From Candidatus Poribacteria bacterium (GTDB taxonomy: Bacteria > Poribacteria > WGA-4E > JAJDTR01), in NCBI GenBank assembly GCA_028820655.1, contig JAPPIK010000045.1, forward strand, positions 1 through 64,000: DNA of 64,000 nucleotides. The letters run 5' to 3'. A program made the translations under genes and the position numbers. Each line of letters opens with the position of its first letter. Position 1 is the stretch's first letter. Shown here in pieces: positions 1 through 64,000 of the stretch. A model generated the notes under the pieces. That model saw nothing but the letters and a program-made list of their open reading frames with translations, made no database searches and had not been told where the DNA came from.

Positions 1-2
1 AC

Positions 3-149
3 GAAATGGGATTTGCACGTGAAGTCGCAGATCGAATCCTTTTCTTCGACGAAGGTATGATTGTAGAGGAAGCACCCCCTGCGGAGTTCTTTGATAACCC
101 AAAGCACGAACGTACAAAACTCTTCATCTCACAGACATTGCAACATTAG
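3..149 (+). CDS. Amino-acid ABC transporter ATP-binding protein, C-terminal end (partial)
   Basis: Only the last 48 codons are inside the window; the gene begins before base 1. The visible protein reads EMGFAREVADRILFFDEG, then IVEEAPPAEFFDNPKHERTK and a short tail. This is the end of the GlnQ/ArtP/HisP type ATPase of polar amino-acid importers: the region just after the H-loop (the A-x-x-V-A-D-R helix, F-F-D-x-G-x-I-V-E strand) and the P-x-x-F-F-D-x-P-x-x-x-R-T-K-x-F-L tail. It would sit on the cytoplasmic face of an importer and hydrolyse ATP. Permease and binding protein are not in view. The family is clear; the substrate cannot be read from this fragment. Confidence 0.85.
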   Translation, partial: EMGFAREVADRILFFDEGMIVEEAPPAEFFDNPKHERTKLFISQTLQH

Positions 150-186
150 CGTTTAGCCCGTTTGAAAAGTAAATTTGTAGGGTGCA

Positions 187-216
187 ATCAAGCGAGTGGA
201 TAGCGAGCGCGATAGA
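187..216 (+). repeat. 30-bp dispersed repeat, copy 1
   Basis: Begins ATCAAGCGA and ends GCGCGATAGA, with GTGGATAGCGA between. This and copies at 257, 18911, 19173, 28609, 36755, 36814, 38250, 38339 and 39958 share the pattern ATCAAGCGA, then TG-ATA in the centre, then GAGxGCGATAGA at the end. All lie between genes. Confidence 0.75.
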
Positions 217-256
217 AAATCCCCTGCGCACCAGCCTTTAAAAGCCCCAGAGGGGA

Positions 257-286
257 TCAAGCGAATGGATAGTGAGTGCGATAGAG
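257..286 (+). repeat. 30-bp dispersed repeat, copy 2
   Basis: Begins ATCAAGCGAATGG and ends GAGTGCGATAGA. It differs from copy 1 at three or four positions. Same orientation, 70 bp downstream of copy 1. Confidence 0.75.
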
Positions 287-503
287 ATCTTGAAGGTGTG
301 TAGAAACGCCAGATCCCCGTGCACCTAAGCCCCAGCGGAGCGACAGGTACATAGCAAACAACAATAAAAGCACGAAAAACCTTCCTACAAATGACTAAAA
401 ATTGCTCTGCTACCGATTATTCAAACAGGCTCTAAGCCCTAGAGTCACAGTTGCGATATAGTTTTGAATGGCATATTGAGAAAGAAAAGCAAAACAAGCG
501 ACG

Positions 504-1082
504 TCACAGATAACTTAGAGCTTTGTTAATTAAAACCACTTCATCGATGAGCCCAATGAAGTTATCAATATCCGGTTTCTCATCTTCCATGCCTATCGCA
601 TTAGGAAATCCCTCTGCTTTACCATTCACATAAATCTGAATCTGATCCTGATCTGCTACTTCCTTAACGACTACTGCGGCATGGCGCCATTTGCCGGTTT
701 CCTTGATGTGCACCCGTGAAAAGGTCAAGTCACCCCCTATGAAAGACTTGATCTCCTCTCCTGAATCACGGTGAAGAAAGAGCCAGGTTCTTCTTTGCTG
801 AAAGACCGCTGCACAGCAATCATCACTATCAAGAGGGAGATTCTCAGAAGCGAACCATGCCGCTAAGGTAAAATCGCCTTGATTTAAAACCACTAAGCTA
901 TTGGAAAAAGGGATCTGAACATAGGTGGAACCATCATTACCGTTGCCAGAGGCATCTTTGGCGGTCTTCCCTGAACCGTCATCGAAGAGCCACCCTCTTA
1001 CGATGTTCTCACGGAAGCCTTCACTCGATTGAATTCCGATCAACAGGAACATAATGGTTAAAATCACCCAAACACCCTGCAT
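504..1082 (-). CDS. Secreted LamG-domain protein
   Basis: A 192-residue protein. The start at 1082 is chosen over an upstream ATG at 1139 because an AAGGAGGT ribosome site lies 9 nt before it, and because the protein then opens with a typical signal peptide (MQGVWVILTIMFLLIG, cleavage probably near SSEG). The rest is one concanavalin-A-like LamG/Laminin_G_3 domain: W-L-F-D-D-G-S-G, DASGNGNDG, GDFTLAAWFA, then KWRHAAVVV, IQIYVNGK and FIGLIDEVVLINKALS near the end. The final aspartate strand is the usual LamG ending (I-D-E-V-x-I-x-x-x-A-L). Such domains bind carbohydrate or protein outside the cell. No catalytic domain is attached, so the role is open. It is divergent from the next gene. Confidence 0.85.
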   Translation of the reverse strand: MQGVWVILTIMFLLIGIQSSEGFRENIVRGWLFDDGSGKTAKDASGNGNDGSTYVQIPFSNSLVVLNQGDFTLAAWFASENLPLDSDDCCAAVFQQRRTWLFLHRDSGEEIKSFIGGDLTFSRVHIKETGKWRHAAVVVKEVADQDQIQIYVNGKAEGFPNAIGMEDEKPDIDNFIGLIDEVVLINKALSYL

Positions 1083-1259
1083 CACCTTGCACCTCCTTAA
1101 GTTTCCCTTGTTGTGGAATCCGCGTGGAGTTCGCATCACCTACCAAACACCATTTCGAAAGCAGTCGAACTCCAATCCAAGCTCACCACCCGGGGACAGA
1201 TGCAGCACGCCGAACAATGCTACCCGTCTCCCTTACCCTAACACAATCAAGGAGGAAAT

Positions 1260-2573
1260 GTGGCCCAACCTGAGAACAGCATCCCGGACGAACCTGCTTC
1301 CTATCGTTCGATCATTCATTTCATGCCTGGCAAGCGTGCGGTAGGGGACGTGATGCCTTTCTATTGGAAAGGTGAATACCACGTCTTCTATCTGACGAAT
1401 CCCACCGGCAACGTCGATGTGCACTGGGAGCACATTGCGTCGACGGATCTGGTGAACTGGACGGAGCTACCCCCGGCGTTGAGCCCCGATCATGGCAACC
1501 CCAAGGGGTCGGAAGGGTGTTGCATGTTCACCGGCTGCGTTGTGGAGAAGGATGACATATTTCATGCCTGGTACACTAGCTGGAATCCCGAGAATCCGGA
1601 CGGCCGGGAGTTCCTTTCCCATGCCACGAGCCGGGACCTCGTAAGGTGGACGAAACATCCCGAAGACATGATTTCCCCGGACGGCGTTCACTACGCCAAT
1701 CATCACAAGCGCGACTTCCGAGACCCGCAGATTTTTTGGAATAAGGAAGCCGGGGAATACTGGATGCATATTCTCGCCCAAGTCCCCGGCGAAAAGGGCA
1801 GTCGCTTCGGTCTTCTGACCTCGAAAGACTTGACGGTTTGGCAACAGGAACCGGCGGTTGAGGGAGTGCAGGGAGATGAATGTCCCGACTACTTTCGAAT
1901 CGGTGACATGCACTACATCCACAGTTGCCGAAGGTATTGCTATTCAGAGAATGTGAATGGCCCCTACAAGTTTCCAACACTGATGCATGAACTCGACCGT
2001 CCGCATATCAACGCGCCGAAGCGGGTGTGGGATGGGAAGCGGCACGTGTGGTTTGGTGGCTGGGCGGGTGGCCCGATGCCGGCGCCGCGCGAGGTCTATG
2101 GAGGCCCCGACGGGCTGCTCTATATGAAACCGGTTCGAGAGGTGGTTTCGGTCTTCAAACATACGCTCCTCGACCTAACTGATAAACTGAATTTGCCAGA
2201 GTCAAGCTCTGAAGCGTTTTTCGACGTACCTGCCAACTGCATGTTGGACTTCCGCGTCAAGCTGGCGTTCAAAAGTCGGTTCACCATCAGGCTGCGCGAG
2301 GACTACCGTCTGACGCTCCTGCCCGAGCGAGGTCAACTTGTGCTGGCTGGGCCCGGCATCGACCACCGGCGCCCCTGCCCGGTGAACAGCTCGGAAACAG
2401 TCAAGATTCAGATTTTCGTGGAAGGAAGCCTGATTGAGTGTTTCGTCAATGACCAATACGCACAGACCTGCAAAGCCCCTGCTCATCAGAACGGTAGGCT
2501 GGGATTGAGTGCGGATGGCGGCAAAGCAGAGGTCGTCTCGTTGCTGGTGAAAACGCAGGATTTGGGCGTGTAA
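1260..2573 (+). CDS. GH32-like glycoside hydrolase (five-bladed propeller plus beta-sandwich)
   Basis: A 437-residue protein with a GTG start at 1260 and AAGGAGG just upstream (4-nt spacing). No signal peptide. The N-terminal two thirds look like the clan GH-J propeller of GH32: YWKGEYHVFYL near residue 35, HWEHIASTDLVNW near 55, the RDP stabiliser motif in DFRDPQIFW near 155, and GDECPDYF near 210, whose Glu-Cys-Pro is the acid/base motif of GH32. The C-terminal third fits the GH32 sandwich module (GSLIECFVNDQYAQTC). The canonical N-D-P-N-G nucleophile motif is not present; the equivalent strand reads VGDVMPFYWKGEYH, with an Asp shifted by one position. Fructan or another furanoside substrate is likely by family, but the altered nucleophile strand makes the exact reaction uncertain. 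Confidence 0.8.
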   Translation: MAQPENSIPDEPASYRSIIHFMPGKRAVGDVMPFYWKGEYHVFYLTNPTGNVDVHWEHIASTDLVNWTELPPALSPDHGNPKGSEGCCMFTGCVVEKDDIFHAWYTSWNPENPDGREFLSHATSRDLVRWTKHPEDMISPDGVHYANHHKRDFRDPQIFWNKEAGEYWMHILAQVPGEKGSRFGLLTSKDLTVWQQEPAVEGVQGDECPDYFRIGDMHYIHSCRRYCYSENVNGPYKFPTLMHELDRPHINAPKRVWDGKRHVWFGGWAGGPMPAPREVYGGPDGLLYMKPVREVVSVFKHTLLDLTDKLNLPESSSEAFFDVPANCMLDFRVKLAFKSRFTIRLREDYRLTLLPERGQLVLAGPGIDHRRPCPVNSSETVKIQIFVEGSLIECFVNDQYAQTCKAPAHQNGRLGLSADGGKAEVVSLLVKTQDLGV

Positions 2574-2721
2574 CCGGTTTTGAAACTTTTATGGGATACG
2601 TACGGATTTCTGAGGTGTATTTTCACCAACTTCAGGCGCTGAAAATTGACTAGTATTAGTCGGACTTTATTTCTTAAATCTCCTTATTTTCTGTCTAAAC
2701 ATTGGGAGTAACTTAATCCCT

Positions 2722-2848
2722 TGTGGGAGGGGCATCTTGCCCCGATGCAGGAGCGATTCCCTACCGAGAGTGGATTTTCATTGCATAGTTGTTTAGGGAG
2801 TTGGTTTATCGTGAACGCGGAATATCGGGGCAAGATGCCCCTCCCACA
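2722..2848. repeat. REPIN-like element: 25-bp perfect inverted arms around a 77-bp core
   Basis: The left arm (2722-2746) begins TGTGGGAGGGGC and ends TTGCCCCGAT; the right arm (2824-2848) is its exact reverse complement. The arms resemble Pseudomonas REP heads (GTGGGAGGGGGCTTGCCCC type), and each arm can itself fold (GGGGC-ATCTT-GCCCC). A second copy, reversed, lies at 19051-19212 and shares the core sequence. Confidence 0.8.
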
Positions 2849-2944
2849 TATAATCCAAGAATGTCCTGCTGCCGATAGTTAGGCGCAATACACTGCCAAA
2901 CCAATATTACCTCGCGTTTTGGCTGAACTAAACAGTTACGAACT

Positions 2945-3178
2945 TTAAGTGGATATGTTGAATCTTGTGGATGGCCGCCCGCCAAACGCCGTATCGAAGA
3001 TGCTCCCATCAAGTTCCGTGAGCGCGATGTCGTCGCAAATAAGCCGCCAGTCAAGTCGGGAGCTCGGAAAACCGTGGAAGTAGAACACAGGTGTGCCCTC
3101 CGGAGCGCCATGTTAGGCATAGCCAAGCGTGCGCCCGTCATGTAACGAGATGTCTTGGTTTGTTCTTTTCTCTATCAT
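2945..3178 (-). pseudogene. Remnant of an alpha/beta hydrolase gene, in-frame stop and lost C-terminus
   Basis: An ATG at 3178 with GAAGGAG upstream opens a frame reading MIEKRTNQDISLHDGRTLGY, then Ala and a TAA stop at 3113-3115, then HGAPEGTPVFYFHGFPSSRL. This is the start of a classic alpha/beta hydrolase: the D-G-R-x-L-x-Y strand, G-x-P-x-G-x-P-V, and the HGFPSSR oxyanion-hole loop. The stop sits where these proteins usually have Glu (GAA to TAA is one change). After SSRLDW the frame runs 34 codons without hydrolase features to a stop at 2945, so the core and catalytic triad are gone and the tail is probably unrelated sequence joined by deletion. Decayed gene; confidence in the hydrolase origin is good. 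Confidence 0.7.
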
Positions 3179-3335
3179 TCCCGCTCCTTCAGTATCCAGA
3201 CTCTTGCCCCTGACGCGATCGCTCTCGTAGGCTCGTAGTTTCCGCTTGCCAAAAACGGGGGATTCTGTTAAAGTTCATTTTATCAACAGGCGCACGGAAT
3301 TAGACAATTTGGACAACACATAGGAGACGGGGGAC

Positions 3336-3869
3336 ATGGCACAGGATTGGATTGATCTTTTCAACGGAAACGACCTTACCGGTTGGCGAATGCGGCACAC
3401 AGACCGAGAACACACATGGTCTGTTCACGACGGCATCTTAGACAACTTGAATCAAGGCGTAGACATCATCACCGAAGGGGAGTTCGGCGATTTCGAGTTG
3501 CATATCGAATACCTCGTGCCGGAGGACAGCAACAGCGGCATCTACCTCCGGGGGCGCTACGAACTTCAGATTATCGACAGTCTGGGTAAGACCTACTCCT
3601 ACCCCGCAGAAAACGGTGCGTTGTACAACCAGAAGCGTGTGGATGTGGAGGCAAGCAAGCCGGCGGGTGAATGGCAAACGCTAGAGGCAACCCTCAGCGG
3701 TATGGTTTTAACCGTGCATCTGAACGGCGTCAAGATTCATGATAACGTGACGATTGAGGGGCCGACCGGCGGTCATCTGGCCGATGATGATCCACCCCGG
3801 GGACCAATTATGCTGCAGGGCGACCATGGTCCCGTTCAGTTCCGCAATATCCGCATTCGCAAGCTATAA
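3336..3869 (+). CDS. DUF1080 (3-keto-disaccharide hydrolase family) protein
   Basis: A 177-residue single-domain protein starting at the ATG at 3336 after GGAGACGGGGG. It opens directly with WIDLFNGNDLTGW, the family's signature, followed by W-x-V-x-D-G, then FGDFELHIEYLVPEDSNSGI, YLRGRYELQIIDS, the N-G-A-L-Y segment, EWQTLEATLSG, VHLNGVKIHDN, and RGPIMLQGDHGPVQFRNIRI. This is the jelly-roll fold related to GH16 and LamG. Members act on 3-keto-glycosides or bind carbohydrate, and are abundant in Planctomycetes and Poribacteria. No signal peptide is seen in this reading, although most relatives are exported. Confidence 0.9.
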   Translation: MAQDWIDLFNGNDLTGWRMRHTDREHTWSVHDGILDNLNQGVDIITEGEFGDFELHIEYLVPEDSNSGIYLRGRYELQIIDSLGKTYSYPAENGALYNQKRVDVEASKPAGEWQTLEATLSGMVLTVHLNGVKIHDNVTIEGPTGGHLADDDPPRGPIMLQGDHGPVQFRNIRIRKL

Positions 3870-3908
3870 TCGGGAACCAGATCGCAAAAAGGAAGAAACC
3901 GATCAAAC

Positions 3909-6056
3909 CTACTCCGCAATAATGGCTACCTTTATGCCCGCACGTTCCGAATTGCCGTTCGAGTTCGTTGCTTGAATCTGACAGACATACACGCCGCCCG
4001 CGACGCGCCCCCCGACCGATTTGTTACCGTTCCAATTAAACCCGTCGTTCACTCCCAATCGCCCACCGTTGTTGCCCGCGCGAAACTTCCGCTCGAAGAC
4101 TTTCACCCCGACCAAGGTGTAAATAGTGACATCTACGTCGGCGTCCTGATTCAGCACATAGGACAGTCTCATGCGAGGGTTGGTAGTACCGAAACGCACG
4201 GGACTCGGGTACGCCATGATGTTCTCTATTACCAATCGACCGTCACCCTCGGTGCCGGCCACGGTCAACTCCGCCCGCACCTCGTTGTTGCCAAAATTCG
4301 ACTCGAACACCCGAGTATCCGTGTTCACGTTGGCGCGAAGCGTGTACATTCCCCAAGCTGACGGAGTGAAGCTCGCACGTAAGTTTTGCGATCGTCCGAC
4401 TTCAAGATTCGTCGTCTGTTCCGAAATCACCTCGGTGGTGCCATCCGGTAGATCCGCGGCGAACTGAATCGTAACCTCTTCCACTCCCACCGGACCGCTG
4501 TTTTTCAGGGTAGCGTCGATCAATACGCTATCGCCTTTCAAAACCGTCGGTTGAGAGATGCGGAGTTCCGCCGGCTCCCAGAGAAGGTCCGGGATGTCTT
4601 CTCTTGCTTCTCCGGATTCCGATATAGGCAATGCAAGCTCCGCGAGCGTGGCGACCGCCAATTCAACAGCCAGCTTTCCCAGCGGTAAGGTAATTTGGTC
4701 GAGGGTATCTATCTCGCTGTGAATGTAGTCGGTTGATTCCGGCGGATCGAAGGTAGATTCTTCCGCGACCATAACTGCAGGAATACCGATATTCCAGAAC
4801 GGAGAATGATCGCTAAAGATAAAACTGGGGTCGTTCTTCAGACGCAGGTCGACATCGATCTTGTAGCGCTGCGCCGCCGTGCCAAAGGCATTTACGAGCC
4901 ACTGAGAGCTTTCATCCCCAAGCACGTGGATATCCAGAATCCCGTCTTCATCGTGACCCAAGAGATCGAAGTTCAGTACTCCGGCAATCTGATCGCCGCG
5001 TTGCACTACGAGCCCGCTGTAGTGCTGGCTCCCGTAAAGAAATAACTCCTCGCCGGTGAAGGCGACGAACCGGATAGTAAAGTCGAAATCTTGCTGACTC
5101 AGGATACGCGCTGTTTCAAGAATTTCAGCGATCCCCGATGCGTTGTCCGAAGCCCCCGGTGCGGGCAGAGAGTGCCAATTCTCGTGCCAGCCCGAAGTCT
5201 TAAAGGAAATACTGTCGTAGTGACCGGTCATCAAGAAGATTCGCTCTCGGTTTGGCCCCTTTCCCGGTAGGGTAGCAACGACGTTCCGCATGACATATTC
5301 GCCCGACAGGCGCCCGCCAAAACCTCCTCGGCGGTGATGCGGAAACGAATCAAATTCGACGTCCAGTCCGTAACTGCGGAATTGCTCGGCGATATATTCA
5401 GCCGCGTTGTCGCAGGCGTGATCGGGAGTCGGTCTGCCATCGTGCTGGATTGCATCGCGCACGCGGAGCGCGTACCGGCTGTTGAAGAAATGCCCCGGAC
5501 GCTCCAAGTCCTCGTTTTCGACGAGCGCCTTAATCAAATCGAACCAGCGATTGGCATCGACCTCACCAAGCAGGGATTCAATGACGGTTTGGCTATGCGG
5601 CGCTGCAGAGGCGCTAGGCGCGAACACCGTGTGGTCAATCGTGGGTATTTTCACCTCAATTGGCAGCCTGGCTCGGTGGTGACCCGGTATTTCGAACAGC
5701 ATTCCCTCAAGTTCACCCGGTAGCTTAACCAAAAACGTGCCGTCAAACGCATCCAACAATTCTCCGTAGCTCTCGGCTTCCGCCCGCGTCCCTAGGCGAA
5801 GCAGGTAGTAGTTGAACTCGGGCTGCACGATATCCAGAACTTCGGCACGGTGAAGCGCGGGCAGGACGCTCCGGCTCGCTTGGACGATTGAAAAGTCGGG
5901 AGTGCGGTATCGCAGTTTCAATCCGTATCTCTCGTTCAGGACGCGGAGTTGTTGATTCGAGTTTTCGGGGATTCTGAGGAGCAACTCCTCTTGAGCTGAA
6001 AGGAGGGATGCGCCGCAATACAAGAAAATCAGAATTGAAAATGCCAGTTTGCGCAT
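3909..6056 (-). CDS. Secreted M28 zinc aminopeptidase with CARDB and FlgD-like C-terminal domains
   Basis: A 715-residue exported protein. Residues 1-21 are a signal peptide (MRKLAFSILIFLYCGASLLS). Residues about 190-480 are an M28 peptidase with all expected ligands: H279 (TGHYDS), bridging D304 (GASDNASG), catalytic E336 and E337 (TGEE), D364 (NFDLLG) and H446 (YIHSEID). Residues about 500-610 form a CARDB/Ig-like domain (SVLIDATLKNSGPVGVEEV and FESNFGNNEVRAELTV). The last 90 residues match the FlgD-Ig / sorting-type domain (AYPSPVRF, VTIYTLVGVKVFERKF, GFNWNGNKSVGGRVAGGVY), often a surface-anchoring or secretion module. It probably releases amino acids from external peptides. Confidence 0.92.
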   Translation of the reverse strand: MRKLAFSILIFLYCGASLLSAQEELLLRIPENSNQQLRVLNERYGLKLRYRTPDFSIVQASRSVLPALHRAEVLDIVQPEFNYYLLRLGTRAEAESYGELLDAFDGTFLVKLPGELEGMLFEIPGHHRARLPIEVKIPTIDHTVFAPSASAAPHSQTVIESLLGEVDANRWFDLIKALVENEDLERPGHFFNSRYALRVRDAIQHDGRPTPDHACDNAAEYIAEQFRSYGLDVEFDSFPHHRRGGFGGRLSGEYVMRNVVATLPGKGPNRERIFLMTGHYDSISFKTSGWHENWHSLPAPGASDNASGIAEILETARILSQQDFDFTIRFVAFTGEELFLYGSQHYSGLVVQRGDQIAGVLNFDLLGHDEDGILDIHVLGDESSQWLVNAFGTAAQRYKIDVDLRLKNDPSFIFSDHSPFWNIGIPAVMVAEESTFDPPESTDYIHSEIDTLDQITLPLGKLAVELAVATLAELALPISESGEAREDIPDLLWEPAELRISQPTVLKGDSVLIDATLKNSGPVGVEEVTIQFAADLPDGTTEVISEQTTNLEVGRSQNLRASFTPSAWGMYTLRANVNTDTRVFESNFGNNEVRAELTVAGTEGDGRLVIENIMAYPSPVRFGTTNPRMRLSYVLNQDADVDVTIYTLVGVKVFERKFRAGNNGGRLGVNDGFNWNGNKSVGGRVAGGVYVCQIQATNSNGNSERAGIKVAIIAE

Positions 6057-6170
6057 TTAATTATTGGTTCCTAAGGGTAGCTAGCAGATTCGGAGATTGA
6101 TGGTAAAAGGGAAAGTATTCTACAAAACAGCATGGCTCTGCGTCAATATGAATCTCGTCCGTAGTTTTGA

Positions 6171-6197
6171 GTTGGGTTTCACTACTTTCAACCCAAC
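6171..6197. repeat. GTTGGGTT/AACCCAAC hairpin repeat
   Basis: Arms GTTGGGTT (6171-6178) and AACCCAAC (6190-6197) around an 11-nt loop, just past the end of murQ on the minus strand. The same sequence recurs at 12323-12349, and single arms occur near 27943 and 63645. It may act as a terminator here, but no T run follows. Confidence 0.6.
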
Positions 6198-6248
6198 CTA
6201 CAGGACTCGCCTTATTCTAAATCGTCCGTACAACGAATGGCTTCTCCC

Positions 6249-7157
6249 CTAAGATACGTCTTCTAGGACGCGTCGTAAGACGCCTGCCTGCGCTTGCAAT
6301 CGGTCGACCGCATCATCGTATTCCACCCCAGCTGCCAGCATGACGATCGCGGTTTTGACACTGCCGGCGGCGCGTGCCAGTGTGTCTTGTGCCGTATCGG
6401 AGTCTGCACCCGTCACCTCCATGATGATCCGTATTCCACGGTCGGTTAGCTTCGCGTTTGAAGATTGCAGGTCGACCATCAGGTTGTTGTAGACCTTGCC
6501 GATTTTAATCATCGAGATGGTGGAGAGCATATTCAGCACCAACTTCGTAGCCGTTCCGGCTTTCAGACGGGTTGAGCCCGTGATGATCTCGGGGCCCACT
6601 ATTGGAGCGATGCAGACATCCACAAATTCACTCAGGTATTCGGCGGCGGGTATACAGCAGAGAAAGATTGTCTTTGCGCCAAGGTTGTGCGCCTCTTTCA
6701 GCGCGCCGATGACGTAAGGGGTGTACCCGCTGCTGGCGATGCCAACCAAGACATCCTGCTCTGTCACGCAGCGCTCGCGGATTGCCTGCGCCCCCATATC
6801 GGGTTTGTCCTCCGCGGCCTCCACGGAGCGGCGCAGGGCGCGGTCGCCGCCGGCTATAATCCCCTGCACCATGTCGGGATGGGCGCTGAACGTCGGAGGG
6901 CATTCGGAGGCATCCAAAACGCCGAGCCTGCCGCTCGTCCCGGCGCCGATGTAAAAAAGCCGACCGCCGTGTCTGAAGGCATCTGTGATGAGTTGGACAC
7001 CCTCCGCGATTGACCCGGACACAGCCTCCACCGCGCTCAATACGTTTCGATTCTCTTCGTGAAAGATCTCGATAATCTCTTCGGTTGATTTGAGATCGAT
7101 GTCCAAGGAGTTGGGATTTCGCTGCTCGGTGACAAGCTCGGCGAGGTTGATTCGCAT
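6249..7157 (-). CDS. murQ: N-acetylmuramic acid 6-phosphate etherase
   Basis: A 302-residue cytoplasmic SIS-domain enzyme that cleaves the lactyl ether of MurNAc 6-phosphate to give GlcNAc 6-phosphate and D-lactate in cell-wall recycling. The diagnostic block is plain: GGRLFYIGAGTSGRLGVLDA, then SECPPTF, followed by VQGIIAGGDRALRRSVE, GIASSGYTPYV, CIAPIVGPEIITGSTRLKAG and a C-terminal helical domain (ANAKLTDRG variant: SSNAKLTDRG). Length and N-terminus (LVTEQRNPNSLDID) are typical. Upstream on the same strand is a decayed sugar-kinase-like frame (7313-7727), the expected partner supplying MurNAc 6-phosphate. The 70 bp in front are repeat sequence. Confidence 0.95.
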   Translation of the reverse strand: MRINLAELVTEQRNPNSLDIDLKSTEEIIEIFHEENRNVLSAVEAVSGSIAEGVQLITDAFRHGGRLFYIGAGTSGRLGVLDASECPPTFSAHPDMVQGIIAGGDRALRRSVEAAEDKPDMGAQAIRERCVTEQDVLVGIASSGYTPYVIGALKEAHNLGAKTIFLCCIPAAEYLSEFVDVCIAPIVGPEIITGSTRLKAGTATKLVLNMLSTISMIKIGKVYNNLMVDLQSSNAKLTDRGIRIIMEVTGADSDTAQDTLARAAGSVKTAIVMLAAGVEYDDAVDRLQAQAGVLRRVLEDVS

Positions 7158-7160
7158 AGG

Positions 7161-7200
7161 AAGACAGTGGTCAGTGGCTAGTGGTCAGTGATTAGTGGTT
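7161..7200. repeat. AGTGGTCAGTG dispersed repeat
   Basis: Two tandem near-copies of CAGTGGTCAGTGGCTAGT. The same words occur at 12178-12206, 18894-18955 (interrupted) and 19331-19363 (reversed), always between genes. Confidence 0.65.
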
Positions 7201-7232
7201 TTCGGATCGGTGATTGTGTATTTTCCCATATT

Positions 7233-7262
7233 GGTAGGAGCGATTCGGAAATCGCTCCTACC
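7233..7262. repeat. REP-like hairpin, 13-bp perfect stem
   Basis: GGTAGGAGCGATT (7233-7245), loop CGGA, then the exact complement to 7262. The TAGGAGCGA head is the same as in the tandem array at 36455. Confidence 0.75.
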
Positions 7263-7312
7263 GGGTGTCTTTTGTGTAGGTCCTTATGAATATGACTATT
7301 TCCCTCTTTGCA

Positions 7313-7727
7313 TTATTGTCCAAGAGCAATGGTGTTACGATCAAACTGTGACATTGCCAATAGCACTGCCCCGTGAGCAGGCTCGCGCTTAGGGAGACAG
7401 ACACGGGCATGCGGCGTGATATTCTTGATACGGCTGCGCAACGACGCGACAAAGGTCGGTTGATGCGCGAATATTCCCCCGCCGAGCACCAAATCGAACG
7501 GCTGATCGAATTCCAGTTGCGCGACTCTATCTTTGCTGACGGAATGCGTCCATGAGATGAGGTTTCTCGACTGCGAAACGTTCGAGCGCATCAAGCATCA
7601 GAGAGGAGAGTAATGTGGGATCGCCGCGCCCATTCGTGGCGCGTGCGACGGCTTGAAGCGTTAGAATTTCCGACGAGAAGAGGGTTGCGGGTATGAGGTC
7701 AAAGTTTGTGCCTTGAATCGATTTCAA
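7313..7727 (-). pseudogene. Frameshifted remnant of a BadF/BcrA-type ATPase (N-acetylhexosamine kinase family)
   Basis: Two overlapping minus-strand frames together resemble the C-terminal half of the BadF/BadG/BcrA ATPase family, which contains GlcNAc and MurNAc kinases. The upstream frame (to about 7545) reads VARATNGRGDPTLLSSLMLD followed by ALERFAVEKP; the downstream frame reads RVAQLEFDQPFDLVLGGGIF, then AHQPTFVASLRSRI and REPAHGAVLLA, the usual ending (V-x-G-G-x-F, then P-x-x-G-A-x-x-x-A). A frame change near 7545 and the missing ATP-binding N-terminal half mark it as decayed. It lies directly upstream of murQ on the same strand, so it was plausibly the kinase of a cell-wall sugar recycling pair. 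Confidence 0.55.
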
Positions 7728-7893
7728 GCGCCTTGGCGTTCGTCAATTTATCGCAAGTGTAACAGAGTTTCAGGGCGTTGTCAATTTACTGAATCCCAAG
7801 AACAATCTATCTTCACGCTAATGCCGCTTTATTCAACAACGGTGTCGAATGCGCGATTCAAGTATGAATGTTGACGGAACAATGACAAACAAA

Positions 7894-7922
7894 AAACGCC
7901 CACATTTTGTTTGTGGGCGTTT
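7894..7922 (-). terminator. Rho-independent terminator after the small coiled-coil gene
   Basis: Perfect 11-bp stem AAACGCCCACA / TGTGGGCGTTT with a 7-nt loop, 32 bp past the stop of the 7955 gene. On the minus strand the stem is followed by a run of T, as expected of an intrinsic terminator. Confidence 0.85.
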
Positions 7923-7954
7923 TCTATACATCCTCTGTCTAATCTGTCTATGGA

Positions 7955-8242
7955 TTATTTTCCGTGCTTTGCCAAGTGATTGACGTGATTTTGATTGTTG
8001 GCGCGCACGTCTGTTTTTACATCGTCTACCTCGCGGCGTAAATTGGATACGTTTATTTTTACGTCGTCAAACCCTTTTCTCATTTCCTCTTTCGTTGCGA
8101 CCTTCTCAAGTTCGCTTTTGATTTCATCTCGGAGAGATTTGATGTCCCCCTTTGTGGGTACATTTAGCCAAATGGTTATTCCTACGCCGAAAATCGCTGC
8201 AAGCTGTACCCAATCCTGCCATCTGCCATTCTTGCCTTCCAT
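7955..8242 (-). CDS. Small membrane-anchored coiled-coil protein
   Basis: A 95-residue protein of unknown function. The start at 8242 has AAAAGGAGA seven or so bases upstream; an in-frame ATG at 8317 has none. Residues 10-27 (WVQLAAIFGVGITIWLNV) form one membrane segment. The remainder is charged and heptad-like (LRDEIKSELEKVATKEEMRK, VKINVSNLRREVDDVKTDVR), so a cytoplasmic or periplasmic coiled coil. The sequence resembles in plan, not in detail, the proteins at 32615 and 56376 (membrane segment plus coiled coil). It is transcribed alone, with its own terminator. Confidence 0.7.
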   Translation of the reverse strand: MEGKNGRWQDWVQLAAIFGVGITIWLNVPTKGDIKSLRDEIKSELEKVATKEEMRKGFDDVKINVSNLRREVDDVKTDVRANNQNHVNHLAKHGK

Positions 8243-8412
8243 GTTAATCTCCTTTTGCCGCCGATTTAGGGGCGCCGCATGGTCAATGGTTGTACGCGAT
8301 AGACAGTATATTACCACATTCGTCGCGCGGATGATAGCAAATCTTTGCGAGTTATTAATCGAACAGCGACTGCCAAGAGAATCTTGGAGAGAATAGGACT
8401 CACCAATGTCAA

Positions 8413-9018
8413 TTACTTTCCGTTCCGTTCCGCCATATTGCGTATATCAGGATTGTCACGCACCTGCCGCACCAAATCATCTCCAAGATTACGTATGGCG
8501 GCTTTGACGGACTTCACGAGCGCTCTCTTTTCCGCCGCAAAGAGAATCCCAATACTCTCGGCCGAGCCCTTACCCGACGCCTTAACCGAACTGACTTGCT
8601 TCATCTCGCGCGTGTAAAAGGTGAGTTGAACAGAAAAGGACTGTTCCGATTCGCCGCGATTCCAAATCGGCGGACCCTGATAACCAAAGGAGCCTCCACT
8701 CCCCAAAAGCGTTGCGATTACGATAAGATCCAAATCCCCGTTGTTCGTCGTCACCTGTGTTGGATCCGATTCCAGGACGTGGACAGAAGAGAAGGTGCGC
8801 CGGCACGCCTTGGTAATTGCTGACTCAAGAGATTTGTCCAATCCCCGAAATTCGCTCTCTTTTTTACTACCGGTATCGTATCGCAGCCTGGCAGACAGCG
8901 AATCCTCCCCTGCAACGAACAGTCCAACTCGCAAATCAATCGACTCTGTGCCCTCACTGCATCCGGCGAGGGCAAGCACGAGGATAATGGATGAGATGCC
9001 CCGACGAAAATCGAACAT
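8413..9018 (-). CDS. Lipoprotein of unknown function
   Basis: A 201-residue protein starting at the ATG at 9018, preceded by an AAAGGAAAAAGAAG stretch. The longer open frame upstream is only a shadow of the WD40 gene. Residues 1-24 form a lipoprotein signal with lipobox LALAGC, so the mature protein would be lipidated at Cys. The rest is a compact mixed fold: RVGLFVAGEDS, LESAITKACRRTFSSVHVLE, NGDLDLIVIATLLGSG, FSVQLTFYTREMKQVSSVKA and a C-terminal basic helix. The pattern (variable helix of an Ala/Lys-rich segment then DLDLIVIATL) recalls small periplasmic lipoproteins that present a curli-like or LptE-like fold, but I do not recognise a family. Confidence 0.75.
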   Translation of the reverse strand: MFDFRRGISSIILVLALAGCSEGTESIDLRVGLFVAGEDSLSARLRYDTGSKKESEFRGLDKSLESAITKACRRTFSSVHVLESDPTQVTTNNGDLDLIVIATLLGSGGSFGYQGPPIWNRGESEQSFSVQLTFYTREMKQVSSVKASGKGSAESIGILFAAEKRALVKSVKAAIRNLGDDLVRQVRDNPDIRNMAERNGK

Positions 9019-9052
9019 CTTCTTTTTCCTTTTGGAGTGTAACTTAAGGATA

Positions 9053-11029
9053 TCACTGAATCGACCACAGGAACACTGTTCCATCTTTGCACCCACTAGC
9101 GAGAGTATTCCCGTCCGGGCTGTATGCAACACTAGTGACTCCAAGTGTATAACCAATGAACTTACGTCTGCGAATTCCCGTTGCAGTGTCACCCAAATCC
9201 GGGCTGTCAGCAATGCTTGTGACCTCAAGTAATCGTCCGAAGAGTATACGTTTGGGGGTTCCCGTAGCAGCGTTCCACAGACGAATTGTCCCGTCACTAC
9301 TCCCGCTGGCAAGCGTATTCCCGTCAGGGCTGTACACAACACTATTGACGCCACTCGCATGCCCAGAGAGTGTACATCTGGACACTTCCCTGACAACATC
9401 CCACTGACGAACGGTATTGTCATCGCTACCGCTTGCGAGCGTTCTCCCGTCAGGGCTGTACGCAACACTGTTGATTCCACCCGTATGTCCATCGAATGTA
9501 GCCACGGTCACTCCCGTCACGGTATTCCAAAGACGGATTGTCCCGTCATCACTCCCACTAGCAAGTGCGTTCCCGTCAGGGCTGTACATCAGGCTACGGA
9601 TGATACCTGTGTGCCCTATTAGTTTCCGTGTTTCTTCACCAGTCATTGTATTCCAAAGACGAATTGATCTGTCATAACACCCACTAGCGAGTATTTCTCC
9701 GTCTAGGCTGTACGCAACGCAAGGCACCGAATCAGGTGCTTCCAATACTCGTTTCTTCTTATCGGTCACGGCATCCCAAAAACTAACGGTGCCGTCCCAA
9801 CTCCCACTAGCAATTGTGTTCCCATCAGGACTGTATATAACGCCTAAACTCGAACGCCCCTCCAGTTTGCGTACTTTCGGTACACCCGCCATAGCACTCC
9901 AAAGACGGATTGCCCTGTCATGACTCCCACATGCGAGCGTTCTCCCGTCAGGACTGTACGCAACGCTGGAGACAAATCGCGTATGTCCTTCCAGCATTTG
10001 CACGTTTGCACCCGTCCCAACCTCCCAAAGACGGACGGTGCCGTCCCAGCTCCCACTGGCGATTGTGGTTCCGTCAGGACTGTACGCAATGCCACTGATC
10101 GGCGCCGTGTGTCCATACAGTGTCCGTACCTTACTGCCTGTCACTACATCCCAAAGATGGACGGCACGCGAACTCCCACTGGCGACTGTACCCCCGTCGG
10201 GGCTATATGCTACCCTTTTGATTGTCCCCTCATGCGTTCCCAGTGTTCGAACTCCAGTCCCTGTGAGAACATCCCAAAGACCGATCCTACCGTCAGGATG
10301 TACACCGGCAATTGTACGACTGTCCGGGCTGTATGCAACGTTCGCGTATTGCTCCCTACGCCCTTCTAATGTCCGTAACTCACTACTTGACACCGCATCC
10401 CACACACGGAAGGCGCCCCGAAAGTGCTTGCTGGCAACTGTTTTCCCGTCCGGGCTGTATGCAACACATGTAACACTATTCTTCTGCTCGGTAAGCACCT
10501 GCTCCTGGCGAGCAGAGACGACATTCCACAGACGGATGGTACCATCTTCGCTTCCACTGGCAATCGTTCCGCCATCCGGATCGATTGCAATACTCGTGAT
10601 TATGCCTGTATGTCCGGTTAGCGTCTGCTCGTGTTCTCCCGTGACGGCATTCCAAAGACGGATGGTACGGTCCCTGCTCCCGCTAGCGACCATTCGCCCA
10701 TCCGGACTATACGCAACACAGGTAACATTCCCCGTGTGCCCGGTGAGAAGTGAGATTTCTGCGCCGGTGTTGGCATCATAGATCCAAATTCCGATGGAAC
10801 TGGCAACTGCGATCTGCGTGCCATCCGGCGAATATGCGATATTGCCTGTTATGCTTCCCTTTCCCCACCGTGACGTGACGCCTTCGGGCAACCCCCATTT
10901 GGTATAATGTTGGGGATTCTCGTAATCTTTGGAATTTCCGTAGCATCGGGCTCCCTTGCCAATAGCGCTCAGGAGAAACAGGAGGCAAACGAAAACGAGA
11001 CTGACCTTGAATAACGGAGCGATTCTCAT
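9053..11029 (-). CDS. Exported WD40-repeat protein (about 15 repeats)
   Basis: A 658-residue protein. Residues 8-27 (KVSLVFVCLLFLLSAIGKG) are a signal peptide or membrane anchor. From residue 60 to the end it consists of about 15 WD40 units of 41-42 residues, with the consensus VxSVAYSPDGxTxASGSxDG, then TIRLWxxxTGxxxxxLxGHT. Fourteen are near full length; the fourteenth in order (EVTSIADSPDLGDTATGIRR) has lost its end. This is enough for two seven-bladed propellers. No enzymatic domain is attached. Such proteins serve as scaffolds; the partner is not indicated by the neighbours (lipoprotein downstream, BNR protein upstream). At DNA level the repeats are a 126-bp tandem array, prone to unit gain and loss. 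Confidence 0.93.
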   Translation of the reverse strand: MRIAPLFKVSLVFVCLLFLLSAIGKGARCYGNSKDYENPQHYTKWGLPEGVTSRWGKGSITGNIAYSPDGTQIAVASSIGIWIYDANTGAEISLLTGHTGNVTCVAYSPDGRMVASGSRDRTIRLWNAVTGEHEQTLTGHTGIITSIAIDPDGGTIASGSEDGTIRLWNVVSARQEQVLTEQKNSVTCVAYSPDGKTVASKHFRGAFRVWDAVSSSELRTLEGRREQYANVAYSPDSRTIAGVHPDGRIGLWDVLTGTGVRTLGTHEGTIKRVAYSPDGGTVASGSSRAVHLWDVVTGSKVRTLYGHTAPISGIAYSPDGTTIASGSWDGTVRLWEVGTGANVQMLEGHTRFVSSVAYSPDGRTLACGSHDRAIRLWSAMAGVPKVRKLEGRSSLGVIYSPDGNTIASGSWDGTVSFWDAVTDKKKRVLEAPDSVPCVAYSLDGEILASGCYDRSIRLWNTMTGEETRKLIGHTGIIRSLMYSPDGNALASGSDDGTIRLWNTVTGVTVATFDGHTGGINSVAYSPDGRTLASGSDDNTVRQWDVVREVSRCTLSGHASGVNSVVYSPDGNTLASGSSDGTIRLWNAATGTPKRILFGRLLEVTSIADSPDLGDTATGIRRRKFIGYTLGVTSVAYSPDGNTLASGCKDGTVFLWSIQ

Positions 11030-11128
11030 TTGGTTATTCTCTCTTTAGGAGACAGAAGTCAATGAAACCCCGGAAATTCTATCGAATCGTTGGTCTGAAG
11101 GTTGTTCCGTGTCGATCGGACGATATGT

Positions 11129-11163
11129 AGAAACCGAGTTTTGAGGCAGAAAACTCGGTTTCT
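11129..11163. terminator. Hairpin between the BNR and WD40 genes
   Basis: Perfect 14-bp stem AGAAACCGAGTTTT / AAAACTCGGTTTCT with loop GAGGCAG, 20 bp beyond the stop of the minus-strand gene at 11184. No T tract follows, so it is either a weak terminator or another palindromic repeat. Confidence 0.55.
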
Positions 11164-11183
11164 CTGATTGCGCGATGTCCATC

Positions 11184-12155
11184 CTAGGCGGGTGTGACGG
11201 CTAACGCTCGCACCTCGCCGAATTCGTGCTCGAGTTTGCTCCAAGAATCTCCGTCGTCCGTGCTGCGGAAAAGCTGTCCGCTCACGCTGCACGCCATAAT
11301 CCAGCCGCTCACCGCGGGGTTGTTCGCAAAGCACCAGATGGTGCTGTTCGCGGTCATCCCGATGTCCGCCCGCTGCCACGATTTGCCCAGGTCACGCGTA
11401 TAGAAGATTCCGCCTTCGTCCCCGGGAGGTCCGTTACCTGCGCCGATAAACACCCGCTCGGCGTCACCGTTCAGGTACAACGCCGCTCGGCAGTACGGCC
11501 AGGGATAGTGGTCTTTGACGCTAAGCGGCGTCCAATTCGTCATATCCGTGGTGATGCACACGTCGTTATTCGTGGCGGCAACGAGTGTTTTGGGGTCCCC
11601 GGGGACTACGGTGAGTCCGTGAATGTCTAGGCTGCTGAGCCCTTCGCTTCCGGCGGTCCACGTCTCCCCGCCATCGGTGCTCCGGCGCATGCCGTCAATT
11701 TCAATCCCGGCGTATATCGTCTGGTCGTCGTTCGGGTCGATGACCAGTGTGGTGATTCGCGGAACGATTGGCACGCCCGGGCACTCGTCGGCAAGCGCCA
11801 CATCAAGCTGTTTCCATGTCTCGCCTCCATCAGTCGATCTAAAAATAGCAGAGGGGCATGTACCCGCATAGATTGTGTCAGTATCGTTCGGATTGATTGT
11901 GATCGCCCAAACCTGCATCTTGTCCATTGGAGATTCGAGGGAGCGCCAGTTATCACCGCCGTCGGTAGTGCGGCAGATTCCCGCTTCCGTTCCCGCGAAG
12001 AGGATGGCGGGATTGTCGAGAGGTACCGCTAACGCCCGAATATGAGCCTCCGGGAACATGCCTTCGCTGGCGCGGTCCCACGAGTTGCCGCCGTCTCTGC
12101 TGCGCCAGACGCTCTGGCCGACCGTGCCTGCATAGATGGTTGGTGAATTTGCCAT
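11184..12155 (-). CDS. BNR/Asp-box repeat beta-propeller protein (sialidase or sortilin-like fold)
   Basis: A 323-residue protein starting at the ATG at 12155 with GGAGGTAAATC before it. It carries repeated Asp boxes: WRSRDGGNSW, CRTTDGGDNW, FRSTDGGETW, RRSTDGGETW, FYTRDLGKSW, FRSTDDGDSW. Between them are N-P-x-x-P-x-x-I-Y-A-G-T type strands, as in VPS10/sortilin-like and Ycf48-like propellers. No signal peptide and none of the catalytic Arg triad or Tyr/Glu of true sialidases is identifiable. It is likely a binding propeller, or a recently derived protein that lost its leader. Domain call sure, function unknown. Confidence 0.88.
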   Translation of the reverse strand: MANSPTIYAGTVGQSVWRSRDGGNSWDRASEGMFPEAHIRALAVPLDNPAILFAGTEAGICRTTDGGDNWRSLESPMDKMQVWAITINPNDTDTIYAGTCPSAIFRSTDGGETWKQLDVALADECPGVPIVPRITTLVIDPNDDQTIYAGIEIDGMRRSTDGGETWTAGSEGLSSLDIHGLTVVPGDPKTLVAATNNDVCITTDMTNWTPLSVKDHYPWPYCRAALYLNGDAERVFIGAGNGPPGDEGGIFYTRDLGKSWQRADIGMTANSTIWCFANNPAVSGWIMACSVSGQLFRSTDDGDSWSKLEHEFGEVRALAVTPA

Positions 12156-12177
12156 GATTTACCTCCGTGATTCGGTG

Positions 12178-12350
12178 GCCAGTGGTTAGTGGTCAGTGAC
12201 TAGTAAAAAAAATTGCCATGTTCAGCATTGACCATTAGTCACCGGAATTTGATGGTATAACACGATAGTCGCGCGATAGACCGCGCGTTTTGGATTAGGA
12301 TATTAGTAAATTTCTGCTTTGAGTTGGGTTTCACTATGTTTAACCCAACC
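12178..12350. repeat. Repeat-rich intergenic region
   Basis: The 355-bp gap 12156-12510 has no gene. It contains the AGTGGTCAGTGACTAGT repeat (about 12186-12206), a partial inverted copy (TTGACCATTAGTCACC, about 12226-12241) and the GTTGGGTT/AACCCAAC hairpin (12323-12349) downstream of the metallopeptidase gene. Confidence 0.6.
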
Positions 12351-12510
12351 TCCAGAATAGACAAAAGTCTGCTGGATATGTCAATCCAGCAGGAGCGACC
12401 GGATTGTCTATCAAAACCTCCGGCATGTCGGGAAGGCAAATCCTTGCTCGGATTTCTAAGAAAATTTCTCCGCGCGCTCTGTTTGTCCCGTTGCTCCATG
12501 CAACTCGATT

Positions 12511-14292
12511 CTAATTGTTATTCGCTTCTGTGGGCCGCAATTTGCCTTCACCGACGATTCTGTCGGAAAACTGGACCTGCCATTCAACATCTGTCGGCTC
12601 TATCTCGGCGCTCAAATAGATCGGGTAGGTGTAAATTGCGCCGTCTTGCACGGGCGTCATCGGTTCCCCTGATACGATTACGGTTTTCCCCGCGGACACC
12701 GTAACGAGTGGCGCATTCACGCCGAGAAGGCTGCTCGGGACCGCTATGATGTCCCAATAACGGGAGTGCACCGGGTTCGGTAAAACGGACGCATTGAAGG
12801 TGATCTCGGTTCCCAATTCCGCGTGATATTCGTACGTCGACGGCTCGTCTGCAAACGCGGCGTCGTGTGGCTGCACGCTCGGCACCAGGGTGATCTGTCC
12901 TACGCTTAATCCAAAGTTGGGGTTAATCATACTCCCTTTGCCGTTCGCAGTCAACGGCACATCAAGCACGAGACTGGGTCGCCCGTCTTGAAACTCGATA
13001 GCTTTAAGGTCGTAAAGCCGGCTATCGTCGAAAACGCCTCGCCTCGCGAGCGGAGAGTGAATCTCGAAGACGACGTTTAGACCGTGCCATCCGCCGCTTG
13101 ATAATAGCGTAATATAGTCGGCGGCATAACTCTCCAATACACCGCCTTTGGCCGTTACCGGGTACAGATTGTGCCTTCGTCGCACTCGAAGCGTTAGTTC
13201 CTCGTTTTGATATCCGTACTGCCCCTCGGCAAATTGGGTGTCGTCGAGAAGGTTTGCCACCTTCCAATCGGCAAAAATGGTGGAAAAGGTGCGAGTTAAA
13301 CCTTGCGACAGCAGCGCGTTGTTCACGCCGGTAATCCCATTCGCGCGCTCTCTCACTACCGCGGCGATTGTCTCCGGACCGCCGTAATGTTCGTACAGAT
13401 ACAACATCCACAGGTAGGAAGCGCCGTAGTGAGCAAGTTCGCTTCGGCTGCCGAGCGGCCAGTTGGTCAGCGACACCAACGGATGTCTTTCGAAATTCGC
13501 CGTATGCTTTTCCGGACGATAGCCGCACAGGAACATGGCGACATCGGCGCATCCCTCGTTGACCCATATCGTCTCGTCGCGGTCGTGGCGCCATTGAATC
13601 AAATGCAGGAATTCATGGGCGATTACGCCAAGCCCCTCGGCGCCATCCGTGTCGAGTGGATGCGTGTCGATGTAGAGCAGGTCGCGCTCGTTGCTGCGGA
13701 CGGGTATTCCCAATTCCGGGTGGCGCAACACGCCCCGCCGTTGATCGGCGGGATTAAAAAAGCCGGCTATGAACTCGTCGCCCCTAACTGCTCCGTCCCG
13801 AATATCAAGCAGCAGCAGATAGATTTTCGCGTCTCCGTCAACGTCCGGCGGGGCGCCAAACAGTTCCGTCTGTATCCGGTATATGCCGCGTTGCGGGTCG
13901 GCGGGGGTGGACTCGTCGAAGGCGCGGCGTACCGTTTCCAGGGTTTCGCGTTTGACAGTTTGTCCCCATTGAGAATCCTCGACATACAGGTAGCAGAATT
14001 CACCGATGGCGCGCAATGTCGCCGGCACAATGTACTGCTCTTGGGTTCGCACATCAACGGAAAAGAAGGAATGGCGGTCTCCGAGCGCGGGAGGAGCCGG
14101 TTGCGCGGGGGCTGCGGAGGAGTCGGGCACCCCCGGCAGAGGGGAAAATTGTCCCACAAGATAGGGAGTGCCGTCAACCCATCCATAAGCAAGGGGAAGG
14201 CCGTACACGAGCACTAGGAATGGAACAATGCGCCGGACGCCGTGGGGTACAAGACTCGCGAAGAGATGAGGGTTGAACCCGATTTTACACAT
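12511..14292 (-). CDS. Exported HExxH zinc metallopeptidase (M30/M6-like)
   Basis: A 593-residue protein. The start at 14292 (GAGGGGAGTTAGTG before ATG) is preferred to an ATG at 14439 with no ribosome site. Residues 17-37 are a signal sequence. Residues 140-300 hold the catalytic part: IYLLLLDIRD, FFNPADQ, then HEFLHLIQW with H226, E227, H230, and the third ligand E246 in VNEGCADV, typical of gluzincins (M30 hyicolysin-like, also M1/M6). SYLWMLYLYEHYGG follows. The C-terminal half has Ig-like sheets (YEYHAELGTEITFNAS). No lipobox. It would degrade proteins outside the cell or in the periplasm. It is 160 bp downstream of the TPR gene on the same strand, separated by a hairpin. Confidence 0.85.
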   Translation of the reverse strand: MCKIGFNPHLFASLVPHGVRRIVPFLVLVYGLPLAYGWVDGTPYLVGQFSPLPGVPDSSAAPAQPAPPALGDRHSFFSVDVRTQEQYIVPATLRAIGEFCYLYVEDSQWGQTVKRETLETVRRAFDESTPADPQRGIYRIQTELFGAPPDVDGDAKIYLLLLDIRDGAVRGDEFIAGFFNPADQRRGVLRHPELGIPVRSNERDLLYIDTHPLDTDGAEGLGVIAHEFLHLIQWRHDRDETIWVNEGCADVAMFLCGYRPEKHTANFERHPLVSLTNWPLGSRSELAHYGASYLWMLYLYEHYGGPETIAAVVRERANGITGVNNALLSQGLTRTFSTIFADWKVANLLDDTQFAEGQYGYQNEELTLRVRRRHNLYPVTAKGGVLESYAADYITLLSSGGWHGLNVVFEIHSPLARRGVFDDSRLYDLKAIEFQDGRPSLVLDVPLTANGKGSMINPNFGLSVGQITLVPSVQPHDAAFADEPSTYEYHAELGTEITFNASVLPNPVHSRYWDIIAVPSSLLGVNAPLVTVSAGKTVIVSGEPMTPVQDGAIYTYPIYLSAEIEPTDVEWQVQFSDRIVGEGKLRPTEANNN

Positions 14293-14395
14293 CACTAACT
14301 CCCCTCGCCCGGCGCAACTTGTGATGACGGTAAAAGAAAGTGAATGCGGAGAATTGGGGTAGGAGTTGTCTTCCGATTGCGACTTTTTGGAGTAA

Positions 14396-14440
14396 GGTGT
14401 TTTCCAGATGATGCAAAAAGCCGGCTTTCGCGGAAACACC
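14396..14440 (-). terminator. Stem-loop after the TPR gene
   Basis: GGTGTTTTCC (14396-14405) can pair with GGAAACACC (14432-14440). The loop itself contains the perfect palindrome AAAGCCGGCTTT (14417-14428). It starts 10 bp past the stop of the minus-strand TPR gene. Confidence 0.5.
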
Positions 14441-14449
14441 CGGTTTCGC

Positions 14450-16108
14450 CTAATCGCTAATCTCTGCCTTCAACTTCTCCCGGATAGCCATATTGTTCGG
14501 TTCGAGTCGTATGGCTCTTTGCCAAGCCGCAATCGCTTTGTCTTTCAACCCCTTCTTCATGTAGGCATCACCCAGATGGTCCTGAATCTCCGCGCTCTCG
14601 GGCATAAGCCGCATCGCGATTTCCAGTTGTTCCAAGGCTTCATCAAGTTTACCCTGTTTGAAGAATGCCCAGCCAAGGCTATCGATGTAACTGGCTTGCT
14701 TGGGCGATTCCTTTAGCGCCATCTTGATAAGGTCAACCGCCTCCTCCAAATTGGTGCCGTTTTCCGCGAAGAAATAGCCCAAAGCGTTAAGCGCGTCCGC
14801 GTACTTCGGGGCAAGCGAGATTGCCTGTCTTAAATAGAACTCGGTTTTTTGGTTATTGCCCAGTCCTTCATAAGCAAGCCCCGCCCAATAGACTGCTTCT
14901 ACATTCTCGGGGTCATCATTTAGAACATCTTCCAAGATATCTATGGCCTCATCATACTGCCCCATAGCGAAATACTGTCTCGCGATACGGCCCGGTACAA
15001 GGGCGGTAGCTTTTTTGAGATAGGGGTATGCTCTCTCTAAATCATCCTGCTTCTGATAGGCAATACCGATCCAATAATTCGCATCGACATTATCGGGATG
15101 CTCGAGAAGTATCTCCCGTAATATCTCTATTCCTTTCTCATCGTCACCAAGGTCGACGCAGAGGCTGCCTAGACGCGCACGCAAGTGTGGGAGCAGTGCG
15201 TCATAACGCGAAAGGTTCTCCGGACTGTCGAGGCGCCGTAGTTCTTGGTACGCAACAATCGCTTTCTCAAGACTGAGTTTTGCGGTCGTCAACTGTTCAA
15301 GCGGTGTTTCCGGCTGATCCATAATCTGTTCGAATCGCTCGACATATAATTTCCCAAGCGCATTATGACCCTTTGATAGATCTCTATCTATTTTTACCGC
15401 CCGCTCATAGGCGGCAATAGCTTTCTCATTTTGCTCCAATTTGTCGTACAGCTCCGCAAGATCTAAATGGAACCGAGCATGGTAGGGCATTATTCGTGTC
15501 AACTCTTTGTACGAATGAATGGCTAACTCATGCTTCTTCCTAAACGTCGATATCGACGCCAGATAGCGGTGCGCCTCCACATGATCGGGTTGCAACTCGG
15601 TGACCCTTCGGAACTCGGCTATCATCTCCGTCCAGATCTTTTCCTCCTGGGTGCGGGTCAAGCGGCGTCTCTGCTGCAGACGCTGGAAAAGAATATCGCC
15701 CAGCAGAAAATGGGGAGCCGCTCGGTCCGGCTGAAGCTCTATGGCTCGGCGGCATTCCCGCTCGGCGCTTTTAATGTCCTGCATTTCGCGGCTGAGTTCG
15801 GCTAGTTTTGTATGGATGAAAGCGGACGGTTCGTGATTCTCAAGTACGCGCAGGTACATCTCCTTGGCATCGGAAAGCCGCCGCATGCTGTGTAGATACG
15901 TCGCCCAAGCGAGTTGCGTATAAATCTTTTTGGCAAATTCAATTTCGGAACTTAGCGTCTGGGGCGACGGATCCATGGTAAATTGCAGGTCAAGGTCTCT
16001 CGATTCGCTAAAGACGGGCGGATTCTCCGTGGTCGCTGTTTCTTCCGGGTTTGCGATTGTCATCGAGCAGTTAAGGATTAAGGCAATGGCAACGAATAGA
16101 ATCTTCAT
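14450..16108 (-). CDS. Exported TPR-repeat protein
   Basis: A tetratricopeptide protein of 552 residues from the start at 16108 (24 more if the ATG at 16180 is used). I prefer 16108 because MKILFVAIALILNCSMTIA is a clean signal peptide, though neither start has a clear ribosome site. At least ten TPR units follow, for example AYERAVKIDRDLSKGHNALG, AVYWAGLAYEGLGNNQKTEF, ALNALGYFFAENGTNLEEAV, SYIDSLGWAFFKQGKLDEAL and IQDHLGDAYMKKGLKDKAIA, with the last in the form used by outer-membrane assembly or peptidase-linked TPR proteins. No enzymatic domain. Probably a periplasmic scaffold; partner unknown. Confidence 0.9.
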   Translation of the reverse strand: MKILFVAIALILNCSMTIANPEETATTENPPVFSESRDLDLQFTMDPSPQTLSSEIEFAKKIYTQLAWATYLHSMRRLSDAKEMYLRVLENHEPSAFIHTKLAELSREMQDIKSAERECRRAIELQPDRAAPHFLLGDILFQRLQQRRRLTRTQEEKIWTEMIAEFRRVTELQPDHVEAHRYLASISTFRKKHELAIHSYKELTRIMPYHARFHLDLAELYDKLEQNEKAIAAYERAVKIDRDLSKGHNALGKLYVERFEQIMDQPETPLEQLTTAKLSLEKAIVAYQELRRLDSPENLSRYDALLPHLRARLGSLCVDLGDDEKGIEILREILLEHPDNVDANYWIGIAYQKQDDLERAYPYLKKATALVPGRIARQYFAMGQYDEAIDILEDVLNDDPENVEAVYWAGLAYEGLGNNQKTEFYLRQAISLAPKYADALNALGYFFAENGTNLEEAVDLIKMALKESPKQASYIDSLGWAFFKQGKLDEALEQLEIAMRLMPESAEIQDHLGDAYMKKGLKDKAIAAWQRAIRLEPNNMAIREKLKAEISD

Positions 16109-16385
16109 AAAAATACGAATGAAACCTCGGTAGTTTACCGCTTGCGGTTTGCGGTTCGTTTGAGTTTCTTGACTGGGCATGGTAAATCGAGGAGTAAAAT
16201 CTCGGCTGTTCCTAGATTGTGCAAGAAAGAAAGGGAGTTTTCAAGAAAAAACTGCGTTTTGGGGCAATGATTCTAAAGGAATATCAACCAAAAGAACCTA
16301 ATCTTGCTTAAGACGGGAGGTCGCGATCGGGAGAGGGATTTCTGTAAGTGCTTTGATTTCCATGTCGGACTCGAATGGCATTCGG

Positions 16386-18878
16386 TTACTGTGAACTCGT
16401 AGACTCGGTCTCGCTTCTCTCGCCATTGTCACCGTTTTCGGGGACACTTGTTTCGGAAATCTTGCCGACATCGACCACAGTCTCGTCGTCACGCAGCGAC
16501 ATTAGACGTACACCTTGGGTGTTCCGTCCAATGACTCGAATGTCGCTGACCGCCATCCGTGTCACCATCCCCTTGGAACTAATGATGATCAATTCATCGC
16601 CGTCTGAAACCGGCTTGGCGCCGACAACGAGTCCGTTCCGAGTGCTTGTCTTGATTGCAATAACCCCTTTTCCGCCGCGCGATTGGTATCGATACGCCTT
16701 TACGGCGGTGCGCTTGCCGTAACCGTTGGCCGTCACCACAAGCAGCGACGTGTTCTCGTCGGGAGAAACGACCATTCCAACGACAACGTCATCGTCACTT
16801 AGCCGGATGCCGCGCACTCCCCTCGCGGTGCGCCCAACGCAACGCACTTCCGTCTCACTAAAGTGTACCGACATTCCCTGCCGCGTTACCAAGATGATGT
16901 GGTCGTTTTCCTCCGCCAATTGAACGCCAATCAGTTGATCTTCCTCGTCAAGGTTAATGGCGATAATCCCGCCAGAGTTAGGATTCCTGAAATCTGAGAG
17001 TCGGCTTTTCTTGACGATTCCCCTCCGGGTCGTCATAAAGAGGCATCGGTTCTCATCAAACTGCCGAACAGTGACAAACGCTGTTGTTTTTTCCCCTTCC
17101 TGCAGCCTCAAGAGGTTTACAACGGCTCGTCCGGCCGCGGTACGGCCTCCTTCGGGAATCTGGAAAACCTTCAGCCAGTAGCACTTCCCGCGATTCGAAA
17201 AGAATAAGATATATTGATGCGCAGATGCCACGAAAGTATGTTCAACGAAATCCCCCTCTTTCGTGCCCATGCCCATCACCCCGACGCCGCCCCGGTTCTG
17301 CCGGCGGTACGTCGACATGGGAATCCGCTTGATATAACCGGCGTGAGAAATCGTAACGACCATCTCTTCGTCAGCGATCAAATCTTCAATCTCAAAACTT
17401 CCCATCTCGTCGATAATCTCGGTACGCCGCTCGTCGCCGTATTCCTCTTTGAGTTCCAATAGTTCATTTTTCATGATGTCGGTCACGAGCGCCTCGCTCG
17501 CTAAAATCGCACGCAGTTCTTCAATTCGCTCTAACACATTGGCGTATTCATCGTTAATCTTTTGACGCTCAAGACCCGTAAGTTGACGGAGCGTCATTGT
17601 CAGGATTTCGCCCGCCTGTAATTCTGATAGTTCGTAATTCGCCATCAAGCTTTCTTGCGCTTCTTGCGGAGACTCGGCATTTTGTACAATTTCAATGACC
17701 TCTTCGAGATTATTCAACGCGATGCGGTAGCCTTCGAGAACGTGCGCTCGGGCTTCGCTTCGGTCCAAATCGAACTGCGTGCGTCGGCGAATGACTTCCC
17801 GCCGGTGGGTAAGGTAGTGCACCAAGATTGATTTAAGCGGAAGTATCTGCGGCAAGCCGTTGACGAGACATAACATTATCGCCCCGTAGTTCGTCTGCAT
17901 CTGCGTGTGCTTATAGAGTTGATTCAGAACTACTTGCGCGATAACGCCGCGTTTCAGCTCAATTATCACGCGAATCTCTCTGTCGGACTCATCCCGAATG
18001 TCGGAAATTCCGGTTATCGTCTTGTCGGTTACTAGATCGTACATCTTGGAAAGTAGCTGATCCTTCTTCACCTGATACGGAATCTCCGTGACGATAATGT
18101 GCTCTTTCCCGCCAGTCGTTTCCTCAATAATTGCTCTAGCCCGCACCGTAATACTGCCCTTGCCGGTGGCATACATGTCCCTGATACCGGATCTGCTGAC
18201 GATAATCCCGGCCGTAGGAAAGTCGGGACCCGGCATGTGCTGCATGAGTTCAGACAGCGTGACCTGCGGGTTGTCAAGCATCGCCACTAACGCATCAACC
18301 ACCTCTCCCAGATTGTGCGGCGGGATTCGCGTCAGATAGCCGACGCCGATGCCGGTTGTGCCGTTGACAAGGAGGTTGGGCAACAGCGCCGGTAGAACAA
18401 TCGGTTCGTTCGTCGATTCCTTGTAGTTCGGCTGAAAATCGACGGTGTTTTTGTGGATATCCACCAACATACTGTCGGCAATGGCGGCGAGGCGGCACTC
18501 CGTATAACGCATCGCCCCCGGCGGATCGCTGTCGATGGAGCCGAAATTCCCTTGCCCGTCTACAAGCGGATAGCGAATCGTAAATTCCTGCGTCAATCCC
18601 ACGAGCGTGTCGTAGATAGGCCCGTTGCCGTGCGGGTGGAAGTTCTTCATGACCTCGCCGATGACGGCGGCGCATTTGTCGTACGGGCGGTTGGAGGTCA
18701 GGTTGATCTCCCCCATGGCATAGAGAATCCGGCGTGTGCTAGGCTTCAACCCGTCCCGCACGTCCGGGATGGCGCGATTCGTGTTGACACTCATCGCGTA
18801 GGTCAGATACGAATCTTTTAACTCATCTTCGATGTATCTGGTGACAACACTTGGGGATTCGTTTCTCTCTGTTTGCAC
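16386..18878 (-). CDS. gyrA: DNA gyrase subunit A
   Basis: An 830-residue subunit that cuts and rejoins DNA in the A2B2 gyrase. GTG start at 18878 with AAGGAGAA nine bases before it. The N-terminal winged-helix domain has the catalytic Tyr125 in AMRYTE, preceded by the LVDGQGNFGSIDSD block. The C-terminal pinwheel domain keeps a GyrA box (QSRGGKG, near residue 740), so this is GyrA rather than ParC. Unusual points: the quinolone pocket reads HPHGNGPIYD, giving Asn85 and Gly86 where E. coli has Asp82 and Ser83 (Asp90 equals Asp87), and the N-terminal KPSTRR replaces the common KPVHRR. The acidic C-terminal tail ends ERSETESTSSQ. gyrB lies 480 bp upstream on the same strand. Confidence 0.95.
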   Translation of the reverse strand: MQTERNESPSVVTRYIEDELKDSYLTYAMSVNTNRAIPDVRDGLKPSTRRILYAMGEINLTSNRPYDKCAAVIGEVMKNFHPHGNGPIYDTLVGLTQEFTIRYPLVDGQGNFGSIDSDPPGAMRYTECRLAAIADSMLVDIHKNTVDFQPNYKESTNEPIVLPALLPNLLVNGTTGIGVGYLTRIPPHNLGEVVDALVAMLDNPQVTLSELMQHMPGPDFPTAGIIVSRSGIRDMYATGKGSITVRARAIIEETTGGKEHIIVTEIPYQVKKDQLLSKMYDLVTDKTITGISDIRDESDREIRVIIELKRGVIAQVVLNQLYKHTQMQTNYGAIMLCLVNGLPQILPLKSILVHYLTHRREVIRRRTQFDLDRSEARAHVLEGYRIALNNLEEVIEIVQNAESPQEAQESLMANYELSELQAGEILTMTLRQLTGLERQKINDEYANVLERIEELRAILASEALVTDIMKNELLELKEEYGDERRTEIIDEMGSFEIEDLIADEEMVVTISHAGYIKRIPMSTYRRQNRGGVGVMGMGTKEGDFVEHTFVASAHQYILFFSNRGKCYWLKVFQIPEGGRTAAGRAVVNLLRLQEGEKTTAFVTVRQFDENRCLFMTTRRGIVKKSRLSDFRNPNSGGIIAINLDEEDQLIGVQLAEENDHIILVTRQGMSVHFSETEVRCVGRTARGVRGIRLSDDDVVVGMVVSPDENTSLLVVTANGYGKRTAVKAYRYQSRGGKGVIAIKTSTRNGLVVGAKPVSDGDELIIISSKGMVTRMAVSDIRVIGRNTQGVRLMSLRDDETVVDVGKISETSVPENGDNGERSETESTSSQ

Positions 18879-18893
18879 ACTTCTCCTTGAAAA

Positions 18894-18955
18894 GCAGTGG
18901 CTAGTGGATCCCTATCGCACTCGCTAATCACTCGCTTGATGGACAGTGACCAGTA
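18894..18955. repeat. AGTGG repeat interrupted by a 30-bp repeat
   Basis: GCAGTGGCTAGTG, as in the 7161 repeat, is broken after 18907 by GATCC and a complete reversed 30-bp element (18911-18940), then resumes as GGACAGTGACCAGT. It appears to be a nested insertion. Confidence 0.65.
18911..18940 (-). repeat. 30-bp dispersed repeat, copy 3
   Basis: Plus strand begins CCTATCGCACTCGC and ends ACTCGCTTGAT; the reverse complement gives the standard ATCAAGCGAGTG start and GTGCGATAGG end. Confidence 0.75.
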
Positions 18956-19050
18956 ATGACTCGCACCACCGGTCACATTTTGTTATTCCGTTCTTTTCAT
19001 ACGGCAACGTATCGCCCTCTCCATCAACAGCGGGGTATTCCTGGATTATA

Positions 19051-19212
19051 TGTGGGAGGGGCATCTTGCCCCGATATTCCGCGTTCACGATAAATCAACT
19101 CACTAAACAACTATGCAATGAAAATCCACTTTCGGTAGGGAATCGCTCCTGCATCGGGGCAAGGGGGGATCCCTATCGCCTTTGCTATCCGCTCAGTTGA
19201 TTCCCTCCCACA
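19051..19212. repeat. Second REPIN-like element, one arm interrupted
   Basis: Reversed copy of the 2722-2848 element: left arm 19051-19075 is identical to the 25-bp arm, and the core (ATTCCGCGTTCACGATAAA and onward) matches. The right arm is split: ATCGGGGCAAG (19153-19163), then 39 foreign bases containing a 30-bp dispersed repeat, then CCCTCCCACA (19203-19212). Four bases (ATGC) of the arm are replaced. Confidence 0.8.
19173..19201 (-). repeat. 30-bp dispersed repeat, copy 4 (inside the REPIN arm)
   Basis: Plus strand CCTATCGCC, then TTTGCTATCCGCTCAGTTGA, flanked by GGGGGAT on one side and TT on the other. More diverged than copies 1-3 but clearly the same element. Confidence 0.65.
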
Positions 19213-19330
19213 AGGGATATCGCTCGCATGTTGGTTACATGGGAGAAATTGCCATCCGTCGTGGAATAAAGGGAGCGCCTTGTATTCGCTGCAAGGAGTC
19301 AATGGACTAAACAATTACAATCCTGTTTTA

Positions 19331-19361
19331 CTGGTCACTAGTCACTGGGCACTGACCACTG
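19331..19361. repeat. AGTGGTCAGTG repeat, reversed copy
   Basis: ACTGGTCACTAGTCACTGGG followed by CACTGACCACT, running up to the end of gyrB. It is inverted relative to the copy at 18894, so the two flank the gyrB-gyrA gap. Confidence 0.6.
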
Positions 19362-21860
<2,499 letters not shown>

Positions 21861-21923
21861 TCAACGACAAACCTCCGCGTTGCGAAGATTTGGTGTCAAT
21901 CGTTAATCAACAATAGACGCCAT

Positions 21924-22454
21924 CTAGATTCGGTGATTAACATCATCGATAACTGTGCGCCGACTTCGACTGAGGAAAAGACGCCGTAAATTTGTCTTTA
22001 GCTCCCGGTCGGGTACACCGGCGACCGCGTGCTCAACCTTCTCAAGCACACCTGCGGAAACCTCTGTCTCACCGAGATCATCCTCCAATATGTTATGACG
22101 ACGAAAACGACGGGAATGTTGAGATTCCTGGCGTGGCAGCGAACGCGCCGGCATCATCTGAAATCGCAGTTCTCCAACCGCAACACGCCCGACTGCCGCA
22201 TTGAGTTTTCGTATAATATGCTCCCGCAGCAACGTCAATTCGGCGACCAACGGGTGCGAAAACGCGTAGACGGTCAACTTAGATTTAACGAGTGAAGTCG
22301 GTTCTGTGTTACGAGCAATCGGCTCTCCGACGGCACGCTTCCAAGCATCAAAGACTCTCTGCTCAACCATCTTGTGCTCGAACCCGTGTTCCTTGAGCAC
22401 CGTCTCAAGCAGTGGTCCAAGTTCATGAGTTTTGCCGGCCGAATCGGGCTTCAT
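21924..22454 (-). CDS. dciA: DUF721 / DciA-type replicative helicase operator
   Basis: A 176-residue protein. The N-terminal half is a DUF721 domain: LGPLLETVLKEHG, VFDAWKRAVGEPIARNTEP (the W-x-x-x-V-G motif), SKLTVYAFSHPLVAELTL and LREHIIRKLNAAVG. DciA proteins load the DnaB helicase at the origin in bacteria without DnaC or DnaI. The place fits: between recF and gyrB in the origin cluster. The C-terminal half is basic, rich in Arg and low-complexity (SRRFRRHNILEDD, KTNLRRLFLSRSRRT), and probably disordered. Start at 22454 is the only ATG giving the full domain; no good ribosome site is seen. Confidence 0.8.
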   Translation of the reverse strand: MKPDSAGKTHELGPLLETVLKEHGFEHKMVEQRVFDAWKRAVGEPIARNTEPTSLVKSKLTVYAFSHPLVAELTLLREHIIRKLNAAVGRVAVGELRFQMMPARSLPRQESQHSRRFRRHNILEDDLGETEVSAGVLEKVEHAVAGVPDRELKTNLRRLFLSRSRRTVIDDVNHRI

Positions 22455-22635
22455 TTCATTGTCACGCGCGTACGAACTTGCAATCTGGGATGATATATTA
22501 CAAAACTAATTTTGCTATTTGGAAGATTTTGGACATCCGCTGCCGTCAAAATTGAGTATGGTTCATCAATTGCGGAGATTTCGTAACACAGATTTGAGTT
22601 CCTCACACTTCAAGATTGTAAAGCCTCGGTATGGA

Positions 22636-23841
22636 TTAACGATCCTCGCGCCGGAGCACACATCCGTCGTTGATAGTCAACACCGTGCATTTGTCAACAT
22701 CCGCCTCCAGAACCTCCCGCTGCGTCGAAGTGATAAACGTTTGGGCGTTCAATTTCCCCAACAAATCCATCAGAAACGTCCTGCGCTCGTCATCCAACTC
22801 GGAAACCACGTCGTCAAGCAACACGATCGGCGTTTTCCCCGTGGCGTGGCGTATCACCTCCAACTCGCTCAACTTTAACGTGAGCGCTATGGTTCGCTGT
22901 TGGCCCTGCGAGGCGTACGGTTTCGCCTCCTCCTGCAGGGTTAGCCCCTGTTTCTGCGTCTGCAGCACCAAACTAAAGTTGTCCCGGTGAGGCCCAACGG
23001 AGGTGGTCCCGTGCATAACGTCAACCCGCCGAGACGAATTCAGGGCGCTCTCGAACTTCGTGAGCGCTTCGGACTCATCGTCAGACCTATCAAGAGATGA
23101 ATCCTTATCCAAAGAAATTGATTCCCTTAGGTTAGGCGACGGTTGGTATTTCAGTTCGATCCCTTCCCGGTCTCCGGTTAATTTGGCATGTTTTTCTTGC
23201 GCATACATTTGCAACCGTTCGAGGATCTGCGAGCGCGTCTGAATGATAAACAGCCCGTGCTCAACAAGAAGACCATCCCATGCCCCAAGTTGTTCGGGAC
23301 TCGCGTGTTTACCGCGAATCTGCTTGAGCAACTCGTTCCGCTGCTTGAGAACAAGCTGGTAGTCTTGAAGTCGCTTCAGGTAGGCGGAATCAATTTGGCA
23401 GATTAGGAGGTCGATGAACCGGCGGCGGTCTGCTGGCGCGCCCTTAACGAGGGCGAGAGATTCGGGCGAAAAGAACACAACTTTGAATTGCCCCATCCAT
23501 TGAGACAGACGCGGTTGGATATCGCCGTTCAATTTGAAACGCCTCTGCCCCTGCAGTTGGTTTGAGACTTCTAACGTCATCTCCGAGTGAATCGCACCGT
23601 CGTTATCCGCATTGGATGCGATTGTGCCCTTCAGATAAAACCAACTTTCATCATGCCGGATGAGTTCATCATTCGGATAAGCGCGGTGCGACTTGGCGGT
23701 GCTAAGGAAATAAATCGCCTCTAACAGGCTCGTCTTGCCTTGGGCATTTCCACCAGTAATGAGGTTGACTCGACTCGGAAAGTCAATTTCGCAATCGACA
23801 TAATTCCGGAAATTGCGCAAAACAAGCTGATTCAAGTGCAT
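22636..23841 (-). CDS. recF: DNA replication and repair protein RecF
   Basis: A 401-residue SMC-like ATPase that loads RecA at gaps through RecOR. Start at 23841 (MHLNQLVLRNFRNY) is the family start; the open frame extends 32 codons upstream into dnaN without homology. Walker A is GGNAQGKTSLLEAI (residues 30-43), followed by TAKSHRAYPNDELIRH. SPESLALVKGAPADRRRFID, NELLKQ, then the signature YASQGQQRTIALTLKLSE and Walker B IVLLDDVVSELDDERR with the D-loop, and TFITSTQ at the end. It starts 43 bp after dnaN, in the common dnaA-dnaN-recF-gyrB order. Confidence 0.95.
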   Translation of the reverse strand: MHLNQLVLRNFRNYVDCEIDFPSRVNLITGGNAQGKTSLLEAIYFLSTAKSHRAYPNDELIRHDESWFYLKGTIASNADNDGAIHSEMTLEVSNQLQGQRRFKLNGDIQPRLSQWMGQFKVVFFSPESLALVKGAPADRRRFIDLLICQIDSAYLKRLQDYQLVLKQRNELLKQIRGKHASPEQLGAWDGLLVEHGLFIIQTRSQILERLQMYAQEKHAKLTGDREGIELKYQPSPNLRESISLDKDSSLDRSDDESEALTKFESALNSSRRVDVMHGTTSVGPHRDNFSLVLQTQKQGLTLQEEAKPYASQGQQRTIALTLKLSELEVIRHATGKTPIVLLDDVVSELDDERRTFLMDLLGKLNAQTFITSTQREVLEADVDKCTVLTINDGCVLRREDR

Positions 23842-23884
23842 GCAGGAAATCCCGAACGCGGGTCCTCGACGTTCAAATCGAAGA

Positions 23885-24988
23885 TTACGACTCCAACCGC
23901 ATCGGCATAATGAGACACAGATGATTGTCTTCGCCAACCGGTTTCAACACAGCAGCGCTGAGTGCATCTTTGAACTCTATCAAGACCTCTTGCGTCTGAA
24001 TGTGACTTAACGCATCTATGAGGAAACGTGCGTCAAAAGCAACCTCCAACCCGCCACCGCCGCCGTCAATTCCAACCGTTTCGTACGCTTCCCCGACATC
24101 TGGCGCTTTTGAAGACACGGCAATCTGGTCCGTCTGTATATCAAAACGAATAGAAAAGGTTTTCGGATTCGCTAGTAACGCTACACGTCTGGTCGCGCTG
24201 AGCAGATTCTCCACATTAACGGTTATTCGGTTTTCGTGATCCTTCGGAATAATCTGGTCGTATTTCGGATATTCACCATCTACCAGTCGAGAAGCCAGTG
24301 TCGACTCGTCGTCCGAAAAGACAATTTGGTTTTCAAGCAACGAGATTTTAAGTTCTGTCGAAGCCTCAAACGTCCTCATGATTTCCCGTACTGCCTTCAA
24401 GGGTAGGATTACACCGGTTGCCTCCTCGGGAACAGGCATCAAAGCGTCGCTGGTTGCCACCGCGAGCCGGCGTCCATCCGTCGCCACAACTTCCGTTTTC
24501 TCCCCCGTAAGACACAGATAAACCCCATTTAGAAAATACCGAGTCTCCTCCGTTGAAGCGGCAAACTCCGTTTTGAGAATCATAGATCGGAGCACTTCCG
24601 CCTCGACTGTAAAGAATCCGCCGCGAATAGACTCTATCTCCGGAAATTCATCATCGGACAGTCCGATGATCTTGTAGACGCCGGCGCCGCACGCAATTTC
24701 TACGCGATGGTTCTCGGTCGTGGTAAACTTGATTTCTTCGGGCGGCAGCTCCCGCACCACTTCGCCGAGTTTCCTCGCGGAAACCGTAACTGCGCCTTCT
24801 TGGAAAATCATGCCGGGAACAACAATTCTTATGGCGACTTCGAGGTCGGTTGCCGACATCTCGATCCGATTGTCCGCGGCGCGTACCAAAACGTTCGAAA
24901 GAATCGGCATTGTGTTTCTGCCGGCCGCGACCCCCTGCAGTATCTGAATGGACCTTAATAATTCATCCTTTGTGAAAGTTAACTCCAT
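23885..24988 (-). CDS. dnaN: DNA polymerase III beta subunit (sliding clamp)
   Basis: A 367-residue clamp, preceded by the strong site AGGAGGAAAA. Three similar clamp domains of about 120 residues can be followed: MELTFTKDELLRSIQILQGV with NTMPILSNVLVRA and MSATDLEVAI in domain 1; FFTVEAEVLRSMILKTEFAA and RYFLNGVYL with VVATDGRRLAV in domain 2; and PKYDQIIPKD with a C-terminal VLKPVGEDNHLCLIMPMRL that forms the partner-peptide pocket. The ending P-M-R-L is the family's. It lies 900 bp from dnaA, the gap being the origin. Confidence 0.97.
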   Translation of the reverse strand: MELTFTKDELLRSIQILQGVAAGRNTMPILSNVLVRAADNRIEMSATDLEVAIRIVVPGMIFQEGAVTVSARKLGEVVRELPPEEIKFTTTENHRVEIACGAGVYKIIGLSDDEFPEIESIRGGFFTVEAEVLRSMILKTEFAASTEETRYFLNGVYLCLTGEKTEVVATDGRRLAVATSDALMPVPEEATGVILPLKAVREIMRTFEASTELKISLLENQIVFSDDESTLASRLVDGEYPKYDQIIPKDHENRITVNVENLLSATRRVALLANPKTFSIRFDIQTDQIAVSSKAPDVGEAYETVGIDGGGGGLEVAFDARFLIDALSHIQTQEVLIEFKDALSAAVLKPVGEDNHLCLIMPMRLES

Positions 24989-25640
24989 TTTTCCTCCTAG
25001 AAACTACGATGTTTCGTTGCACATGAAAATCAATTGCTTCGATGCACGTTTAACCCGCTATGCGAAACGGCGCCAAACCATTTATCGGATTACCCATTTT
25101 CCAGAAAGCCGCTATGAGTGTCGACATCATTTACGACGATTAAAGGTCTTCAAGTCGTATGTGTTACGTTACCTGTCTATTACGCTTAGTGGAAATGGGC
25201 GAGGGTTCGACGAATTACGTACCGGTTCGGTAATATATTCCTCATCTTCCGCATAATAGACTTGTGTAATCTCGAATTTTCACATACTAGATCTTGAGCG
25301 TATGTCCACGAACGACCAAAAATCACCGAGATACTACCCCGAGTCCGATTGATTGACCGATTTTGCCCTTCCATCATCAGTTTTAGACAATAGTCGGCAC
25401 CTAAAGAATCTATTCACATGGCACTCCGCTGGAGTTCAAGAATTGAGTCTTCGCCCTTCTATCGACATTCCGCGCCACTGGAGCGGGGAATCGCGACCTG
25501 GAGATCGCTCCTACGGACTACAAATGTACTTTTCAAACGGGCTCATGTCTGTCAATAATGGTGCGCGATACGGCCACGTGAGAAATTAAACTTTTAGGTG
25601 CTCGATAATGCGGAAGATAAGTATTCCTTTCCCAATAACT
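24989..25640. other. Gene-free region left of the origin
   Basis: No credible gene on either strand. Low-complexity AT-rich sequence, then at about 25424-25510 a mosaic of the window's repeats: GGCACTCCGCTGGAGTTC, TCGACATTCCGCGCC with ACTGGAGCGGGGAATCGCGA, and a reversed REP head GGAGATCGCTCCTAC. Confidence 0.55.
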
Positions 25641-25848
25641 TAAATATAAAAAGATTAGTAATAGTAGTAGGGGGTGTGGATATGTGGATAACCGCCCAGG
25701 CTCTTTTTGTGCTGCGGGCTGGACCTTGTGGATTTCCTGTGGATCAAATTTTTGCTTATCCACCACGCATCCACAAGTAGCAAATTATCCACATTCGCCC
25801 ACAATCTAACCACAAGTTATCCACACATTTGTCCACAAGTTATCCACA
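25641..25848. other. Chromosome replication origin (oriC), unwinding part
   Basis: Located between dnaA and dnaN. An AT-rich stretch (25632-25652) is followed by DnaA trios (25653-25670), GGGG (25671-25674), DnaA boxes at 25675-25683 (TGTGGATAT) and 25683-25691 (TGTGGATAA), and, in the opposite orientation, TTATCCACA at 25785, 25817 and 25840, plus near-matches at 25756 (TTATCCACC) and 25829 (TTGTCCACA). The box spacing and the position agree with a bipartite origin around dnaA. Confidence 0.9.
25653..25691. other. DnaA-trio / basal unwinding element
   Basis: GAT TAG TAA TAG TAG TAG (six trinucleotides in register, 25653-25670), GGGG, and then two abutting DnaA boxes. This is the arrangement described for the bacterial basal unwinding system, where DnaA loads from the boxes onto the trio strand. 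Confidence 0.8.
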
Positions 25849-25896
25849 GCAACTGACGTGCGTTAATCTGGCTGATTTCGGTATACTTGGCACGAA

Positions 25897-27261
25897 TCAT
25901 TTCATGTCTTCAATCAGAGTATTGACAGTCTGGTTTAGTTGCGCGTCTCGTTCAATCGCGTTTGCAATACGATCACAAGCGTGCATGACCGTCGTATGGT
26001 CGCTCCGGCCGAAAGCGGCGGCAATTTCCGAGTAGGATAGACTGGTCCTGGTTCGACAGAGATACATCCCGATCTGTCGAGGGATCACCAGTTGCTTGGT
26101 GCGCCTGGCGGATTTTAGGTCCGATGGTTTGATGCGGAAATAGGTTCCCACGTGTTTTAGGATGTCTTCCGCAGTGATTGCCACATGCCCCTGTGTGGTC
26201 GGAGGCCCCGTATGATTGCCTAGCGTCCTGTAAGTGAATTCTTCCGTGAGTTGTTCATTGAAGAGACTGGCTTCGGTAACGAGCCGAAGCAGCGCGCCTT
26301 CCAGCTCCCGGATGTTGGTTTGGACAACGTCCGCTATGGCATTCAAGACGGGATCGGGAACCGCATCAAAACCGTGGTCCTCGCATTTTTGGCGAAGGAT
26401 GGCAACCCGCGTTTCGAATTGCGGCGTGCTAATCTCGGCTACCATACCCCACTCGAATCGGGATCTCAACCTTTCCTCGACCGCTTCGAGGTTCTTGGGA
26501 GGGCGGTCGCTCGTCATCACAACCTGATTCGAGTTTTGGTGCAACTCGTTGAACGTGTGGAAGAATTCTTCCTGCGTTCCGTCCTTGCGCTGCAAAAATT
26601 GAATATCGTCAATGAGCAGCACATCGGCGGTTCGATATTTGCCCCGGAAATCTTGGGAGGTGGAGCGAACGATGATCGAATCAATGTATTCGTTCATGAA
26701 CGTCTCGGAGGTTACGTAGAGAACTTTGAGCTCCGGATGGATTTCATGTACGCGATTCCCGATAGCGTGAAGAAGGTGAGTTTTTCCAAGACCCACACCG
26801 CCGCAGAAAAACAGGGGATTGTACACCGTACCGGGATTCTCCGAAACGGCTAATGCGGCGGCGTGACTCAAGCGATTGTTGGTTCCAATGACAAAGCGCT
26901 TAAAGGTGTAGTTGGAATTTAAGCGCGCTTCCGCCGGCGATGCGTCGCTGGCATCGGCGGGAGGGTCCATACTGTCTGAAGTCGTTGAGGTACCGGGTCC
27001 GGAACGCGGCGGGGAGTCCGGTTCTTTGACCTCGATATCAAAGCTGGCACCCAGTCCGATTCGCCCTTTGATCGCACTGTCAATGTCCACTAGGAATCTA
27101 GATTCTATCTGATCTTTTGCTAGAACTGCGGGAACGGTGACCGTCAGTTTGCCTTCGGTCAAATCGGTCGGTTTCGCTTGGCGGAGGTAAACATCGTTAC
27201 GTGCCGAGCTACTAAGGTCGGACAAAATGTCTGCCCAAATCTGTTCGGGGTTATGTCGCAT
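25897..27261 (-). CDS. dnaA: Chromosomal replication initiator DnaA
   Basis: A 454-residue initiator. Domain I is N-terminal (IWADILSDLSSSARNDVYLR); domain II is a Pro/Ser/Asp-rich linker of about 30 residues (near 85-112). The AAA+ domain begins LNSNYTFKRFVIGTNNRLSH, with Walker A GGVGLGKTHLLHAIG (154-168), Walker B VLLIDDIQFL, sensor FEWGMVAEIS and the arginine-rich ERLRSRF box. Domain IV (RRTKQLVIPRQIGMYLCRTR, then AAFGRSDHTTVMHAC) contacts TTATCCACA boxes. TAGGA lies before the ATG at 27261. DnaA-box clusters lie on both sides of the gene, so autoregulation is likely. Confidence 0.97.
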   Translation of the reverse strand: MRHNPEQIWADILSDLSSSARNDVYLRQAKPTDLTEGKLTVTVPAVLAKDQIESRFLVDIDSAIKGRIGLGASFDIEVKEPDSPPRSGPGTSTTSDSMDPPADASDASPAEARLNSNYTFKRFVIGTNNRLSHAAALAVSENPGTVYNPLFFCGGVGLGKTHLLHAIGNRVHEIHPELKVLYVTSETFMNEYIDSIIVRSTSQDFRGKYRTADVLLIDDIQFLQRKDGTQEEFFHTFNELHQNSNQVVMTSDRPPKNLEAVEERLRSRFEWGMVAEISTPQFETRVAILRQKCEDHGFDAVPDPVLNAIADVVQTNIRELEGALLRLVTEASLFNEQLTEEFTYRTLGNHTGPPTTQGHVAITAEDILKHVGTYFRIKPSDLKSARRTKQLVIPRQIGMYLCRTRTSLSYSEIAAAFGRSDHTTVMHACDRIANAIERDAQLNQTVNTLIEDMK

Positions 27262-27402
27262 TATGATTATTCCTACAGCAGTGAGATGAATGAGTTCATG
27301 CGAATAATGTTTCCTCGCAGTAAGAGGGCTTTAACGTACCGCAAAAACGTATGTCAGAAATAGGTGATTCGTTGGTTGGTCAATCAGGGAGAAAACGGCG
27401 CG

Positions 27403-27578
27403 ATATCCACAAGTTATCCACAGCCCATCCACAATTATCTGCCACGCATATCGGGTGATTCAAGATGCCGTGAAACCTGTATGGAAGGGATTTACGCCGA
27501 GTGTAGAATTTCGGAAAAAGGGAAAAGAAACCGGCTCAGAACCTGGGTTTTCCACGAGTTATCCACAACCTGTCCACA
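27403..27578. promoter_or_regulatory. DnaA-box cluster upstream of dnaA
   Basis: Perfect TTATCCACA at 27414 and 27559, with ATATCCACA at 27403, CCATCCACA at 27425 and CTGTCCACA at 27570. This is the second box cluster of the origin and the likely site of dnaA autoregulation; it lies 140-320 bp before the dnaA start. Confidence 0.75.
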
Positions 27579-28064
27579 GACTCTTCACCGTATCCAAATC
27601 CTCCGAATGTAAACAATTTAGTATAGCACGAAACAGGTTTTTAGGCAACACGAAAATGGCATTTAAATGCCACAAATCGGACGGATCAATGGCTCTCCAA
27701 ATGTGCCGCGATTTCCACCCGTGGATAGCCAGAAACCCTTGCGGGGTGGGAGTTTGACGTAGGTTGGGCAAATGGGAATCCGCCGCAGATTTCACCGGGA
27801 ATATGTTCTAGTGCCATGCTGCTGCGGGAAATAACGATTGTTATCATCAAAGAAGATTGGTTTCTCCGAATCTTGCGACGATAGTGGGGGATCTGAAATA
27901 CCTCATGGTTGTAAATCGGGAGTGCTTGGCGATCAACTGCTCAACCCAACCTACACGGCTTGACCATATTGTTATGTTGCCAAATTAACACAATTGTGTT
28001 AATTTGCTTAGCGTCGCAATCGGGCGGAAGTGGAATCCCCATGAACTTAACGCCAAGGTAAACC
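27579..28064. other. Gene-free region between dnaA and the DUF805 gene
   Basis: No gene seen. It contains a perfect 16-bp palindrome TGGCATTTAAATGCCA (27657-27672), a single GTAGGTTGGGC word at 27759 and a single arm CAACCCAACCTACA near 27943. Confidence 0.5.
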
Positions 28065-28439
28065 ATGAGCCTTAAGAAACACTTCGAATTCGACGGACGG
28101 GCCAATCGTAAAACCTATTGGGCTACTATCGGCATCGCCGGGTTCATAGCCTTGGTCACAATCGGTATTGGCGCTGTGACCGAGGTCTTTGCAGAGTACA
28201 TTGCGCACCAAAACGCGCTGGTGGATTACGTGCGGGGCACGCTGATTGCGCTGGTTGAACTCTTGGTAATCGTTTTCTTTGCTTGGGTTTGGGCGGCGGT
28301 TTCAGTCAAACGCTGCCAAGATCTTGACAAACCTGGATGGTATGCTTTCATCCCCGGCTGGAATATTCTCGTTCTTCCCTTTAAGAAAGGCGTGCCCGAC
28401 GCCCATCGCGCCGACCTGCCAACGGCATCCACAGGTTAG
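28065..28439 (+). CDS. DUF805 family inner-membrane protein
   Basis: A 124-residue membrane protein with AAGG before the ATG. It opens HFEFDGRANRKTYWATIGIA, the family's entry (F-x-x-x-x-G-R-x-x-R-x-x-Y-W), has two membrane segments (IGIAGFIALVTIGIGAV and TLIALVELLVIVFFAWVW), then VKRCQDLDKPGWYAFI and a last hydrophobic stretch. The R-x-x-D-x-x-x-x-G-W motif is diagnostic. Function of the family is not established. It is the first plus-strand gene right of the origin. Confidence 0.9.
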   Translation: MSLKKHFEFDGRANRKTYWATIGIAGFIALVTIGIGAVTEVFAEYIAHQNALVDYVRGTLIALVELLVIVFFAWVWAAVSVKRCQDLDKPGWYAFIPGWNILVLPFKKGVPDAHRADLPTASTG

Positions 28440-28608
28440 TAAGTTTGGATAAACAGTGCCAACCGATAACGTCCGATTCTGCACCCCTGTGGCACTGACA
28501 CGGATCCGCGCTTGAGAGTGCCTCGACGGCGATCCCCTATTCCGTCACTTGATCGTTCTGTCCAACCTACGCACTTGTCGCGATTCGGATTGAGAATCTA
28601 CGAGTGCC

Positions 28609-28636
28609 CTATCGCGCTCCTTGTCAGGATGCTTGA
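28609..28636 (-). repeat. 30-bp dispersed repeat, copy 5 (diverged)
   Basis: Plus strand CTATCGCGCTCCTTG followed by TCAGGATGCTTGA; two or three bases shorter than other copies. It lies in the otherwise featureless gap 28440-28680. Confidence 0.5.
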
Positions 28637-28680
28637 CCCCTTGTTATTCGGTCGGTTGATCGTGTCTACGGCAAAAGTAC

Positions 28681-28710
28681 TTGACAAACGCGGCATGGAT
28701 AGACTATCAT
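28681..28710 (+). promoter_or_regulatory. Sigma-70-type promoter for rpmH
   Basis: TTGACA (28681-28686), 18-nt spacer, TATCAT (28705-28710). The predicted start near 28717 gives a 36-nt leader with AAAGGAG before the GTG of rpmH. Confidence 0.7.
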
Positions 28711-28752
28711 TCGGTGGTTTTTTGTACGCAGCATTTTTGAAAGGAGTTCCCC

Positions 28753-28887
28753 GTGAAACGTACATTTCAGCCGCACAATCGCAAGCGCAAAAACAAGATG
28801 GGATTTCGAATACGGATGTCCACAAAGAGTGGCAGAAAAATCCTCGCGCGCCGAAGGCACAAAGGCCGCCGGATCCTTAGCGCCTAG
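28753..28887 (+). CDS. rpmH: 50S ribosomal protein L34
   Basis: A 44-residue protein read from GTG at 28753, with AAAGGAG seven bases upstream. The sequence [20 protein letters not shown] followed by [20 protein letters not shown] and ILSA is a textbook L34 (K-R-T-x-Q-P-x-x-R, H-G-F replaced by M-G-F, R-M-x-T-x-x-G-R-x-x-L-x-x-R-R-x-x-G-R-x-x-L). It is too short for most gene scans. In most bacteria rnpA and yidC follow; here an AIR-synthase-like gene follows and I see neither. Confidence 0.97.
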
Positions 28888-28964
28888 ACCACTAACTGAA
28901 TAATACCTGTCCCCGTTCCCATCCCTGTTGAAAGCCGTCAACCGCAACTTTTCACATTCGGCCC

Positions 28965-29978
28965 ATGCTTCCCCTCGGCAAGCTCAAACTCGACTTCCTT
29001 GAGAACATTCTTCCCGATTCAGCACATGATTCCCGTGTCATCGTAGGCGCGCGTGTCGGAGAAGATGCTGCTGTCATTGATTTCGGCGACACCTGCCTCG
29101 TCGCCAAGACCGACCCCATCACATTTGCGACCGATGCAATCGGTTGGTATCTTGTCTGCGTCAATAGCAACGACATCGCGGCGATGGGGGCGGTCCCGAA
29201 ATGGTTGCTGGTGACGATTCTGTTGCCGGAGGGTAACGCCACGGAAGAGCTCGTGTCGAACATCATGGCGCAGACTGCCCAAGCGTGCGATTATTTCAAT
29301 ATCGCGTGGTGCGGCGGGCACACGGAGGTCACTTACGGCTTGGATCGACCGATTGTTATCGGGCAGATGCTCGGCGAGGTGCCGAAAGAGAAGTTAATCC
29401 TGTCGTCGGGGGCGCGGCAGGGGGATGACCTTATCCTCACAAAGGGGCTTGGCATAGAAGCAACTTCCATTATCGCCCGCGAACGCGAGTCCGAGTTGGG
29501 GTACAATTACTCCGACGCTTTTCTTGCGCGTGCGAAGGAACACCTCACCTCACCCGGGATTTCAGTAGTGGACGACGCACTTACGGCGGCTGGAACGGGA
29601 GGAGTCCACGCCATGCACGACCCGACAGAGGGCGGGGTCGCAACGGCTGTGCACGAGTTGTGCCGAGCGGCGCAACTGGGTGCGCTTGTGTGGGAGGAGA
29701 AACTGTTTCTATCCGAGGAGACGGAGCGTCTTTGTCGCGAGTTTGAACTAAATCCGTTGGGCGTCATCTCGTCCGGGGCGCTCCTGATTGCCGCAGCCCC
29801 CGCTAGTTCGCAAGAGATTGTGGACGCGCTTGGCGAAAAGCAAATCGCTTCGGCGATTATTGGTCGATTTCAGGCGCGGGAAGAGGGCATGTTGCTTGAA
29901 CGCGTGGACGGGGAACGCCAGCCACTTCCAATCTTCGAAAACGACGAGATTACGAAGATTTTCGATGTGACAGAATAG
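28965..29978 (+). CDS. AIR synthase-related protein (HypE/ThiL/PurM superfamily)
   Basis: A 337-residue PurM-fold ATP-binding protein. The N-terminal domain has VGEDAAVIDFGDTCLVAKTD (the G-x-D-A-A-x-x-x-x metal/ATP loop), TDAIGWYLVCVNSNDIAAMG and a PKWLLVTILLPEG strand; the C-terminal domain has LTKGLGIEATSIIARERESE, HDPTEGGVATAVHELCRAAQ and the G-V-I-S-S-G-A-L-L ending strand. The H-D-P-T-E-G-G motif is that of HypE and relatives. No C-terminal Cys motif of HypE (P-R-I-C) is seen and no hydrogenase genes are near, so the substrate is unknown. The upstream ribosome site is poor. Confidence 0.85.
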   Translation: MLPLGKLKLDFLENILPDSAHDSRVIVGARVGEDAAVIDFGDTCLVAKTDPITFATDAIGWYLVCVNSNDIAAMGAVPKWLLVTILLPEGNATEELVSNIMAQTAQACDYFNIAWCGGHTEVTYGLDRPIVIGQMLGEVPKEKLILSSGARQGDDLILTKGLGIEATSIIARERESELGYNYSDAFLARAKEHLTSPGISVVDDALTAAGTGGVHAMHDPTEGGVATAVHELCRAAQLGALVWEEKLFLSEETERLCREFELNPLGVISSGALLIAAAPASSQEIVDALGEKQIASAIIGRFQAREEGMLLERVDGERQPLPIFENDEITKIFDVTE

Positions 29979-30009
29979 AGTCCTTAAAGCGATAGGCGAG
30001 GGGTAATCT

Positions 30010-31260
30010 ATGCCAAGAAAGTTTGATGTGCCAACCTACTATCGCAGCCCCATTATTTCCGTCGTGAAGAAGGCGCGGCAGGCAACGGATCCCCGCAAAC
30101 GCGATCTCTCTCCCTCAGTATTGGATTTCGGACCGGTTCGATTCAAGATTTCGCGCCACTTCGGATTCTGCTATGGCGTCGAGAACGCGATTGAAATCGC
30201 TTATCGGGCGTTGGAGGAAAATCGGGATAAGCAAATTTACCTGTTGTCGGAGATGATTCACAATCCTCGCGTGAACGAGGATCTGCGGCAGCGCGGTATA
30301 AAGTTCCTCTGTGACACCTCGGGACAGCAGCTGATTCCTTTCGACCGCTTGACCCCTGACGACATCGTTATCGTGCCGGCATTCGGCACAACATTGGAGA
30401 TTCAGGAGGAGTTGGCAGGTCGAGGCATCGATCCTTATGCCTTCAACACAACGTGTCCGTTTGTCGAGAAGGTTTGGAAGAAGAGTCACGATATCGGCAG
30501 CCTCGATTATACCGTAGTGGTGCACGGCAAACGTCACCACGAGGAGACGCGTGCGACATTTTCTCACGCGAAAGCGCAGGCGCCGGTCGTCATCGTCCGC
30601 GATTTGGAGGAAGCGAAGCAACTCGCGCGTGTGGTACGTCGTGAGGCGTCAAGAGAGTTTTTCTACGAGTATTTCGCGGATCGGCATTCGCCGGACTTCG
30701 ATCCGGACCGGCATCTTCAGCGCGTCGGTGTCGTTAATCAGACGACGATGCTCGCCACCGAGACACAGGCGATTGCGGAGTTGCTCCGGCAGGCGATGAT
30801 AGCGCGGTACGGCGAAAGCGAAATTGACGAACACTTTGCCGATACGAACGACACGCTCTGCTACGCCACGAAGGAAAACCAGGACGCCACCGTAGCGTTG
30901 ATCGAGGATGGAGGGGATGTCGCCGTCGTCGTCGGTGGCTACAATTCCTCGAATACCAGTCACCTCGTGGAGTTATGCGAGGAGCAGATGCCGACATATT
31001 TCATTTGCGATGCCGACGAAATGAGCTCTCCGAAGCGCATCCGCCACCTGAACATCCACACAAGGTCCGTGTCCGTAACCAAGAATTGGCTGCCGATGAA
31101 CGCCGAGAACGGTCTGCCGGTCGACGTTGTCTTGACAGCGGGCGCCTCTTGCCCGGATTCCCTCCTTGATGATACGCTGCACAAAATCGTGTCTTGGTTT
31201 CCCGCGGCGTTTTCGGTCGAAGCCGTGATGGCGCCCTTTCAGGAACAACTTCCCGCTTAA
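30010..31260 (+). CDS. ispH: 4-hydroxy-3-methylbut-2-enyl diphosphate reductase (long form)
   Basis: The last enzyme of the MEP isoprenoid route, an iron-sulfur protein that makes IPP and DMAPP. At 416 residues it is the long form, as in cyanobacteria and plants. The three cluster cysteines are visible: C54 (HFGFCYGVENAI), C149 (FNTTCPFVEKVW) and C284 (NDTLCYATKENQ). Other motifs: EMIHNPRVNEDL, VVHGKRHHEETRATFSH, VVNQTTMLATET, GGYNSSNTSHLVELCE and AGASCPDSLLDDTL. GAGGGG precedes the ATG at 30010. Only 32 bp from the AIR-synthase-like gene, so probably cotranscribed. Confidence 0.95.
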   Translation: MPRKFDVPTYYRSPIISVVKKARQATDPRKRDLSPSVLDFGPVRFKISRHFGFCYGVENAIEIAYRALEENRDKQIYLLSEMIHNPRVNEDLRQRGIKFLCDTSGQQLIPFDRLTPDDIVIVPAFGTTLEIQEELAGRGIDPYAFNTTCPFVEKVWKKSHDIGSLDYTVVVHGKRHHEETRATFSHAKAQAPVVIVRDLEEAKQLARVVRREASREFFYEYFADRHSPDFDPDRHLQRVGVVNQTTMLATETQAIAELLRQAMIARYGESEIDEHFADTNDTLCYATKENQDATVALIEDGGDVAVVVGGYNSSNTSHLVELCEEQMPTYFICDADEMSSPKRIRHLNIHTRSVSVTKNWLPMNAENGLPVDVVLTAGASCPDSLLDDTLHKIVSWFPAAFSVEAVMAPFQEQLPA

Positions 31261-31288
31261 CCTCATGAAAGGACGAAAGATTGACTCA

Positions 31289-31321
31289 AGGTGCACGCCA
31301 ATCTTGGACTGGGGTGCACCT
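31289..31321. terminator. Hairpin between convergent ispH and hisC
   Basis: AGGTGCAC (31289-31296) and GTGCACCT (31314-31321) form an 8-bp stem. It lies between two converging genes; no clear T run follows, so the terminator role is tentative. Confidence 0.45.
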
Positions 31322-31351
31322 GTTTCTCGTCCGGCTCCGTACTCCAAGCTG

Positions 31352-32446
31352 TTACGACAGCTCCCGTAAGGCGGTCAGGAGCGCGTCCGTTTGATCGGGG
31401 CGGCCGACGCTGATGCGGATGTGATCGGTCAAGCCGGGTTTGCTGAAATACCGAACCAAAATTCCCTTCCCCTCAAGGTCCAGCTTGAGTTGGCGGGCAT
31501 CCCGGTCAACCACGCGACAGAGAATAAAGTTCGCTTGACTCGGATAGGGCAGCAGAAAACCAAGTCCGGTCAATTCTCGGTGCAACCGCTCACGTTCTTC
31601 GACAATCTTTCCCACCGTTCCCATCAAATGTTCGGCGTCGTTCAGAGATTCCAATGCCGCAACGGTTCCGGCCGCATTTACGTTATACGGCTGTTTAATC
31701 TTCCACAGTTGCGGCATAATCGCTTCTGGGAAGACGCCGTACCCCACACGCAGTCCCGCCAGTCCCGCCCATTTGCTAAACGTCCGTAAGACGATGAGAT
31801 TCCCATGGTCCATCACCCAATCAACGCGGCTGATTCCGTGAAACTCGACATAGGCTTCATCAAGAATCACAGCGATGGGAAGTTCGAGCAAGCGCTCCAA
31901 TTCCTCGTCGCTCAAGGCGCTGCCGTCAGGGTTGTTGGGGCAAGTCAGAAATAGCAGCTTGACGTTAGATCTTTCTGCGACCGTCGATTCGATTGCGCCA
32001 ATGTCGACCGAGAAATCTGATGTGCGGGAGATGTTCATGAGTTGACCGCCATTGAGAGCGGCGTCGAAGCTGTACATGCCGAAGGTGGGAGGACAGTCGA
32101 TAACGGCATCACCCGGCTGGATAAGGAGACGCATGATGAGGTCTATCAACTCATCGGCGCCGTGACCCACCATGATGTGAGATGTCCCTATGCTCAAGTA
32201 TCGGCTCAATGCCTCGCGAAGCATGCTGTTGCCGGGGTCGGGGTAGATATGGTAATAGCGCTCGTGTGCCAGCGCTTCGTAAATGCGCGGCGATGGCCCG
32301 TAAGGGTTCTCGTTGGCGTCGAGTTTGACAATCTCGTCCGGCAATCTGCCGAGCCGCTTACTCAGCACATCAAAGGGAAGGATAGGGGTGTATGCGTCCA
32401 TCTCCGCGATTTCGGGCCGCACAAGTTTGGCTAGGTCGAATGGCAT
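31352..32446 (-). CDS. hisC: Histidinol-phosphate aminotransferase
   Basis: A 364-residue PLP enzyme of histidine synthesis. It opens KLVRPEIAEMDAYTP and then has KLDANENPYGPSP, YPDPGNSMLREALS, GHGADELIDLIMRL, FLTCPNNPDGS (N172), VILDEAYVEF (D196 and Y199) and TFSKWAGLAGLRVGYG with the PLP lysine K225. The C-terminal RISVGRPDQTDALL is also typical. No other his genes are near. No ribosome site is seen before the ATG at 32446; TATAGA lies 12 bases upstream, so a very short leader is possible. Confidence 0.93.
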   Translation of the reverse strand: MPFDLAKLVRPEIAEMDAYTPILPFDVLSKRLGRLPDEIVKLDANENPYGPSPRIYEALAHERYYHIYPDPGNSMLREALSRYLSIGTSHIMVGHGADELIDLIMRLLIQPGDAVIDCPPTFGMYSFDAALNGGQLMNISRTSDFSVDIGAIESTVAERSNVKLLFLTCPNNPDGSALSDEELERLLELPIAVILDEAYVEFHGISRVDWVMDHGNLIVLRTFSKWAGLAGLRVGYGVFPEAIMPQLWKIKQPYNVNAAGTVAALESLNDAEHLMGTVGKIVEERERLHRELTGLGFLLPYPSQANFILCRVVDRDARQLKLDLEGKGILVRYFSKPGLTDHIRISVGRPDQTDALLTALRELS

Positions 32447-32614
32447 AGTAGAATTCTATAAGTGCCGCGAATTCACGCCGTTGAGCCGCAAGTATCGTCG
32501 TTGCCGCGGCGAGTTTCTCTAGGTGAATCCATCGGCTGGCGGATAGCGGATGACCGTTTGATTCTTCAAGTCGCGGGGCGGAAACAAACGAGTTTGGGAG
32601 GGTGTTTGTCGCTT

Positions 32615-33265
32615 CTATAATTTGATAAACTGGGCGAGTACTGCGACTAGGATGCCAATCCAAACGAGAATCATCATCCCGATCATCCACTTGAAATTTT
32701 CTCGAATGTCTTTGCTAAGGCGTGACTCGGTGGTGTTGAGACGAACATCAAACTCGTTCATCCGGGCATTAATACGAACATCCAATTCCCCGATTCGTTG
32801 ATCGATTGCCGTCTCCACGCCGCTAATACGTTGATTGAGTGCAGTCTCCACGTCGTTAATACGTTGATTGAGCGCGATCTCCACTTCGTTAATGCGTTGA
32901 GTGAATCCAGCCTCCACGTCGTTAATACGTTGATTGAGCGCAATCTCCATGTCGTTAATGCGTTGAGTGAATCCAGCCTCCACGTCATTGATTTGTTGAA
33001 CGAGTCCGGATTCTACTTCGTTAATCCGCTGGTTCAGCCCGAATTCCACCTTGTCAATCCTCGTTTCAACGGTGCCCATTCGCTCTTCAAGCGATGTCAT
33101 TCTACCTTCAAGCGATCCCATCCGCTCCTTCATCTGATCCAGTGCGCCGCGCACGTAAGTGACATCTTTAGATAGCTGCAGCACCAACCCGTTGGTCTCT
33201 TGAAACATATCCTTGATTTCAGCCATTTCCGAGTTGTTCAAGAGTCTTTCCTTAGGGGCATTCAC
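32615..33265 (-). CDS. Hendecad-repeat coiled-coil protein with C-terminal membrane anchor
   Basis: A 216-residue protein of unknown function. After an N-terminal helix (MAEIKDMFQETNGLVLQLSK) and an Arg/Glu-rich part (MKERMGSLEGRMTSLEERMG), residues about 70-160 consist of eight 11-residue units such as INDVEAGFTQR and INDVEIALNQR. An 11-residue period implies a slightly right-handed coiled coil. The C-terminus (WMIGMMILVWIGILVAVLAQ) is a membrane segment, so the coil is tail-anchored. No ribosome site before 33265; the ATG at 33226 is an alternative. Similar architecture appears at 7955 and 56376. Confidence 0.75.
   Translation of the reverse strand: MNAPKERLLNNSEMAEIKDMFQETNGLVLQLSKDVTYVRGALDQMKERMGSLEGRMTSLEERMGTVETRIDKVEFGLNQRINEVESGLVQQINDVEAGFTQRINDMEIALNQRINDVEAGFTQRINEVEIALNQRINDVETALNQRISGVETAIDQRIGELDVRINARMNEFDVRLNTTESRLSKDIRENFKWMIGMMILVWIGILVAVLAQFIKL
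32791..33054. repeat. 33-bp tandem repeat, 8 units
   Basis: The coding repeat behind the hendecads: eight 33-bp units most often opening TCGTTAATACGTTGATTGAG or TCGTTAATGCGTTGAGTGAA on the plus strand. Units three to six form two copies of a 66-bp pair, so the array has also grown by pair duplication. Confidence 0.8.
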
Positions 33266-33363
33266 GCGTTGAAAATGAGACGTGGTTCATTTCATCTTTT
33301 ACCTCAGCGCATTACACAAAAGATTGTAACATGCTTCCTAGGCGGAGTCACGCTAAAACTATA

Positions 33364-34668
33364 TCAGACGAACAAATCCTTTACAACACGGCCATCGTTA
33401 ACTACGCGTATCGGTCGCCCTTGGCGCGAGTAGTTCTGGTTGTTGTAATCGATCCCCAACGCGAAGCAGAGCGATGCGAACAGATCCGGAACCGATACCG
33501 GACGCTCCACCACCGCGGTGCCGTCTTCGCTGGTCGCGCCGATCACGTGTCCTCCACGCACGCCGCCGCCCGCGATCACGGCAGACCAACCGTTGGGGAA
33601 GTGATCTCGTCCTTCGTTTTGGTTAATCTTCGGCGTGCGTCCAAATTCACCCAGCCAAAGCACAATTGTCTCGTCAAGGAGGCCGCGGTCGGCGAGATCC
33701 TTCACCAGCGCCGCGAAGGCAGGATCGACGACCTCCAGCAGATTCCCCGTCCGCTCGAAGTTGTTGGAGTGGGTATCCCACCCGTCAAGGGAGACCTCGA
33801 CAAACTTCACGCCCGCCTCGATCAGGCGTCTCGCCATCAGGCACCCTTGACCGAACCGGTTGTCGCCGTATGCTTCCCTGAGGGCTATCGGTTCGTCGGA
33901 AAGGTTGAATGCTTCCACGCTCGGCGAGTTGATGAGTTTATCCGCCTTTTTGTAAACCGCCTGATGCGCTTCCGTACTCCTGCCAACCCGATCCTTCAGG
34001 AAATCTTTCTCAAGATCATTGAGCATTTTGAGCCGTTCCTCAAAGCGCCGCCGGTCCATTTGCTCCGGATATTTCAGGTCGTCAATCGGTTTGCGCGGGT
34101 CGTTCACCACAAACGGATCATGCTTCGCCTCGAGAATGCCTGCTGTAAACGATGGCGAGTTGATGTTGACGCAGTTGGGCAACTCCGAGTCCTCGTTGTC
34201 CAAATAGTGAGACGCGAGCGATCCGAATGTCGGATGTTTGACCGATCCCGTCGGCGCGTATCCGGTATGCATTAAGTACCGTGCCCGCTCGTGATTTCCC
34301 TCCCGGGACACCATGGAGCGAATCACCGCGAGATGGTGCGCTTGCTCTGCGACCAACGGCAGGTGCTGCGAGAATTGGATTTCACCCGCGCTGGTTGGAA
34401 TTGCGCCGAACGGGCCGCCATTCAGCGTCCCCGGCTTCGGATCAAACGTGTCCAGTTGGCTCGGTCCGCCGTTCATAAACAGCACAATGCACCCTTTTGC
34501 CCGCGGCATTATCTTCTCGAACTGTGCCCATGCCGTAGATTGAAGATGCTGCATGGCGACGAGTCCAAGGAAACTGCTCATACCGCATTTGAGGAAGTTC
34601 CGCCGTGACATCCCGCTATTCGACGTGTCAACCGGTTCAAACTCCGGAACCCAAATCTGCGTCTTCAT
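33364..34668 (-). CDS. DUF1501 family exported protein
   Basis: A 434-residue protein with a twin-arginine leader (SRRNFLKCGMSSFLGLVAM, residues 22-40). The body has the family's blocks: KGCIVLFMNGGPSQLDTFDP, then KPGT, the H-x-L-P-x-x-A-E-Q-A-H segment, SMVSREGNHERARYLMHTGY, PNCVNI, EVSLDGWDTHSNNFERTGNL, DETIVLWLGEFGRTPKINQN and GRDHFPNGWSAVIAGGGVRG. It is an alkaline-phosphatase-superfamily-like fold by family. These pair with DUF1549/DUF1553 genes, as here: the partner ends 93 bp upstream on the same strand. The role of the pair is not known. Confidence 0.93.
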   Translation of the reverse strand: MKTQIWVPEFEPVDTSNSGMSRRNFLKCGMSSFLGLVAMQHLQSTAWAQFEKIMPRAKGCIVLFMNGGPSQLDTFDPKPGTLNGGPFGAIPTSAGEIQFSQHLPLVAEQAHHLAVIRSMVSREGNHERARYLMHTGYAPTGSVKHPTFGSLASHYLDNEDSELPNCVNINSPSFTAGILEAKHDPFVVNDPRKPIDDLKYPEQMDRRRFEERLKMLNDLEKDFLKDRVGRSTEAHQAVYKKADKLINSPSVEAFNLSDEPIALREAYGDNRFGQGCLMARRLIEAGVKFVEVSLDGWDTHSNNFERTGNLLEVVDPAFAALVKDLADRGLLDETIVLWLGEFGRTPKINQNEGRDHFPNGWSAVIAGGGVRGGHVIGATSEDGTAVVERPVSVPDLFASLCFALGIDYNNQNYSRQGRPIRVVNDGRVVKDLFV

Positions 34669-34761
34669 GATTCAACCTTCCTTTCGGGTCGAGTGCGCCG
34701 TGAAAGCATTGTAGTCGTCCGTGGTATTTGATTTTGCTCCGCGATATTCTTCCAAGTTGGT

Positions 34762-36348
34762 TCAGTGGTTTAACGCAAACTCGGCGGAGTTGAGGAGAAC
34801 CCAATAGATATCGCCGTAGGCAAGATCCTTGTTGCGGTAGAGGCTGCGATCTAGGTAGCGCATGAAATACGATTTCTCCTTTGAATTCGGAGGGCGCGAA
34901 AGCACGTTTAGATAGATGCGTTCAAGGCGGTCTCCCGGGTCGCGCCATTTGTCAAGAATGTAGTTGAGGAAACTCCCGCGCGCTTTGGTGTCCGCGCTAT
35001 CGTTCACCATAGCACCGTTAATCATCATCAGAGCCTGAGGCACGGTGCCGTTGAACGCCTCAATCTCTTCGTTTTCTCCGTTGTCGAGCAGGAAAACGAA
35101 GCGTTGTAGATATTCCCGTTTCTTTCGCTCGAGATCTAGTGGATCTTGCCGAAACAGTATCCTTTCAAAACCCGTAGCTTGAAGCATCGAGAAAAAAAAC
35201 TGCTCCGGGTCCAGCGGCTTGATATAAGCGTGCGAGTAGTATGTATCATCGTCCTTGTTATTCTTGTTCGTTTCCGATGATCGTTGGTAAGCGTCGGTGT
35301 TCAGGATAATGCGCATCAAATACCGCAAATCGTGATCGTAGATGACGAAGTATTCGGCGAGCATGTCGAGGAGATCGGGATCCGAAGGGGGATACTCCTC
35401 TCCGAATCCGTCGAGCGGCTCGACGAACGCCCTCCCCATAAAATGCGACCAAATTCGATTAACGATTGCCTTGGCGAAGTAGGGATTCTCTTTGTGGGTT
35501 ATCCATTCGCCCAACGCCTTCCGTTCCAGAGTAGGCACCCCTTGATACGCCTCGCCGTCCAAGAAGCGCGGAGCAACGTCTGTCTCGGTGTCCGGAATGT
35601 GGATGGGATGTGCGGTGCCATCCGCAATGTAATGTCCTACAACCTCCCTTCTGCCATCCATGGTTGTTTCGTAAAGCGGAACCCGCTTCATGCCAGTGAA
35701 AAATGCGGCGACCCCGAAGAAGTCCTCTTGGAACCACGCCTCCGTTTTGTGATCGTGACACTGCGCGCACTGCATCGGCAGCCCCAGAAACAGGCGGGAG
35801 ATGTGAGCGCTCAATTCAACCGGATCCAGCTCGTAGCGTAAAATATAATTTGCCGCGCCGTTGTCTCTTGAGTCTCCTTTGGCAGCCACGAGCGCCTTTA
35901 CAAAGTGATCGTACGGCATGTTTTTTCGCAGCGCCTCTTCCACCCACTTTTCCAGGTTTTCCAAATTGCCGGCCGCTTCTCGCTTTACCAGCCATTTCAT
36001 CCAGAGGTGCGTCCAATACTGGATGTATGCCTCGCTGCCGATCAGCCTGTCTATCTTCCTCTCGCGCTTTCGCTTGGATCCATCATTGAGAAACTCGAGA
36101 ACCTCGTCGGCAGTTGGAATTCTGCCCGTCAAGTCAAGATGGACACGCCTTAGAAATTCGGCGTCGGATGATCTCTTTGAGGGCTTGAGGTTTTGCTCCT
36201 TCAACCGTGTACTGATGTGTATGTTCACGAGCTTCGAACTGCCGGGTATGCTGCTTTCTAACGTAGCGTTGCAGATGCAGAACAACAGGAGGATGGCAAG
36301 CCAAACACCTACGGTTCGGTTACGCGTATGTTGTGATGAATATATCAT
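34762..36348 (-). CDS. DUF1549/DUF1553 protein
   Basis: A 528-residue exported protein. Signal peptide GVWLAILLLFCICNA after a short basic segment; AGGAGGATC precedes the ATG at 36348. The DUF1549 part has FLRRVHLDLTGRIPTADEVL, FLNDGSKRKRERKIDRLIGS, YIQYWTHLWMKWLV and the heme-free QCAQCHDHKTEAWFQEDFFG motif (the family's C-x-x-C-H). The DUF1553 part has RKALGEWITHKENPYFAKAI, VNRIWSHFMGRAFVEPLDGF, and near the end RIYLNVLSRPPNSKEKSYFM. No PSD1 cytochrome domain is seen. The C-x-x-C-H could bind heme; that is inference. Confidence 0.93.
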   Translation of the reverse strand: MIYSSQHTRNRTVGVWLAILLLFCICNATLESSIPGSSKLVNIHISTRLKEQNLKPSKRSSDAEFLRRVHLDLTGRIPTADEVLEFLNDGSKRKRERKIDRLIGSEAYIQYWTHLWMKWLVKREAAGNLENLEKWVEEALRKNMPYDHFVKALVAAKGDSRDNGAANYILRYELDPVELSAHISRLFLGLPMQCAQCHDHKTEAWFQEDFFGVAAFFTGMKRVPLYETTMDGRREVVGHYIADGTAHPIHIPDTETDVAPRFLDGEAYQGVPTLERKALGEWITHKENPYFAKAIVNRIWSHFMGRAFVEPLDGFGEEYPPSDPDLLDMLAEYFVIYDHDLRYLMRIILNTDAYQRSSETNKNNKDDDTYYSHAYIKPLDPEQFFFSMLQATGFERILFRQDPLDLERKKREYLQRFVFLLDNGENEEIEAFNGTVPQALMMINGAMVNDSADTKARGSFLNYILDKWRDPGDRLERIYLNVLSRPPNSKEKSYFMRYLDRSLYRNKDLAYGDIYWVLLNSAEFALNH

Positions 36349-36454
36349 GGTTCCGATCCTCCTCTCTGCTCAGGCCTCCAAACTGGCCAAAAAAGAATAA
36401 CACGATAGTAAAAGACGTGTCAATCCTGATTGCTCCTGAGCCTCGACCCCTGTA

Positions 36455-36640
36455 TCTGTAGGAGCGATCTCCAGTTCGCGCTCCCGTAAGGTTCCATCAA
36501 CCATGTGGCATCGCTCTCTGTAGGAGCGACCTCCCGGTCGCGATTCCTTAAGGTTCCATCAACCGTGTGGCATGGGCTTCTGTAGGAGCGACCTCCAGTT
36601 CGCGATTCCCCGCTCCAACGGAGCGGCATGTCAATAGAAA
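36455..36640. repeat. REP-like tandem array, 62-bp unit
   Basis: Three units starting TCTGTAGGAGCGA at 36455, 36517 and 36579. The head TAGGAGCGACCTCC with AGTTCGCGA forms an imperfect hairpin of the REP type; the rest reads AAGGTTCCATCAACC then GTGTGGCAT. The third unit ends early and runs into CCGCTCCAACGGAGCGG. Confidence 0.8.
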
Positions 36641-36754
36641 GGAGAAGCCTCAATTCTTGCACTCCGGAGGAGTGCCATGTGAGTTCAAAGCTGCGATAGC
36701 AATCCCATAGCAAAACCCCATAATACTCTTGCCGACCCTTTCGCGCCAGCGGGG

Positions 36755-36784
36755 ATGAAGCGAGTGAATAACGAGAGCGATAGA
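36755..36784 (+). repeat. 30-bp dispersed repeat, copy 6
   Basis: ATGAAGCGAGTGAATAACGA then GAGCGATAGA, in the 640-bp repeat-filled gap 36349-36992 that has no gene. Confidence 0.7.
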
Positions 36785-36813
36785 ATTCCCACACGTGTAA
36801 GTCACTGTAAGAG

Positions 36814-36843
36814 ACCAAAGGAATGAATAATGACTGCGATACA
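36814..36843 (+). repeat. 30-bp dispersed repeat, copy 7 (diverged)
   Basis: ACCAAAGGAATGAATAATGA then CTGCGATACA, 29 bp after copy 6, same orientation; a REP half (CCAGTTCGCGACCC) follows. Confidence 0.55.
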
Positions 36844-36975
36844 GTTCCTCTCCAGTTCGCGACCCTGTAAGGAACAATCAAAGGCTTTGCGCGGACTTAG
36901 GCGATCTGCGGCATAAACACCATGAACAACGGCGAGAACTGCCCGAGATTTCACCTCCCCTCCAAGCGATCAACC

Positions 36976-37004
36976 TTGACTTTTCGGAGCGGATGGATTA
37001 TGCT
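36976..37004 (+). promoter_or_regulatory. Sigma-70-type promoter for pyrD
   Basis: TTGACT (36976-36981), 17-nt spacer, TATGCT (36999-37004). The predicted start near 37011 lies after the in-frame ATG at 36993, which is why the gene start is placed at 37038. Confidence 0.65.
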
Positions 37005-37037
37005 TTTTCCACTTGTAAAAGGCAGGGTGATGGGCTG

Positions 37038-37961
37038 ATGGGAGCCAAATCCGTTTCACTTGAAGTGACTGTGGCAGGCATCCGCATGAAGACGCCGGTC
37101 ATGGTGGCATCGGGGACATTCGGCTACGGCAGCGAATACCTTGATTTTGTCGACCTCAACCAACTTGGCGCCATCGCGGTCAAGGGCATCACCAGCGTGC
37201 CGTGGCCCGGGAATCCGATGCAGCGAATTATCGAGACGCCATCCGGGATGCTGAATGCAATCGGGCTGCAAAACGTCGGTGTCGATACCTTCATCTCCGA
37301 GAAACTTCCCTACCTGCGTGATTTTGATGTGCCGCTCGTCGTTAACGTCTGCGGTGAAACGCTGGAGGAGTATTGCGAGGTTGCGGAGAAACTTGATGCG
37401 GCGGCGGGTGTTGCCGCGATAGAACTGAACATCTCGTGCCCAAATCTCGATTGCGGCGGGATGAGTTTCGGCGTCGATCCCCGGTTGGCCGGCGATCTTG
37501 TCGGGAGTGTGAGGGAAAAAACCCGTTTTCCGTTGCTGGTTAAACTGTCGCCCAATGTCACGGACATCGCCGACATTGCCAAAGCCATTGAAGACGCCGG
37601 CGCGGACGGGCTGTCCGTAATCAACACGTTGCTAGGCATGGCGATTGACGCGAAAACCCGTCGGCCGCAACTCGCCAACCTGACCGGAGGGCTGTCGGGT
37701 CCGGCGATTAAACCGATCGCGCTGCGCATGGTGTGGCAGGTCTATAACGCGGTCAAGATCCCGATCGTCGGCATGGGCGGCATCATGACGGGAGAGGACG
37801 CGATAGAGTTTTTCATCGCGGGGGCTTCGGCTGTCGCGGTCGGCACGGCGAACTTTGTCAATCCGCGCGCTTCGCTTGATGTGACCGACGGGATTCGCGC
37901 TTATTTGGAGGAATACGGATTTGATTCGGTAAAGGAGTTGGTTGGGAGTTTAGTGCAATGA
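37038..37961 (+). CDS. pyrD: Dihydroorotate dehydrogenase, class 1B
   Basis: A 307-residue FMN enzyme of pyrimidine synthesis. Start 37038 (MGAKSVSLEVTVAGIRMKTP) is chosen over 36993 because the latter overlaps the promoter. Landmarks: VMVASGTFGYGSEYLDF, GAIAVKGITSVPWPGNPMQR with ETPSGMLNAIGLQN, ELNISCPNLDCGG with the class 1 active-site Cys, PLLVKLSPNVTDIADIAKAI, NTLLGMAIDA, LSGPAIKPIALRMVWQV and PIVGMGGIMTGEDAIEFFIA with the FMN phosphate loop. Class 1B partners with PyrK for NAD; no pyrK is in view. pyrB lies 850 bp downstream. Confidence 0.95.
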   Translation: MGAKSVSLEVTVAGIRMKTPVMVASGTFGYGSEYLDFVDLNQLGAIAVKGITSVPWPGNPMQRIIETPSGMLNAIGLQNVGVDTFISEKLPYLRDFDVPLVVNVCGETLEEYCEVAEKLDAAAGVAAIELNISCPNLDCGGMSFGVDPRLAGDLVGSVREKTRFPLLVKLSPNVTDIADIAKAIEDAGADGLSVINTLLGMAIDAKTRRPQLANLTGGLSGPAIKPIALRMVWQVYNAVKIPIVGMGGIMTGEDAIEFFIAGASAVAVGTANFVNPRASLDVTDGIRAYLEEYGFDSVKELVGSLVQ

Positions 37962-38037
37962 CTGGAAGGTCGGAAGAGCGGAAGGTTGGAAGTTGACCGC
38001 CCGCACTCTCTTCTATGCTTCGAATCAGTTTGGGATA

Positions 38038-38065
38038 GTAAGGAACGCAGATCTGCGTTCCTTAC
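38038..38065. repeat. Perfect 28-bp palindrome after pyrD
   Basis: GTAAGGAACGCAGA and its exact complement, centred on AGATCT, 76 bp past the pyrD stop and followed by AAAAAG. It may stop transcription or be another palindromic repeat. Confidence 0.7.
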
Positions 38066-38249
38066 AAAAAGCGGCTAGTTCACGTTGGTGCGATACAATC
38101 ATCGAATAAAACGGCTATAGGATGCTTCATATACGTCCCACTTGAACTTTACCTTAACTGACGATCTGTCGAAGAAATCGCACCTACCGTCGTAACTGAA
38201 CCGATAACTCGCACGGAAAGTTCTCAAGCAACACTCGACATTGAAGATT

Positions 38250-38279
38250 TCTATCGCACTCCTTATCCAGTCGCTTGAT
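38250..38279 (-). repeat. 30-bp dispersed repeat, copy 8
   Basis: Plus strand TCTATCGCACTCCTTATCCA then GTCGCTTGAT, followed by CTCCTCTGGAGTGCGG, part of the CTCC-GGAG palindrome family. The gap 37962-38548 otherwise holds nothing gene-like. Confidence 0.75.
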
Positions 38280-38338
38280 CTCCTCTGGAGTGCGGAGATT
38301 GGACGGATCACGATTCTATTGACATCTCACAGGATTTA

Positions 38339-38367
38339 CTATTGCGCTCCTTATTCAGTCGCTTGAT
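38339..38367 (-). repeat. 30-bp dispersed repeat, copy 9
   Basis: Plus strand CTATTGCGCTCCTTATTCAG then TCGCTTGAT, followed by CCTCTGGAGTG as in copy 8: the 30-bp element and the CTGGAGTG piece were probably copied together. Confidence 0.7.
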
Positions 38368-38548
38368 CCTCTGGAGTGAAAACCTTTCTGCGAAGGAACA
38401 CCTACTCAAAGCCTGGCATCGATTCAAAGACGTAGTGTTACTTGCTGAATGAATTATTCCGACAGGGATAATGGCACGCTACCAATTAGCACGTAATAGC
38501 AGTGAACAATCGTGTTGAAATTAAATTCATCGTGTGTAGGAGATTGCA

Positions 38549-38767
38549 ATGGGATATATTAAGAAAAAGAAGGATTGGCAGAAGAAGGTATCGCAGATGC
38601 CAAGAAGGAAGTATCTTGTTTTCTATGGATCGGTCGATGATATAGAAGACGGAATCAACGAAATATTCGAATACGGTTACGTTGTTCATAGCCAGTCAGT
38701 CGCTGCGCTAAACGCACTCATCGTTATCATGGAATATGTTGGAGATGAATCCACAGAAGTGTCATGA
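38549..38767 (+). CDS. Small hypothetical protein
   Basis: A 72-residue basic-to-acidic protein with TAGGAG eight bases before the ATG. It begins MGYIKKKKDWQKKVSQMPRR, then a mixed part KYLVFYGSVDDIEDGINEIF and a C-terminal EYVGDESTEVS. I recognise no family. The good ribosome site and the position between pyrD and pyrB on the same strand favour a real gene; the low GC of this stretch differs from the pyr genes. Confidence 0.5.
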   Translation: MGYIKKKKDWQKKVSQMPRRKYLVFYGSVDDIEDGINEIFEYGYVVHSQSVAALNALIVIMEYVGDESTEVS

Positions 38768-38806
38768 TGGGATAGAATTTGAAACGATAGAATCGGTACA
38801 GAGATC

Positions 38807-39886
38807 ATGAGACATCTCATCACGCTTGATGATTTATCGAACTTTGAAATTAGCCAAATTTTCCGGCTCGCGGACCAGATGCGGACGAACTTGGCGACAT
38901 GGTCGGGATTCTGCCAGGGCAAACTGTTGGCGACGCTGTTCTATGAGCCGAGCACGCGAACTCGGTTATCGTTCGAGAGTGCGATGGAGCGGTTGAATGG
39001 ACGGACGCTGGGGTTCGCGGATCCGCATGCGGCGTCCGTCGCAAAGGGCGAAACCATCGCCGACACCGCTCGCATGGTCACGAATTACGCCGACGTCATT
39101 GTTGTGCGCCATAGCTTCGCGGGTTCGGCGCGGGTGATGGCGCGCTACGCCAATATACCGGTTATCAACGGCGGCGACGGAAGCCACGCGCACCCGACGC
39201 AGGCGCTCGCGGACATGTACACGGTGATAGCGCGGAAAGGCGAGGTGAAAGGGCTGACGGTCGGCATCTGCGGCGATCTGCGTTATGGACGGGCGGCTCA
39301 TTCCTTTGCACTCGCCATCGCGAGATTCGGGGGAAAACTGGTGCATATCGCGCCGGAGGGTTTTCAGATGCCGAAATGGGTGCTCACGAAAATCCGGTAT
39401 TTGTACGGAGGGGCGCCGGCGGTATCCCTGCATCTCGCCGACGTGATTCGCGAGCTTGATGTCATCTATGTGAATCGGCTTCAGGAGGAGCGTTTGCCGG
39501 CGGATGTTGATCCGGAAACGGCGCGGTCAAGCTACCTTGTCAACGCCGATGTAATGCGGAACGCCAAATCGGATGCGATGATTATGCATCCATTGCCGCG
39601 TGTCAACGAGCTTTCCTACGAATTGGACGAAGACCCCAGAGCCGCCTATTTTGAGCAGTCGGCAAACGCGATTCCAACGCGCATGGCGTTGATTGCCAGC
39701 TTGACGGGGCTTGAAGAGTTGATTTTGACACAGCCGCCTGGGCGCGAAATCACTGGCGGCGGTGAACCATGCGCTAACCCGGACTGCGTCACCGCGTTTG
39801 AAAACTACCTGCAACCCGAAATCGAGACGCGCGAGGGGGAAGGATCCATGACATCCTGTGCGTATTGCGGCGTAATCGTATCCTAA
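38807..39886 (+). CDS. pyrB: Aspartate carbamoyltransferase with PyrI-like zinc tail
   Basis: A 359-residue transferase for the first committed step of pyrimidine synthesis. Residues 1-310 are a standard PyrB: FYEPSTRTRLSFESAMERLN, VRHSFAGSARVMA, GDGSHAHPTQALADMY, VGICGDLRYGRAAHSFA, YVNRLQEERL, MHPLPRVNELSYELDEDPRA and AYFEQSANAIPTRMALIASL. The last 40 residues add CANPDC (C322, C327) and CAYC (C351, C354), matching the two Cys pairs of the zinc-binding domain of PyrI. The allosteric nucleotide-binding domain of PyrI is missing. No separate pyrI is in the window. It starts 40 bp after the small gene at 38549. Confidence 0.93.
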   Translation: MRHLITLDDLSNFEISQIFRLADQMRTNLATWSGFCQGKLLATLFYEPSTRTRLSFESAMERLNGRTLGFADPHAASVAKGETIADTARMVTNYADVIVVRHSFAGSARVMARYANIPVINGGDGSHAHPTQALADMYTVIARKGEVKGLTVGICGDLRYGRAAHSFALAIARFGGKLVHIAPEGFQMPKWVLTKIRYLYGGAPAVSLHLADVIRELDVIYVNRLQEERLPADVDPETARSSYLVNADVMRNAKSDAMIMHPLPRVNELSYELDEDPRAAYFEQSANAIPTRMALIASLTGLEELILTQPPGREITGGGEPCANPDCVTAFENYLQPEIETREGEGSMTSCAYCGVIVS

Positions 39887-39957
39887 TACCACTTCGTGTT
39901 TGAAGAATGGTGCATACGATGCTTTAATTATGTCATTCGCTTTTCCGTAGGCGGGAA

Positions 39958-39987
39958 TCAAGGGACTGAATAAGGAGCACGATTGAG
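39958..39987 (+). repeat. 30-bp dispersed repeat, copy 10
   Basis: ATCAAGGGACTGAATAAGGA then GCACGATTGA, between pyrB and dapF. Confidence 0.65.
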
Positions 39988-40080
39988 ATCTACTTGCCCC
40001 GCTTGGGAAAGACTTAATTTTTGATATTGTTTCACCGCCATTTTAGAGAAAAGGTACAATTTGGGAGCAAGCCAACCACG

Positions 40081-40935
40081 ATGGATTTTTACAAATATCA
40101 TGCGCTCGGCAACGATTACATCGTCGTCGATCCGAACAAAAGCGAAGTAAGTTTGACGGAAGCGAATATCCGGCGAATCTGCCACCGCAATTTTGGAATC
40201 GGTTCGGACGGGATTCTCTATGGCCCAACCGTTGATGGCGGGGAGATTTCCTTAAAGATTTTGAATCCCGATGGCAGCGAGGCGGAAAAGAGCGGTAACG
40301 GCATCCGAATATTCTCAAAATACCTCTTCGATGAATCCTACATCAAGAACAACCGGTTCAAACTCCGGACACTCGGCGGTGAGGTTGCCGTCGAGATTCT
40401 GGACAACCGCGCTCGGAGGATCAAGGTCGATATGGGGACAGTGACCTTCGTCAGCCATGAAATTCCGGTTAGCGGTGAGAGGCGCGAAGTGGTCGACGAA
40501 AAGCTCCCGGTAGGCGATGAAGAGTTTAAGGTTACATGCGCTTCCGTCGGCAACCCGCACTGCGTGATTCCGATGCCCGAAATTTCGAAGGAGTTGGCGC
40601 TCAAGCTGGGACCGCAGGTGGAAACGCATCCACTGTTTCCGAACAAGATTAACGTCCAACTGCTAAAGGTCGTCGATCGGCGGAATATCCGGATTGAGAT
40701 TTGGGAACGAGGCGCGGGATACACGTTAGCGTCGGGGAGCAGCAGCTGCGCGGCGGCGAGCGCCGCACACAAGTTGGGGCATGTGGACCGTGATCTCACG
40801 GTGCATAGCCCCGGCGGGCAGATTGAGATTGAGATCAAGTCGGACGGGCATATTTTCATGACGGGCGGCGTAACGGGGGTGATGTCAGGCAACTTCAAGA
40901 AGGACCTTCAAGAGGAATTGGGAATGAGCACATAA
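40081..40935 (+). CDS. dapF: Diaminopimelate epimerase, variant with Ser at the first catalytic site
   Basis: A 284-residue epimerase fold that turns LL- into meso-diaminopimelate for lysine and peptidoglycan. Start 40081 (MDFYKYHALGNDYIVVD) is the family start; 20 codons upstream are without homology. Blocks: YHALGNDYIVVDP, RNFGIGSDGIL, NPDGSEAEKSGNGIRIFSKY, VGNPHCVIP and ERGAGYTLASGSSSCAAASA, with the second catalytic Cys present. In the first catalytic block, where most DapF have C-G-N-G-x-R, the sequence has S-G-N-G-I-R. Such Ser forms are known to be annotated as DapF in several phyla; activity is likely but not certain. Confidence 0.88.
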   Translation: MDFYKYHALGNDYIVVDPNKSEVSLTEANIRRICHRNFGIGSDGILYGPTVDGGEISLKILNPDGSEAEKSGNGIRIFSKYLFDESYIKNNRFKLRTLGGEVAVEILDNRARRIKVDMGTVTFVSHEIPVSGERREVVDEKLPVGDEEFKVTCASVGNPHCVIPMPEISKELALKLGPQVETHPLFPNKINVQLLKVVDRRNIRIEIWERGAGYTLASGSSSCAAASAAHKLGHVDRDLTVHSPGGQIEIEIKSDGHIFMTGGVTGVMSGNFKKDLQEELGMST

Positions 40936-41026
40936 GTGATGTGCGAGACGGTCGATCCCGCCCCTTCGACCCAGATTCTGAACATGTATCCACTAAATAT
41001 ACCGGGACTGAGGTGTTTGCGCTCAA

Positions 41027-42370
41027 ATGGCTTCAACCGGAAGGAAACGCTATCCAGTTTCGTTATTTGTGTCCATACTCCTGCATCTTGTGTTAACCCT
41101 ATTGCTGTTCCGGACAATAACACATGAGTATGGGGACGAGGGGGCCATTACGCTAGATTGGGTCAAATTGCCGCCCGAAAAGCGCACGGTGAAAACGGAA
41201 GTCGTCAAGCGCCCGCCACCCAAAACGACTGAACCAAAGACGCTCGGTATCCAGCGAAATTTGGCGAGTCCTGCCCCAAAGCCGGTTGAGGTTAAGATCG
41301 ATTCGAGCAAATCTCCCGTGTTCGCCCCACAGAATCTCGAGATATCGGTAACTTCGCCAGAATCTGGCTTGACAAGTCTTGAGACCGAGGCGAATTTACC
41401 GGCGGCGGCTCACAGTCAAAAGTTTCGCAAGGCGGTCCGCGGTTCAGGTGCGGGGAATGAGGGACTGCTTATAGGTACTGTGCAACAACCGAGCAGCGAA
41501 AAAGGCAGGTCAAATAGCTTGTCGTCATCGATAATAGACTCGACGGGCGCGGTCGATTCTCTGGACTCGGAAGATGCCGATTTTTCGCGGGGTGAACTTG
41601 TATCCAAAAACAAACTTGGCGCTGTGCTGTTAGGAAAGGGATCCGACCTCGAAGGACACATCCGGCTTGTCAGGCTCAGACATTCGCTGTCGGACTGGTG
41701 GCAGGATCCGACCGCCCTCCCCAGCTTTATGAAATGGCTCGCCGAGAATTCACCCTTGCGTGCCGATATGAACTTTAAGGGCGGCTCCCTTCGGATGACC
41801 GATCCGGACATTCTGTACGCGCCGATTGTCTTCATGACGGGACACGACAAAGACATTACCGTCTCCCGTGGTCTGGGAAAGGACGGACCGTTAACCGGCG
41901 AATTCACTCCGGCGGAGCGAGCCGCCCTTCGAACATATGTCATCGAGCGCGGCGGGATGTTCTTTTTCGACGACTGCGGGTTTAACGGTCTGTTCGCACA
42001 ACAGGTGGCGCTTGAACTTGACAGAATCTTCCCGGAATACCCGCTGGTAAACATCCCGCATGACCACGAAATCTACAAGATTCATTATCAGCTTTCGGCG
42101 CCGCCGACCGGCGGCGATGTTTTTTGGGGATCCGAGAACAGTCCGAAAACGTCCAAGTTCAAATATCAAAAAGGCATCTCGATCGGGCGCCGCCTGGGGG
42201 TTGTCTTCAATCGCAAGGACTACATGTGCTCCATGGAAACGGCCGAGATTGAGAGCCGCACCATGCTTCGTATGCGCCGGTCCCCGGATGTCCACCGTTT
42301 CATGACCAATCTCTTGATCTACACCATGAGGTACGGCGGCAATACGGACCGATCCAATTATAAAGAGTAG
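41027..42370 (+). CDS. TonB-like membrane anchor fused to a DUF4159 domain
   Basis: A 447-residue protein. The N-terminus is TonB-like: a cytoplasmic start and one membrane helix (YPVSLFVSILLHLVLTLLLF), then a Pro/Lys-rich periplasmic spacer (KRPPPKTTEPKTLG, ASPAPKPVEVKI). The C-terminal 220 residues are DUF4159, a family next to class I glutamine-amidotransferase-like folds: SPLRADMNFKGGSLRMTDPD, LYAPIVFMTGHDKDI, ERAALRTYVIERGGMFFFDD and the following CGFNGLFAQQVALELDRIFP. DUF4159 proteins commonly occur near MoxR and aerotolerance-type operons; none is next to it here. Starts 91 bp after dapF. Confidence 0.85.
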   Translation: MASTGRKRYPVSLFVSILLHLVLTLLLFRTITHEYGDEGAITLDWVKLPPEKRTVKTEVVKRPPPKTTEPKTLGIQRNLASPAPKPVEVKIDSSKSPVFAPQNLEISVTSPESGLTSLETEANLPAAAHSQKFRKAVRGSGAGNEGLLIGTVQQPSSEKGRSNSLSSSIIDSTGAVDSLDSEDADFSRGELVSKNKLGAVLLGKGSDLEGHIRLVRLRHSLSDWWQDPTALPSFMKWLAENSPLRADMNFKGGSLRMTDPDILYAPIVFMTGHDKDITVSRGLGKDGPLTGEFTPAERAALRTYVIERGGMFFFDDCGFNGLFAQQVALELDRIFPEYPLVNIPHDHEIYKIHYQLSAPPTGGDVFWGSENSPKTSKFKYQKGISIGRRLGVVFNRKDYMCSMETAEIESRTMLRMRRSPDVHRFMTNLLIYTMRYGGNTDRSNYKE

Positions 42371-42788
42371 CCACTACATTCCGCTGCCCTAATCTTAATT
42401 CTACCCACCGCTCCCCCATAAACATATAGACATCTTTCCAAGCTTTCTAGGTGTCGGTACACTAATCTTGCTGATTACAATAGGCGGGCTGTTGCAGCCT
42501 TGTCAAAGAAAATCTCAAGTTGGCAGTAATGGCGGCCACAATTCATGTTTTTTGCATTGTTGCAGTGTTTGTCTTGATAGAATGATTCCAAGAATCTTGC
42601 GCCGTATGACAATATCAAACTTCGGCGGCCGAATACAATTCTAAACATTCGATTGAATTAATTTCCCACGCCAGTCAAGCGCATGAACCCATAATCCTTA
42701 TTGGAGTGTTGGGAGGGTGGCGTGAAGTTTGACTATGCACAGATACCCACTGTCAGTATACTTCTCATTCGTCCCGTAACGTGCAAAG
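42371..42788. other. Intergenic region, no feature seen
   Basis: 418 bp with no open frame having a ribosome site, no clear hairpin and none of the window's dispersed repeats. Confidence 0.6.
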
Positions 42789-44240
42789 ATGTCTAATATA
42801 CTTCACCTTCCCATTACGACGCTTGCAAAACTCATTCGTTCCGGCGAAATCTCTCCCGTAGAGCTGATTGAATCAGCTTTCGAAGCGATTGACAGAGGCA
42901 ATCCGGAGTTAAACGCCTTCATTACGCTATTTCGGGAGCAAAGTCTGGAGGGAGCACGGCAAGCTGAAAGAGAGATTCGCGAGGGGCACATCCGCGGCCC
43001 CTTGCACGGAATGCCGATTGCGCTTAAAGACATTATCCACGTTACGGGCGCGCCTACTCGGTGCGGATCGAGCTTCTTTTCGGTAGATTCTACGCGACCC
43101 GATGCAACTGTTACCGCGAGATTGAAAGGCGCAGGCGCGATAGTAATCGGAAAGACCAATTTGCACGAATTTGCCTACGGTGTGACGACAGAAAACCCGC
43201 ATTTCGGTACAACCGCGAACCCGTGGAACACGTCGCACGTTGCAGGAGGATCAAGTGGCGGCTCGGCGGTGGCGGTCGCCGCCGGTTTTTCTGCCGGTGC
43301 GCTTGGCACCGACACCGGCGGATCGGTTCGCATTCCGGCGGCGATGTGCGGGGTTGTCGGGCTTAAACCCACGTACGGACGGATCAGTGTCACGGGAGTC
43401 CTTGAACTCGCGCAGTCGCTTGACTGCGTCGGTCCGATCTGCCGCCGTGTCGAGGATGCCGCGGTCATTATGAATGCGCTTGCGGGGTATGACATAAGCG
43501 ATGTGAACAGTGTGAACCGCTCCGTCCCCGACTACACTGATTCTTTGAGTGATTCCGTCAGTGGAATGAAGGCTGGCCTTCCTCGGCAGCATTGTTTTGA
43601 AGATCTCCATCCGGACGTGGAAAGCAGTGTCGCCGAAGCCATTGAGATCCTGGGGCAGTTGGGCGTGGAAGTGGTTGAACTCGATCTGCCCTCCATTCCC
43701 GACGCGCACCAAGCCACGCTGACCCTCTTGATGGCGGAAGCGAGCCATTTTCATCGGAAGCGCCTTGCCGAGCATCGAGAGGATTACAGCCATGATGTGC
43801 GCGAGATAATTGAGGATGGTCGGAAGTTCTCCGCGTCGGACTACGTTGCTGCCGTTCGAGTGCGTGAACAGGCGCGCCGTGAATTCGCTCGCGCCTTTGA
43901 GTGCGTGAATTTTCTCCTCACGCCGACCGTTCCTGCGCCCGCTCCCCTTCGCTCCATGATGGATACTTCGGAAGGAAGCGACTCCAACCGGATGCGGCCG
44001 CGCTTGACTCAAAACACCCGAATCTTCAATCTGCTCGGCTTGCCCGCCATCTCGGTACCTTGCGGATTCACCGCAGAGAGCTTACCGGTCGGACTTCAGA
44101 TTGTCGGGCGGTGGTGGGCTGAGGATGAGTTGCTCCGAGTTGCGCACACCTACGAGCAAGCGACGCCGTGGCATGGGATGAGTCCGAATGACAACGGTGC
44201 GGAAGCCGACAAGAACTCTGTATCCACCATTCGGGGTTGA
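42789..44240 (+). CDS. Amidase-signature hydrolase
   Basis: A 483-residue Ser-cisSer-Lys amidase. The catalytic set is K80 (GMPIALKDIIHVTGAPTRCG), cis-Ser155 (VAGGSSGGSAVAVAAG) and nucleophile S179 (LGTDTGGSVRIPAAMCGVVG), followed by GLKPTYGRISVTGVLELAQS and LDCVGPICR. The family includes GatA and many general amidases. GatA usually reads G-S-D-T-G-G-S-I-R-Q-P; here the R-I-P variant, the absence of gatB and gatC, and the C-terminal PVGLQIVGRWWAEDELLRVA suggest a stand-alone amidase, although GatA is not ruled out. No ribosome site stands before the ATG. Confidence 0.87.
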   Translation: MSNILHLPITTLAKLIRSGEISPVELIESAFEAIDRGNPELNAFITLFREQSLEGARQAEREIREGHIRGPLHGMPIALKDIIHVTGAPTRCGSSFFSVDSTRPDATVTARLKGAGAIVIGKTNLHEFAYGVTTENPHFGTTANPWNTSHVAGGSSGGSAVAVAAGFSAGALGTDTGGSVRIPAAMCGVVGLKPTYGRISVTGVLELAQSLDCVGPICRRVEDAAVIMNALAGYDISDVNSVNRSVPDYTDSLSDSVSGMKAGLPRQHCFEDLHPDVESSVAEAIEILGQLGVEVVELDLPSIPDAHQATLTLLMAEASHFHRKRLAEHREDYSHDVREIIEDGRKFSASDYVAAVRVREQARREFARAFECVNFLLTPTVPAPAPLRSMMDTSEGSDSNRMRPRLTQNTRIFNLLGLPAISVPCGFTAESLPVGLQIVGRWWAEDELLRVAHTYEQATPWHGMSPNDNGAEADKNSVSTIRG

Positions 44241-44280
44241 AAAACAGGGGCACGCAAAAACAGAAGATGAGGAGTGAACA

Positions 44281-45252
44281 ATGAAGAAGAGCGCTCCAAA
44301 AAATCGCACTCTGACCTGTAGTGAAGAGGAACTTAATCGACTTTCAAATACTCTCCTTCAAGTGGGCTGTCCTGTCAGTGAGAGGGAGATTACGGACAAG
44401 ATTATCGCAGGAGACACGTTTGAGGTGTGTAGCTATTTGCCCAAAGGATTTGTCAATCTCCTGGTACTCGACCCGCCCTACAGTCTTTCCAAGGACTACA
44501 ACGGACACGTATTCAAAACGCAGGAAAAAGACAGCTATCAGAAGTGGTTCCTGAACGCTATCGAAGTCTTGATACCCGCGCTTGCGGCGGATGCGACGGT
44601 TTACGTCTGCTCAGATTGGAGAACGTCCGTCTTGATAGCCCCCATCCTTGAATCGCACTTCCGCATTCAAAATCGAATCACTTGGGAACGGGAGAAAGGT
44701 CGCGGCGCCAAAACTAATTGGAAAAACAACACGGAGGATATTTGGTTCTGCACCACCTCCGAAAATTACTATTTTGACGTGGATGCGGTAAAGCTTAAGC
44801 GTAAAGTAAACGCCCCGTATAAAGTTGATGGAATGCCGAAGGATTGGGAAGCGGAGGAAACAGGCAACTATCGCCTCACTCACCCGTCGAACATCTGGAC
44901 GGACATAACAATTCCATTTTGGTCAATGCCTGAAAACACGAACCATCCGACACAGAAGCCGGAAAAACTGATTGCCAAGCTGATTTTAGCCAGTTCCAAA
45001 GAAGGGGATTTTGTGATCGATCCGTTCCTGGGCAGCGGAACCACTGCGGTGGTGGCGAAAAAACTTGGGAGACGTTTCTGTGGGATAGAACTTAATCGCG
45101 AATATTGCTGTTGGGCGCTCAAACGCTTGGAGCTTGCCACCGGAGATTTGACGATTCAGGGATATGCTGACGGGGTATTCTGGGAAAGAAACACTCTAAG
45201 CGATCAGCCGAAACCCACTCAAGAAATACTTCAGCAGAGGAAGTTGTTCTGA
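44281..45252 (+). CDS. Type II DNA methyltransferase (beta class, N6-adenine or N4-cytosine)
   Basis: A 323-residue S-adenosylmethionine methyltransferase. The catalytic motif DPPYSLSKDYNG (residues 60-71) comes before the SAM motif DPFLGSGTTAVVAKKLGRRF, with the target region between, which is the beta class order. HPTQKPEKLIAKLILASS sits just before the SAM motif. GIELNREYCCWALKRLE completes the binding site. D-P-P-Y is most common in N6-adenine enzymes. Its stop overlaps the ATG of the nuclease frame (TGATG at 45250-45254), a restriction-modification pair. No restriction specificity subunit is needed in this class. Confidence 0.88.
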   Translation: MKKSAPKNRTLTCSEEELNRLSNTLLQVGCPVSEREITDKIIAGDTFEVCSYLPKGFVNLLVLDPPYSLSKDYNGHVFKTQEKDSYQKWFLNAIEVLIPALAADATVYVCSDWRTSVLIAPILESHFRIQNRITWEREKGRGAKTNWKNNTEDIWFCTTSENYYFDVDAVKLKRKVNAPYKVDGMPKDWEAEETGNYRLTHPSNIWTDITIPFWSMPENTNHPTQKPEKLIAKLILASSKEGDFVIDPFLGSGTTAVVAKKLGRRFCGIELNREYCCWALKRLELATGDLTIQGYADGVFWERNTLSDQPKPTQEILQQRKLF

Positions 45253-45919
45253 TGAAATCAACATTCTATTACGGCAGTCATTATTTGGGTGTGGCAGACG
45301 GTATCAAAAACTACATCAATTCATCGCCAGAGTTTCTTTCGCAACAAACAGTTGGGAGCCCTCGAGCCGTGGGGATGCGCTTGAGACATTATTGGCAGAG
45401 AAATTTGACACTTTTTTGGGTGATTGGTGCGCCGAGTATTCAAGTGACTTTGCGCGGCGCGCAATGGCAGATCTCGCGTTTACTGACAACGATGGTTTCT
45501 ATACTGTTGTTGATGTGAAGACACACCGAGAAGATACAAAGTTCAATATGCCGAATCTGACCTCCGTTGAGCGATTGGCAAGATTCTACGAATCGGATTC
45601 AAACATCTTCTGTTTGATACTGATAAGATACGTAGTAAAGGGTACCAAAGTTACCGCGACGGAGGTCACCTTCACTCCAATTGAATTCTTGAGTTGGGAA
45701 TGCCTAACTGTAGGTGCATTAGGCTGGGGTCAAATTCAAATTTCAAACTCAAACAACATCAAAATAATTGATGGCTATTCTCGGAAAAAATGGATGCTCG
45801 ATCTCTGCGATACGCTGTTAGAGTTTTATCCAAAGGAGATTCAGAAGATACAAGAAAGAATAGGAAGATTTGAAGATGTAAAGGCGTATTGGACCACTCG
45901 GGACGATGTCTGGAAGTGA
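45252..45919 (+). pseudogene. Type II restriction endonuclease, frameshifted (HpaI/HincII-like)
   Basis: Two frames form one protein of about 221 residues. The first (from ATG 45252) reads to SQQTVGSPRAVG; one base is then missing in a run of four G (45371-45374), and the second frame goes on as DALETLLAEKFDTFLGDWCA. The catalytic region is FYTVVDVKTH, a D-x-K core, then KFNMPNLTSVERLARFYES. The order D-V-K, P-N-L-T-S, F-L-S-W, GWGQIQI resembles, from memory, the HpaI/HincII group, without implying the same site. A homopolymer frameshift can be an assembly error, so the gene may be intact in the cell. Cognate methyltransferase is immediately upstream. Confidence 0.7.
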
Positions 45920-45972
45920 CATGCCAGAATCACATTGAGTTTCTTGTGAGACGCTGTAGAAAGGCTTAGTTC

Positions 45973-46001
45973 TTGACAGGGGCGTTATAGTCATGTATTC
46001 T
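45973..46001 (+). promoter_or_regulatory. Candidate promoter for the 2-oxoacid dehydrogenase operon
   Basis: TTGACA (45973-45978), 17-nt spacer, TATTCT (45996-46001). It would give a leader of about 195 nt before the E1 alpha gene. I found no thiamin riboswitch core (CUGAGA) in that leader. Confidence 0.5.
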
Positions 46002-46205
46002 TGAGATTGTATGGGCAGTAGAATCAAGAACGGCGCCCAAGGCAAACAGAGATCGGAAACCGTTGCACAATAGCACGATTGTAGAGTCAATTTCCCGGTT
46101 CGGTAAGAATCGATCAAATGGCAACTATCTGATAAAACCTCACAGAGCCTAATTGTCTGCATTATTTGGATACTATCTTTCGGCTCCGTTCAAAAGGAGG
46201 AGAAC

Positions 46206-47186
46206 ATGGAAATTCCAAAAGAGAAGCTGCTTGAAATCTACGAACGGATGGCAACCATCCGCCAATTTGAAGAACGCGTGCGCGAAGAGTTTGCCGCGAA
46301 TCGCATTCCGGGGTTCGTCCATCTATATGCGGGAGAGGAGGCGGTCGCCGTCGGCGTCTGCGCTCATCTCACCGACGAAGACATGATCACCAGTACCCAC
46401 CGCGGTCACGGTCACTGCATCGCCAAAGGGGTCGATGTGAAGGCGATGATGGCTGAACTCTACGGTCGCGCCACCGGCGTCTGCAAGGGAAAGGGCGGGT
46501 CGATGCACATCGCTGATCTCGACCGAGGCATGCTTGGCGCCAACGGCATTGTCGGCGGCGGCATTCCACTCGCGTGCGGCGCCGCGCTGAGCGCCCAGGT
46601 ACTCGGAAAGGATAACGTGGCTGTCAGCTTCTTCGGTGACGGCGGAGCCAACGAAGGCAGTTTTCACGAAGGACTAAATCTCGCCGGCGTTTGGCAACTT
46701 CCCGCTGTATTTGTGGCGGAGAACAACGGCTGGGCGGAATCCACCAGCAGCGACTATTCCGTAGCGGGCGCCGACATCGCCGGTCGGGCTCGAGCCTACG
46801 GCATGCGCGGCGAGGTTGTGGATGGATTGGATCTCTTCGATGTTTATGAGAAAGCCGGCAAGGCGATTGCCGCGGCGCGCGCCGGAGAGGGACCCACGTT
46901 ACTCGAGTGTAAGACATACCGCTTCTACGGTCACCACGAAGGCGATAAGCAGGGCTACCGGTCGCAGGAGGAGGTCGAAGAATATCGCAAGAATCATTGC
47001 GTCATCAAGAACTTCCGCGCACGCACGACCGATGAAAGAGCATTGACCGACGAGGAGCTGGACGAGATTGAAACGCGGGTGTCGGAGTCCATAGAATCCG
47101 CGGTTGCCTACGCGGCCGACAGCCCGTGGCCCGAGCCGAGCGATGTGACGGAAGATGTCTACGTGGACTACAAGGAGGTGCTGTAA
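46206..47186 (+). CDS. 2-oxoacid (pyruvate or acetoin) dehydrogenase E1 component, alpha subunit
   Basis: A 326-residue thiamin-diphosphate enzyme half. AAAAGGAGGAG precedes the ATG. The sequence begins KEKLLEIYERMATIRQFEER, then GFVHLYAGEEAVAVGVCAHL, STHRGHGHCIAKGVDVKAMM, LYGRATGVCKGKGGSMHIAD and the ThDP motif GDGGANEGSFHEGLNLAGVW with VFVAENNGWA. RFYGHHEGDKQGYRS is the substrate-side loop. The Aco/Bfmb-type sequences and the lack of an E3 gene here point to acetoin or branched-chain 2-oxoacid use rather than the PDH core, but the substrate is not settled. It overlaps the beta gene by 1 nt. Confidence 0.93.
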   Translation: MEIPKEKLLEIYERMATIRQFEERVREEFAANRIPGFVHLYAGEEAVAVGVCAHLTDEDMITSTHRGHGHCIAKGVDVKAMMAELYGRATGVCKGKGGSMHIADLDRGMLGANGIVGGGIPLACGAALSAQVLGKDNVAVSFFGDGGANEGSFHEGLNLAGVWQLPAVFVAENNGWAESTSSDYSVAGADIAGRARAYGMRGEVVDGLDLFDVYEKAGKAIAAARAGEGPTLLECKTYRFYGHHEGDKQGYRSQEEVEEYRKNHCVIKNFRARTTDERALTDEELDEIETRVSESIESAVAYAADSPWPEPSDVTEDVYVDYKEVL

Positions 47187-48208
47187 TGAGCGAAGAACGG
47201 GAACTGACCATGGGAGCGGCTATCCGCGAGGCGCTGCATCATGAGATGGAGCGCGACTCTACCGTCATCGTTATGGGCGAGGATGTTGTTGGCGGAGCGG
47301 GATCGAAACTACCGGACGCCGAGGATTGCTGGGGCGGTCCGTTTGGAATCACCGGTGGACTCGCGGGCAAGTTCGGACGGAACCGCATTCGCGACACGCC
47401 GATTAGCGAGGCGGGTTTCATCGGCGCCGCTATTGGCGCGGCGGCGACGGGGCTCCGACCGGTAGCCGCGCTCATGTTTGTCGATTTCTTCGGCATTCCG
47501 ATGGACCAGATTTTCAACCAGGGCGCCAAAATCCGCTACATGTTTGGCGGCAAGGCAAAGGTGCCCGTCGTCATCCGAGCCGCAATCGGAGGCGGAATCA
47601 ACGCCGCCGCGCAGCACTCTCAATGCCTTTATTCCATCTTCGCACATATCCCGGGATTGAAAGTCGTGGTTCCCTCCACACCGTACGATGCCAAAGGTTT
47701 AATGACGGCGGCCATCCGCGACGACGACCTTGTATTCTTCCTGGAGCATAAGCGGTTGATGGGATCCAAAGGACACGTCCCTGAGGAATCTTATGTCGTC
47801 CCGCTGGGCGAAGCATTGGTCCGGCGCGAAGGGGACGATGTTACCGTGGTTGCAATTGCGAAGATGATCGACTTGGCACTGAGCGCGGCGGACGGGCTTG
47901 AAGCGGAAGGCGTGAATGTCGAAGTGATAGATCCGCGCTCCTTAAGCCCGCTTGATGGCAGGACGATTGTGGATTCGGTCGAGAAGACGGGGCGGCTCGT
48001 GATTGTTGACGAGGATACGCCGAGATGTAACTTGGCTACGGATATCGCCGCGCTGGCGGCGGACGAAGCCTTCTATAGCCTTGAAGCGCCGATTAAGCGT
48101 GTCACGCCTCCGCATACACCCGTCCCCTTCAGCCCGGCTCTGGAAAATGCCTATATCCCGTCAGAGGACCGTGTCGTGACAGCAATTCGGGAGGTGATGG
48201 CTGCATGA
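47186..48208 (+). CDS. 2-oxoacid dehydrogenase E1 component, beta subunit
   Basis: A 340-residue protein; start 47186 overlaps the stop of the alpha subunit (TAATG). Motifs of the transketolase-like pyrimidine domain are present: GAAIREALHHEMERD, VIVMGEDVVGGAGSKL, RIRDTPISEAGFIGAAIGAA, PVAALMFVDFFGIPMDQIFN, QGAKIRYMFGGKAKVPVVIR, and AQHSQCLYSIFAHIPGLKVV. The C-terminal domain reads DVTVVAIAKMIDLALSAADG and EVIDPRSLSPLDGRTIVDSV. The alpha and beta subunits form the E1 heterotetramer. Confidence 0.94.
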   Translation: MSEERELTMGAAIREALHHEMERDSTVIVMGEDVVGGAGSKLPDAEDCWGGPFGITGGLAGKFGRNRIRDTPISEAGFIGAAIGAAATGLRPVAALMFVDFFGIPMDQIFNQGAKIRYMFGGKAKVPVVIRAAIGGGINAAAQHSQCLYSIFAHIPGLKVVVPSTPYDAKGLMTAAIRDDDLVFFLEHKRLMGSKGHVPEESYVVPLGEALVRREGDDVTVVAIAKMIDLALSAADGLEAEGVNVEVIDPRSLSPLDGRTIVDSVEKTGRLVIVDEDTPRCNLATDIAALAADEAFYSLEAPIKRVTPPHTPVPFSPALENAYIPSEDRVVTAIREVMAA

Positions 48209-49353
48209 AAGCAGTTGTCTTTCCGAAGTCGGGATTGATTACCGAGCAGGGAACTCTTCTCCAGTGGACAGTCTCGGAAGGCGACCGTGTCGAGGAGGGG
48301 CAGCTTCTGTGCGAGGTCGAGACCGAAAAAACCACAATCGAGGTTACCGCGCCCGTGTCGGGCCTCCTTCGGAAAATACTTGTCGCCGAGGGGGGAAAGG
48401 GGCCCGTGGGCATGACGCTTGGGTGGATTGGCGAGGCAGATGAGGAGATTCCCGAGGTCAAGGAAGTACCGTCACTGCCGGGAGCTACCCCGGAGAAATC
48501 AACTCCCGCGGCAAGCTCTAAAGTTCGTCCGCAACGCGCGGCAGGGGGCGGCCGACTGCGCGCTTCGCCGGCGGCACGAAAACTTGCGGCGGAAAACGGT
48601 ATTGAACTGGCTGAAATCTCCGGCAGCGGTCCGGGCGGCGCCATCACAACCGGGGACGTGGAACGAGCCATTGAAGCCGTGGCGGCAGATGCGGACGCTG
48701 AACGTGTACCGATGAGTTCCATGCGCCGCGCTATCGCCAATCAGACGCAGGAGAGTTTCCAGCAAGCGCCGCACTTCTACCTCACGTTGGAAGCCGACGC
48801 CGAGTTGCTCTCGGGGGGACGACCGGAAGGCGTTTCGATTACACACTGCTTGATAAAGGCGGCGGGCTTGGCGCTCCGCGAGTTTCCTCAAATGCGCGCA
48901 CAGATTCAAGGTGAGGAATTCCTCATTCCTAACGCGGTTCACGTGGGACTAATCACAGCCGTTGAGGGCGGTTTGGTGGTTCCCGTGGTACGCGATGCCG
49001 ATCAACTCACGCTCTCCGAGATTTCGGACAAGGTGCGCACCCTCGTCGATAATGCACGTGCGGGCAAACTTTCCGGCGACGACGCTTCCGGCGCCGCTTT
49101 CAGCATAACCAACTTGGGCATGTACGATGTAGAGACGTTTCACGCCATCATCCACACGCCCGAATCCGCCATCCTCGCCGTCGGCACGGTCACGGAAAAG
49201 CCGGTGGTCGAGGATGGAAACGTCGTGCCCGGAAAGCGGATGGCGCTTACGCTGTCGTGCGATCACCGCGTGGTCGATGGCGTGATTGCGGCGCGGTTTC
49301 TTGGACGCCTCAAGGCGCTCTTGGAAGACGGTTCGGAATTGGGGTTAAAGTAG
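48205..49353 (+). CDS. Dihydrolipoamide acyltransferase (E2) of a 2-oxoacid dehydrogenase
   Basis: A 382-residue E2 whose ATG overlaps the beta stop (ATGA). It has one lipoyl domain with the lipoylated Lys at 42 (CEVETEKTTIEV), a peripheral-subunit-binding domain (RLRASPAARKLAAENGIELA, then EISGSGPGGAITTGDVE), a short linker and a catalytic domain ending SCDHRVVDGVIAARFLG with the catalytic His/Asp. EAISPR-type signatures of PDH E2 are not clear. This completes an E1 alpha, E1 beta, E2 operon; E3 must come from elsewhere. A stem-loop follows at 49393. Confidence 0.94.
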   Translation: MKAVVFPKSGLITEQGTLLQWTVSEGDRVEEGQLLCEVETEKTTIEVTAPVSGLLRKILVAEGGKGPVGMTLGWIGEADEEIPEVKEVPSLPGATPEKSTPAASSKVRPQRAAGGGRLRASPAARKLAAENGIELAEISGSGPGGAITTGDVERAIEAVAADADAERVPMSSMRRAIANQTQESFQQAPHFYLTLEADAELLSGGRPEGVSITHCLIKAAGLALREFPQMRAQIQGEEFLIPNAVHVGLITAVEGGLVVPVVRDADQLTLSEISDKVRTLVDNARAGKLSGDDASGAAFSITNLGMYDVETFHAIIHTPESAILAVGTVTEKPVVEDGNVVPGKRMALTLSCDHRVVDGVIAARFLGRLKALLEDGSELGLK

Positions 49354-49392
49354 GTGCCAGAGTGCAAGAATTACAGCAGTTGCTTGGTTCGG

Positions 49393-49449
49393 TTGACATT
49401 CGATAGCATGGTCCGACGGGGTTGAATTTCCCAACCCCGCTAATGTCAA
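49393..49449. terminator. Nested stem-loop after the E2 gene
   Basis: Outer arms TTGACATT (49393-49400) and AATGTCAA (49442-49449); inner perfect stem CGGGGTTG (49417-49424) and CAACCCCG (49432-49439). A further small hairpin AGGTTAG/CTAACCT follows at 49470-49488. It probably ends the operon transcript. Confidence 0.55.
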
Positions 49450-49562
49450 TTCGGTCCAGTTATTCCGGTAGGTTAGACTTCCTAACCTGACCTATCAACT
49501 TGGCGAGCACGATATAATGTCAGTTCAACCACAACTAAGTGAAGTTCAAGGAGACGCGAAGA

Positions 49563-50774
49563 ATGCCGGTAAAACCCTACACTATTGACAAATCCAAAGC
49601 CTGCCTGAAACGCTCGGATGAACTCATGGTTCGCGGTTGCCAAGGTCACAAGCGCAGCCACTCCATGTTGGAGATGGGGTATCCTGTCTTCACGCAACGC
49701 GCCGACGGTGCGCGTTTTTGGGATGTTGACGGCAACGAATACCTCGACTTTCTACTGGGCTTCGGACCCATCCTTCTCGGTTACAACGATCCCGCCATCA
49801 ATGCGGCGCTCGGTAAGCAAATAACGGAAGGCACCGTCTTCAGCACCGCGCATCCCAAAGAGTTGGAAATCGCACAGATGCTGATTGATCGTATCCCGGT
49901 TGCGGAGATGGTGGGCTTCCTTATTGGCGGGAGCGCGGTTACCAGCGCCGCGTTGCGCCTTGCACGGACGTATACCGGCAGGGAAAAGGTGATTCGATGC
50001 GGTTACCACGGCTGGCATTCTTGGACTCGACCGGGGGACGCCGGCATTCCGAAAGGAATCAGCGAATTGACCCTTGACTTCCCCTACGGCGATCTTGAGG
50101 CACTGGAAGATCGATTCAAGCAGCACGACAACCAGGTTGCCTGCGTCATCATGGAGTCGGTGCTGGGAGACGGTCCTCCGGAAGGGTTCCTGCAAGGAGT
50201 GGTTGACATGGCGCACCGCTACGGCGCGCTTGCCGTATTTGATGAAGTCAAGGTCGGATTTCGCGTGGCGATTGGCGGCGGCAGCGAATATTACGGCGTA
50301 ACGCCGGACTTGGCGACGTACGGCAAGGCGTGCTGCAACGGTTTTCCGGGCAGTTTCGTGGCTGGTAAGAGGGAAATTCTCGGTAGCGAAGCGTGTCAGA
50401 GCGCGGGGCTCGCGGCGACGTTCCACTGCGACCTGCCCAGCTTGGTCGCGTTGGAAGTGGTCATCAACGAGTTGGAACGCCGCGACGGAATCGCTTACCA
50501 GTGGAAGATTGGAAACCGCCTGATCGAGGGCGTCAACAAGGCGTGCGAAGAGGGCGGGTTGGGGTATAAATTGATCGGGACGGGCCCCATGCCGACCCCC
50601 ACCATGCAGGAAGAGGACAGAGACCGGTGCATCGCCATGCTTCAGGGATGTCTGGCACGAGGTTTCTATCTGCATCCCGGCCATCCGATGTTCTTGAGTC
50701 TGGCGCATAGCGAGCAAGACATTGAGGATACCATCGTGGCGGTACAAGAGTCTATCGCCGATCTCGATTCTTAG
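49563..50774 (+). CDS. Class III aminotransferase (glutamate-1-semialdehyde aminomutase-like)
   Basis: A 403-residue PLP enzyme. Start 49563 has AAGGAGA nine bases upstream; an earlier in-frame ATG does not. It shows SHSMLEMGYPVFTQRADGAR with FWDVDGNEYLDFLLGFGPIL, GYNDPAINAALGKQI, VGFLIGGSAVTSAALRLART, GYHGWHSW and VIMESVLGDGPPEGFLQGVV. DEVKVGFRVAIGG precedes the Schiff-base lysine in TYGKACCNGFPGSFVAGKRE. The family also includes omega-transaminases and HemL. The C-C-N-G-F-P around the lysine is different from the G-K-V/I-I-G-G-G of true HemL, so a role in heme synthesis is not claimed. Confidence 0.88.
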   Translation: MPVKPYTIDKSKACLKRSDELMVRGCQGHKRSHSMLEMGYPVFTQRADGARFWDVDGNEYLDFLLGFGPILLGYNDPAINAALGKQITEGTVFSTAHPKELEIAQMLIDRIPVAEMVGFLIGGSAVTSAALRLARTYTGREKVIRCGYHGWHSWTRPGDAGIPKGISELTLDFPYGDLEALEDRFKQHDNQVACVIMESVLGDGPPEGFLQGVVDMAHRYGALAVFDEVKVGFRVAIGGGSEYYGVTPDLATYGKACCNGFPGSFVAGKREILGSEACQSAGLAATFHCDLPSLVALEVVINELERRDGIAYQWKIGNRLIEGVNKACEEGGLGYKLIGTGPMPTPTMQEEDRDRCIAMLQGCLARGFYLHPGHPMFLSLAHSEQDIEDTIVAVQESIADLDS

Positions 50775-50794
50775 GAGCACCCAACTATTCCTGT

Positions 50795-51165
50795 CAGAAT
50801 AATTCCTTCGGCAAGTAACACTTTTTTTTCGCTTGATGACTGCAGCGAATAGTTTTCCTTCGTGGTCTGGTTTACACTCCAGCGGAGTGCGATGCCAATG
50901 GAATCGTGATCCGCCCAATCTCCGCGCTCCGGAGGAGCGCAATATCGATTGTTATTTGAAGAAAGAAAATCTCAGTTCAGAATAATTCTTTCAGCAAGTA
51001 ACATTTCTTTTTCGCACAATTACTAGCCGTGAAATGTTTTCCTGCGTGGTCTGGTTTACACTCCAGCGGAGTGAGATGTCAATAGAGCACGATATCTCCT
51101 CGCGTCTGCACTCCAGCGGAGTGCAATGTCGATTGTTACTTGGAGGAAGAATAAGTCAGTAATAA
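50795..51165. repeat. Two tandem copies of a ~184-bp intergenic unit with palindromic parts
   Basis: Unit one starts CAGAATAATTCCTTCGGCAA at 50795, unit two CAGAATAATTCTTTCAGCAA at 50978. Both go on to GGTCTGGTTTACACTCC at 50864 and 51048, and each contains the palindromic word CACTCCAGCGGAGTG with a second CTCC-GGAG palindrome about 60 bp later. The gap 50775-51194 has no gene. Confidence 0.75.
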
Positions 51166-51194
51166 AATGATTACCGATAAGGAGGGCACATAAT

Positions 51195-51890
51195 ATGCCA
51201 TACAGCAATCCGTCATGGGAACAACTAAGCAAATTGAGGGAACGCATGCGCAACGGCGAAGAGCTCAACATCGCAGGTGGAAGGGCGGGAATGTCCAAGA
51301 GCGAGATTGAAGAAGTCCTCGGCGGCGATTCCTATGATATGATAACTGTCGATAGCCAACATGCTCCGTTCAGTGAAGAGAAACTGGTGGAGTTCTGCCG
51401 GAACGCGAGAGAACTCGACATGCCGGTTCAGTTCCGCATCAAGAACACCCGGCATACCTATCTGCTCGGGAATCTTCTCGATCTCGGTCCGGCGGCGATT
51501 GTCGTCCCGCAGGTTGAAACCGAGGCAACCGTAGATGAGGCCATCAGCGCCTTCTACTACCCGCCGGTGGGGAGACGGAGTTGGCCTGCCCCGAACGGGT
51601 GGGGATGGTCGGGCGATGTTGACCGGACGGAATACATCGAATGGTGGAACGAGAACGGCATACTCTCGTTTCAAATTGAATCCGTCAATGCCGTGCTCAA
51701 TGCGCGGAAACTCGCCAAACCCGGTGTTTCCATGATCCACTGGGGCAGGAACGACCTGCATTTCAGCTTAGAAATGTATCCCGAACCGCCATTTGCTTCG
51801 TTTGAGGAGTGCGTGGCGCATGTACAGAAGCAGATGGAGGGGACCGGGGTTAAGGTTGCAAACGCCATCTCACCTGCCGGGCGGCTTTGA
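51195..51890 (+). CDS. HpcH/HpaI-type aldolase
   Basis: A 231-residue protein with AAGGAGGGCAC before the ATG. The fold of the HpcH/HpaI family (pyruvate-dependent class II aldolases, with citrate lyase beta) is shown by DSYDMITVDSQHAPFSEEKL (the D-x-x-H of the base), MPVQFRIKN, GPAAIVVPQVETEATVDEAI with the metal-binding Glu, YYPPVGRRSW and VSMIHWGRNDL, where most have G-P-x-D-L. It is short for the family (250-260 is usual) and lacks the usual R-G in R-G-x-x. Substrate unknown. A strong hairpin at 51914 follows. Confidence 0.8.
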   Translation: MPYSNPSWEQLSKLRERMRNGEELNIAGGRAGMSKSEIEEVLGGDSYDMITVDSQHAPFSEEKLVEFCRNARELDMPVQFRIKNTRHTYLLGNLLDLGPAAIVVPQVETEATVDEAISAFYYPPVGRRSWPAPNGWGWSGDVDRTEYIEWWNENGILSFQIESVNAVLNARKLAKPGVSMIHWGRNDLHFSLEMYPEPPFASFEECVAHVQKQMEGTGVKVANAISPAGRL

Positions 51891-51913
51891 TTTTGGTTCA
51901 TGGTCCACGGGCC

Positions 51914-51944
51914 GATTTCCCACCCAATCTTTGGGTGGGAAATC
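51914..51944 (+). terminator. Hairpin after the aldolase gene
   Basis: Perfect 14-bp stem GATTTCCCACCCAA / TTGGGTGGGAAATC with loop TCT, 24 bp past the stop. There is no T run; it may be a stem-type terminator or a palindromic repeat. Confidence 0.6.
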
Positions 51945-52070
51945 AAGGGTTTTGGAGATTGTCAATAACCTTACGGCACAAATATTGGGACGGGTTTGTT
52001 GTCGATAGCCATTCCTATCCTGCGAACGCCGCCCGGGAGTAAACGCGCCCGAATTGTAATCCGTTTTGTC

Positions 52071-52098
52071 TTGCCCTAGCAGAAGATGCTTCTATACT
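52071..52098 (+). promoter_or_regulatory. Candidate promoter of the lpoB-like operon
   Basis: TTGCCC (52071-52076), 16-nt spacer, TATACT (52093-52098). The start would be near 52105, just before TTGGAGGAATTC and the ATG at 52121. Confidence 0.4.
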
Positions 52099-52120
52099 CT
52101 CTCAAAATTTGGAGGAATTC

Positions 52121-52726
52121 ATGAAACTACTAGTCATTTCGGCCACCTGCATTCTCTGCGTGGTTCTGGCGGGATGCGGCGCGCCGAAAACCGTTGAACG
52201 AATTGAAACCGACACCACCATCGACCTTTCCGGAGAATGGAATGATACCGATTCTCGCTTGGTTTCCGAAGCCATGATTACGGATTGCCTGAATCACCCG
52301 TGGATAGGGCAGCACACCGCCAGGTCCAGAGGTGAGAAACCTGTGGTCATTGTTGGGGCCATCCGCAACCGCAGCGCGGAACATATCGCCATTCCCACAT
52401 TTGTGAACGATATTGAACGCGCGTTCATCAACTCCGGCTTGGTTTCCCTCGTGGCGAGTGCCAACGAGCGCGGAAATCTGCGCGACGAGAAGGAGGACCA
52501 GAGCATGTTCGCGACCCAAGAATCCACCAAAGAGATGGGACGCGAATTGGGTGCGGACTATATGTTGATGGGGCAAATTAACACCATCGAAGACCGCGAA
52601 GGCGGGAAACAGGTAACGTTTTATCAAGTCGACCTAACCTTGACGGACATTGAGAGCAATCAGAAGATATGGCTTGGGCAAAAGAAAATCAAGAAGTTCA
52701 TCCAACGGAAACGCGCTGCATTCTAA
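52121..52726 (+). CDS. Penicillin-binding protein activator LpoB-like lipoprotein
   Basis: A 201-residue lipoprotein. Start 52121 has TTGGAGG seven bases upstream. The signal ends in the lipobox LAGCG (VVLAGCGAPKTVERIET). The mature part resembles LpoB/YcfM and the FlgO-like group: DLSGEWNDTDSRLVSEAMIT, KPVVIVGAIRNRSAEHIAIP, FVNDIERAFINSGLVSLVAS, LGADYMLMGQINTIEDREGG and KQVTFYQVDLTLTDIESNQK with IWLGQKKIKK. LpoB stimulates the PBP1B transpeptidase from the outer membrane. It is 8 bp from the next gene, so cotranscribed. No PBP gene is near. Confidence 0.85.
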   Translation: MKLLVISATCILCVVLAGCGAPKTVERIETDTTIDLSGEWNDTDSRLVSEAMITDCLNHPWIGQHTARSRGEKPVVIVGAIRNRSAEHIAIPTFVNDIERAFINSGLVSLVASANERGNLRDEKEDQSMFATQESTKEMGRELGADYMLMGQINTIEDREGGKQVTFYQVDLTLTDIESNQKIWLGQKKIKKFIQRKRAAF

Positions 52727-52733
52727 TCGATTA

Positions 52734-54134
52734 ATGCAAACTGTAAAGCTCCTTCCGTTCATTGTGCTGCTCTGCCTAAGTCTTGGGTGTGGCGGTTATA
52801 ACATGGAGGAGATTTATAAATCGTTAGAGGCGGGAAAGCCTGAAGCTGCCCTCAACTACCTAGATGAAAAATCGCCGGACAAAGAGAACCTCCCGTTCCT
52901 CTTTGAAAGAGGGCTGGTTGCACACTACGCGGATCGCTATCAGGAAAGCAACACGGCGCTCTCTCGGGCGGAATCGATTTCCGAAGACCTCTATACCCGC
53001 AGCATTTCCAAGGAAGCAGCCGCACTGGTCACCAGCGATCTCGTTCGACCCTATGCCGGTGAACGGTATGAGCGGCTCCTGAGCCACTACTATCGGATTC
53101 TCAATTACCTCTATCTGAACGACATCGAGGATGCACTGGTCGAGTGCCGACGCGCCACGCGGCTCATCCGCTACTACATAAACGAGGATGAGGATTACGA
53201 TTGTTTCGGCGCGGGGTTCTTGGCGTATCTGTCGGGGATACTCTTCGAATCTTCCGGAGAATTGAACGATGCGTTCATCTCCCTCCAGCAAGCCGAGGCA
53301 TACTATGAACGGGCGGCGTCAGAGACGGGAGTTGATTTACCGGAGAATCTCGGCATCTCGCTCGTGCGATTGGCGCGGCGACTCGGATTTCCCGAAGAGG
53401 AATCGCTTTATCTAAGGAAATATGGTGACCCGCACGTACGGACGGAAGGTTACGGCGAACTCGTACTCTTCTACGAAACCGGATTCGTGCCTCCCAAATA
53501 TGAGGAAACGCTGACGTTTCCTATCCTTAAGAGCGATTCGTTTGAGGATGACACTAGGTCTAGCTTTGCCAGAACGCTGGTGTCACGCCGGGGCAAATCC
53601 TTTTCTGAAACCAAGTTGGAATATCTTCTTCACGTCGCGATACCCGCCATTCGTTCAAATCGCCCCCGATTCACGGGTATCACGGCGGAAGCTGGGGATG
53701 TCGAAGGAAGAGGGATCCTGGTCGCGGATGTCGAAGCCATGGCAATAGAAACGCTGAAGTCTCGGGAGGGAGGCATTCTCCTACGTACAGTGGCGCGTGC
53801 GCTGTTGAAGTACCTGGCATATCGGCAGGTAACGAAGAAATCGGACGATGAGAACGGGGAGGAGGAGGTCGATCATACGAAAGAAATCCTCATGGATTTA
53901 CTGGGTCGAGCTGTGAACGTCGTGAACATTGCTACCGAGCATGCCGACACCCGTTCGTGGCAAACCTTACCGAATCAGATTTTTCTCCTACGAATGCGCT
54001 TGCCGGCGGGCACCCACACCGTCAAGCTTGAATTTTCCGACAGATTCAAACGGGGACCGGAGTTTGAGTCATTGGAGGATGTTGTCATTCGAAAAAATGA
54101 ACCGACATTCCTGAATTACCGATCATTTGAATAG
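52734..54134 (+). CDS. COG3014-like lipoprotein (partner of the LpoB-like gene)
   Basis: A 466-residue protein. Start 52734 is 8 bp after the lpoB-like gene; the longer frame upstream overlaps that gene. A lipoprotein signal ends SLGCGG. Residues 25-200 have TPR-like helices (EAGKPEAALNYLDEK, LYLNDIEDALVECRRATRLI). The centre has VEGRGILVADVEAMAIETLK and EGGILLRTVARALLKYLAYR, and the end has MRLPAGTHTVKLEFSD. This resembles, from memory, the COG3014 family often found with LpoB-like genes, and suggests a joint role in the outer part of the envelope. Function is not established. Confidence 0.75.
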   Translation: MQTVKLLPFIVLLCLSLGCGGYNMEEIYKSLEAGKPEAALNYLDEKSPDKENLPFLFERGLVAHYADRYQESNTALSRAESISEDLYTRSISKEAAALVTSDLVRPYAGERYERLLSHYYRILNYLYLNDIEDALVECRRATRLIRYYINEDEDYDCFGAGFLAYLSGILFESSGELNDAFISLQQAEAYYERAASETGVDLPENLGISLVRLARRLGFPEEESLYLRKYGDPHVRTEGYGELVLFYETGFVPPKYEETLTFPILKSDSFEDDTRSSFARTLVSRRGKSFSETKLEYLLHVAIPAIRSNRPRFTGITAEAGDVEGRGILVADVEAMAIETLKSREGGILLRTVARALLKYLAYRQVTKKSDDENGEEEVDHTKEILMDLLGRAVNVVNIATEHADTRSWQTLPNQIFLLRMRLPAGTHTVKLEFSDRFKRGPEFESLEDVVIRKNEPTFLNYRSFE

Positions 54135-54439
54135 GCGTCGTCATTCGATGTCGGACGGGATCGAACGAACAAGCTAGGGCTGCGATACAATCAGCGTAGT
54201 ATGATCTGTGAGATCAAGACCTTGTTCATGAAAAGGGGAGCTGATTCACACGAATAGTCGATTACCTACGCTATTCACCAAGTTTCTCGACTGAAGGTGC
54301 ATGGTAACCCCCGCGAACCCTATGAATGATTCGCAACACATGACACGAAGAGATGCAGAATCCACAATGTCCGGCTGCCGGCAATTCTTAAAATTATGAA
54401 ATACCCCAAGAACGAGTTCCGAAAGGAAGGTAATTGTTC
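54135..54439. other. Intergenic region, no feature seen
   Basis: 305 bp with no gene, no clear promoter and none of the dispersed repeats. A GTAGTATGAT word occurs at 54195 and again at 60344. Confidence 0.5.
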
Positions 54440-56149
54440 ATGAAGACAAGATCGTTCACCGGTAATCCCTCACAGATTTTGATCGAGCAACTCGCGGCTT
54501 CCGGGGTGAAGTACGTGTTCAACAACTCCGGGTCGGCGGAGGCTCGATTCTTTGACGCGCTGCATGAGAACCCGGACGTGCACGGCATCCTCGCGCTCCA
54601 CGAAGGGGCGGTCGCCGGCATGGCTGGCGGATATGCGCAGGCAAGCAAAGCTCCAGCCGTCATGTGCGTCCATCTCGGAGCCGGTCTGGCGCAATCCCTC
54701 GGGCAGATGATTAACGTGTGGAACGCCAGGCTGCCCGTTGTGGTCATTACGTATGCGGCGGACTCGGGCAGCGGAAACGATAGAGCCGGTTGGGGCCATC
54801 ATCTGAGCCACAATGCGGGACCGACATCCATTTCCACACCCTTCGTTAAGGCGCAGTGGGCGGTAATCAAGCCCCACGGTATTGCGCATGCCATATATCG
54901 TGCGCTCTTGGTCGCCAAGACGCCGCCGGTTGGAGCCGTGCATCTGGCGTTGTACGAAGACACACTCGTTACCGATGAAATGGAATCGACCATTGTAGAA
55001 GGCGGCCTACCGGATGTCCAAGCCGGCTATCCTTCCGACAGCGATATTGAGGAGATCGCGCGCGGTTTGAGTGACGCAGCCCATCCCGTGCTTTATATCG
55101 GAGACGGCATCTGGAAAAGCGGGGCGGAGGAGCAGCTTGTCGCCTTTGCAGAGCGTTACGGGATTCCCATCACCGGCGGGGGCAATCAGTGGATGCGCAC
55201 CGTTCCGGCGAACCACGAGTTGTATTGCCAAGATAGTGGTTCGCTGGATCCGGATTACGTCATTGCCATGGGCGTCCGCCACTCGGGTGGTTATAACCAG
55301 TTCTCCAAAGCACGGACGATTGTTGCCGTCGGTCCCGATGTCGACAATATCAAAAATCTGGAAGGTCTTGACCTGGCGGTGTTGGCGGACGAGGGACGAA
55401 CGCTTGAGAAACTCGACGAGTGTCTGAGTTCGGCGTCGGGGGATGCCGACCGGTATGCCGAGCGGCGCCGATGGGCGCTGGAGCAGGCGGCGGTGCAGCA
55501 GGAGGAACGCAAGCGGGAGATGCAGAGCGTTCCTGCACAAGAATCTCGTGTGCGTCCGTGGGTGCTCGCCGACACGCTCGACAAGAGCTTGGAGAATCGC
55601 GGCGGCGGCTTGATTTTGATGGAGCAGTTTGCGTTGATGCAATGTATCGGCGGCTTGCAGCCCGCCGGAAACAATGTGTATCTCCAACCCGCCGGCGGTT
55701 CGGAAGGTTACGGCATGGGGGCAGCCATCGGCGTAAAACTCGCTGCGCCGGATAAACCGGTGGTCGGTCTTGTCGGAGACGGTTCGGTGTATTATTCCGA
55801 TTCGGCTTTCTGGACGGCGGCTCGCCATAAGGTGCCGGTTCTTTACGTGATTCCAAACAACGGGGCATACGGGGTCGTTGCTCGCGCCTTCGGAAACGCG
55901 GGGGGCAGTATGCGGAAGACCGGCGAGTACGCGGGAGTCGTTCTGGATAATATCGATATCGTGAAAATCGCCGAAGCGTACGGAGTGGACGGTATGCACG
56001 TGCAAGAGGAGTCCGAACTTGGCGACGCCATGGAGCAAGGATTAGATGTAGTTGAAGGCGAAGGTCGTCCGTACATCCTGGACGTGCATCTACCTGTCGG
56101 TCTTCCGCAAGGCGGCCGTCCGGCAACACCGTACCACTTCCCGGAGTAG
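54440..56149 (+). CDS. Thiamin diphosphate-dependent enzyme, acetolactate synthase/benzoylformate decarboxylase-like
   Basis: A 569-residue ThDP enzyme. Start 54440 has AAGGAAGG nine bases before it. Domain order: N-terminal PYR domain (ILIEQLAASGVKYVFNNSGS, then ILALHEGAVAGMAGGYAQAS with the catalytic Glu in H-E), central domain (HPVLYIGDGIWKSGAEEQLV) and C-terminal PP domain with the ThDP motif GLVGDGSVYYSDSAFWTAAR and VLYVIPNNGAYGVVARAFGN. No FAD-linked block is obvious, and the catalytic residues fit decarboxylases and lyases of this superfamily. Reaction unknown. It stands alone between the COG3014-like gene and a coiled-coil gene. Confidence 0.88.
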   Translation: MKTRSFTGNPSQILIEQLAASGVKYVFNNSGSAEARFFDALHENPDVHGILALHEGAVAGMAGGYAQASKAPAVMCVHLGAGLAQSLGQMINVWNARLPVVVITYAADSGSGNDRAGWGHHLSHNAGPTSISTPFVKAQWAVIKPHGIAHAIYRALLVAKTPPVGAVHLALYEDTLVTDEMESTIVEGGLPDVQAGYPSDSDIEEIARGLSDAAHPVLYIGDGIWKSGAEEQLVAFAERYGIPITGGGNQWMRTVPANHELYCQDSGSLDPDYVIAMGVRHSGGYNQFSKARTIVAVGPDVDNIKNLEGLDLAVLADEGRTLEKLDECLSSASGDADRYAERRRWALEQAAVQQEERKREMQSVPAQESRVRPWVLADTLDKSLENRGGGLILMEQFALMQCIGGLQPAGNNVYLQPAGGSEGYGMGAAIGVKLAAPDKPVVGLVGDGSVYYSDSAFWTAARHKVPVLYVIPNNGAYGVVARAFGNAGGSMRKTGEYAGVVLDNIDIVKIAEAYGVDGMHVQEESELGDAMEQGLDVVEGEGRPYILDVHLPVGLPQGGRPATPYHFPE

Positions 56150-56168
56150 AATAGCGCTGTTCATTCGA

Positions 56169-56211
56169 GTTGCTACCTATGTCTACGCTCTGTTCGAATT
56201 AGGGTAGCAAC
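56169..56211. terminator. Hairpin after the ThDP enzyme gene
   Basis: GTTGCTACC (56169-56177) and GGTAGCAAC (56203-56211), a 9-bp perfect stem with a 25-nt loop, 20 bp after the stop. There is no T run. Confidence 0.45.
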
Positions 56212-56375
56212 TTGGATTATCGTTGACTTGTGCGGAGGAAAAGAGGGCCGGACCTGGAATTATAAAAGTTGGCGGACATGTCGGGTGCATCACGCGAATT
56301 GGGAACGATGTGAGTTGAAAATCCGTGTTTGGGGTGGTATAGTTCATAGTCGCTCAAATTCAAAGAAGAATTGCG

Positions 56376-56858
56376 ATGGATGAATGGATTAGAATTGTCT
56401 TGCCGATGGCCGGAACATTTGTCGCGATTGCTGCGCTGTGGTGGAAACTTACTAGCAGCGTGGCGACAAAAAATGACATATCAAGTTTGAAGTCTGACCT
56501 GAAAGACGATATTGCAGATTTGAAGGCTGATATGAACCGGGCGGATGACAGCCTTCAGAAACAAATCAACCATGCGGTTGATTTGACGCTTAGTGTGACT
56601 CAGGAGATCAGAGAGGATATGCGTCAAATGCGCTCGGAGTTCCTAAAACTTGGTGAGAAAATGGACGCGGGATTTACTCGGCTTGACAACAAGATAGATT
56701 CTGGCCTAACCCGACTTGATGACAAGATGGAAGCCAATTCTCAGGCGTCCCATGCAGAGACCATGAAACTTTCAGAAAAAATAGACAACGTGGCGAATGA
56801 TCTCCGCGCAGAAATTAGAGAACGGAAAAATGACAAGACCGACAGTGTCGATAGTTAA
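56376..56858 (+). CDS. Small membrane-anchored coiled-coil protein
   Basis: A 160-residue protein of unknown function. Residues 7-24 (VLPMAGTFVAIAALWWKL) are one membrane segment. The rest is a heptad coiled coil: SLKSDLKDDIADLKADMNRA, EIREDMRQMRSEFLKLGEKM and two near repeats of DAGFTRLDNKIDSGLTRLDD. The G-F-T-R-L-D-x-K-I unit is 11 residues, as in the protein at 32615. The C-terminal ERKNDKTDSVDS is charged. The start has AAAGAAG at a poor distance. It lies upstream of the SDR gene by 110 bp. Confidence 0.7.
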   Translation: MDEWIRIVLPMAGTFVAIAALWWKLTSSVATKNDISSLKSDLKDDIADLKADMNRADDSLQKQINHAVDLTLSVTQEIREDMRQMRSEFLKLGEKMDAGFTRLDNKIDSGLTRLDDKMEANSQASHAETMKLSEKIDNVANDLRAEIRERKNDKTDSVDS

Positions 56859-56968
56859 AACGAAATTTCGCATTCGCGCGTAATTCGCGTGAGAGCAAAG
56901 ATCTCAATTAAGTATCGTTGGAAGCATCGCATCTCAGCCGTTTCCAAACCGGTTATGATAAGGAAATC

Positions 56969-57775
56969 ATGGAACAGAAGGGGACGAGGTTGGCAGGAAA
57001 AGTCGCGATCGTAACGGGCGCAGGCACCGTCACCGATCTCGCCGGAACAGGCCAAGCCATGGCTATCCTGTTCGCGAGGCACGGAGCGAAGGTGATTGTG
57101 GCAGACATGTCGGAGGAGAACGCACAAAGAACGCTTGACACGATCAAGGCTGAGGGAGGCACGGCGTCGCTGTTCACGGTAGACGTAACCAAGAACGCGG
57201 AATGCAAGGCGATGGTGGACGCGGCGGTTGAACGCTACGGGGGGTTGGACATTCTAATCAATAACGTAGGGATTGGCCGCGGCGGGACAGTGGTCGAAGT
57301 CTCCGAAGAGGAGTGGGATCTCGTGCTGAACGTCAATCTCAAGAGCATGATGCTAACCAGCAAGCACGCTATTCCGACCATGATCGAGGGAGGTGGCGGC
57401 GTAATTATAAACCTGTCCTCAATCAACGGACTGCGCGCGGGTTGGATATCCGATGTACACTACAGCGCGTCGAAAGGCGGTGTCGTTGCCATGACGAAGA
57501 ACATGGCGGTGCATCACGGTCGGGAAAACATCCGCGTCAATGCCATTGCCCCCGGACACCTTTACGCATCACTTGTCAGCAAGATTTCCGATGAGCAGCG
57601 AGAGATGCGCCGCCGCGCGGGCCCATTGGGGACGGAGGGCACAGCTTGGGATGTCGCTTGGGCCGCGCTGTTCTTGGCGAGCGACGAAGCACGTTGGATT
57701 TCAGGTGTCGTATTGCCGGTTGATGCCGGGCTCATTGCGGCAACGCCGCTTGCAATGCTCCCCCATTTGCAATAG
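56969..57775 (+). CDS. Short-chain dehydrogenase/reductase
   Basis: A 268-residue NAD(P)-dependent oxidoreductase. Start 56969 has AAGGA four bases before it, a short distance; the upstream extension has no homology. The nucleotide site reads GKVAIVTGAGTVTDLAGTGQ, longer than the usual T-G-x-x-x-G-x-G by about four residues. Then VIVADMSEENAQRTLD, GGLDILINNVGIGRGGTVVE (the N-N-x-G strand), VIINLSSINGLRAG, and the catalytic Y-x-x-x-K in HYSASKGG. The C-terminus (ARWISGVVLPVDAGLIA) is typical. Substrate unknown. On its 3' side lies a remnant of the oxygenase gene. Confidence 0.92.
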   Translation: MEQKGTRLAGKVAIVTGAGTVTDLAGTGQAMAILFARHGAKVIVADMSEENAQRTLDTIKAEGGTASLFTVDVTKNAECKAMVDAAVERYGGLDILINNVGIGRGGTVVEVSEEEWDLVLNVNLKSMMLTSKHAIPTMIEGGGGVIINLSSINGLRAGWISDVHYSASKGGVVAMTKNMAVHHGRENIRVNAIAPGHLYASLVSKISDEQREMRRRAGPLGTEGTAWDVAWAALFLASDEARWISGVVLPVDAGLIAATPLAMLPHLQ

Positions 57776-57859
57776 AAGTTTTTCCGTTGGCGCAATATTC
57801 CATCCGCGTGCCGATACGGCCCACAATCTTTCCGTCGCGCCGTTACGTCTGGGTCCGGT

Positions 57860-58099
57860 TTAGAGCAGTTCCATCTTGGCGGCGGGGTCCGGATTGGGTG
57901 CCATGTCCCAGAACGCGATGGATAGCGTGTACGCCGTTTCATCGTATGCGTCCACCCAATGGGGTGCATGCCAAGGACTCCATAACGCCTGCCCCGGGTT
58001 CAACTCAAAACTGAGAATATCCGATTCTTTTATGCTGCGATAGCATTTCCTGCCGAAAAACTGTGGAACGGGTACACTCTTCAGATCGCAGTAATGGTT
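57860..58099 (-). pseudogene. Truncated copy of the JmjC-like oxygenase 3' end
   Basis: An 80-codon frame that begins mid-gene and ends with its own stop (TAA at 57860-57862). It reads NHYCDLKSVPVPQFFGRKCY, then RSIKESDILSFELNPGQALW and so on to DPAAKMELL. Bases 57864-58024 are identical to 60484-60644 of the intact gene. Beyond 58024 the copy is diverged, lacks 23 codons of the intact gene, and has HYCD where the intact gene has the metal motif YHCD. It has no start, so it is not functional. Together with the intact gene it brackets the HD/YwgA module in direct orientation. Confidence 0.85.
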
Positions 58100-58144
58100 A
58101 GCGACGGAAACAAAAATCCGTTTTTAAATCCTGCCAAAACCACT

Positions 58145-58174
58145 TTGACATACTTAACATACGTATGGTATAAT
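58145..58174 (+). promoter_or_regulatory. Consensus sigma-70 promoter of the HD/YwgA module
   Basis: TTGACA (58145-58150), 18-nt spacer, TATAAT (58169-58174). Both hexamers are perfect. The predicted start near 58181 is only about six bases before the ATG at 58187, so the message is nearly leaderless. Confidence 0.8.
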
Positions 58175-58186
58175 TTGGCTGCTTCG

Positions 58187-59539
58187 ATGAACAAGCGTCC
58201 GTATGAGATTCGAGACCCAATACACGGTCTCATCGAACTCTCACAGAAAGAACTAGATATAATCAACACTAAGGCTTTTCAAAGGCTTCGCCGGATTCGC
58301 CAATTGGCAATGGCGTTTCTAGTATATCCCGGCACCTTACATACCCGATTCGACCATTCTATCGGTGTAATGCACATTGCCGGACGAATCTGCGAACAGC
58401 TTAAGTCTTCCGCTGGAATAGAAACTAAAGAATGCGATGGTATTAGGCTTGCTGCCTTGCTTCACGATATCGGCCATGGGCCGTTCAGCCACGTTTCCGA
58501 ATACCTTCTGGATCTGTATGCACCGAATCAAGCAAGTGAAAACTCCGACCGAGAGAAAATCCACGAGCGTGTTACAGTTGACATCGTCAAGAGCGAATCG
58601 GAAATCAAAGAAGTCCTCAGTTCTGAGGAACGTAAATTTATCATTGATATGATTGTCGGAAAACCAACGCGGGATTTCAAGCGCGACATCATTTCTAGTG
58701 ATTTGGATGCAGACAAAATGGATTATCTACTTCGGGATTCGTACTTCGCAGGCGTCAAATATGGGACTTATGACTTAGATAAAATCGTTGAATCATGTCG
58801 TGTACATTTTGAAGAAGACGAATCATACCTTGCAATTAGCGACGAGGGGAATCACGCGCTTGAGCAACTTCTGCTGGCGAAACACCATATGACACAACAG
58901 GTATATCGTCATCGCGTTAGGTCGATTTCTGATGCGATGATTGTTCGTGGCATTGAGCTTGCGATTAACCAGGGGAACCAGGAACTACAGAAACTTTACC
59001 AATACAGAGAGAATTCCAACTTTATAGATAACTACATTGAATATCATGATGAACGGTTGATTGACATCCTTATGCGATGCGATCAGGAAAAGGGCCGTAG
59101 GATTTTCGAACGGCTTTATCGGCGGCAATTATTCAAGATGATTGGCGAACTGCCTCTAAAGCGTGTAGACAGCGCGCCAGCAAAAAGACGGCTCCTCCAA
59201 ATGCACCAAAGTCAGAGGCGACAATGGGAAGAGGGCATTGCGAGGCATCTCAGGATCGATCCAGACGAAGTAATAGTCAACAAGCTCCAGACAGGAAATC
59301 CCAACTATGGAAGTCGAAGCTATAGCATTAATCCAGAAGCTGTGATGATTTATGATGAGGCGCAAAGTGGCTTAAGGAGTCTTAGTCGTTACGGATCTGA
59401 ATTGGTGTTGGTCCGTCCTCCTACCGATGAAGCTGACTTGGAAACCGTTCAAGTTTGTGCACCTCAAGACGAGCGGAATAGTCAACAATTCCTATTGCAA
59501 CTTCAAGAGAAAGTTCAAGAGATTCTGTTATCCTCCTGA
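58187..59539 (+). CDS. HD-domain phosphohydrolase (SAMHD1/YwfO-like, probable dNTPase)
   Basis: A 450-residue HD hydrolase. Start 58187 (MNKRPYEIRDPIHGLIELSQ) is the family start and follows a perfect promoter; the earlier ATG at 58094 lies before the promoter. The metal site is H57 (TRFDHSIG), H93 and D94 (ALLHDIGHGPFSHVSEYLLD) and D176 (SSDLDADKMDYLLRDSYFAG), the set of SAMHD1 and of Bacillus YwfO. It has the R-x-x-x-I-x-Q-L motif of the substrate region (FQRLRRIRQLAMAFLVYPGT). By family it would remove triphosphate from dNTPs or act on other nucleotides. The next gene is YwgA-like, as beside ywfO in Bacillus subtilis. Confidence 0.88.
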   Translation: MNKRPYEIRDPIHGLIELSQKELDIINTKAFQRLRRIRQLAMAFLVYPGTLHTRFDHSIGVMHIAGRICEQLKSSAGIETKECDGIRLAALLHDIGHGPFSHVSEYLLDLYAPNQASENSDREKIHERVTVDIVKSESEIKEVLSSEERKFIIDMIVGKPTRDFKRDIISSDLDADKMDYLLRDSYFAGVKYGTYDLDKIVESCRVHFEEDESYLAISDEGNHALEQLLLAKHHMTQQVYRHRVRSISDAMIVRGIELAINQGNQELQKLYQYRENSNFIDNYIEYHDERLIDILMRCDQEKGRRIFERLYRRQLFKMIGELPLKRVDSAPAKRRLLQMHQSQRRQWEEGIARHLRIDPDEVIVNKLQTGNPNYGSRSYSINPEAVMIYDEAQSGLRSLSRYGSELVLVRPPTDEADLETVQVCAPQDERNSQQFLLQLQEKVQEILLSS

Positions 59540-59582
59540 CACGGGAAATTGGAGAAGAGTATCCCAAATGAAAGGAAATCGT

Positions 59583-60155
59583 ATGCACGTTCAAGACCTG
59601 ATTTTGCTTGTAATTGGAAATGAGAAGCAGAAAAGGCTACGAGGGCGAACCACGCTTCAAAAGAAGCTTTATTTCCTCTCAGTATTGAATGAAACCAACC
59701 TCGGTTTTCGGCCACACTACTATGGACCTTATAGTAGTGAAGTTGCGGAAAATCTTGATATTCTCGTAAGCACTGGTTTCCTCAAGGAGGTAACAGAGAC
59801 TTTTGTTTCGGATGCTTCAACAATCTCAAAAGACCAAAATATCTTTGGAGAAATCCGCCGTCATACTTATTCCATGACGCCTGATGGAAATACCGTAATG
59901 AAAGAAATAGAACGGGAAGACGGATACCCTGATTGGGTGCAATCTCTTAATCTCCTAAATGGAAAACTGTCGAACAATTATTTCAACACCCTTTCAATCG
60001 CAGCGAAAGTCCATTACATAGTCAATCAGCAAGGAAGTGCCACACGTGGGCAGATCCGAGAAATCGCGGAACGGTATGGCTGGAATATTAAACATACACA
60101 GATCGAAAAAGTTCGTTTGTTGCTAGAAAATCTTTCCCTAGTGTCCGTAGAATAG
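59583..60155 (+). CDS. YwgA-like protein, partner of the HD hydrolase
   Basis: A 190-residue protein. Start 59583 has AAAGGA six bases upstream; the longer frame overlaps the HD gene. The protein begins MHVQDLILLVIGNEKQKRLR, then GRTTLQKKLYFLSVLNETNL and FRPHYYGPYSSEVAENLDIL, a winged-helix-like start seen in the YwgA family (G-R-T-x-L-Q-K-x-x-Y-F, Y-G-P-Y-S). The C-terminal half is helical (GQIREIAERYGWNIKHTQIE). The family is linked to HD hydrolases in Bacillus but its role is not known; the Y-G-P-Y-S motif also occurs in SocA/Panacea antitoxin-like proteins. It starts 44 bp after the HD stop, so the two are cotranscribed. Confidence 0.75.
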   Translation: MHVQDLILLVIGNEKQKRLRGRTTLQKKLYFLSVLNETNLGFRPHYYGPYSSEVAENLDILVSTGFLKEVTETFVSDASTISKDQNIFGEIRRHTYSMTPDGNTVMKEIEREDGYPDWVQSLNLLNGKLSNNYFNTLSIAAKVHYIVNQQGSATRGQIREIAERYGWNIKHTQIEKVRLLLENLSLVSVE

Positions 60156-60479
60156 TATGAGTTCTATCTTGATTTAAAGATTGAGATTGGTTTAAAAGCC
60201 ACCTATGCTTCTGCAGAAGCTTCTTCAACTAGGCTCTCAAAACATAGGTCACCATTGAATCACTTGGGATCCGGCTCATTTTCGCCCCTATAACCTGTGA
60301 ATGGGGTCGACATATCAATCTAGCGAGTACAATTTATATCGTAGTATGATAGAAAATCCCTATGAGCCATTTGGTCTCTTCACCGAAAGTGTTTTCAATC
60401 CTCGGGAGCAGTGTAGCAGGTAACTATCTTGTCAACTAATCCGGATTTACGGCAATACTAGGTGCCGTCCTAATTGCGC
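60156..60479. other. Intergenic region with a 14-bp palindrome
   Basis: No gene. A perfect palindrome GCTTCTGCAGAAGC lies at 60207-60220, flanked by ACCTATG (60201) and CATAGGT (60243), which can pair. This may end the HD/YwgA transcript. The right boundary of the duplicated unit is at 60480. Confidence 0.55.
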
Positions 60480-61214
60480 CTAAAGCAGTTCCATCTTGGC
60501 GGCGGGGTCCGGATTGGGTGCCATGTCCCAGAACGCGATGGATAGCGTGTACGCCGTTTCATCGTATGCGTCCACCCAATGGGGTGCATGCCAAGGACTC
60601 CATAACGCCTGCCCCGGGTTCAACTCAAAACTGAGAATATCCGAGTCTTTCAGGTCGGCTGGCTTTACCTCCTCCCCATCTGCCTCTTGTAGGTCGAGCG
60701 GGCACCACTTCTCCGGTTCTTTCAGGCTGTGGTAGCATTTTCTGCCAAAAAGCTGTACGACGAGTACACCCGTCGGATCGCAGTGGTAGTTGGTTGAGCA
60801 GTTCGGACCGCTGAAGAAAAGAATTGGGAGAACCTTTTGCCACGACAGCCCCTGATCCTTCCAGAGGCTAGTGACCGGCAGATAGATCTGCTCTATAACT
60901 TCCGCCAACGCGCCGCATTTTTCGCGCATAGAACCCAGTTGGAAAACGGTGATATGGATCGGCGCTTTTATCGCTTCTTCCAACGGCAGCGCTTGAAAAT
61001 CGACTTCCGGCGTTTTGAGCGTGGCGGAGAATCGGTCGGCGCGCTCGCCTTGTCCGATACGCGCTTGAGGATGTGTCCGCGCCTCTTCCGTCACTTGTAG
61101 CAAATCCGTTTCAGGTACGGCGAAGGGAAACACCTCGCCCCCCACACGATGCGCTACAAGTTTGGGTATCGCCTCACGAAACTCAGAGAAGTTTGTGATT
61201 GGTTGTGTCTCCAT
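60480..61214 (-). CDS. JmjC/cupin-like 2-oxoglutarate-dependent oxygenase
   Basis: A 244-residue protein with the double-stranded beta-helix of cupin_8/JmjC proteins. The iron motif is H144-x-D146 in STNYHCDPTGVLVVQLFGRK and the distal H212 in WHAPHWVDAYDETAYTLSIA. SDILSFELNPGQALWSPWHA is the strand before the distal His. The N-terminal half (residues 1-120) holds substrate-side helices. Such proteins hydroxylate protein side chains or small molecules; the substrate is unknown. No ribosome site is clear. Its 3' end is duplicated at 57860-58099. Confidence 0.85.
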   Translation of the reverse strand: METQPITNFSEFREAIPKLVAHRVGGEVFPFAVPETDLLQVTEEARTHPQARIGQGERADRFSATLKTPEVDFQALPLEEAIKAPIHITVFQLGSMREKCGALAEVIEQIYLPVTSLWKDQGLSWQKVLPILFFSGPNCSTNYHCDPTGVLVVQLFGRKCYHSLKEPEKWCPLDLQEADGEEVKPADLKDSDILSFELNPGQALWSPWHAPHWVDAYDETAYTLSIAFWDMAPNPDPAAKMELL

Positions 61215-61244
61215 GTTCGGTGCTCCCGATACATTGATGGCGTT

Positions 61245-63581
61245 TCATTTAAGGGGTGAAATAGTTAAAGATAATTGACCTTGTTTCTCCCACTCGCAGC
61301 GTTCAATCCAATCCTCTGCGCTGAGGATTGAGCCGAGCGGCAAGTCATCATCTTCGGACAGCCGTCGAAACTGTGCGATTGCGCCGTCGTACTGCCGTAG
61401 ATGATAAAGATTGATGGCAAAAAGCCGCGAATTCTCGTTCTTCAAAACTCGATGCGGCAAACCGAACGCCGCCGCTTTTAAAAGGTAGTCGTTCGATGCC
61501 GCATACTGCCCGTCAAGATGGAGTTGGCGCCCGATTAGATAGAAAGCAAGCCCCCACTCCGGCATCTCGTCAACCACCTCGTGGAGTAGGTTAATCCTTG
61601 TGGCGCTTGATTCCCTCCCAATCAACACCTGTTTCATACGTGAACGCGCCGTCGGCGATTCAAGCGACAGCGTCTCCAGTTTGGCATACGCTTCTCGGTT
61701 GAGCGCGTCAGACGCGTTGAGCGCCGATACCTCTTGATAATGCGTACGCGCGGATTCGCGGTTTCCGGCACCCCAGTCCATGTCGCCGCCCACGTTTTTG
61801 GCATCGGCGATTTGACGCGTTGTCGCGGCGGGGTGCGCGATAATTTTTCTCGCCCATTGGCTTGCTTGAGTGTAATCTCCCGTCCGGAAGTGAGCGTGCA
61901 TTAGCCCGCGCAAGTGTCGCGGGTTGTCGGGATCAAATTCGTGAATCCGATCGAACAACCGGATTGCCTGCGCAAAGTCCGACTGACGATACGCCTTCCA
62001 CGCCTCCGCCGAGAGTTCGGCAATCTCGTGCGCACACCTCTTCTGAAAGATGCTCCCGCGCTTCAAACGGTGTTCCGCTGCTGTCAAATCCGCGGTGGTC
62101 AACGGAACGGTGTCCAAAAACGTCTCCCAATCGCTCGTTAGTTCCGATAAAGATTTGCCGTAAGCGGCTCTGAAATTCCCGGTCGGAAAGGCGCGCTTGA
62201 ACGCCTCTATGCCGTAGGCCTCCACCACGTATCGAACGAATGATCCGGCGAGCATGTAACTGCGCGACGACGCCTGCGCCCAAAAACCGAACCCCATGAT
62301 TTGGCCGATTGAAGGAGCGACGCCCGACTCTCGCATCGCCCTGCTCCATTGATGAGGTGTCAATTTCCCCTCGTTCCAATTGGCGGCGACGGCGATGCCT
62401 TCGTGCAACCCCAGCTTCAGGCTAACCTTGAAAAACGGATGCCAATCTGTCGTCAATGCGTGGACCAATTCGTGTTTGATGATTGGGTGAGGAAACGGCT
62501 CATAATTGACGTGAAAGCCGTAGCCAAACGGGTCTTCAACCAAGGTGTGTCCGGCGCCGATTAGGTGTTTCTTTTGTTCGGGGGATGTGTAGATATAAGC
62601 GTTCACCTTCCTCGAGGGTTGCGTCCGGAGGTAGTCGATTAACTGGGCATACCGAAACTCGTGGTCTCGTGCAATCCGCTCGATTTCCCGTTCAACCTTC
62701 GACCCCTTTTCGTAGAATATCTTGAAATGTTCCGTTTCATGCAGCCCTCCCAGCGCATTCTCGATGTATCCCCGCGTCGGGCGCAAGCCGAGTTCGCCTC
62801 TGTTCAGGTAGATGAGTAGCAGTAGGCATGCGAGAACGATGAGTTGAATCCGAGGATACACATCCGCGAAACGCAGCTTGAAACGATAGACTTTCCGCCA
62901 GTTCAAGGTGTGGACAAGATGCGGACGCCTACCACTTTCCAATACTATGATTGAGATTGTCAGAAAGAGCCACGCCAGCAGGAGCGCCGTTCCGCGCGCA
63001 ATGAGCAGCGAGCCGGTGATTGAGATCTGTTCATCGTATATGGGGCCGGGAAAGTATCCGAAAGCCGCATGAAACCCGAACACCGGGGGATGGAATACGA
63101 GATTGTAGACGAACGTGAGAAACGTGACAAGGATATACGCCAGATATGCGCTATACCCACCCCATCGCCGTTTCATCCAGAAGCCGAAGAACAGACCGGC
63201 GGCGGTTGCATAGGCGCAACTGATTACCGGCAGCAGGAAAAAGAAAGCAAAACCATCGGAAAGATCACAGTTCTCCACGCGCAGCGCGTTCAGGGAGAGA
63301 ATAACGAGCGGCGCAATCAACAGCGTCAGGCTGCTCCCAAACGTCCTCCAGAATAGGGTTATCACGATATGGTGGGAAGTGCCTGAAGGAAAATGGAGTG
63401 AGCGCCGCAGACGGTGCACGCCTGTTACGCTGATATACGCCCCGGCAAATGAGATTGCGATGGCGAGAACGGCGCAAGATTCATACGCTAACAGGTTGAA
63501 CAGCGGAACCTGAATCAGCGCCAATCCCAAAGCCGCCAAAATAATGAACCAGAGCCAGTATGAGATGGATTTGAAGATCAT
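61245..63581 (-). CDS. Membrane zinc metallopeptidase with C-terminal TPR repeats
   Basis: A 778-residue protein. Residues 1-260 hold about seven membrane segments, for example FIILAALGLALIQVPLFNLL, LLPVISCAYATAAGLFFGFW and LIVLACLLLLIYLN. Residues 280-480 are a gluzincin-like domain: H370-E371-x-x-H374 (HELVHAL) and E394 (GLHEGIAVA), consistent with a membrane-tethered peptidase facing the periplasm. Residues 500-770 are TPR-like (LFDRIHEFDPDNPRHLRGLM, YLIGRQLHLDGQYAASNDYL). No ribosome site is seen before the ATG. I do not recognise the exact family. Downstream neighbour is the JmjC-like gene, 30 bp away, so the two may be cotranscribed. Confidence 0.82.
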   Translation of the reverse strand: MIFKSISYWLWFIILAALGLALIQVPLFNLLAYESCAVLAIAISFAGAYISVTGVHRLRRSLHFPSGTSHHIVITLFWRTFGSSLTLLIAPLVILSLNALRVENCDLSDGFAFFFLLPVISCAYATAAGLFFGFWMKRRWGGYSAYLAYILVTFLTFVYNLVFHPPVFGFHAAFGYFPGPIYDEQISITGSLLIARGTALLLAWLFLTISIIVLESGRRPHLVHTLNWRKVYRFKLRFADVYPRIQLIVLACLLLLIYLNRGELGLRPTRGYIENALGGLHETEHFKIFYEKGSKVEREIERIARDHEFRYAQLIDYLRTQPSRKVNAYIYTSPEQKKHLIGAGHTLVEDPFGYGFHVNYEPFPHPIIKHELVHALTTDWHPFFKVSLKLGLHEGIAVAANWNEGKLTPHQWSRAMRESGVAPSIGQIMGFGFWAQASSRSYMLAGSFVRYVVEAYGIEAFKRAFPTGNFRAAYGKSLSELTSDWETFLDTVPLTTADLTAAEHRLKRGSIFQKRCAHEIAELSAEAWKAYRQSDFAQAIRLFDRIHEFDPDNPRHLRGLMHAHFRTGDYTQASQWARKIIAHPAATTRQIADAKNVGGDMDWGAGNRESARTHYQEVSALNASDALNREAYAKLETLSLESPTARSRMKQVLIGRESSATRINLLHEVVDEMPEWGLAFYLIGRQLHLDGQYAASNDYLLKAAAFGLPHRVLKNENSRLFAINLYHLRQYDGAIAQFRRLSEDDDLPLGSILSAEDWIERCEWEKQGQLSLTISPLK

Positions 63582-63774
63582 ACGTCATTGTGTTGACAGC
63601 GCAATAGCGGACGATGTCTGTTCCGTAAATTGGAGGCGAGTGCGTAGGTTGGGTTGAACGGAACATGGAGAATCTCACCTCGGAGGACTAAAAATCTCCG
63701 GCTACTTGTGATACTTAAAGTCTCCGAAATCATAGTGAAACCCAACACTTCATAACTGCTTCTCCCTGTCTACA
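63582..63774. other. Intergenic region with a GTTGGGTT repeat
   Basis: GTAGGTTGGGTTGAAC at 63642 and GAAACCCAACAC at 63741 are the arms of the hairpin repeat seen at 6171 and 12323, but here they are about 90 bp apart, as if something was inserted between them. Confidence 0.5.
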
Positions 63775-63999
63775 TCAAAACTCGTTCGCCACAAACACCA
63801 AATCAAACACATTCACCACCCCATCCCCGTTCACGTCAATGCCTTTCTTATCCGCCCCGAACCCTTGAGCCACCAGCATCAGGTCAAGGATATTTACCAC
63901 ACCATCGCCATTGACATCCGCCGGATTCGCAGGCGTGGCTTTGAGATACATCTCGCCGTCAAGGTTTGGGAGAGTGTGCGTCATACCTTCCACCTCACT
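63775..63999 (-). CDS. Protein with dockerin-like EF-hand tail (partial)
   Basis: The gene enters from beyond the window; only the C-terminal 74 codons are seen. They hold two copies of D-V-N-G-D-G-V-V-N (DVNGDGVVNILDLMLVAQGF and DVNGDGVVNVFDLVFVANEF), the pair of calcium loops of type I dockerins, spaced 26 residues. The upstream residues look like the end of a secreted protein (THTLPNLDGEMYLKATPANP). In Poribacteria-like genomes such tails end large exported proteins without cellulosomes; their binding partner is unknown. Confidence 0.85.
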   Translation of the reverse strand, partial: SEVEGMTHTLPNLDGEMYLKATPANPADVNGDGVVNILDLMLVAQGFGADKKGIDVNGDGVVNVFDLVFVANEF

Positions 64000-64000
64000 C

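Follow-up and report, generated by a model that had tools for sequence, protein, structure and literature searches.

Gene content of the locus

The locus lies in a 64,000-nucleotide stretch of contig JAPPIK010000045.1 (hereafter the window) from a member of the Poribacteria, a sponge-associated type of bacterium. Two plus-strand genes, encoding an HD-domain protein and a YwgA-like protein, occupy the space between two conserved flanking genes, together with an intact oxygenase gene and a second copy of that gene's 3' end. The features are as follows.

56966–57775, plus strand: SDR (short-chain dehydrogenase) gene (Pfam), the left conserved flank; syntenic in the same-genus genome G001 at 86% DNA identity
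57861–58024, minus strand: left repeat copy, a JmjC_2 gene 3' end; one base differs from 60481–60644
58025–58105 (end approximate), minus strand: old diverged JmjC fragment into which the left copy runs on past a 72-bp jump, placed by protein alignment; its 5' part is missing (pseudogene)
58145–58174, plus strand: HD promoter, sigma-70 type (TTGACA-18-TATAAT), perfect at 12/12 positions, with a TG extension; the start codon lies 12 nt downstream
58187–59539, plus strand: HD gene, predicted EF1143/SAMHD1-type dNTP triphosphohydrolase, 450 aa (PF01966, PF19276, structure matches)
59568–60155 (start may be 59583), plus strand: YwgA-like gene for a stand-alone protein of 195 aa, homologous to the DarG C-terminal domain (NCBIfam, PADLOC, fold, profile)
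60156–60480, no strand: AT-rich non-coding stretch from the end of the YwgA-like gene to the oxygenase stop codon; present once in the genome
60480–61214, minus strand: JmjC_2 (cupin-type) oxygenase gene, intact (Pfam 8.6e-6); not in G001
60481–60644, minus strand: right repeat copy, the 3' end of the intact JmjC_2 gene
61245–63581, minus strand: gene for a TPR-containing membrane protein (Pfam TPR), the right conserved flank; syntenic in G001 from 61284 at 83% DNA identity

As the first-pass annotation had observed, only the HD gene, the YwgA-like gene and their promoter lie between the repeat copies. No known RNA families were found in the window.

The HD protein and its promoter

The HD gene starts at 58187; the start of the mechanically derived open reading frame (58094) is too early. 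Its product matches the Pfam families HD and HD_assoc_2, and its core is most similar to the solved structures 2hek (2e-47), EF1143 (PDB id: 2o6i, 2e-38) and SAMHD1 (4e-30). Entry 9mr6, named in a paper on fungal SAMHD1 (PMC12042053), is also among the closest. The H...HD...D metal motif of EF1143-type dNTPases (PMC8177086) is complete (H57, H93-D94, D176) and invariant in 14 relatives. EF1143 depletes dNTPs (PMC8177086), and the HD protein is predicted to be an enzyme of the EF1143/SAMHD1 type that would likewise hydrolyse them; this homology supports its earlier assignment to a nucleotide-depleting enzyme family. A Dgt-type dGTPase, as in Clover or the known antiphage dGTPases, is ruled out by scores far below the cut-offs (40 bits vs 152 for TIGR01353, and 29 vs 400 for the antiphage dGTPase). 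The C-terminal part of the protein past residue 350 is unmatched by solved relatives, and the AlphaFold model is poor (mean pLDDT of 60).

Inside the HD promoter of the window, at 58152–58174, is a conserved motif, ACTTAWCRNA-N4/5-GGTATAAT, which is common to Poribacterial HD genes and is found some 10–25 nt 5' of their start codons. An exact pattern search of 18 genomes returned 15 matches, of which 13 lie at HD loci; the same pattern gave zero matches in a reversed control. Conservation of the spacer sequence points to a dedicated, putative operator, and the HD and YwgA genes may be autoregulated. The window genes have no XRE neighbour, so the regulator, if any, would be YwgA itself or a protein encoded elsewhere.

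The YwgA-like protein

The YwgA-like protein of the window matches no Pfam family above cut-off. The NCBIfam and PADLOC DarG models match it across their C-terminal part, and all 17 of 17 YwgA family members match the DarG model. A Foldseek search with its AlphaFold model (mean pLDDT of 84) returned a single PDB entry below an E-value of 0.001, the Mycobacterium tuberculosis DarTG complex (PDB id: 7yk3; E 5.9e-6, probability 1.00). A profile of 17 divergent YwgA members led to the same entry (E 7.7e-8), and hhalign gave a probability of 98% for the alignment of this profile to the C-terminal part of a macro-fused DarG. Sequence and predicted fold both identify the YwgA-like protein as homologous to the DarG C-terminal domain, which in DarTG blocks access to the active site of DarT (PMC11481870, citing Deep et al. 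2023).

The window protein is not acidic (pI 8.7), so DNA mimicry of the DarG kind is not implied, and DNA mimicry by charge was rejected for the family, in which pI ranges from 4.7 to 9.2. No YwgA relatives were found in plasmid, phage and IMG/VR collections. The non-subscription literature searched contained nothing on YwgA biology and nothing joining dNTPase, HD domain, antitoxin and phage, an absence that is weak evidence.

Pairing of the HD and YwgA genes across genomes

Members of the YwgA family are present in 19 of 85 Poribacterial genomes, and the HD gene in 15 of 59; the pair is thus accessory in the phylum and not the core housekeeping unit that the first-pass annotation had considered as a competing outcome. 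It is patchy in the order as well as in the Poribacteria, and is absent from G001. An intact HD gene lies directly upstream of 15 of the 18 readable intact Poribacterial YwgA genes, and the ends of the two genes often overlap. Of the other three YwgA genes, those of G046 and of the second G030 locus sit beside an HD stub, and that of G004 has no HD. An intact HD gene is found with a truncated YwgA in G049 and G027, which share the same flanks and were counted as one event, and in the second locus of G039 the HD gene is frameshifted and YwgA is gone. Genome G078 was discarded as a case of degraded HD: its contig is only 4,020 bases long and ends inside the gene. The pair has the co-directional, adjacent arrangement and the conserved pairing expected of type II toxin–antitoxin genes. 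The two loci in which YwgA sits beside an HD stub speak for a restrained effector. The G049/G027 event weighs against a strict antidote, because an intact HD would then not be allowed, unless it is silent or YwgA is supplied in trans.

A second survey covered 390 genomes of the class to which the Desulfobacterales genome G088 belongs. The domain was matched in 23 of them, and the neighbours, on our reading, were HD (15 genomes), a DarT gene with a macro fusion (2), a DUF488 fusion (3) and others or unreadable (3). HD is the commonest neighbour of the DarG C-terminal/YwgA domain in this class. In a control locus (L127), both the macro domain and DarT are present. The comparison of neighbourhoods proposed at the outset has yielded conserved pairing across phyla, often with defence genes nearby. 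In both respects, and as a homologue of the DarG C-terminal domain, the YwgA-like protein looks like the "regulator or antidote" that it had been suspected to be.

The HD–YwgA block has a GC content of about 0.435, the lowest of 124 sliding windows (mean 0.528, s.d. 0.026). By its AT-rich, foreign composition, the pair is best described as a recently, horizontally acquired two-gene module. In comparison with genome G012, pN/pS is 0.24 for HD and 0.34 for YwgA, which means that both genes are maintained as proteins by purifying selection.

A candidate restrained nucleotide-depleting module

Our preferred reading, to which we assign a probability of about 0.5, is that the pair is an acquired dNTP-depleting effector held in check by a partner of the DarG C-terminal-domain type; hydrolysis, inhibition, autoregulation and defence are all predicted parts of it. 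In healthy cells, the YwgA-like protein would hold HD inactive by binding to it; the YwgA-like protein may in addition be a repressor of the promoter that the two genes share. Upon phage attack or other stress, HD would be released, and the free enzyme would drain the deoxynucleotide pool, bringing replication of the phage or of the cell to a stop. Such a pair probably represents a previously undescribed system of defence or self-restraint. More tentatively, the DarG C-terminal/YwgA domain might be a general toxin-restraining module whose commonest partners are SAMHD1-type dNTPases and not DarT. In that case, HD–YwgA would constitute an undescribed antiphage or toxin–antitoxin system that crosses phyla, with Panacea-like swapping of partners (HD, DarT/macro, DUF488 fusion).

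If the pair served ordinary homeostasis of the dNTP pool, HD would trim dNTPs with YwgA as its regulator or subunit, and neither would be a toxin or an antidote or act in defence. EF1143 and the FssC protein of Caulobacter are dNTPases of the housekeeping type (phage susceptibility is unchanged by fssC, PMC12186491), proteins with HD_assoc_2 are found in 10 of 14 control genomes, B. subtilis included, and HD survives without an intact YwgA in G049/G027, all of which agree with such a role. We nevertheless consider it unlikely, as the Poribacterial pair is accessory (HD in 15/59 genomes), foreign in composition and often set amid restriction, TIR and helicase genes, and the partner is the homologue of an antitoxin domain.

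Defence-gene surroundings

The reading of the pair as a restrained effector is favoured by its surroundings in other genomes. Ten of the 15 intact Poribacterial pairs have, within 10 kb, a PLD/HKD-SNF2 helicase gene, an Eco57I-type IIG restriction-methylation gene or, in most of the ten, both (some of these loci are truncated where the sequence that was read ends), and TIR and AAA_15 genes are also near some pairs. YwgA genes without HD occur in such islands too (G004 and L066). The YwgA genes of L066 and L067 had been taken for partner swaps to a methyltransferase and a TIR gene; the genes are 370–640 bp apart, and these cases are now classed as orphans in defence islands. No helicase or IIG genes were found in the window, in the rest of the contig from 60 kb on, or in control loci.

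It is conceivable, albeit improbable, that the two genes provide the effector of a larger defence cluster linked to methylation (PLD-SNF2 helicase, type IIG restriction-modification, HD, YwgA, XRE), in which YwgA would couple HD to the signal of the cluster and the window copy would be a detached remnant. The order helicase, methyltransferase, HD, YwgA, XRE is seen in L030 and L032, related gene sets are found in eight more loci (L024, L025, L027–L029, L034, L139, L141), and the HD-less YwgA genes of L066 and L143 fit the same idea. However, two different helicase/methyltransferase types accompany the pair (the helicases are 27% identical), and neither is near the pairs of L026, L031, L036, L140 or the window, which stands alone without the neighbours of its relatives. 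Gaps and strand changes are common, and the window genes, supposedly a remnant, are under purifying selection.

The variable site and the direct repeats

The same-genus comparison consists of one genome, G001, where genes for an LpoB-type and a TPR lipoprotein are followed by the SDR gene and then by the TPR membrane-protein gene. Homology between the window and G001 ends at 57766 and restarts at 61284. The 1.1-kb SDR–TPR gap of G001 contains no HD, YwgA or JmjC oxygenase gene; it carries a frameshifted gene for a Gp49-type (HigB-like) toxin (Pfam 3.6e-5, one piece), followed by an ORF with TPR. Read from the two sequences, the SDR–TPR gap is a variable cargo site that holds different cargo in the window and in G001, with the oxygenase gene within the differing part; with one genome of the genus compared, the difference may represent a gain here or a loss there. 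Since the cargo differs in the two genomes, oxygenase included, the pair is not a cassette that can be cleanly removed from an intact oxygenase gene. An empty site with the SDR gene beside an intact oxygenase gene, as predicted by the first-pass annotation, was not seen, nor is the pair flanked by two full-length oxygenase paralogues in every close relative. Of its proposal of an excisable or recently inserted cargo, recent insertion is borne out by the lowest GC content, the absence from G001 and the patchiness in the order; excisability is not.

The repeat copies are identical at 57864–58024 and 60484–60644, in the same direction and 2,620 bp apart, as originally noted and now confirmed by a repeat search and alignment; an exact match over 161 nt excludes chance. 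The search of the window paired 57861–58030 with 60481–60650 at 99% identity, 163 of 164 bases are identical between 57861–58024 and 60481–60644, and no third copy was found in the genome. At the boundary 58024|58025, the left copy jumps 72 bp in frame, such that base 58025 corresponds to 60717, and from there on its identity is 77% (58/75 between 58025–58099 and 60717–60791). The skipped stretch is present in all orthologues of the right gene, which are found at 58% identity in three genomes of another family of the order. Because 72 bp are skipped exactly at 58024 and the identity then is only 77%, the left copy is a recombination scar, namely a chimera in which a recently copied 3' end of the neighbouring gene is joined to an older diverged JmjC fragment. 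Gene conversion of an old paralogue, raised as an alternative at first, is thus right about the old fragment, but the recently copied part makes the left copy a chimera. In the right gene, TCCGAGTCTTTCAGG and TCCGGTTCTTTCAGG lie close to either end of the skipped stretch, where they are a plausible microhomology for the jump. Recombination of partly homologous DNA at insertion, or strand invasion copying the right gene, would explain the chimera.

In terms of the restrained-effector reading, the module would have landed in the SDR–TPR gap and the event would have left the chimeric oxygenase 3' end as a scar. An excisable element, with HD and YwgA as cargo leaving via recombination of the two copies, is very improbable. 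In its favour are the perfect direct repeats, which correspond to the 3' end of an intact gene, and the foreign base composition between them. Against it, the copies enclose no recombinase gene, the window has no tRNA, and no matching empty site was seen (in the same-genus genome, which lacks the pair, the oxygenase gene is missing from the site too). Nor does site-specific insertion predict that the left copy should run on, past an in-frame jump of 72 bp, into a diverged JmjC fragment. The att reading was rejected on these grounds, and excision is not retained as a property of the element. The direct repeats look like a scar and not a working excision device, although a rare RecA-type deletion between them is possible. 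The repeat itself is of minor interest, as a record of the entry of cargo into a variable site.

Relation to known systems

The pair links nucleotide-depleting immunity (SAMHD1, dGTPase, Clover) to the DarG antitoxin domain. As in DarTG, a protein homologous to the DarG C-terminal domain (7yk3) is encoded next to a potentially toxic enzyme. Unlike DarTG, the partner is an HD dNTPase, the window protein is not acidic, and neither a macro domain nor DarT was found in or next to it. With EF1143 and SAMHD1, the HD protein shares the HD core, the metal motif and the HD_assoc_2 region; it differs from them in having a conserved genetic partner and a defence setting.

By analogy of logic, the nearest described system is Clover, in which the dGTPase CloA is toxic alone and is restrained by the nucleotidyltransferase CloB (PMC12265719). 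In both, two genes encode a dNTPase effector and a second, presumably restraining protein, but the parts are unrelated. CloA is another type of dNTPase, and CloB makes an inhibitor, p3diT, whereas YwgA, which has no nucleotidyltransferase family match, would act by binding. If YwgA does restrain HD, a dangerous dNTPase would be kept off without a nucleotide second messenger, one protein fold would block enzymes with unrelated substrates, and the uncharacterised YwgA family would gain a testable function.

Panacea (PanA, DUF4065/SocA; PMC8832971) works in a comparable manner, with one domain beside several unrelated effector genes, and has a similar QK...GP motif. PF13274 is matched weakly by two of 17 YwgA family members (best 4.7e-5); membership in Panacea was rejected, as the window protein has no PF13274 match and the hhalign profile–profile probability is 2.8%. 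On its predicted parts, the HD–YwgA pair is best filed as a variant of restrained nucleotide-depleting modules, distinct from DarTG, Clover and Panacea.

Other genes around the pair and at the G001 site

Genes to the left of the HD-YwgA pair in the window include:
54434-56149, gene for a TPP enzyme, placed between lipoprotein and SDR genes
56376-56858, short transmembrane/coiled-coil ORF

The TPP-enzyme gene is missing at the syntenic place in the same-genus genome G001, where the matched stretches are only 86 bp apart, and is a second presence/absence difference from that genome, 2 kb from the HD-YwgA finding. The DNA of the transmembrane/coiled-coil ORF displays 73-79% identity to several unlinked places in G001, and a similar ORF is found at L042 5905-6261; it belongs to a dispersed family with no assigned function. 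At the right end of the window, positions 63775-63993, which have dozens of matching places in G001, encode a dockerin-like C-terminal repeat (NPADVNGDGVVNILDL) that is apparently common to many proteins. On the minus strand, the syntenic site of G001 carries a Gp49/HigB-like toxin gene that is frameshifted; after it comes an ORF resembling an antitoxin, with a TPR at its end (L063 3722-4470, contig G001:C70).

Further copies of the HD promoter motif

A second exact copy of the motif is present in the window's genome, on the same contig (G000:C18:96040-96062; L144 16241-17100). The ~1.6 kb downstream of it is without a clear ORF and has no match in Rfam; within it, a unit of ~100 nt that forms CACTCCAGCGGAGTG hairpins is repeated imperfectly three times. 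This stretch is possibly a co-regulated non-coding RNA. The motif is also found in G041, a genome without HD (L175 about 1501, G041:C1:1460006, minus strand), where it precedes an ORF and a gene that were named by eye as TcmP-like and Gp37/Gp68-like, respectively. It may be a promoter common to several defence-type operons.

Partners of the YwgA domain and relation to DarTG

DUF488 is another partner of the YwgA/DarG-CTD-like domain, to which it is fused in L125, L136 and L137; in L136, the fusion adjoins a methyltransferase-like gene. DUF1156 methyltransferase-like genes adjoin HD-YwgA pairs as well as DarTG (L123, L124, L127, L131). In L079, an intact HD-YwgA pair is separated by roughly 1.5 kb from fragments of a macro domain like that of DarG and from an ORF for an MNT-type nucleotidyltransferase (named by eye; 7368-8534, minus strand), and thus HD-YwgA and DarG-like modules can occupy one island.
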